A DNA stretch of 24,803 nt, from the NCBI GenBank assembly GCA_900547035.1, contig URFM01000052.1, positions 1 to 24,803 of the forward strand, written 5' to 3'. The notes below the pieces were generated by a model that saw nothing but the letters and a program-made list of their open reading frames with translations, made no database searches and was not told where the DNA came from. This stretch comes from an uncultured Clostridium sp. (GTDB lineage Bacteria; Bacillota; Clostridia; Lachnospirales; Lachnospiraceae). This document shows, in pieces, positions 1 through 24,803 of the stretch (the first letter of the stretch is position 1; the number at the start of each line of letters is the position of its first letter). Position numbers and translations under genes: made by a program.

Positions 1-522
1 GGCCGTGGTACTGTTGCTACTGGTAGAGTTGAGCGTGGTACTCTGAACCTGAACGATGAGGTTGAGATCGTTGGTATTCATGAGGATGTTCGTAAGACTG
101 TTGTAACCGGTATCGAGATGTTCCGTAAGCTGCTGGATCAGGCTCAGGCTGGTGACAACATCGGCGCTCTGCTGCGTGGCGTACAGAGAACCGAGATCGA
201 GAGAGGACAGTGTCTGTGCAAGCCCGGTTCCGTTCATTGCCATCACAAGTTCACCGCTCAGGTGTACGTACTGACCAAGGACGAGGGCGGTCGTCATACT
301 CCTTTCTTCAACAACTATCGTCCGCAGTTCTACTTCAGAACAACCGACGTTACCGGCGTTTGCGAGCTGCCTGCTGGCGTTGAGATGTGCATGCCCGGCG
401 ACAACGTAGAGATGACCGTTGAGCTGATCCATCCCGTAGCTATGGAGCAGGGACTTCGTTTCGCTATCCGTGAGGGCGGCAGAACCGTTGGTTCCGGAAG
501 AGTTGTTTCCATTATCGAGTAA
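1..522 (+). CDS. tuf: Elongation factor Tu, C-terminal part (5' truncated by window edge)
   Basis: This is the last 173 residues of the GTPase that delivers aminoacyl-tRNA to the ribosome. The open frame runs from base 1 to a TAA at 520-522 and starts at the beginning of EF-Tu domain II ([15 protein letters not shown]), so the G domain lies left of the window. Domain III is complete and contains the hallmark blocks [19 protein letters not shown] and the C-terminal [14 protein letters not shown]. Codon use is strongly biased, as expected for a very highly expressed gene. The segment [16 protein letters not shown] carries three cysteines where many bacterial EF-Tu proteins have Ala, Pro or Lys. 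I see this as lineage variation rather than damage, because the frame is intact. Identification is secure. Confidence 0.98.
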
Positions 523-597
523 TTTCGATTAAATCGATTTATAAATATTAAATAAGGTTTCTCCGGATGGGGAAACCGGTGTCCAAGCGTAAATTAG

Positions 598-633
598 GCC
601 CTGGAGGAGCGTTTGCTCTTCCGGGGCTTTTTT
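598..633 (+). terminator. Intrinsic terminator of tuf
   Basis: A 13-bp stem pairs 598-610 with 615-627 (GCCCTGGAGGAGC with GCTCTTCCGGGGC, including two G-U pairs). It is closed by a GTTT loop and followed by six T at 628-633, the classical Rho-independent form. A smaller 9-bp hairpin (556-564 with 569-577) lies just upstream. It has no T-tract and may only protect the 3' end. Confidence 0.93.
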
Positions 634-660
634 GTACCGGGGACAGATGTATGTTTTTTC

Positions 661-689
661 TTGAACATGTACGGCACAGCGAGTATAAT
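661..689 (+). promoter_or_regulatory. Sigma-A promoter of the membrane-tethered sigma factor gene
   Basis: TTGAAC at 661-666 and a perfect TATAAT at 684-689 are separated by exactly 17 nt. Transcription would start near 696 and give a leader of about 85 nt. No binding site for an alternative sigma factor is evident, so the gene looks at least partly housekeeping-controlled. Confidence 0.8.
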
Positions 690-781
690 GAAATTAAATG
701 TTGAAAAATTGTGGGAAAAATAAAACCTTTGCTCTGGTTGATACGTCTTTTGATTAAGAAAGATGAAGGAGGAGAATGAAT

Positions 782-3520
782 ATGGAGCAAACGATCAGAG
801 GTCTTGTGCTGGCGGCTCAGGGAGGCGACCAGCAGGCCATCGCACAGCTGTACGAGCAGAGCAGCAAAAAGGCCTACTATTTGGCTAAGCAGCTGCTGAA
901 GAATGAGGATTTGGCCCAGGATATTCTGCAGGATTCCTATGTGAAGGTATTTTCTAATCTGCATATGCTGCGCCAGCCGGAGAATTTCCAGGGTTGGCTG
1001 GACACAGTGGTGATCAACAAGAGCAAAGACTATCTGAAAAAGAAGAAACCGGTGCTTTTTTCTCAGATGTCCTCGGAGGAAGAGCCGGATAAGGAGATTG
1101 ATTTCGAGGACGACCGGAGTGCATTTCAGCCGGAGGCCCAGGTGGACTATAAGGAAACGAAACGCTTGGTCCAGGCCATGATTGATAGTCTGCCCGAGGA
1201 GCAGCGGATGGCGGTGGTGCTGAGGTATCTGGAGGACATGCCGGTGAAACGGATCGCCCAGATCATGGAGTGTTCCGAGGGAACGGTAAAGAGCCGGCTG
1301 AACTATGGCCGGAAAGCCATCAAAGCTCAGGTGCTGGAGCTGGAGAAGAAAGGTACCAAGCTCTACTGCATGCCTCTCATTCCGTTCTTGTACTGGATGT
1401 TCCGCCAGCAGGTACTGTCTACGGTGGCCCCTGCTTTTGCAGGAGTTGGAGCAGCGGCAGCAGCCGGAGCAGCTTCGGGGAGCGCCCAGGCGGCTGGAGC
1501 TTCCTCTGGTGCAGCGGGAGCATCATCCGGTGCGGCGAGCGGAGCAGGTCAGGCTGCGGTTTCAGGTCAGGCGACAGCAGCAGGCGGTGCGGCCCAGGGA
1601 GCGGCTTCCGGAGCCGGAGCAGCGGCGGGAGGACTTGGAAAAGGTGTCGCCACTGCGGCAGTAAAGACAGGAGCGGCGGCAGCTGGCAAAGGAATCGCGG
1701 TGAAAGCTGTTGCGGTGGCTGCGGCAGTGTGCATCGGCGGCGGAGCCGCGGCCGGAGGAGTCTATTTGGCCAGAAGAAGTGAAACGGCGGCTGTGGAAGA
1801 GGCGGAACACGCCGAAACGATGCAGAGGGACAATGGGGAAGGATTGGAAGAGTCAGGGGGAGCGGCAGAAAGTGAATTGGTGTCAGAGAAAATGCAGGCA
1901 TTATCAGCCGTAGCGGAAGCAGCCCGGGCTGGAAATCAGATGCAATTAGCTGAGGTATTTTGTACTTATTTCGATGTACTTTATGAGATATCGGTGGATG
2001 ATTTTCAGGGAGAGTATGTACTGTTCGATGGAGAGCGGCTGCTTCCGGATGTAGAAGGTGAAGGACTGTTGCTTCGTACAAGGAGCCGCTTGGATCGGCA
2101 TCAGGGAGGAGCGGGTAGTCCGGAGACTGAGGAAACAAGATATTTTCTTACAGGCTACTATGGGAATTTTACAGATGAAGTTCCGGAAGGTGAACTGCTG
2201 GCTTTTGGGTCTTCGCGTTTGATCAGCAGAACAGAGCCTCCGGTTGGTATGTCAATTTGTCAGGGTACCTATTATGGAGGAGAACATCAGGGTGAAATAA
2301 GAACGTGGCATTGGTATAGGGAAGATCATGACTGGAAAGTAGTTGCAGAGACATCAGGTGATTATATTGAACCGGGTGATGGGTATGGGTACACCGGTCA
2401 TTTTGATATATCTATGGATTCCGATTATTGGGAGACTTTTATATATGGCCCTCAAGGGAATGAAGAACAGTTTTGGGAGTATCCGGATGGGGGATTGCCT
2501 GAAACATTGTACTTTAGTCTGGATATCCAAGAAGGAATGAGTGAGCAGGGCAGGGATTCCTCCTATTATGGAGTTAGCGATGGTACGATCTATACTGAGG
2601 ACGTTGCATGGATCAAAGTGACAGATGAGACAGGAAATTATGGAATGAGCGCGGATGAGCTGGTTGAGAATACAATTGAGGAGGTAATTGTCTGGTCCGA
2701 CCGCTCCTTCAATCAAGGCGAGGGAACCGTACCATTCGAGGGGACTTCGACCCGGGAAGGAGAACGGGGAACGCAAACCGAGACAGCTGAACAGACGGCA
2801 GAACAGATCGCCGAATCGTCCTATGAAGGGGCGGAAGATGTGGTTCAGCTAATGGAGCAGTACGGTCAGCAGACCTTTCAGGGAAGGCTTTCGACTCAAA
2901 ATATGCAGGAGACGGAAGAAGGGTATCTAATGACGGTGCAGCTGGTAGTTCCTCTTACCTTTGATGAAGATCCTACGGAAGGAAAGGCAGTAGGAGATAC
3001 GGTTACCTTCACAGTCAGTGATGTGACCGGACAGATCGCAGAGTTTGAACTGGAAGAAGATGTAATCAGCGGAGGTTTGCAATTTGATTCTTGTGAATTT
3101 AAGTTTCGATATGAGCCTTTCGAGAAGGATGGAAAATGGAGAGCGAATGGATTGAATGATATCGAATTGGCAAAAGAAGTCTATTTGGGACAGATCCTTT
3201 TGAGGAAGGATGCACAAATTGAAGTTTTTCAAAATATGGATGATTATAACCAGGTGAATCTTAGCAATGTTTCTGCTGAGGACTTTGCGGAGGCGCCGGA
3301 AGATTGCTACTGGCGCTGCGAGGACGGAGAGTTGGGCTTGAAAGAACCGGAGGAAGTGGAGGAAACGGAATTGGTATTCAACGAAACCGGAGGTGCTGAA
3401 CTCGTTCCAACGGGACGAACGAGGCTGGAGTATGATTATCCTACGATCAGGGGAGCGTGTACCCTTGTGTTGGATGAAAACGGAAACATCTCCAAAGTTA
3501 CGCAAAACTGGTTCCCGTAA
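782..3520 (+). CDS. ECF-like sigma factor fused to a transmembrane segment and large extracytoplasmic domain
   Basis: The predicted protein has about 912 residues. Residues ~10-90 match sigma-70 region 2 (EDLAQDILQDSYVKVF, NFQGWLDTVVINKSKDYL). Residues ~130-185 match region 4 with its helix-turn-helix (SLPEEQRMAVVLRYLEDMP, IAQIMECSEGTVKSRLNYGR). A short hydrophobic patch (PLIPFLYWMF) follows at ~200, then a ~100-residue Ala/Gly/Ser-rich low-complexity linker. Next is one transmembrane segment (about residues 303-328, AVAVAAAVCIGG... ending in ARR) and ~580 acidic residues that should lie outside the cell. I recognise no family in that outer domain. ECF sigma factors are normally ~160-200 aa and soluble. 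AAGGAGG at 766-772 lies 9 nt before the ATG at 782 but only 3 nt before an in-frame ATG at 776, so 782 is the likelier start. The outer half is visibly more AT-rich than the linker. The sigma assignment is firm; the tethering topology is inferred. Confidence 0.88.
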   Translation: MEQTIRGLVLAAQGGDQQAIAQLYEQSSKKAYYLAKQLLKNEDLAQDILQDSYVKVFSNLHMLRQPENFQGWLDTVVINKSKDYLKKKKPVLFSQMSSEEEPDKEIDFEDDRSAFQPEAQVDYKETKRLVQAMIDSLPEEQRMAVVLRYLEDMPVKRIAQIMECSEGTVKSRLNYGRKAIKAQVLELEKKGTKLYCMPLIPFLYWMFRQQVLSTVAPAFAGVGAAAAAGAASGSAQAAGASSGAAGASSGAASGAGQAAVSGQATAAGGAAQGAASGAGAAAGGLGKGVATAAVKTGAAAAGKGIAVKAVAVAAAVCIGGGAAAGGVYLARRSETAAVEEAEHAETMQRDNGEGLEESGGAAESELVSEKMQALSAVAEAARAGNQMQLAEVFCTYFDVLYEISVDDFQGEYVLFDGERLLPDVEGEGLLLRTRSRLDRHQGGAGSPETEETRYFLTGYYGNFTDEVPEGELLAFGSSRLISRTEPPVGMSICQGTYYGGEHQGEIRTWHWYREDHDWKVVAETSGDYIEPGDGYGYTGHFDISMDSDYWETFIYGPQGNEEQFWEYPDGGLPETLYFSLDIQEGMSEQGRDSSYYGVSDGTIYTEDVAWIKVTDETGNYGMSADELVENTIEEVIVWSDRSFNQGEGTVPFEGTSTREGERGTQTETAEQTAEQIAESSYEGAEDVVQLMEQYGQQTFQGRLSTQNMQETEEGYLMTVQLVVPLTFDEDPTEGKAVGDTVTFTVSDVTGQIAEFELEEDVISGGLQFDSCEFKFRYEPFEKDGKWRANGLNDIELAKEVYLGQILLRKDAQIEVFQNMDDYNQVNLSNVSAEDFAEAPEDCYWRCEDGELGLKEPEEVEETELVFNETGGAELVPTGRTRLEYDYPTIRGACTLVLDENGNISKVTQNWFP

Positions 3521-3588
3521 AGAATATGACGGAGTTCGGTGAGAGTAATGAAAAGTATCCCTGCATTGCCTCAATTTTGAAAAATAAC

Positions 3589-3617
3589 TTGAATTTTCCA
3601 AAGGGGAGTACTATAAT
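3589..3617 (+). promoter_or_regulatory. Sigma-A promoter of the thiamine-uptake operon
   Basis: TTGAAT at 3589-3594 and TATAAT at 3612-3617 are separated by 17 nt. Transcription should start near 3624, about 40 nt before the TPP aptamer. I see no convincing terminator for the preceding gene between 3521 and 3588, so some read-through into the riboswitch is possible. Confidence 0.8.
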
Positions 3618-3663
3618 TAACAACCGAAAAGAAGCACAAATGCTTGACAACAAAATAAAATTT

Positions 3664-3748
3664 TCCCGGGGTGTCGCATGGCGGCTGAGACGGCTTTTTA
3701 AGCCGGACCCGTTAACCTGATCCGGTTCATACCGGCGTAGGGAGTGAA
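3664..3748 (+). ncRNA. TPP riboswitch aptamer (THI element)
   Basis: The conserved blocks of the thiamine pyrophosphate aptamer occur in order: GGGGTG at 3668-3673, GCTGAGA at 3684-3690, GGACCC at 3705-3710, AACCTGATCCGGTT at 3713-3726, and ATACCGGCGTAGGGA at 3729-3743. A variable P3-type hairpin is seen as CGGCTT (3691-3696) pairing with AAGCCG (3700-3705). The aptamer senses intracellular TPP and normally lowers expression of thiamine genes when TPP is plentiful. It lies directly upstream of ykoFEDC, as expected. Confidence 0.97.
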
Positions 3749-3758
3749 AGATGAAGAA

Positions 3759-3802
3759 AAGCCTCTTTTGCTGCGAGAATCGCGGGAGATCAAAGGAGGC
3801 TT
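3759..3802 (+). promoter_or_regulatory. Expression platform: hairpin masking the ykoF ribosome binding site
   Basis: AAGCCTCTTTTG (3759-3770) pairs over 12 bp, with one T-G, with CAAAGGAGGCTT (3791-3802). The second strand contains the whole Shine-Dalgarno AAAGGAGG (3792-3799) of the gene starting at 3808. An inner stem, CTGCGA (3771-3776) with TCGCGG (3780-3785), extends it. AAAAGCC (3757-3763) could instead pair with GGCTTTT (3692-3698) in the P3 arm of the aptamer. That gives a plausible ligand-free alternative that would free the ribosome binding site. Translational control is the simplest reading. The TTATTTT after the stem leaves termination as a second possibility. Confidence 0.75.
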
Positions 3803-3807
3803 ATTTT

Positions 3808-4443
3808 ATGTCTGAAAAAGAGAAAAAACCATATGTGACTTACGGCTCCTGCGCCTGCGGCTGCAGCGGGGCCACGAAGGAGATTACCGGCTGCCGTTTT
3901 TCCCTTTCTCCTATGACGGACCGTTTCGTGGACGTGATTTTAGGTGCCATTGAGAAGGTGCATACGGATAAGGTGTGGTCTACCACGGACAAGCTTTCCA
4001 CTATCTACCGGGGAAAGAGGGAACATGTGCTGGATGCGGTAAAGGCCTGCATGGTTCACGCTTACCATGAGGGCGTTCATATGACCATGGAGGCTACGGT
4101 TTCCAAGGGCTGCCCAGGCGATACGGATGCGGAGAGCTTTCTGGCGGAGGATGACGTGCTGCTGAATGAACCGGAGACTCGGGACATCCATTTTCCGGTG
4201 GCCTGCAAGATTGCCCTTTATCCCATGGGTGTGCCGGATTATATGAAGTATATCGCGGATGTGGTGAACATGGCCATCGACTGCGGCGTATATGAGAAAT
4301 CCTCCCATTATGCTACCATTCTGGAAGGAGACGTACAGGATTTATTTGCCTACTTTGACAAGGCCACGGCCTACTGCGGGGAGAATTTGAGCCATTATAT
4401 TCTGGAAATCACATTGTCAGTCAACAGCCCCACGGCGGAATAA
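3808..4443 (+). CDS. ykoF: YkoF-family thiamine/hydroxymethylpyrimidine-binding protein
   Basis: The predicted protein has 211 residues, close to the ~200 aa of Bacillus subtilis YkoF. It reads as two tandem YkoF ferredoxin-like repeats: an N-terminal one starting at GCRFSLSPMTDRFVDVILGAI, and a second starting at VACKIALYPMGVPDYMKYIADVV. The family binds thiamine or its pyrimidine moiety and is encoded with the YkoEDC transporter. It has no signal peptide, so it should be cytosolic. The start at 3808 has AAAGGAGG 8 nt upstream. An in-frame ATG at 3751 lies inside the riboswitch region and is rejected. The N-terminus is Cys-rich (GSCACGCSG), which may bind metal, but that is only a guess. It is the first gene of the operon and controlled by the TPP riboswitch. 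Confidence 0.9.
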   Translation: MSEKEKKPYVTYGSCACGCSGATKEITGCRFSLSPMTDRFVDVILGAIEKVHTDKVWSTTDKLSTIYRGKREHVLDAVKACMVHAYHEGVHMTMEATVSKGCPGDTDAESFLAEDDVLLNEPETRDIHFPVACKIALYPMGVPDYMKYIADVVNMAIDCGVYEKSSHYATILEGDVQDLFAYFDKATAYCGENLSHYILEITLSVNSPTAE

Positions 4444-4488
4444 GCAGACGGAAAACGGACAGAAGAAATTGGAAAGGAATGGAAGGAT

Positions 4489-5085
4489 ATGAAATTCGAC
4501 TGGAAACTAAAGGATATTTTAATGGTAGGAATCGCGGGAGTACTGTTCTCATTTCTTTATTTGGGAATGGTATATGTGGGAACGGCCCTGTGTACGGCGA
4601 TGACGCCCTTTGGAATGGGCGCTGCCGGATACGAGCCCATCTACGGAATCTGGTTTATGGCGGGCATGTTCGCCCTTTATGTCATCCGCAAGCCGGGAAC
4701 CGGCGTGGTGGCGGAAATGCTGGCGGCTCTCCTGGAGGTGCTGATGGGCAATATGTTCGGCCCCAGGGTGTTCCTTACCGGCTTCTTCCAGGGAATCGGA
4801 ACGGAGATTGGGTTTGCCATCGGAGGTTACAAAAAATATGATATGAAAACCGTTTTGATTGCCTCCGTCACCACCACCATTACCAGTTTTATCTGGAACA
4901 CTTATACTTCCGCCTACTATACACTGGAGCTGTGGCTGGTCGTGGTGATGTTTATCATCCGTCTGGTCAGCTCTCTGCTGTTCTGCGGCGTGATTACCAA
5001 GAAGTTGGCGGACGGACTGGCAAAGGCAGGAGTTTTGAAGGGATACGCCATCGGACAGCAGTATGACAATTTTGACGAGGAGTAA
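4489..5085 (+). CDS. ykoE: ECF transporter S component for thiamine/hydroxymethylpyrimidine (YkoE)
   Basis: This 198-residue integral membrane protein is the substrate-binding S component of an energy-coupling-factor importer. About five to six hydrophobic segments are visible: IAGVLFSFLYLGMVYVGT near residue 15, GIWFMAGMFALYVI near 55, a central block around the VFLTGFFQGIGTEIGFAIGGY region, and a C-terminal helix LWLVVVMFIIRLVSSLLFCGVI. GTEIGFAIGGYKKYD is characteristic of the YkoE family. The ATG at 4489 is preceded by GGAAAGGAATGGAAGG. The gene sits 45 nt after ykoF in the same operon. The TPP riboswitch supports thiamine or its pyrimidine precursor as the substrate. Confidence 0.92.
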   Translation: MKFDWKLKDILMVGIAGVLFSFLYLGMVYVGTALCTAMTPFGMGAAGYEPIYGIWFMAGMFALYVIRKPGTGVVAEMLAALLEVLMGNMFGPRVFLTGFFQGIGTEIGFAIGGYKKYDMKTVLIASVTTTITSFIWNTYTSAYYTLELWLVVVMFIIRLVSSLLFCGVITKKLADGLAKAGVLKGYAIGQQYDNFDEE

Positions 5086-5092
5086 TTACCAC

Positions 5093-6604
5093 ATGAGTGA
5101 AACATCCATCCATGTTCCGGCCATTGAGCTGGAACATGTGACGTTTCGGTACTTTGAACATGGAAAGCACAATGTTCTGGAGGACGCCTGCCTGAAGATT
5201 CCGCAGGGAAAGATTACGGTGATTGCCGGAAACAGCGGCTGCGGCAAGAGCACCATGGCCGCTGTGGCGTCAGGGCTGTATCCGGAGAACGGAGGCGTCC
5301 TGTCTTCCGGAACCATCCGTCTGTTTGGACATCCGGTAAATGAACTGAATCCGGCGGCCAGAAGCCGCTATCTTTCCATGATGTTTCAGAATCCGGATTT
5401 GCAGTTCTGCATGGATACCCTCCGTAAAGAACTGCGTTTTTGTTTGGAAAACATTTCTGTTCCCAGGGAGGAGATGGATTCGAAACTGGAATATTGGGCG
5501 GAGAAAATGGAAATGACGCCTTTTCTGGACCGGAAGCTTTACACCCTGTCCGGCGGCGAAAAGCAGAAGGCAGCTCTGGCATGTTTATTTTTACTGGGCT
5601 CCAGGGCAATTTTGATGGATGAGCCATTTGCCAATATTGATGAGAAATGGGCAAAGGAGATTATTCAGTGGATTGTCCGTCAGAACCGGGAGCAGGGACT
5701 GACGGTGGCGGCCATTGACCACCGGCTGGATTACTGGCTGACCGCAGCAGATGAGGTCATCGTCATGGGCAAAGGCGGAGTGATTCTGGACCGGGGTATT
5801 AACCGGGAAAATTTCGAAGACCACAGGGCTGTATTTGACCAGGAAGGGCTTTATTATCCGGGGCGTTACCAACCGGCGGTGAACATACGGGAGGAAAGAG
5901 AACCAGCCCTGGTGCTGGATCAGGTTTCTGTGGAAGGACTGCTGGACCAGGCTTCGGCTGTGATCCCCAAGGGACAGATTACCGCGCTTTTAGGCCCATC
6001 CGGCTGTGGAAAAACCACGCTGTTTCGCACGCTCTTAGGGAAAAAGTCCTACGGCGGTTCTATGAAAGCGGATTTTGGCCAGGGGCTGAGAGAAATCTCG
6101 GGCATTCGGCCCAAAGAGCGTTTTCTGCATATGGGTATTGTCTTTCAGAATCCCAGCAATCAGTTTATCAGCCAAAACGTATATCAGGAAGTGGAAGAAA
6201 GCTACCGCCGCTGGCAGCCCGGGCTGAAAGAGGGGGAAAGAAAGGAACTGGCAGAGGAACAGCTGAAAGCCTATGGCCTGGGCCAGTACCGGAAATATTC
6301 ACCCTATATGCTGAGTCAGGGACAGCAGAGGCGCTTGGCCGTGCTGGCGGCATTGGCGGGAAATCAGGAGATTCTTCTGCTGGACGAGCCTACTTACGGT
6401 CAGGACTATCGTTCTGCCATGGCGATTATGGAGGAGCTGAAAGAGAAAGTTGAGAAAGAAGGACTGACAGTGCTGATGGCGACCCATGACCGTCCGCTGG
6501 CTCAGGCGGTAAGCCATGTGATCTACGAGATTCAGGAGAAAAAACTGGTTCGGATTTCCGGTCAGCAGCCGGGGAAAGGAGAAAACGATGGAGCAGAAAA
6601 TTGA
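5093..6604 (+). CDS. ykoD: ECF transporter ATPase with two fused ABC domains (YkoD)
   Basis: The predicted protein has 503 residues and carries two complete ABC ATPase domains in one chain, the usual form of YkoD. Domain 1 has Walker A GNSGCGKST (~46-54), signature LSGGEKQ (~153) and Walker B LMDEPF (~175). Domain 2 has Walker A GPSGCGKTT (~301-309), signature LSQGQQRR (~406) and Walker B LLDEPT (~429), with a switch histidine in ATHDRP. Both halves look catalytically competent. They power uptake through YkoC and YkoE. GAGGAG (5077-5082) lies 10 nt before the ATG at 5093, just after the ykoE stop. An in-frame ATG at 5063 has no ribosome binding site and is less likely. The 3' end overlaps ykoC by 17 nt, suggesting translational coupling. 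Confidence 0.93.
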   Translation: MSETSIHVPAIELEHVTFRYFEHGKHNVLEDACLKIPQGKITVIAGNSGCGKSTMAAVASGLYPENGGVLSSGTIRLFGHPVNELNPAARSRYLSMMFQNPDLQFCMDTLRKELRFCLENISVPREEMDSKLEYWAEKMEMTPFLDRKLYTLSGGEKQKAALACLFLLGSRAILMDEPFANIDEKWAKEIIQWIVRQNREQGLTVAAIDHRLDYWLTAADEVIVMGKGGVILDRGINRENFEDHRAVFDQEGLYYPGRYQPAVNIREEREPALVLDQVSVEGLLDQASAVIPKGQITALLGPSGCGKTTLFRTLLGKKSYGGSMKADFGQGLREISGIRPKERFLHMGIVFQNPSNQFISQNVYQEVEESYRRWQPGLKEGERKELAEEQLKAYGLGQYRKYSPYMLSQGQQRRLAVLAALAGNQEILLLDEPTYGQDYRSAMAIMEELKEKVEKEGLTVLMATHDRPLAQAVSHVIYEIQEKKLVRISGQQPGKGENDGAEN

Positions 6605-7337
6605 CGCCCGTTTTATGAATGGGCTGAATCCTTTTGTGAAAGCGGTGGCCATCCTCATTGCCGGACTGATTCTGGCTTTTTCCTATCTGGTTACCCTGAA
6701 TCTGGCGGTATGCGGCCTGTGTCTTGTTCTGCTGCTGTTTTTCTCCAGGGCAAAGCTTTCCACCATGGGAAAAATCCTGATTCCGGCGCTGATCGCTTCG
6801 GTGAGTCTGTTTATGACCGGATTATTAAATTCCAGCGGAAGCGGAGGAAGCGTGGCAGGTTCCCAGAATTTCCAGGTAGCCATGAACTCCAGCCTGTCGG
6901 TGTACAACGCCATGCAGCTTTCTACCAGGGTCATGGCCTTTGCTATGCTGGGAATTTTGTTTTCTCTGACTACAGACGGCGAGCTGTTTATCCAGAGCCT
7001 GATGCATCAGTGCGGGCTAAAGCCCAAATTCGCCTATGGAATTCTGGCGGCCTTTCATCTGATGCCCCATATCGGGGAGGAGTACCGCAACGCCAAGCTG
7101 GCCTTTTCCGTCCGGGGCATGAAGACGGGACCCTTTTCCACAAAGCCGCTCTTTGCGGCTATGGTCAACTGCCTGCGATGGTCGGAGAGCATTGCCATGG
7201 CCATGGAGTCCAAGGGTTTTGACGGGGACGGCAAACGGACCTACTATTATGTTACCAGGGTACACTGGTACGATGGGGCGTTCCTGGTGGTCTTAAACGG
7301 GGCGATCGGAGCGGGACTTGTGCTGCTGCACTACTAA
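6588..7337 (+). CDS. ykoC: ECF transporter transmembrane T component (YkoC)
   Basis: This 249-residue membrane protein is the EcfT-type scaffold coupling the ATPase to the S component. Hydrophobic helices occur near residues 15-30 (AVAILIAGLILAFSYLV), 35-50, 60-80, 105-125 and at the C-terminus. The cytoplasmic coupling region is visible: RNAKLAFSVRGMK (~165) and AMAMESKGFDGDGKRTYYY (~205). The latter matches the Ala-Arg-Gly-type coupling motif position of EcfT proteins. It is the last gene of the operon and starts inside ykoD with AAAGGAG just upstream. The hairpin at 7350-7389 follows. Confidence 0.92.
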   Translation: MEQKIDARFMNGLNPFVKAVAILIAGLILAFSYLVTLNLAVCGLCLVLLLFFSRAKLSTMGKILIPALIASVSLFMTGLLNSSGSGGSVAGSQNFQVAMNSSLSVYNAMQLSTRVMAFAMLGILFSLTTDGELFIQSLMHQCGLKPKFAYGILAAFHLMPHIGEEYRNAKLAFSVRGMKTGPFSTKPLFAAMVNCLRWSESIAMAMESKGFDGDGKRTYYYVTRVHWYDGAFLVVLNGAIGAGLVLLHY

Positions 7338-7349
7338 AAAGAAATGTGA

Positions 7350-7389
7350 AAAGCGCTGGGACGTCCACTGCGGACTGTTCCGGCGCTTT
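7350..7389. terminator. Hairpin terminator between convergent ykoC and trxA
   Basis: AAAGCGC (7350-7356) pairs with GCGCTTT (7383-7389), and the stem continues inward through G-U pairs and one bulge for about 16 bp. Read on the minus strand it is followed by TTTT, then CACATTTCTTTTT, so it fits best as the trxA terminator. On the plus strand there is no real T-tract, so ykoC termination here would be weak. Confidence 0.65.
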
Positions 7390-7427
7390 CGAATTTCGTA
7401 CGTTGTATTTAAGAAAAATGCAGCGCA

Positions 7428-7745
7428 TTATCCCCGGGCCTTCGCAATCAGCTGCTCCAGCTCGGACATGCGGATTAAGCCGCTGTTCTGGACAACCAGA
7501 TTTCCGTCCTTGAAGAACAGAAGGGTGGGAACGGACATGATCTTGAACTGATTGGTCAGCTCCTGCTCCTCGTCAATGTCCACCTTATAAAATGTCACAT
7601 CTTTCATCTGGTCTGCTGCCTGCTCTAAAACAGGAGCCAGCATCTTGCAGGGACCGCACCAGGTCGCGAAGAAGTCTACTACCACAACGCCGGGCGCTTT
7701 GATTTTCTCGTTAAAATTGCTGCTTGTCAGATGTTCTAATGCCAT
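7428..7745 (-). CDS. trxA: Thioredoxin
   Basis: This 105-residue thioredoxin has the active site WCGPC (Cys30 and Cys33) after VVVVDFFAT, the cis-proline in MSVPTLLFF, and the DEEQEL helix. It is a soluble cytosolic disulfide reductase that takes electrons from thioredoxin reductase. No reductase gene is nearby. GGAGGA lies 7 nt before the ATG at 7745. An upstream in-frame ATG at 7772 would add nine residues (MQKDTEELI) that no thioredoxin needs. It is transcribed convergently with the thiamine operon. I could not find a convincing -35/-10 pair for it in 7746-7871. Confidence 0.96.
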   Translation of the reverse strand: MALEHLTSSNFNEKIKAPGVVVVDFFATWCGPCKMLAPVLEQAADQMKDVTFYKVDIDEEQELTNQFKIMSVPTLLFFKDGNLVVQNSGLIRMSELEQLIAKARG

Positions 7746-7871
7746 AATCAATTCCTCCGTATCTTTCTGCATGAATTTGTAACTGTTAAATTAGTATTTC
7801 GTTTTGATGGTTTTACTATACTACTTTTTTAAGCGGGATTCTGTGATTAAGTCACCGATGAAGTTAAACTC

Positions 7872-8888
7872 TTATGGGGCCGGAAAGTGACCGGACAGAT
7901 AGGATTTTATACAGCTTAAAAATTCGGAAGCCAAGAAGGAAAGGTTCTTTCTGCTTTTGTATCCGACGATAATCTCCATATTGCTGATAGGATCTTCAAT
8001 CTGGCAGTTGTAGGTTTCGTGCCCCCTGTCCATGTAGCGAATATGATATTCGGATAAAAAAGTCATGCCGAGACCAGAGGCAGCTAAAAGATAGGAGGCT
8101 TCCAGATTTTTGGTTTCCAGAATAATATCTGGGCGGAGACCGCAGTTTTTTAAAATTTTACGTTCTACCTGTCCCGTATGCTGGTATGGCTTATGGAGAA
8201 TAAATTTCGGCTGCTCCCAGGCGTTTTGGTAGGAAGGGAGATCCATGGAATGCGCCGGGGCGATATACGAAGTGGGAATAGACAGGTTTTTCGGGGGGGA
8301 GGGGAGAAAAAGTTTCAGATCAACCATATAGTTTCCCGAGGAATCCTGTTGGAGCTTTTTTCCCCACGGCGAATGACGTCCGATCACCAAAAGCAGTTTT
8401 TCGTATCCAATGGTTTCAAATTCCAGATTGAAAGGGAAGCTTGGATGATTAATGATTACCAGATCACAGCTGCCTTTTTCAACCAAGCTTACCAGCTCCT
8501 GCGAAGAACCTTCCCGTAGTTTAACCTGGGCCAGGGGATAACGCCGGTAAAATTCCGGAAGAATCGCTGGCAGGAGATGACTGCCGCGTCCAAGAGGAAT
8601 GGCAATTTTTAAAATTCCCCGTCCTTCCTGGTGAAGATTATACAGGGAGTTGATCAGGTGATCGCGGTCATTAAGCAGCCGGAACCCTTCCTGGGCCATC
8701 ATTTCCCCTTCCTGGGTCAGATGTATGCGGTTGCCTTCATAAAAGAACAGACGGATTCCCAGCCGCTTTTGCATGTTTTTCATATACTGACTCAGCGTGG
8801 GTTGGGTAATGTAAAGCGCTTCTGCCGCTTTGGTAATAGAACGATATCTGGCCACTGCGCATATATACTCAATATCTTTGAATTCCAA
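7872..8888 (-). CDS. LysR-family transcriptional regulator, divergent from citrate-type transporter (TTG start)
   Basis: The predicted regulator has 338 residues. The N-terminal winged helix-turn-helix is clear (SITKAAEALYITQPTLSQYMK, then RLGIRLFFYEGNRIHLTQEG). A periplasmic-binding-like effector domain follows from ~90 (ILKIAIPLGRGSHLLPAILPEF). The likely start is TTG at 8888-8886, giving LEFKDIEYICAVARY, because AGGTGGG lies 8 nt before it. An in-frame ATG at 8969 would add 27 residues (MVHFLKICWK...) atypical of the family and would start inside or next to the predicted LysR box. LysR proteins usually sit divergent to the gene they control, so the CitMHS gene at 9146 is the expected target and a tricarboxylate or related acid the expected effector. 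The effector identity is inference. Confidence 0.93.
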   Translation of the reverse strand: MEFKDIEYICAVARYRSITKAAEALYITQPTLSQYMKNMQKRLGIRLFFYEGNRIHLTQEGEMMAQEGFRLLNDRDHLINSLYNLHQEGRGILKIAIPLGRGSHLLPAILPEFYRRYPLAQVKLREGSSQELVSLVEKGSCDLVIINHPSFPFNLEFETIGYEKLLLVIGRHSPWGKKLQQDSSGNYMVDLKLFLPSPPKNLSIPTSYIAPAHSMDLPSYQNAWEQPKFILHKPYQHTGQVERKILKNCGLRPDIILETKNLEASYLLAASGLGMTFLSEYHIRYMDRGHETYNCQIEDPISNMEIIVGYKSRKNLSFLASEFLSCIKSYLSGHFPAP

Positions 8889-8967
8889 AATTTTATCCCA
8901 CCTTTCGAAATGTTGACAACATCCAAAAATGAATTCTGATTTCCAGCAGATTTTTAAAAAATGCACC

Positions 8968-8982
8968 ATAGGTTTGACCTAT
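8968..8982. promoter_or_regulatory. Candidate LysR recognition box (T-N11-A)
   Basis: ATAGGT-TTG-ACCTAT is a perfect inverted repeat that contains the T-N11-A pattern (T8969, A8981) typical of LysR boxes. Its centre (8975) lies about 65 bp upstream of the predicted transporter transcription start near 9040, the standard place for a LysR recognition site. It also coincides with the predicted LysR transcription start, which would allow autorepression. Confidence 0.65.
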
Positions 8983-8989
8983 AGTAAAA

Positions 8990-9018
8990 AGTATAAAGAC
9001 CAATTTGAATATATTCAA
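8990..9018 (-). promoter_or_regulatory. Promoter of the LysR-family gene
   Basis: On the minus strand TTGAAT (9018-9013) and TATACT (8995-8990) are separated by 17 nt. Transcription would start near 8983 and leave a leader of about 95 nt before the TTG start. The -35 hexamer is half of a 14-bp palindrome shared with the opposite promoter. Confidence 0.7.
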
Positions 9019-9033
9019 GTATTATTTTATAAT
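9005..9033 (+). promoter_or_regulatory. Promoter of the CitMHS-family transporter gene
   Basis: TTGAAT (9005-9010) and TATAAT (9028-9033) are separated by 17 nt. Transcription would start near 9040. The -35 is the left half of the palindrome TTGAATATATTCAA (9005-9018), whose right half is the -35 of the divergent LysR promoter, so both polymerases compete for one site. Confidence 0.72.
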
Positions 9034-9056
9034 TTTTTCATAAATTAGTTACGATT

Positions 9057-9077
9057 TGGTTAGAAATTTTATAACCA
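9057..9077 (+). promoter_or_regulatory. Inverted repeat in the transporter leader
   Basis: TGGTTA (9057-9062) and TAACCA (9072-9077) form a 6-bp inverted repeat with 9 nt between. It lies roughly at +18 to +38 of the predicted transporter transcript. A second small hairpin, CAGTTG with CGACTG, follows at 9076-9092. They could be an operator or a weak mRNA stem. The rest of the leader to the GGGGGAG ribosome binding site before 9146 shows nothing I recognise. Confidence 0.4.
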
Positions 9078-9145
9078 GTTGTGACGCGACTGTCTGAATG
9101 GCCATGAGGACACCAACCACCAACCAATAAAGGGGGAGAATTTTT

Positions 9146-10519
9146 ATGAATTTAGCAACAATCATTGGCTTTATAATGATCCTGGTTTTCATTATAGGCA
9201 TTATGAAGCGGTGGCTCAGCCCGTACGCAGCTCTTGCAATTTGCCCGATGATTGCCGCGGTGATTTACTGTCTGATGACCGGTCAGTCCGTCTTGAATAT
9301 TTTTGACTGGATTCAGAACGGTGTGTTCTATACGATTAAAGAGGATGGATCCGTACAGGCAGGAACCTTCCGCTCCGCATTGATGGTATTGTTTGCGTGT
9401 ACATACTTTACCCTGATGATGCAGACCGGTTTGTTTGATCCGCTGGTAATCGCCATCATCAAGCTGGTAAAAGGCGATCCGTTAAAGATCATGGTAGCCG
9501 CGACTCTGGTAGCCGCAGGCGTTTCTCTGGACGGAGACGGAACCTCTACCGTATTGATTACCACCGCAGCCTTCATGCCGCTGTTCAGACAGTTCAAGAT
9601 CAAGGGAGCTTATCTGGCGCTGCTGATCGCTCTGCCCACCTCCGTATTTAACATGTCGCCCTGGGGCGGACCTTTGGCCCGCGTACTGTCCGCATTGAAC
9701 CTGGACGTAACGGAGCTGTTCCCCTACCTGATTCCCGGTATGGCGGTAGTTCTGGTATATGATGTTATCGTAGCTTATATGCTGGGCAGAAAAGAGCGTG
9801 CAAGACTGGGATTTGATCCCAAGAGCGCTGCTGCGGTATCTGACAGTGAAATTCAGGAAATGATTCAGATTGTAAAGGATGAGAACGCGGAATTAAAGCG
9901 TCCGAAGATGGTATGGTACAATCTGATTGTAACTGTAATCATTATGTATATGCTGATCACTGGTATGGCAAACTCTGCTCTGCTGTTTATGGCTGGCCTG
10001 GCATTTGCGCTGGTTGTAAACTATGGTTTCAACTTCCATGAGCAGAAAGACAGACTGGCCAGCGCGCTGGAAGAGGGTATGCCTGCATGCGCTATGATCG
10101 TTGCATCCGGCTTCCTGATGGGTATTTTGAACGGCAGCGGAATGGGCGATGGAATCGCAAGCTTCTTGGGAAGTCTGATTCCTGCCGGACAGGAGCACCT
10201 GCTTCCTCTGTTCACCGCAGTTCTTGGTATCCCTGGCATGATCTTCCTGAGCTCCGACGGTTACTACTTCGGAATTCTTCCGGTACTGGCAAACCTGGCT
10301 TCCCAGTACGGAATCAGCATGACTGCAATGGGCGTTGGCGCTATGATCCCGCTGGCTACCTACTATGCAACTCCTTTGATCGCATGGATCTTCCTGCTGT
10401 GTGACCGCTGCGAAGTGGAGTTTGGCGATTATCAGAAGAGCATTCTGAAATTTGGTCTGCCCGCATTTGTGATTTACGTTATTGTCTTTAGCCTTACAGG
10501 GGCACTTGGGCTGCTGTAA
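9146..10519 (+). CDS. CitMHS-family citrate/divalent metal:proton symporter
   Basis: This 457-residue polytopic membrane protein is of the CitMHS type, whose members import citrate as metal-citrate complexes with protons. Hydrophobic segments run through the whole chain, starting with MNLATIIGFIMILVFIIGIM. Family-like blocks include GVSLDGDGTSTVLITTAAFMPL (~128), ALPTSVFNMSPWGGPLARV (~163) and FLSSDGYYFGILPVLANLASQYG (~370). GGGGGAG lies just upstream of the ATG at 9146, after a ~105-nt leader. It is divergent from a LysR gene. The exact substrate could be citrate or a related carboxylate; the family assignment is firmer than the substrate. Confidence 0.9.
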   Translation: MNLATIIGFIMILVFIIGIMKRWLSPYAALAICPMIAAVIYCLMTGQSVLNIFDWIQNGVFYTIKEDGSVQAGTFRSALMVLFACTYFTLMMQTGLFDPLVIAIIKLVKGDPLKIMVAATLVAAGVSLDGDGTSTVLITTAAFMPLFRQFKIKGAYLALLIALPTSVFNMSPWGGPLARVLSALNLDVTELFPYLIPGMAVVLVYDVIVAYMLGRKERARLGFDPKSAAAVSDSEIQEMIQIVKDENAELKRPKMVWYNLIVTVIIMYMLITGMANSALLFMAGLAFALVVNYGFNFHEQKDRLASALEEGMPACAMIVASGFLMGILNGSGMGDGIASFLGSLIPAGQEHLLPLFTAVLGIPGMIFLSSDGYYFGILPVLANLASQYGISMTAMGVGAMIPLATYYATPLIAWIFLLCDRCEVEFGDYQKSILKFGLPAFVIYVIVFSLTGALGLL

Positions 10520-10552
10520 AGCCGGTATATATAATAGAATAAGCAGCCATTG

Positions 10553-10590
10553 GAGCGCCTTCCCCGGGAAATCAGCCGGGGGAGGCGCTC
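10553..10590 (+). terminator. Terminator-like hairpin after the CitMHS gene
   Basis: GAGCGCCTTCCCCGG (10553-10567) pairs with CCGGGGGAGGCGCTC (10576-10590) to form a 15-bp stem with one T-G pair and an 8-nt loop. The tail TGTTGCGTT is a poor T-tract, and a TTTTTT run only comes about 20 nt later (10611-10616). The stem is strong enough that termination or 3'-end protection is likely. Confidence 0.7.
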
Positions 10591-10644
10591 TGTTGCGTTA
10601 AATCTTAACATTTTTTAAAAGTAGTATTAAATTTCCGGGTTCTA

Positions 10645-10653
10645 TGCTATACT
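10645..10653 (+). promoter_or_regulatory. Extended -10 promoter of the polysaccharide operon
   Basis: TGCTATACT gives a TATACT -10 (10648-10653) with an upstream TG, the extended -10 form. No good -35 is present: the position with a 17-nt spacer reads TATTAA. It is the only promoter candidate I see for the >14-kb gene run that follows. The leader would be about 45 nt. Confidence 0.5.
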
Positions 10654-10706
10654 TATGCCTAAAGTGGGTGAATCTGCGATTAAGGAAAAACGAGGAAGAA
10701 TGAAGT

Positions 10707-12125
10707 ATGTCTGAGAATAAAGAGGAACAGAGCCTGGCGATTCGGGTGAAGGATGTAACCAAGGTCTATCGGCTGTATGAAAAGCCGATTGACCGCCTGA
10801 AAGAGACTGTCAGCATTACCCATAAAAATTACCACAGGGATTTTTACGCGTTGAACGGTCTTTCCTTTGAGGTGAAGAAGGGGGAGACTGTAGGAATTAT
10901 CGGAACGAATGGTTCCGGAAAATCCACTATTTTAAAGATTATTACCGGAGTTCTGACCCCCACAACGGGAACGGTGGAGGTAGACGGGAAGATTTCCGCC
11001 CTTTTGGAGCTGGGGGCGGGTTTTAATATGGATTATACCGGCATTGAGAATATTTACATGAACGGCACCATGATGGGCTACACCAGGAAGGAGATGGATG
11101 CCAAACTGCAGGAAATTCTGGATTTTGCGGAAATCGGCGACTTTGTGTACCAGCCGGTAAAAACCTATTCCAGCGGTATGTTTGTTCGCTTGGCCTTCGC
11201 TCTGGCCATTAACGTGGAGCCGGAGATTTTGATTGTGGACGAGGCCCTCTCTGTGGGAGATGTGTTTTTTCAGTCCAAATGCTACCGGAGGATGGAGGAA
11301 ATCCGAGGGAGCGGCACCACGATCCTGATGGTGACGCATGACATGGGCAGCATCATCAAATACTGCGACCGGGTGGTGCTCTTAAATAAGGGAGAGTTTA
11401 TTGCGGAGGGAAAGCCCGGTCCGGTTGTGGACATGTACAAGAAGATTCTGGCGGGCAAACTGGATGCCCTAAAGGAGGAGCTGCGGCTGGCTAAAGAGAG
11501 GGAGCTGGGCTGCGCCGGAGAAAAGGAGCAGAAGGAAAAAACAGCTCCCGGAGAGAAGAGCCAGGTGGAACTGTCGGATTTTTCCGGGGGCATGGACCTG
11601 GAAGGCAGCGGCGGAGGCGCCGGACTTATGCGGGACAAGCTGGCCATCAACCCGGACCGGACGGAGTACGGGGACGGACGGGCGGAAATCTACGATTTGG
11701 GCCTTCTGGACGAGAGGGGCAATGTGACCAATCTGCTGTTAAAGGGAGAAATGTTCACCATCCGGGAGTGTATCCGCTTCCACGCGGCTCTGGAAGCTCC
11801 CATTTTTACCTATACCATCAAGGATAAAAAGGGAACGGAGCTGACAGGTACCAATACTTTGTATGAGGGAACGGATATCCGGCCGGTGAATGAGGGGGAT
11901 TCCTATGTGGTGGAGTTTACCCAGAAGATGAACCTCCAGGGAGGGGAATATCTGCTGAGCATGAGCTGCACCGGATTCGAGCAGGGGGAGCATGTGGTGT
12001 ACCACAGGCTTTACGATGTGACCAGCATCACGGTAATTTCCAATAAAAATACAGTAGGCGTTTATGACATGGAATCCCAGGTGAAGGCACAGAAACTGGA
12101 AGGACAGGGGGAGAAAATATCATGA
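10707..12125 (+). CDS. Polysaccharide/teichoic-acid export ABC transporter ATPase (Wzt/TagH-like)
   Basis: The predicted protein has 472 residues. The N-terminal ABC domain has the FYALNGLSFEVKKGE entry, Walker A GTNGSGKST (~67-75), the ISALLELGAGFN block typical of the Wzt/TagH branch, signature YSSGMFVRLAFA (~154), Walker B ILIVDEALS (~174) and THDM switch (~208). A charged linker (~247-310) leads to a beta-rich C-terminal domain (~315-450) like the Wzt glycan-binding domain (TEYGDGRAEIYDLGLLDERG). Such ATPases work with a Wzm/TagG permease to export a lipid-linked glycan. That permease normally lies immediately upstream. Here the upstream neighbour is a terminator and an unrelated transporter, so the partner lies elsewhere or beyond the right edge. 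GAGGAAG precedes the ATG by 8 nt. The stop overlaps manC as ATGA. Confidence 0.92.
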   Translation: MSENKEEQSLAIRVKDVTKVYRLYEKPIDRLKETVSITHKNYHRDFYALNGLSFEVKKGETVGIIGTNGSGKSTILKIITGVLTPTTGTVEVDGKISALLELGAGFNMDYTGIENIYMNGTMMGYTRKEMDAKLQEILDFAEIGDFVYQPVKTYSSGMFVRLAFALAINVEPEILIVDEALSVGDVFFQSKCYRRMEEIRGSGTTILMVTHDMGSIIKYCDRVVLLNKGEFIAEGKPGPVVDMYKKILAGKLDALKEELRLAKERELGCAGEKEQKEKTAPGEKSQVELSDFSGGMDLEGSGGGAGLMRDKLAINPDRTEYGDGRAEIYDLGLLDERGNVTNLLLKGEMFTIRECIRFHAALEAPIFTYTIKDKKGTELTGTNTLYEGTDIRPVNEGDSYVVEFTQKMNLQGGEYLLSMSCTGFEQGEHVVYHRLYDVTSITVISNKNTVGVYDMESQVKAQKLEGQGEKIS

Positions 12126-13429
12126 ATATTATCTTACTTTCCGGAGGATCCGGAAAAAGACTTTGGCCGCTTTCTAATGAAATCCGTTCCAAGCAGTTTG
12201 TGAAGTTTTTAAAGGACGATGCGGGACAGCTGGAATCCATGACTCAGCGGCTGTATCGCCAGATCCGGCAGGTGGCCCCGGATTCCAACATTACCATCGC
12301 TACGGCCAAGGCCCAGGTCTCCTCCATCCGCAACCAGCTGGGGGATGGGGTGGATATCAGTATTGAGCCCTGCCGAAGGGACACCTTTCCGGCTATTGCT
12401 CTGGCTGCGGCGTACTTGCGGGATGTGAAGAAGCTGGGGGAGGAGGAACCGGTGGTGGTGTGTCCGGTGGACCCCTATGTGGATTTAAGTTATTTTGAGG
12501 CGTTGAAGGAGCTGGAGAGCCTGGCGGCAGAGGGGAGAGCCAGCCTAGTTCTCATGGGGATTGAGCCCGACTGCCCCAGTGAAAAGTATGGATATATTAT
12601 CCCAAAGGGAAAAGAGCGGGTGGACCAGGTGCTGACCTTTAAGGAGAAGCCGGATACGGAGACCGCCAGAGAATATATCCGTCAGGGAGCCCTGTGGAAC
12701 GGCGGGGTATTTGCTTTTAAGCTTGGATACCTGATGAAGAAGGCTCACGAGATTCTGGATTTTGCCGACTATCAGGATCTCTTTGACCGGTATGAGGACG
12801 CAGTAAAAATCAGCTTTGATTACGCGGTGGCGGAGAAGGAGAAGGACCTGGCGGTGCTTCGATTTAAGGGACGCTGGGAGGATTTGGGAACCTGGAATGC
12901 CCTGACGGGACAGATGGATGAACGGATTTACGGCAAGGGAAGCTGTGATGAGACCTGTGAGAACGTTCATATTGTCAATGAGCTTAGCGTTCCTATTCTC
13001 TGCATGGGCTTGAAAGATACGGTGGTGGCTGCCAGTCCGGAGGGAATTTTGGTTTCTACCAAGGAACGGTCGGATTTCATGAAGCCTTATGTGGACGCCA
13101 TCAACCGACAGGTGCATTTCGCGGAGAAATCCTGGGGGGAGTTCTGCATCATTGATGTGGAAAAGCACAGCCTGACCATCCGGGTGACTCTCTTGACTGG
13201 CAGAAGCATGAGCTATCACAGCCATGAGCATCGGGATGAGGTATGGACGGTGATTTCTGGTTCCGGCCAGGTGACCCTGGACGGGGAGAAGCGGCAGGTA
13301 GGGCCGGGAGACGTTGTCCGGATTCCTGCGGGCTGCCGGCACAAGGTACAGGCGGATACCCGTCTGCAGATGATTGAGGTACAGCTGGGGGAAGAAATCA
13401 GCGTTCACGATAAGATTAAGTACCAGTAG
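12122..13429 (+). CDS. manC: Mannose-1-phosphate guanylyltransferase with C-terminal cupin domain
   Basis: This 435-residue enzyme is of the ManC/CpsB type, making GDP-mannose from mannose-1-phosphate and GTP in the cytosol. The nucleotidyl-transferase domain opens with LLSGGSGKRLWPLS and RSKQF, followed by SEKYGYIIP, TFKEKPD and WNGGVFAFK. The C-terminal ~100 residues form a cupin with SYHSHEHRDEVW and PAGCRHKV, like the phosphomannose isomerase half of type II enzymes. It may therefore also convert fructose-6-phosphate to mannose-6-phosphate. The length is slightly below the usual ~460-480. It overlaps the preceding ATPase gene by 4 nt (ATGA). The next gene, the mutase, can supply its mannose-1-phosphate. 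Confidence 0.92.
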   Translation: MNIILLSGGSGKRLWPLSNEIRSKQFVKFLKDDAGQLESMTQRLYRQIRQVAPDSNITIATAKAQVSSIRNQLGDGVDISIEPCRRDTFPAIALAAAYLRDVKKLGEEEPVVVCPVDPYVDLSYFEALKELESLAAEGRASLVLMGIEPDCPSEKYGYIIPKGKERVDQVLTFKEKPDTETAREYIRQGALWNGGVFAFKLGYLMKKAHEILDFADYQDLFDRYEDAVKISFDYAVAEKEKDLAVLRFKGRWEDLGTWNALTGQMDERIYGKGSCDETCENVHIVNELSVPILCMGLKDTVVAASPEGILVSTKERSDFMKPYVDAINRQVHFAEKSWGEFCIIDVEKHSLTIRVTLLTGRSMSYHSHEHRDEVWTVISGSGQVTLDGEKRQVGPGDVVRIPAGCRHKVQADTRLQMIEVQLGEEISVHDKIKYQ

Positions 13430-13450
13430 GACCAGAAGGAGAAATACAGC

Positions 13451-15175
13451 ATGCAGTACGCAGAAATGGAAGAGGTTTACAGACGGTGGTGCAGGGAGGC
13501 TACGGAGGATACGGATGTAGCCCTGGAGTTAAAGCAGATGGAGCAGGATCCGGAAAAGATTGAGGACGCTTTTTACCGGAGCCTTTCTTTTGGCACAGGA
13601 GGTTTAAGAGGGCTGATCGGAGCAGGTACCAACCGGATGAATTTGTATACGGTGGCTCAGGCGACACAGGGGGCGGCCGACTATATTTGCGCCTTTTTTC
13701 CAAAGGAGAAGAGGAGGGTGGCTGTCAGCTATGATTCCCGCATCAAATCCCGACTTTTTGCGGAGACGGCGGCCCAGGTGCTGGCGGCAAACGGCGTGGA
13801 GGTAAAGCTTTTTTCCAGGCTTATGCCTACGCCCTGCCTTTCCTTTGCGGTGCGGCGCCTCTCCTGCTGCCTGGGGATTATGATTACCTCCTCCCACAAT
13901 CCGGCACGGTACAACGGCTACAAGGTCTATGGCGCCGACGGCTGCCAGATTACCAGCCAGGCTGCAGGGGAGATTTTTAAGCGGATTGGAAGGCTGGATG
14001 TGTTCCGGGATGTGAAGCGCCTGGAGTTTGAGGAGGCGGTGAAGGGAAAGCTGGTTTCCTACGTCGGGGAGGACACGGTGACTGCCTATGTGGAAGCGGT
14101 GAAAGCCCAGTCCCTCCTTGCGGAACAGACGCCGGCCCGCCGGGATATGACCATTGTCTATACCCCCTTAAACGGAACGGGTCTGGAACCGGTGACCCGG
14201 GTGTTAAAGGAGAAGGGGTATTCGGACGTCCATCTGGTAAAGGAGCAGGAGCAGCCGGACGGGACATTTCCCACATGCCCTTATCCCAACCCGGAAGTGC
14301 CTGAGTCTATGGATTTGGGGATTGCCCTGGCAGAGAGGCTGGGCGGAGAACTTCTTCTGGCCACGGATCCGGACTGCGACCGGGTGGGAATTGCCGTAAA
14401 GGACGGGGAGGGAGGATACCGTCGCCTCTCCGCCAACGAGACGGGGCTGCTGCTTCTGGACTATGTCTGCTCCAGAAGACAGGATCTGGGAACTATGCCG
14501 GCTCATCCGGTGATGGCAAAGACCATTGTGACCACGGCCCTGGCAGAGCCCATCGCCGCCCATTACGGCGTTCAGGTGGTGAATCTGCTGACGGGATTCA
14601 AGTATATTGGAGAATTTATCGGACAGCTGGAAGCGGCAGGGCGGGAGTCGGATTTTATTTTTGGCTTTGAGGAGAGCTGCGGTTATCTGAGCGGCACCTA
14701 TGTCCGAGACAAGGACGGGGTGAACGCGGCCCTTTTAATCTGCGAGATGTCTGCCTTTTATCTGGCCGGAGGAAAATCTCTGCTTGAGCGGCTGAATGAA
14801 CTTTATGAGACCTACGGCTACTGCCTGGAGACCCAGCACTCCTATCAGTTTGATGGTTCGGCGGGAGCCCGGCAGATGAAGGACATCATGGAGGCGTTCC
14901 GGGCAAAAGGAGCGGACATGGACGGTCTGGAAGTGGAACAGGTCCTGGACTACGAGCAGGGCTTGGAAGGGCTGCCGAAATCCAATGTGTTAAAATATGT
15001 GCTGAAGGACGGCGGAACAGTGATTCTGCGGCCGTCCGGGACGGAGCCCAAGCTGAAGCTTTACCTTTCCGTATCCTCCAGAAGGAAGGAAGACTTAGAA
15101 GAGATGGAGCGGCAGCGGGCAGAGGCCGTGGAGCGCTTTATGGAAAACGTGAGAACGGGGAACAGTCATGAGTGA
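13451..15175 (+). CDS. Phosphoglucomutase/phosphomannomutase (PgcA-type)
   Basis: This 574-residue alpha-D-phosphohexomutase is close in length to Firmicute PgcA proteins (~580). All four motifs are intact: catalytic phosphoserine loop TSSHNPARYNGYKVYG (~145), metal-binding DPDCDRVGIA (~306), sugar-binding FGFEESCGYLSG (~404), and phosphate-binding RPSGTEPKLKLYL (~527). It interconverts hexose-6- and hexose-1-phosphates. The context suggests two outputs: mannose-1-phosphate for ManC and glucose-1-phosphate for RfbF. Which it prefers cannot be read from the sequence. It has an AGAAGGAGAA ribosome binding site, and its stop overlaps the next start by 8 nt. Confidence 0.94.
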   Translation: MQYAEMEEVYRRWCREATEDTDVALELKQMEQDPEKIEDAFYRSLSFGTGGLRGLIGAGTNRMNLYTVAQATQGAADYICAFFPKEKRRVAVSYDSRIKSRLFAETAAQVLAANGVEVKLFSRLMPTPCLSFAVRRLSCCLGIMITSSHNPARYNGYKVYGADGCQITSQAAGEIFKRIGRLDVFRDVKRLEFEEAVKGKLVSYVGEDTVTAYVEAVKAQSLLAEQTPARRDMTIVYTPLNGTGLEPVTRVLKEKGYSDVHLVKEQEQPDGTFPTCPYPNPEVPESMDLGIALAERLGGELLLATDPDCDRVGIAVKDGEGGYRRLSANETGLLLLDYVCSRRQDLGTMPAHPVMAKTIVTTALAEPIAAHYGVQVVNLLTGFKYIGEFIGQLEAAGRESDFIFGFEESCGYLSGTYVRDKDGVNAALLICEMSAFYLAGGKSLLERLNELYETYGYCLETQHSYQFDGSAGARQMKDIMEAFRAKGADMDGLEVEQVLDYEQGLEGLPKSNVLKYVLKDGGTVILRPSGTEPKLKLYLSVSSRRKEDLEEMERQRAEAVERFMENVRTGNSHE

Positions 15176-18100
15176 TATTAGCTATGAAATCCTGGATTTG
15201 ATGAAAGAATATGGAGAGAGCCGGCAGGGGCTGGATGAGGCCCTGGCCCAGGACCACCGGCCCCAGGTCCTTTACGCCCTGGCGGAGGGAAGGGAAAACC
15301 TGCTGGAATGGCTGGATTTTTCCGGAGAGGACCAGGTACTTGAGATGGGGTCCGGCTACGGAGCCCTGACGGGCCTTCTGGCAGAACGCTGCGGCCAGGT
15401 GACGGTTCTGGAGAAGCTGGATGAAAACTGCGAGGTAAACCGCAGGAGAAATCAGGGAAGGGGAGTAATCCGCTTCCTGAACGAGCTGTCCCAGCTGAAG
15501 CCGGAAGAAAAATTTCAGTGGATTTTTCTTCTTCGGCCTTCGGCGGAAAGAAGTCTGAAGGAGCAGATTGTACAGCTGGTTCCGTTTTTGACGGAGGACG
15601 GGCGCCTGGTGGTGGCCTGCGCCAATTCCCTGGGTCTGCCTTATCTTTCCGGCGCTCCCAGGCAGGAGGATGAGGCGGCCTGCACTCTGGGGCAGTTCCG
15701 TCAGGCTCTGCAGGGAGCCGGACTGGAGCGGATAGAATTTTATTATCCTGTACCGGATGGACAGATTCCGGGAACGATCTATTCCCAGCGGTATCTTCCG
15801 GTCCAGGGGGATATTCCCGCGCTGTATGCCGCTTATGAGGAAGGACGCTATGCCTGCCTTCCGGAGGGTCAGGTCTATGACCAGCTGATTGAGGAGGGGG
15901 ACTTTGAACGTTTCGCTGCAAGTTTTCTGGCGGTAGCCTCCAGGGAAGGCAAGGCCCAGAGCGCCGTTTTTGCCAAGTACAACCGCACCAGAAAGCCGGC
16001 TTTTCAAATCAGCACGAAGATTCTGGAGGAGGACGGAAAACGCAGGGTAGAGAAGAGCGCCTTAAAGCCGGAGGGGACTGCTCACATCCGTTCCTTTCAG
16101 GATAAATACGAAAAGCTGAAGGCCCTCAATCCCCAGGTGGAGATTCTGAAACCGGAAATTTCCGAGGACGGCAGAAAGGTCCGCTTTGATTTCCTTCAGG
16201 GCCGCACCCTGGAGCAGAAGCTGGCGGATGAGATTCAGGATGGGAAGGCTCCGGTGGAAGCCTTAAAGAAGGCCCTGGATTTCCTGCTGGGACCGGGGGA
16301 GGAGCAGGGAGCGCCCTTTCAGGTTACGCCTGCTTTTACGGAGGTATTTGGAAATATTCCGGATATTGGCGGGATTTCCGGCCCGGCAACCAATCTGGAC
16401 GGACTATTTGAAAACTGGATGGAGACGGAGGGGAAACTCTGTGCCATCGATTACGAGTGGGTCTTCGACTTCCCCATTCCCGCCGGGTTCGTGCGCTACC
16501 GTCTGCTGTACTATTTCTATAACCGTTATCAGGGACGGATGGACTGTTCCGGCCTTCCGGAGTTTTTGAAAAATTTCGGAATCAGCCAGGAGCATGCCGC
16601 AGTGTATGCCGGGATGGAGAAGTCCTTCCAAGCCTACGTCCACGGAGACGGAAACCAGGGGTATCTGGCAAACTACAGCCATCCGGTGATTACCCTGGAA
16701 GAGCTGAAAGGCAGGGACAAGGAACTGGCCCGGGCCAAGGACCGTATCCTGCAGCTTCAGGCGGAGGTGGAGGAGAAGAATCTCCAAATCCGCAAGGAGC
16801 AGGAGGTCCAGCGCCTGACCAACAACCATGTGACCAACCTGGAAGTGATGATTAAGGACCTGCGCCATGAGATTGACGAGCTGGGGAAACTGGCCACCTA
16901 TCTGAACGGCCATGAGGCCCTGGTGTTTAAGGCCAGGAGAAAGCTGGGGGTCCAGGTCAACAAGGCATTCCCCAAGGGGACCAGGAAGCGGAAACTTTTA
17001 AATTATGGAATTAACACCATTAAGCACCCGGTCCGCTACGGAAAGCTTTACGCCACCGCGGAGGGGAGAAACCGGATTGAAGGAGATTTCCAAATCGGGG
17101 ACGCTTACATGCAGTACGGCCGTCTCTCCTTCCCACAGGTGCCGGGAGAGGGGAAAGAAGGGGCAGACGGCTGGGAAGGCCCCATGGTTTCCATCATTAT
17201 CCCCTGCTACAATCAGGTGGGATATACCTACGCCTGCCTTCAGTCCATTCTGGAATATACAAAGGACGTCTCCTACGAGGTCATCATCGCCGACGACGTG
17301 TCCACGGACGCTACCGCCCATCTGGACCGCTATGTGGACGGGCTGGTCATCTGCCGGAACAGCACCAACCAGGGCTTCCTGAAAAACTGCAACAACGCGG
17401 CGAAGAAGGCCCGGGGCAAATACATTTTCTTCCTGAACAATGATACCAAAGTGACGGAGGGGTGGCTATCCTCCCTGGTCAGTATGATGGAGGCGGACCC
17501 CACCATCGGAATCGCCGGCTCCAAGCTGGTTTATCCCGACGGGCGGCTCCAGGAGGCGGGCGGAATCATCTGGAGCGACGCCTCCGGATGGAACTATGGC
17601 CGTCTGGACGACCCGGAGAAGCCGGAGTACAACTATGTGAAGGAAGTGGACTATATCTCCGGCGCCGCCATCCTCATTCCCAGGGCATTGTGGCGGCAGA
17701 TTGGCGGATTTGACGAGCGGTTCGCTCCGGCCTACTATGAGGATACGGACCTGGCTTTTGAGGTGAGAAAGGCCGGCTACCGGGTGGTGTACCAGCCTCA
17801 CTCCAAGGTAATCCATTTTGAGGGGATTTCCAACGGAACGGATGTAAACGGCACGGGACTGAAGCGCTACCAGGTGGAGAATGCGGAGAAGTTTAAGGAG
17901 AAGTGGGCTAAGGAGTTAAAGAGCCAGTGCGTCAACGACGGCAATCCCAATCCCTTCCGGGCCAGGGAGCGCAGCCAGGGCAAACCGATTATCCTGGTGG
18001 TGGACCACTATGTGCCTACCTTTGACAAGGATGCCGGTTCCAAGGCCACCTATCTGTACATGAAAATGTTCCTGAAAAAGGGCTTTGTGGTGAAATTCCT

Positions 18101-19088
18101 GGGGGACAACTTCCTTCACGAGGAGCCTTACACCACCACCCTGGAGCAGATGGGCATCGAGGTCCTCTACGGCGACTGGTACGCCGCCGGAATCTGGGAC
18201 TGGCTGAAGAAAAACGGAAATGAAATTTCCTTCGCCTATCTGAACCGGCCCCACATTGCCACCAAGTATGTGGACTTTATCAAGGATTACACCAAGATTA
18301 AGGTGATTTATTTCGGCCATGACCTCCACTTCCTGCGCCTGAGCCGGGAGTATGAGCTGGACGGAAATATTGAGACTAAGCGGGAGGCAGACTACTGGAA
18401 GTCCATGGAACTGACCATGATGTACAAGGCGGATATGTCCTACTATCCCTCCTATGTGGAAATCGACGTCATCCATTCCATTGACGCCAGCATCCGGGCA
18501 AAAGCTATCTCTCTCTATGTTTACGACACCTTTAAGGAAAAACTGAACGGGGACTTTGAGAAGAGGGAAGGGCTGCTGTTTGTAGGCGGCTTCGCCCATC
18601 CGCCCAACGCGGACGCGGTGCTGTGGTTTGCCAGAGAGATTTTCCCGGCCATCCGAAAGAAACTGCCGGATGTGAAGTTCTATGTGGTGGGCTCCAAGGT
18701 GACCGATGAGATTCAGGCTCTGGAGCAGCCGGACAATGGAATTGTGATCAAAGGTTTTGTCAGCGACGAGGAACTGGAGCGGCTCTACGCCTCCTGCCGG
18801 GTAGTGGTGGTGCCCTTGCGCTACGGCGCCGGGGTGAAGGGAAAGGTGCTGGAAGCCCTCTACAACGGGGCTCCCGTTATCACCACCTCCATCGGAGCAG
18901 AGGGAATTCCCTTTGTGGACCAGGCCTTAAAGATTGAAGATACGGCGGAAGGATTTGCCTGCCAGACCATCGGCCTCTATCAGAATCCGGAACTCTGCCG
19001 CCAGATGCAGCGGAGCACCCAGGACTATATGAAGAAATACTTCAGCCTGGACGGCGCCTGGGATATTATCAAGGACGACTTCACGTAA
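15168..19088 (+). CDS. Multidomain glycosyltransferase: methyltransferase-like, kinase-like, coiled coil, GT2 and GT4 modules
   Basis: The predicted protein has 1306 residues and is very likely cytosolic. Residues ~50-200 look like a SAM-dependent methyltransferase (VLEMGSGYGALTGLLAERC). Residues ~280-490 resemble a protein-kinase/APH-like fold: VEKSALKPEG as a lysine region, DFLQGRTLEQKL as the hinge, and CAIDYEWVFDFPIPAGF as the metal-binding segment. I see no clear HxD catalytic loop, so this module may bind rather than phosphorylate. Residues ~510-580 are a coiled coil. Residues ~672-900 form a GT2 transferase (VSIIIPCYNQ, IIADDVSTDAT, FLNNDTKV, YYEDTDLAFEVRKAGY), close to rhamnosyltransferase-type enzymes. 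Residues ~940-1300 form a GT4 transferase (LLFVGGFAHPPNADAV, PLRYGAGVKGKVLEALYNG, TSIGAEGIP). Two glycosyltransferase sites suggest that it adds two successive sugars. It overlaps the mutase gene by 8 nt. The GT2 and GT4 calls are firm; the kinase-like module is tentative. Confidence 0.88.
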   Translation: MSDISYEILDLMKEYGESRQGLDEALAQDHRPQVLYALAEGRENLLEWLDFSGEDQVLEMGSGYGALTGLLAERCGQVTVLEKLDENCEVNRRRNQGRGVIRFLNELSQLKPEEKFQWIFLLRPSAERSLKEQIVQLVPFLTEDGRLVVACANSLGLPYLSGAPRQEDEAACTLGQFRQALQGAGLERIEFYYPVPDGQIPGTIYSQRYLPVQGDIPALYAAYEEGRYACLPEGQVYDQLIEEGDFERFAASFLAVASREGKAQSAVFAKYNRTRKPAFQISTKILEEDGKRRVEKSALKPEGTAHIRSFQDKYEKLKALNPQVEILKPEISEDGRKVRFDFLQGRTLEQKLADEIQDGKAPVEALKKALDFLLGPGEEQGAPFQVTPAFTEVFGNIPDIGGISGPATNLDGLFENWMETEGKLCAIDYEWVFDFPIPAGFVRYRLLYYFYNRYQGRMDCSGLPEFLKNFGISQEHAAVYAGMEKSFQAYVHGDGNQGYLANYSHPVITLEELKGRDKELARAKDRILQLQAEVEEKNLQIRKEQEVQRLTNNHVTNLEVMIKDLRHEIDELGKLATYLNGHEALVFKARRKLGVQVNKAFPKGTRKRKLLNYGINTIKHPVRYGKLYATAEGRNRIEGDFQIGDAYMQYGRLSFPQVPGEGKEGADGWEGPMVSIIIPCYNQVGYTYACLQSILEYTKDVSYEVIIADDVSTDATAHLDRYVDGLVICRNSTNQGFLKNCNNAAKKARGKYIFFLNNDTKVTEGWLSSLVSMMEADPTIGIAGSKLVYPDGRLQEAGGIIWSDASGWNYGRLDDPEKPEYNYVKEVDYISGAAILIPRALWRQIGGFDERFAPAYYEDTDLAFEVRKAGYRVVYQPHSKVIHFEGISNGTDVNGTGLKRYQVENAEKFKEKWAKELKSQCVNDGNPNPFRARERSQGKPIILVVDHYVPTFDKDAGSKATYLYMKMFLKKGFVVKFLGDNFLHEEPYTTTLEQMGIEVLYGDWYAAGIWDWLKKNGNEISFAYLNRPHIATKYVDFIKDYTKIKVIYFGHDLHFLRLSREYELDGNIETKREADYWKSMELTMMYKADMSYYPSYVEIDVIHSIDASIRAKAISLYVYDTFKEKLNGDFEKREGLLFVGGFAHPPNADAVLWFAREIFPAIRKKLPDVKFYVVGSKVTDEIQALEQPDNGIVIKGFVSDEELERLYASCRVVVVPLRYGAGVKGKVLEALYNGAPVITTSIGAEGIPFVDQALKIEDTAEGFACQTIGLYQNPELCRQMQRSTQDYMKKYFSLDGAWDIIKDDFT

Positions 19089-19109
19089 GCTTTCGTAAAA
19101 ATAAAGTAA

Positions 19110-19129
19110 CCGTCCGGAACTGTTATGAA
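19110..19129 (+). repeat. Solo copy of the cloverleaf 3'-end motif (copy A)
   Basis: CCGTCCGGAACTGTTATGAA matches 17 of 20 bases of 20071-20090, the 3' strand of the cloverleaf helix P1 and its flank. Both lie shortly before the ribosome binding site of the next gene. Flanking TTTCGTAA (19091-19098) and TTATGAAA (19123-19130) can form an 8-bp stem around it. The 61-nt gap 19089-19149 holds nothing else apart from the AAGGAG site. Confidence 0.5.
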
Positions 19130-19149
19130 ATAAAAAGGAGAAACAAAAA

Positions 19150-19935
19150 ATGCCATACACCCATGTATTCGCCGTCTGCGCCTATGGAGAGTCCCCCTAT
19201 CTGGAGGCCTGCCTTCGCTCCTTAAAGGCCCAGACCATGCCCTCTGAAATTATCATCTGCACTTCTACCCCCAGCAATTTTCTGGAGCAGATGGGGGAGA
19301 AATACGGGGTTTCGGTTTATGTCCGTCAGGGGGAGAGCAATATCCGGGACGACTGGAATTTCGCATGGGAGAAGGCGGACGGAGAGTTCGTCACCCTGGC
19401 CCATCAGGACGACGTCTATCACAGAACGTATGGGGAACGGCTGAAGAAGGCGGTCCTTGCCTGGCCGGACATGACGGTGTTTACCAGCGACTATGTGATT
19501 GTGAAGGGAGACAGGCTGATTTCTTGGGACAAGCTGCTGCTGGTGAAGCGCATCCTGCGGATGCCTCTGCGGCTGAAGTGCGCAAGCCACCTTTCACAGG
19601 TGAAAAAGCTGTCCCTGATGCTTGGAAATTCCATCTGCTGCCCGGCCACCACCTACTGCAAGAAGAAAATCGGGGAGCCGTTGATCCGCTCGGATTACTC
19701 CTTTGTGCTGGACTGGGAAAACATGCTGCGACTGGCGGAGCGGCCGGGACGCTGGATTTGTGAAGAAAAGCCCCTGCTCTGTTACCGGGTCCACGATGGG
19801 GCCGCCACCAAGGCCTGTATCCGGGACCACAGAAGGGAGCAGGAGGAGCGGGAAATGTTTGAGCGGTTCTGGCCCCGGCCGGTGGTGGAGCTGCTGATGA
19901 GAGGATACCGCACAGCTTACAAGGAGTACAGTTAA
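19150..19935 (+). CDS. GT-A fold (family 2-like) glycosyltransferase
   Basis: The predicted protein has 261 residues and no transmembrane segment. The N-terminus HVFAVCAYGESPYLEACLRSLKAQT is a variant of the GT2 nucleotide-binding start, and LAHQDDVYHRTYGERL supplies the DxD-type metal site (~95). SYSFVLDWENMLRLAE-type acidic residues follow (DYSFVLDWENML, ~185), then LLCYRVHDGAATK, as in O-antigen transferases. The acceptor and sugar cannot be deduced. AAAGGAG lies 9 nt before the ATG. The stop codon TAA (19933-19935) is also the first bases of the cloverleaf element that fills the gap downstream. Confidence 0.88.
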   Translation: MPYTHVFAVCAYGESPYLEACLRSLKAQTMPSEIIICTSTPSNFLEQMGEKYGVSVYVRQGESNIRDDWNFAWEKADGEFVTLAHQDDVYHRTYGERLKKAVLAWPDMTVFTSDYVIVKGDRLISWDKLLLVKRILRMPLRLKCASHLSQVKKLSLMLGNSICCPATTYCKKKIGEPLIRSDYSFVLDWENMLRLAERPGRWICEEKPLLCYRVHDGAATKACIRDHRREQEEREMFERFWPRPVVELLMRGYRTAYKEYS

Positions 19936-20086
19936 CAGTTCAGGACGGCGGGAAAATGAGGGCAAAAACAGGCGTTAAGCTTGCTTATAAGTATGCTTTT
20001 GCCCTCATTTTCACATTGGATGGACATCCGATGCTTCTTGTCCGGCCTTGGTCGGGCAAGAAGATACCCGCCGTCCTGAACCGTTA
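19933..20086 (+). ncRNA. Cloverleaf-structured element in the polysaccharide operon (unknown family)
   Basis: Four helices surround a compact four-way junction. P1: 19938-19952 with 20067-20081, 15 bp perfect (GTTCAGGACGGCGGG), extended across one mismatch by TAAC 19933-19936 with GTTA 20083-20086. P2: 19953-19967 with 19997-20011, 15 bp perfect (AAAATGAGGGCAAAA), 29-nt loop. P3: 20014-20021 with 20026-20033, 8 bp, GGAC loop. P4: 20034-20046 with 20051-20063, 13 bp, CUUG tetraloop. The junction has only 0, 2, 0 and 3 unpaired bases. The only non-Watson-Crick pairs inside helices are three G-U in plus-strand RNA, which would be A-C in the other strand. It matches no riboswitch I know. Roles considered: a cis-acting operon RNA, or a palindromic mobile repeat. 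Confidence 0.72.
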
Positions 20087-20113
20087 CGAATACAGTTATA
20101 GGAGGCGTTTCTC

Positions 20114-22018
20114 ATGGACACGGGACAGAAAAAGAAAGGCGCGGGACAGAGCGCCGGGGAAAAGCGGAAATTAAGCGGTCTGGGTATGGCCCGGGCGGGA
20201 AAAGACAGTCAGTGGAAGGACCACGTAATCCTCATGGGAATCCTTCTGGGGGCTGCCTTTTGGCTGAACCGGGGGATTGAAATCAAGGGTCTTTATATGG
20301 ACGATTTGTACCTGTGGTCCTGCTACTGGGAACAGAGTTTCCTCCAGTACGTATTTCCCATAGGCAGCACCCGGTTCCGTTTCCTCCACTATCTGGCCGC
20401 CTGGCTGGAGATGATGTTTGTGGGGACTCATGTGAACTGGTTCGTCCCCATCAATATTATCATCAATACTATGGTGGCCTGGGCCATGTATTTGATGGGC
20501 AGAAAGCTGTCCGGTTCCAAGGGGGCGGGCTTCCTTTGCGGCCTTATGTACCTGGCCAGCCGTCTGTCCTACTATCAAATCGGCCAGGTGCTGGGATTGA
20601 TGGAAACCATGGCTCTGTGGATGGGGCTGGGGATTCTCTGGTATCTGTTCCGGTATCTCAATGAGGAGAAGCAGGAGGGAAGGTTTTACGCCGCCTGCGC
20701 CCTGTACTTTGGGGTCTGCTTTGTCCATGAGCGGTACATGGCCCTGTTTCCCCTGCTGCTTTTGGTTCTCCTGATGAAAAAATGCCGCAGGCTTCCCATG
20801 TGGGGGGCGGCGGTAGGCTCCTTCCTCCTGATGCAGCTCATCCGTTTCTTTGCCATCGGGACCGTGATGCCGGCGGGGACCGGAAGGACCCAGGTGGCGG
20901 AGACATTTTCCATCGGGGAGGCATTGAACCACGCTCTCTGCGAGATTGGCTATGTATTTGGCATAAACGCCGGCCCTGATTATCTGAACGGCTGCCCCTG
21001 GGGGAGCAATCCTCTGGCGGTGAAAATCCTGGTCCTGGCGGCGGACCTGCTGATTGCCGTCCTGACCATCGGCTTTATTTGGAATGTGATTCGCCAGAAG
21101 GACAAGGGCCGGAGAGGAAAGCTTCTGGCAAACGCGGCCCTGTTTGTGATCTTCATCGGACTGACCATCGCGGCGGCCTGCGTGACCATCCGGGTGGAGA
21201 TGCGCTGGATTTATATTTCCTTTGCCGCCGCCCTGCTGTTTATGGCCTACATGTACGGGGCTTTGACCGGGGAGGTGAAGCCGGAGTTTTACTTAAAGCG
21301 GTTCTTCCCATGGGGAATCCTTTTGGTAGGCTACGTGGTCTTCATGCTCCCGGTGGAGCTGTTTATGAGGACCTACGCCTTCCCCAACATCTACTTTTTC
21401 CCGGAGCAGGCCAGATACAACTCTCTGGCTGAGGTGACCCATGAGAAATACGGAAATATGGAAGGGAAGACGGTCTACATCATCGGAAACAGCTACGAGG
21501 TCAGCGATTTTACCGCCAGGACCTTCTTTAAGGTATTTCAGAAGGAGGACCCAACCCAGGAGCTGACCAATGTTCAGTTTATTGATTCTGTGTGGGATTT
21601 CGGTCTGGTGGATGAAAATATGATTATCCTTCAGGAGGATCCGGACCACGACCAGTACATCGACATCACCGAGGCCGTCCGGACCATGAAGCTGAGTACC
21701 CAGTACGGCTATTATTATAAGGACCACTGGATGGACGAGCGCGGCTGCATCACAGTAATGGCCGGGGCAAACGGCATCATTAATCTGGAGATTATGTTCC
21801 CGGGCGTCATGGAAGGCGGCGAGGAAATCACCATCACCGTGGGGGATCGGGAAACGAAGGTAATTCCATTAACCTCCAGCGTGGTCAATACCCAGATTCA
21901 GGCAGCGCCTTGGGAACGGGTGCAGCTGACCTTTGCATTTAATTTCTACAGCCAGAACGCCACGGAACAGCGAAGCGATTACCGGCTGGCGGCGCTGGTA
22001 TTCCCCAGTGTGGAGTAG
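20114..22018 (+). CDS. Polytopic membrane protein, GT-C-like, with C-terminal extracytoplasmic domain
   Basis: The predicted protein has 634 residues. A basic cytoplasmic tail (~37 residues) is followed by TM1 (VILMGILLGAAFWL) and an outer loop containing YMDDLYLW. An acidic pair in the first outer loop is where GT-C glycosyltransferases carry their catalytic Asp. About ten further hydrophobic segments extend to ~residue 425, among them INIIINTMVAWAMYLMG, LFPLLLLVLLM, AALFVIFIGLTIAAA and ISFAAALLFMAYMYGAL. The last ~200 residues are soluble and beta-rich (KTVYIIGNSYEVSDF, EEITITVGDRETKVIP). I recognise no named family. A lipid-linked-sugar transferase or other glycan-assembly role is inferred from topology and neighbours. 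ATAGGAGG lies 8 nt before the ATG, directly after the cloverleaf element. Confidence 0.8.
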   Translation: MDTGQKKKGAGQSAGEKRKLSGLGMARAGKDSQWKDHVILMGILLGAAFWLNRGIEIKGLYMDDLYLWSCYWEQSFLQYVFPIGSTRFRFLHYLAAWLEMMFVGTHVNWFVPINIIINTMVAWAMYLMGRKLSGSKGAGFLCGLMYLASRLSYYQIGQVLGLMETMALWMGLGILWYLFRYLNEEKQEGRFYAACALYFGVCFVHERYMALFPLLLLVLLMKKCRRLPMWGAAVGSFLLMQLIRFFAIGTVMPAGTGRTQVAETFSIGEALNHALCEIGYVFGINAGPDYLNGCPWGSNPLAVKILVLAADLLIAVLTIGFIWNVIRQKDKGRRGKLLANAALFVIFIGLTIAAACVTIRVEMRWIYISFAAALLFMAYMYGALTGEVKPEFYLKRFFPWGILLVGYVVFMLPVELFMRTYAFPNIYFFPEQARYNSLAEVTHEKYGNMEGKTVYIIGNSYEVSDFTARTFFKVFQKEDPTQELTNVQFIDSVWDFGLVDENMIILQEDPDHDQYIDITEAVRTMKLSTQYGYYYKDHWMDERGCITVMAGANGIINLEIMFPGVMEGGEEITITVGDRETKVIPLTSSVVNTQIQAAPWERVQLTFAFNFYSQNATEQRSDYRLAALVFPSVE

Positions 22019-22022
22019 AAGT

Positions 22023-22043
22023 CCCGCCGTTACTAAGAAACAG
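22023..22043 (+). repeat. Partial copy of the cloverleaf 3'-end motif (copy C)
   Basis: CCCGCCGT (22023-22030) followed at once by TACTAAGAAACAG resembles the cloverleaf 3' end (CCCGCCGT at 20067-20074, TACGAATACAG at 20085-20095) with the 10 nt between the two CCGT copies removed. It fills the 39-nt gap before the next gene. The match is short and could be chance. Confidence 0.3.
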
Positions 22044-22057
22044 GAGATTGTGTTGTC

Positions 22058-23476
22058 ATGGAAAAAGAAAAGCTTAAATCTCTTATCTATATCATACTTC
22101 CCATTTTGGGGACGGTGTTTGTGTGCTGGTATATTACCCAGTCCACCTGCGATGTGGTTTATTCCGATTATATCCGGCTGGTTAACAGCTATCTGCCGGA
22201 TGTATACGATTTGAAAAAATTTCTGGTTCCCGATGTTCTGACCAGAATTCCGATCAACTATCTGGAGCGGATTATCAATGTGGAGTTTTTCGGATTTTCC
22301 GTTACACTGGACCGGATGCTGGGAGCTGTGGGATTGGGACTGGCGGGGCTGGTCTTTGCGGCATACTGCAAACGGCGCAGGCTGGGACTGATGTGGTTCG
22401 TCATTCTCATGGCGGTGATGTTCAGCCTGAACAAATGGGAGATGATTACCAATGGCAGCGGCTGGGCCCATTTCCTGGCTTTCGCCGGATTTTACTACCA
22501 CGAGCTGGTGCTGGACCGGGTCTGGAGCGGCCAGGGAAAGAAGGGGGATAAGGCGCGGCTGTGCATCCTGCCCTGGCTGATTATTCTGGGAGCTGCCGGC
22601 CCCTACGGCGCAAGTTACGCGGCGATTCTTCTGGTGTCTTATCTGTACTGTATGATTCGCAGCGGGCAGAAGGGGGAGAAGGAGGACCAGAGGTGGTTTG
22701 TAGTCTGGTTTTTCTGTGCTCTGATTCCGCTTTTGCTCTATATTCTCAGCAATTCCTACGTCATTGAAGAGCATGCCGGAGATACGGGGCGTCCGCTGTG
22801 GGTGATTTTGTCGGATAATCCCACATTCCCCATCCGCTTCCTGCTAAAGTCCTTCGCGGGAATCCTGGTGGGAGGAGAGGAGCTGACCAACTGGATGAAC
22901 AGCGGGCTGCTCAGCAACAAGGCCTGCTATGGAATCGGACTGTTCGTCATCTGCGGATATCTGTCGGCTCTGTGGATGAATATCCGCTACCGCCTTTATG
23001 AGAGGGCCATTATGCCGATGATGCTGCTGCTGGGAGGCGGCCTGAACCATCTGTTGGTATTTCTGACCCGGTACATTTTTGAGAAGGAGTCTTACGCCCT
23101 GAATTCTTCCCGCTACACCCTGCAGTTTCAGGTTGGAATCTTCGGGATTCTCCTGACCTTCGCGCTGGTTTTGCAGATTGAGCAGAAATTCTGGATGGTG
23201 GGGCGTACCCTGGCGGCCATATTCTCGGTTGCAATCCTTCTGGGAAATGGTTATACTACTTATCATGAGCTGGAAATGGCTCCTTACCGGAAGGAATGGT
23301 TTGAGGCCAGGGCAGAGCGGGCCCTGGAGGTGCCGAAGCTGACGGACGAGGAGTTTGAGGCCCAGGGGGACGAGCTAGCGGACTTTTTTGAGTATTGGAA
23401 CGGAAATGATAAAATCAGGAATGCATACCGGATTTTGGAAGAGAATCACTGGAATGTGTTCCGCGAGGAGGAATGA
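22058..23476 (+). CDS. Polytopic membrane protein, GT-C-like, of unknown function
   Basis: The predicted protein has 472 residues and about ten hydrophobic segments. It starts with LIYIILPILGTVFVCWYI, followed by an outer loop with VVYSDYIRLVNSYLPDV. The loop-1 acidic residue and the following basic and aromatic stretch (RIPINYLERIINVEFFG) match the arrangement in the preceding membrane gene (YMDDLYLW, then RFRFLHYLAAWLEMMFVG), so the two may be distant paralogs. Later segments include MWFVILMAVMFSLN, LVSYLYCM, WFFCALIPLLLYIL and IFGILLTFALVLQI. The C-terminal ~65 residues are charged and soluble. No named family is recognised. A membrane glycosyltransferase or flippase-associated role is inferred from the operon. 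CAGGAG lies about 12 nt before the ATG at 22058. The stop overlaps the region of the next start. Confidence 0.8.
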   Translation: MEKEKLKSLIYIILPILGTVFVCWYITQSTCDVVYSDYIRLVNSYLPDVYDLKKFLVPDVLTRIPINYLERIINVEFFGFSVTLDRMLGAVGLGLAGLVFAAYCKRRRLGLMWFVILMAVMFSLNKWEMITNGSGWAHFLAFAGFYYHELVLDRVWSGQGKKGDKARLCILPWLIILGAAGPYGASYAAILLVSYLYCMIRSGQKGEKEDQRWFVVWFFCALIPLLLYILSNSYVIEEHAGDTGRPLWVILSDNPTFPIRFLLKSFAGILVGGEELTNWMNSGLLSNKACYGIGLFVICGYLSALWMNIRYRLYERAIMPMMLLLGGGLNHLLVFLTRYIFEKESYALNSSRYTLQFQVGIFGILLTFALVLQIEQKFWMVGRTLAAIFSVAILLGNGYTTYHELEMAPYRKEWFEARAERALEVPKLTDEEFEAQGDELADFFEYWNGNDKIRNAYRILEENHWNVFREEE

Positions 23477-23478
23477 AC

Positions 23479-24255
23479 ATGAAGGTGGTTATCTTGGCCG
23501 GCGGATTCGGCACCAGAATCAGCGAGGAGAGCCATTTAAAGCCCAAGCCCATGATTGAAATCGGAGGCAAGCCCATTCTGTGGCATATTATGAAGTATTA
23601 CTCGGAGTTCGGCTTCCATGATTTCATCATCTGTCTGGGATACAAGCAGTATGTGGTAAAGGAGTTTTTCGCGGACTATTTTCTCCACACGTCCGATGTG
23701 ACTTTTGATTTGGCAAACAACCGGATGGAGGTTCACAACAATTACGCGGAGCCCTGGAAGGTAACTCTGGTGGATACGGGGTTAAATACCATGACCGGGG
23801 GACGGGTAAAGCGTATCCGCCCCTACACGGGGGACGAGCCCTTTATGCTGACCTACGGGGACGGAGTCAGTACCGTGGATTTGACGGCCCTGCTGAAATT
23901 CCACCGGTCCCACGGAAAGATTGCCACCATCACCACCGTAAACATCGGCCAGATGAAGGGTGTGCTGGACATTGACGAAAACAACACGGTTCTTTCTTTC
24001 CGGGAAAAGGACGAGAGTGACGGGGTGCTGATTAACGGCGGCTTTATGGTGCTGAACCCCGGGATTTTCGACTATCTGGAGGACGACACCACCGTATTCG
24101 AGCAGGGGCCCATGCGGCGCCTGGCGGCGGAGGGACAGCTGAAATCCTTCTATCACGATGGATTCTGGCAGTGTATGGATACCCAGCGGGAGATGAAGAA
24201 GCTGGAAAGCTTGTGGCAGTCGGGAGCGGCTCCATGGAAGATTTGGAAGGATTAA
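23479..24255 (+). CDS. rfbF: Glucose-1-phosphate cytidylyltransferase
   Basis: The predicted protein has 258 residues, against ~257 typical of RfbF. It makes CDP-glucose from glucose-1-phosphate and CTP. The N-terminal signature is VILAGGFGTRISEES, followed by KPKPMIEIGGKPILWHIM. Later blocks are YGDGVS (~129, metal-binding Asp), ESDGVLINGGFMVLNP and FYHDGFWQCMDTQREM, all diagnostic of the cytidylyltransferase rather than the thymidylyl- or uridylyl- enzymes. AGGAGG (23466-23471) lies 7 nt before the ATG at 23479 and only 1 nt before an in-frame ATG at 23473, so 23479 is chosen. It overlaps or abuts the preceding membrane gene and is followed 3 nt later by rfbG, its pathway partner. Confidence 0.96.
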   Translation: MKVVILAGGFGTRISEESHLKPKPMIEIGGKPILWHIMKYYSEFGFHDFIICLGYKQYVVKEFFADYFLHTSDVTFDLANNRMEVHNNYAEPWKVTLVDTGLNTMTGGRVKRIRPYTGDEPFMLTYGDGVSTVDLTALLKFHRSHGKIATITTVNIGQMKGVLDIDENNTVLSFREKDESDGVLINGGFMVLNPGIFDYLEDDTTVFEQGPMRRLAAEGQLKSFYHDGFWQCMDTQREMKKLESLWQSGAAPWKIWKD

Positions 24256-24258
24256 GGA

Positions 24259-24803
24259 ATGGATTGGAAAAGATTAGAAGAATTTTATAAAGGAAAACGG
24301 GTGCTGGTCACCGGTCATACGGGATTTAAAGGTTCCTGGCTGTGCCGTATCCTGACCCTGGCAGGTGCGGAGGTGACCGGGTACAGTCTGAATCCGCCGA
24401 CGGATCCCAGCCTGTTTGAAATCGCCGGCATCGGCACCGGGCTTACCAGCGTGATCGGGGATGTGCGGGATTTGGAACATCTGGAGAAGGTCTTCGAGGA
24501 GGCCAGGCCGGAGATTGTGTTCCACCTGGCGGCCCAGCCCATTGTACGGGATTCCTACAAGGACCCGGTGTACACCTATGAAACCAATGTGATGGGAACG
24601 GTCCATGTGCTGGAGTGCATCCGCAGGAGCGGCTGCGTCCTCTCTTTTTTGAACGTGACCACGGATAAGGTTTATGAAAACCGGGAGTGGGAGTACGGCT
24701 ACCGGGAGACGGATCCCCTGGATGGCTACGACCCCTACTCCAACAGCAAGTCCTGCTCCGAGCTGGTGACCCACAGCTACCGGAAGTCCTTTTTCCAGGA
24801 TGG
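24259..24803 (+). CDS. rfbG: CDP-glucose 4,6-dehydratase, N-terminal half (3' truncated by window edge)
   Basis: The first 181 residues of an extended short-chain dehydratase/reductase of usual length ~360. VLVTGHTGFKGSW (~15-27) is the NAD-binding glycine motif in the form specific to CDP-glucose dehydratases. DVRDLE, HLAAQPIVRDSY and the catalytic YDPYSNSKSCSE (Tyr-x3-Lys) follow, with TTDKVY giving the active-site Thr-Asp-Lys. It converts CDP-glucose to CDP-4-keto-6-deoxyglucose, the first committed intermediate for CDP-linked dideoxyhexoses and related 6-deoxysugars. GGAAGG (24245-24250) lies 8 nt before the ATG. The frame is open to the last base of the window. Confidence 0.95.
   Translation, partial: MDWKRLEEFYKGKRVLVTGHTGFKGSWLCRILTLAGAEVTGYSLNPPTDPSLFEIAGIGTGLTSVIGDVRDLEHLEKVFEEARPEIVFHLAAQPIVRDSYKDPVYTYETNVMGTVHVLECIRRSGCVLSFLNVTTDKVYENREWEYGYRETDPLDGYDPYSNSKSCSELVTHSYRKSFFQD

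Follow-up and report, generated by a model that had tools for sequence, protein, structure and literature searches.

The sequence of interest lies in a 24,803-nucleotide stretch of contig URFM01000052.1 from an uncultured Clostridium sp., which is referred to as the window. Its neighbourhood is a polysaccharide operon, which contains genes for a Wzt-like ABC ATPase, an NTP transferase, a phosphomannomutase and glycosyltransferases. The gene at 15168-19088 (+) encodes a 1306-residue protein with GT2 and GT1 glycosyltransferase domains, the N-terminal part of which looks methyltransferase-like by eye. Elsewhere in the window, a TPP riboswitch (RF00059, 78.7 bits) is found at 3657-3760 (+), ahead of genes resembling those of a thiamine-precursor ABC transporter; downstream of it, 4489-5085 matches PF09819 and 5063-6604 appears by eye to be a double ATPase. 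The gene at 776-3520 (+) encodes a 914-residue protein whose N-terminal part has sigma-70 regions 2 and 4 and is followed by an Ala/Gly-rich stretch. Its long C-terminal part has no Pfam match at E ≤ 1e-5, and the protein reads as an ECF-like sigma factor that carries a large extension.

Between a glycosyltransferase gene and the gene that follows it lies a compact cloverleaf, placed at 19933-20086 in a preliminary description of this DNA. The features of this region are as follows.

19932-20087 (+): mobile element, 156 bp; defined by the terminal repeat and 8-bp duplication shared among 81 copies, and by the empty site at locus L001
19924-19931 (+): left target duplication, GAGTACAG, 8 bp
20088-20095 (+): right target duplication, GAATACAG, matching the left one at 7 of 8 positions
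19932-19952 (+): left terminal inverted repeat, the 5' strand of P1; its first base is T here and G in the consensus
20067-20087 (+): right terminal inverted repeat, the 3' strand of P1
19933-19935 (+): stop codon TAA of the glycosyltransferase gene (19150-19935), which comes from the terminal repeat of the element
20097-20099 (+): remnant of the ancestral stop codon, TAT here and TAG in L001
20100-20105 (+): AGGAGG ribosome-binding site of the next gene (20114-22018), identical in L001
19106-19126 (strand not applicable): 21-bp relic of an element of this kind, internally deleted, one gene upstream
19938-19952/20067-20081 (+): P1 as first drawn, in full 19933-19952/20067-20086; the terminal inverted repeat
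19952-20012 (+): P2 hairpin, helix 19953-19967/19997-20011, with two-sided changes at 14 of 15 pairs (75 copies)
Tip of the P2 hairpin (+): P2b, UAAG-CUUG-CUUA
20014-20033 (+): P3 hairpin, helix 20014-20021/20026-20033, with a mean majority identity of 0.97, making it the best-conserved part
20034-20063 (+): P4 hairpin, helix 20034-20046/20051-20063, with two-sided changes at 9 of 13 pairs

Computational folding redrew the four-helix cloverleaf of the preliminary description, with every helix at the coordinates first given. The minimum free energy of 19933-20086 is −89.6 kcal/mol, compared to a mean of −41.5 (sd 3.4) for shuffled sequences (z −14.2), and none of the 200 shuffles folded as well. 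P1 had been correctly identified as paired but was drawn too short, as it is in fact a helix of 20 bp with one mismatch. The three wobble pairs singled out at that time are each G-U on the plus strand, as claimed. Comparison with Rfam gave no family above its gathering score, consistent with the original labelling of the cloverleaf as of unknown class; at a relaxed threshold there were 14 matches, all of them to miRNA or sRNA families and far under their gathering scores. A search for promoter-like sites within and next to the element found none. There is one weak terminator-like match, made up of P3 plus CTTCTTGTCC at 20014-20033 (0.2 expected), the T residues of which sit in the P4 stem.

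The strength of this fold, its position between genes of a polysaccharide operon, and a preference for G-U in its internal stems (described below) all speak for a regulatory RNA specific to this operon, which would prevent premature termination, or couple translation with folding, in the manner of EAR RNA in the Bacillus eps operons. EAR has in common with the element that it is a structured RNA between polysaccharide genes. The two differ in that the element has no Rfam match, is mobile, and occurs genome-wide rather than being bound to one operon, as we now describe.

Searching the fetched loci with nhmmer gave 109 matches, 86 of them full length, which after refinement of the ends comprised 81 distinct copies. 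The ends of the element are GTAACAGTTCAG...CTGAACTGTTAC. Of the 81 full-length copies, 75 measure 150-157 bp and the other six 172-190 bp. The 8-bp flanks agree at 7 or more of 8 positions in 43 of the 81 copies, where random re-pairing of flanks gives an expectation of 0.9, and they do so in 14 of 29 copies in a later set.

The element has matches at E ≤ 1 in all 13 of the selected relatives' genomes: five have 2 to 10 (weak in G007 and G013), and the others have 17 to 89. In the genus of L001, 13 of 17 genomes match at E ≤ 1e-3, with 2 to 42 matches each, a lower bound given that no more than 40 candidates were scored in any genome. Within a sample of 299 Lachnospiraceae genomes, a DNA search at E ≤ 1e-5 with two candidates scored per genome matched 13, while a covariance model made from 75 copies, used at E ≤ 1e-4 with ten candidates scored per genome, matched 36. 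The covariance model also matched 4 of 291 genomes in a class-level sample, three of which were in the family sample as well. There was no match to the element in plasmid records or phage records, and no relative in 35 stretches of viral contigs bearing the flanking protein. A loose version of the end pattern occurs in at least 120 stretches of viral contigs. The conserved P3-P4 stretch, as a 27-base pattern, is present in two IMG/VR contigs (L384 and L385).

Relatives of the locus were gathered by scanning with the upstream glycosyltransferase. Among the best 80 of 562 loci, the nearest relative is that of Candidatus Enterocloster faecavium (L001), in which the protein is 87% identical. L001 has the same gene junction without the element: the gene ends in GAGTACAGTTAG, and this is followed directly by AGGAGGCGTTTCTC. 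Excision of the 156 bp and one 8-bp repeat from the window recreates the L001 sequence, and over more than 40 bases surrounding the site the two differ by a single change, from TAG to TAT.

The relic at 19106-19126 is flanked by AAAATAAA (19098-19105) and GAAATAAA (19127-19134), which match at 7 of 8 positions, and no relic of this type was found in 200 shuffled windows. The preliminary description had missed this relic, the 8-bp flanking direct repeat of the main element, and the stop codon inside it. As read by eye, the same gene junction holds a 33-bp relic between GAATATGA and GAATAAGA in C. clostridioforme (L007), and in C. symbiosum (L029) a member that has another interior, provides the stop codon (TGA) of the gene and looks truncated at its far end. 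The L007 and L029 members are apparently separate insertions, and the last codons of the glycosyltransferase gene are perhaps an insertion hot spot.

The locus thus presents an element with defined ends, a target duplication and an empty site, and the family to which it belongs has a high copy number and scattered positions. At 156 bp, with a 20-bp terminal repeat (one mismatch), an 8-bp duplication and many dispersed copies, it has the features of a MITE, and it is too short to contain a transposase gene. The cloverleaf is very probably a copy of a non-autonomous, MITE-type DNA transposon, inserted behind the glycosyltransferase gene. A transposase acting in trans would have inserted it as double-stranded DNA at the end of this gene, with duplication of 8 bp of the target. 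The effect on the operon was most likely slight: the stop codon was replaced, the next ribosome-binding site was left intact, and 164 bp were added between two genes.

The proposal that the cloverleaf evolved an EAR-like role for this operon does not fit with the many copies per genome at unrelated loci with variable flanks, the 8-bp duplications, the empty site in L001, the unbiased gene orientation (below), or the lack of any Rfam match. We consider such a role highly improbable, and as the origin of the element an operon-specific regulator is ruled out by the empty site. The preliminary description had itself held that homologues scattered among variable flanks would indicate a mobile repeat, and this is what we find, together with the 8-bp duplications and the empty site. 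It had also suggested that a ribosome stopping at 19933-19935 could control folding. Since the element itself carries this stop codon, the overlap of stop codon and fold is a by-product of insertion.

The orientation of the copies relative to neighbouring genes was assigned using a simple ORF caller, which drew an ORF across the element in 24 of the 81 copies. By this measure 27 copies have the same orientation as their neighbours, 21 are opposite, 17 lie between divergent and 9 between convergent genes, and 7 are unassigned. Sense copies make up 27 of the 48 sense and antisense copies (p = 0.47), and the near-equal numbers argue against selection on the transcript of one operon. In complete genome G009, with the origin taken at coordinate 1, 22 copies assigned by hand showed no significant replication-strand bias (14 vs 8, p = 0.29).

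Conservation of the fold was analysed using an alignment of 75 of the 81 copies, from which the six copies of 172-190 bp were left out. In this alignment 94.8% of 4366 cells are paired, and two-sided changes are found at 34 of the 60 pairs. There are 291 two-sided cells, compared to 80.8 in shuffled alignments and 20-38 when the partners are slid. P2 is variable in sequence, yet 98.3% of its cells are paired. The compensatory changes that the preliminary description expected of homologues are therefore strongly present, and the covariation demonstrates that the interior of the element is maintained as hairpins. We note that compensatory changes in palindromes may also come from template-switch correction of DNA hairpins.

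The non-Watson-Crick pairs differ between the interior and the ends. Internal helices contain 107 G-U and 29 A-C cells, against 51 and 52 in P1 (Fisher p = 4e-6 at the level of cells, which are non-independent). The contrast is weaker when distinct internal types are counted, of which there are 28 G-U and 18 A-C. Counted as events on one midpoint-rooted parsimony tree, G-U:A-C is 50:25 for internal helices and 32:45 for P1 in the 75 copies. Addition of 25 of 29 further copies, the other four being outside 148-157 bp, gives a set of 100 copies in which the ratios are 67:46 and 45:59 (p = 0.021). By helix, these 100 copies have 37:17 in P2, 19:16 in P4, 7:8 in P3 and 4:5 in P2b; the internal G-U excess is carried mainly by P2, and the event-level strand test is modest and uneven. 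The corresponding substitutions in unpaired columns number 72:84, so that there is no mutational bias in the G-U direction. Reversion to Watson-Crick pairing occurred 32 times from G-U and once from A-C in internal helices, and five times and once, respectively, in P1. The plus strand outfolds the minus strand in 86 of 100 copies. We propose, with moderate confidence, that there is plus-strand selection on the interior, and DNA-level selection on the ends (P1 overall).

The preliminary description attributed the G-U pairs to selection on the operon transcript. Its observation that the plus strand favours G-U over A-C stands for the internal stems, moderately and mostly in P2; the explanation does not. 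Among private internal events in the 75 copies, G-U:A-C is 14:4 for the sense orientation, 10:4 for antisense, 8:5 for convergent and 6:6 for divergent. Because antisense copies share the excess, the internal preference does not flip with the direction of the surrounding genes. Private changes in P1 are uneven by orientation, at 15:16 in sense, 2:12 in antisense, 8:2 in divergent and 3:6 in convergent copies, which may come from the low counts, or from host transcription through selection or mutation acting on the transcripts.

This last pattern, in which A-C (G-U on the other strand) is in excess in antisense copies, would fit with the mobile repeat having been co-opted by its hosts at many sites, in mRNA processing, in stability or as a non-polar spacer, as has been proposed for some bcr repeats of Bacillus cereus. 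By the simple ORF caller, the upstream gene ends at or just within the start of the element in 11 of 81 copies, which would also fit. In B. cereus, 51% and 40% of repeat copies are reported to be transcribed in two strains, and bcr3 to be linked with decay rate (PMC3446304). Against host use, sense insertions are not in excess over antisense ones (27 and 21), and the internal G-U excess is the same in antisense copies. We therefore regard co-option at many sites as unlikely.

It could also be that the hairpins matter solely as DNA, as a cruciform or a single-stranded transposition intermediate, with covariation arising from palindrome correction, which is an established mutational process. In favour of this, the element consists of DNA, its ends are DNA ends, and it duplicates its target. 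A cruciform predicts equal numbers of G-U and A-C, which holds for P1 overall and fails for the pooled internal stems, whereas an intermediate consisting of one DNA strand would suit the asymmetry. On balance this DNA-only explanation is possible but doubtful. For the MITE-type transposon that we favour, folding would have been selected within the lineage of still-moving copies. One possible benefit is that the folded plus strand, as RNA or single-stranded DNA, takes part in spread; another is that a self-contained fold renders insertions into transcription units harmless.

We searched for an autonomous partner with the same ends, and found none in the 22 of 42 PF03050 loci or the 7 of 21 PF00872 loci that were examined. 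PF03050 (IS66) was found in 7 of 13 and 9 of 14 genomes, and PF00872 (IS256) in 9 of 13. No exact 11-base end pairs lie 0.8-4 kb apart in complete genome G009. Where exact ends are spaced 2 to 8 kb from each other, as in C. symbiosum (G012), G301 and G047, the DNA between them holds host genes and no transposases; one ORF there is, from reading its sequence, what we take to be tyrosyl-tRNA synthetase-like.

The IS66 family offers a parallel, in that its ends start with GTAA and 8 bp are duplicated. An intact-looking 2.5-kb IS66 in G006 (L191, 1265-3786) has GTAA tips, identical GTAAGCGTC ends and the 8-bp duplication GAATTAAG. The remainder of the terminal repeat differs: IS66 ends begin GTAAGCG, both in PMC11946415 and in L191 and L497, while the end of the element, GTAACAGTTCAG, begins GTAACAG. 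The end motif of the element is present in none of the 22 examined IS66 loci, only two of which have clearly recognisable ends. Among the four genomes in which the end sequence is most abundant, G047, G092 and G301 (183, 119 and 104 exact end 12-mers, respectively) have no PF03050; the fourth, G270, has two short PF03050 matches. Derivation of the MITE from the IS66 family thus appears improbable.

The end sequence is not confined to the cloverleaf. The pattern GTAACAGTTCAGNC is present in 76 of 299 Lachnospiraceae genomes. Single matches carry little meaning, because the reversed control matches once or twice in each of about 35 genomes. The pattern occurs at least three times in 45 of the 299 genomes, where the reversed control never exceeds two; it occurs 70 to 163 times in eight genomes, and more than 100 times in three. 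Other interiors of 134, 136, 140, 143, 164-165, 171-174 and 211 bp are found between such ends with perfect 8-bp duplications, and have minimum energies of about −53 to −97 kcal/mol. Of 30 end-bearing loci examined, 13 have a pair of ends with flanks matching at 8 of 8 positions and six have no pair. One alternative interior (11 copies from three genomes), whose first member folds at z −6.6, is mostly conserved when aligned, and 6 of its 44 predicted pairs have two-sided changes.

Some members are shortened. Those of 61 and 100 bp retain the ends, with duplications matching at 7 and 8 of 8 positions, and versions of the Enterocloster element of 104-108 bp match only its first ~90 positions, five of them with a duplication of at least 7/8. 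The 104-108-bp copies also duplicated their target, and the full cloverleaf is therefore dispensable for movement; the ends alone may be sufficient. The loci with shortened members are L481, L482, L121, L122, L124, L127 and L189. At L452, positions 313-342 form a 30-bp end-to-end palindrome with the perfect 8-bp flanking repeat AGCCCTTC. This word is also found inside the 136-bp type, and the palindrome is perhaps a minimal derivative nested in another copy.

A more far-reaching reading is that these repeats form a superfamily of mobile elements in Lachnospiraceae, defined by a 12-bp DNA end and an 8-bp duplication, which carries interchangeable multi-hairpin payloads and for which the plus-strand fold is itself required for spread. 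This is speculative, and we think it rather unlikely. If true, these would be transposons of the DNA type with a requirement for their own RNA (or single strand) in folded form, and the fold would possibly be recognised by, or protect, the mobilising machinery.

We found no published description of this repeat family among open-licence papers. Among known kinds of repeat, it comes closest to the structured, MITE-like ones, of which bcr1 is the best representative. By description, the family is set apart from bcr1, whose target duplication is 5 bp, and from Correia and ERIC, which duplicate TA, by its duplication of 8 bp. Correia elements are the same kind of short repeat as NEMIS, ERIC, BOX and RUP. 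REP elements resemble the present ones as high-copy extragenic palindromes, and are not known to have target duplications. The bcr repeats of the Bacillus cereus group are, like the element, MITE-like, about 150 bp long, intergenic and dispersed, with a conserved stem-loop; bcr1 is listed at 167 bp, and at 147 bp in the literature (PMC2267715 Table 3). The differences are that bcr1 belongs to another host group, the hosts here being Lachnospiraceae, and that in the present family several unrelated structured interiors share one terminal repeat. PMC3110155 describes NEMIS, ERIC, BOX and RUP as short repeats that have mobile-element features and act in mRNA stabilization, in termination or as promoters. 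REPs are given as 20-40 bp in PMC3733652, whereas the elements here are mostly 100-211 bp with 8-bp duplications.

A candidate regulator of one operon is thus replaced by a mobile repeat family common in gut Clostridia. Insertions of this kind can provide stop codons, lie within operons and pass for riboregulators. With DNA-like ends around an apparently strand-constrained interior, the family offers a test of the idea that a small DNA transposon relies on the folded form of its own transcript.
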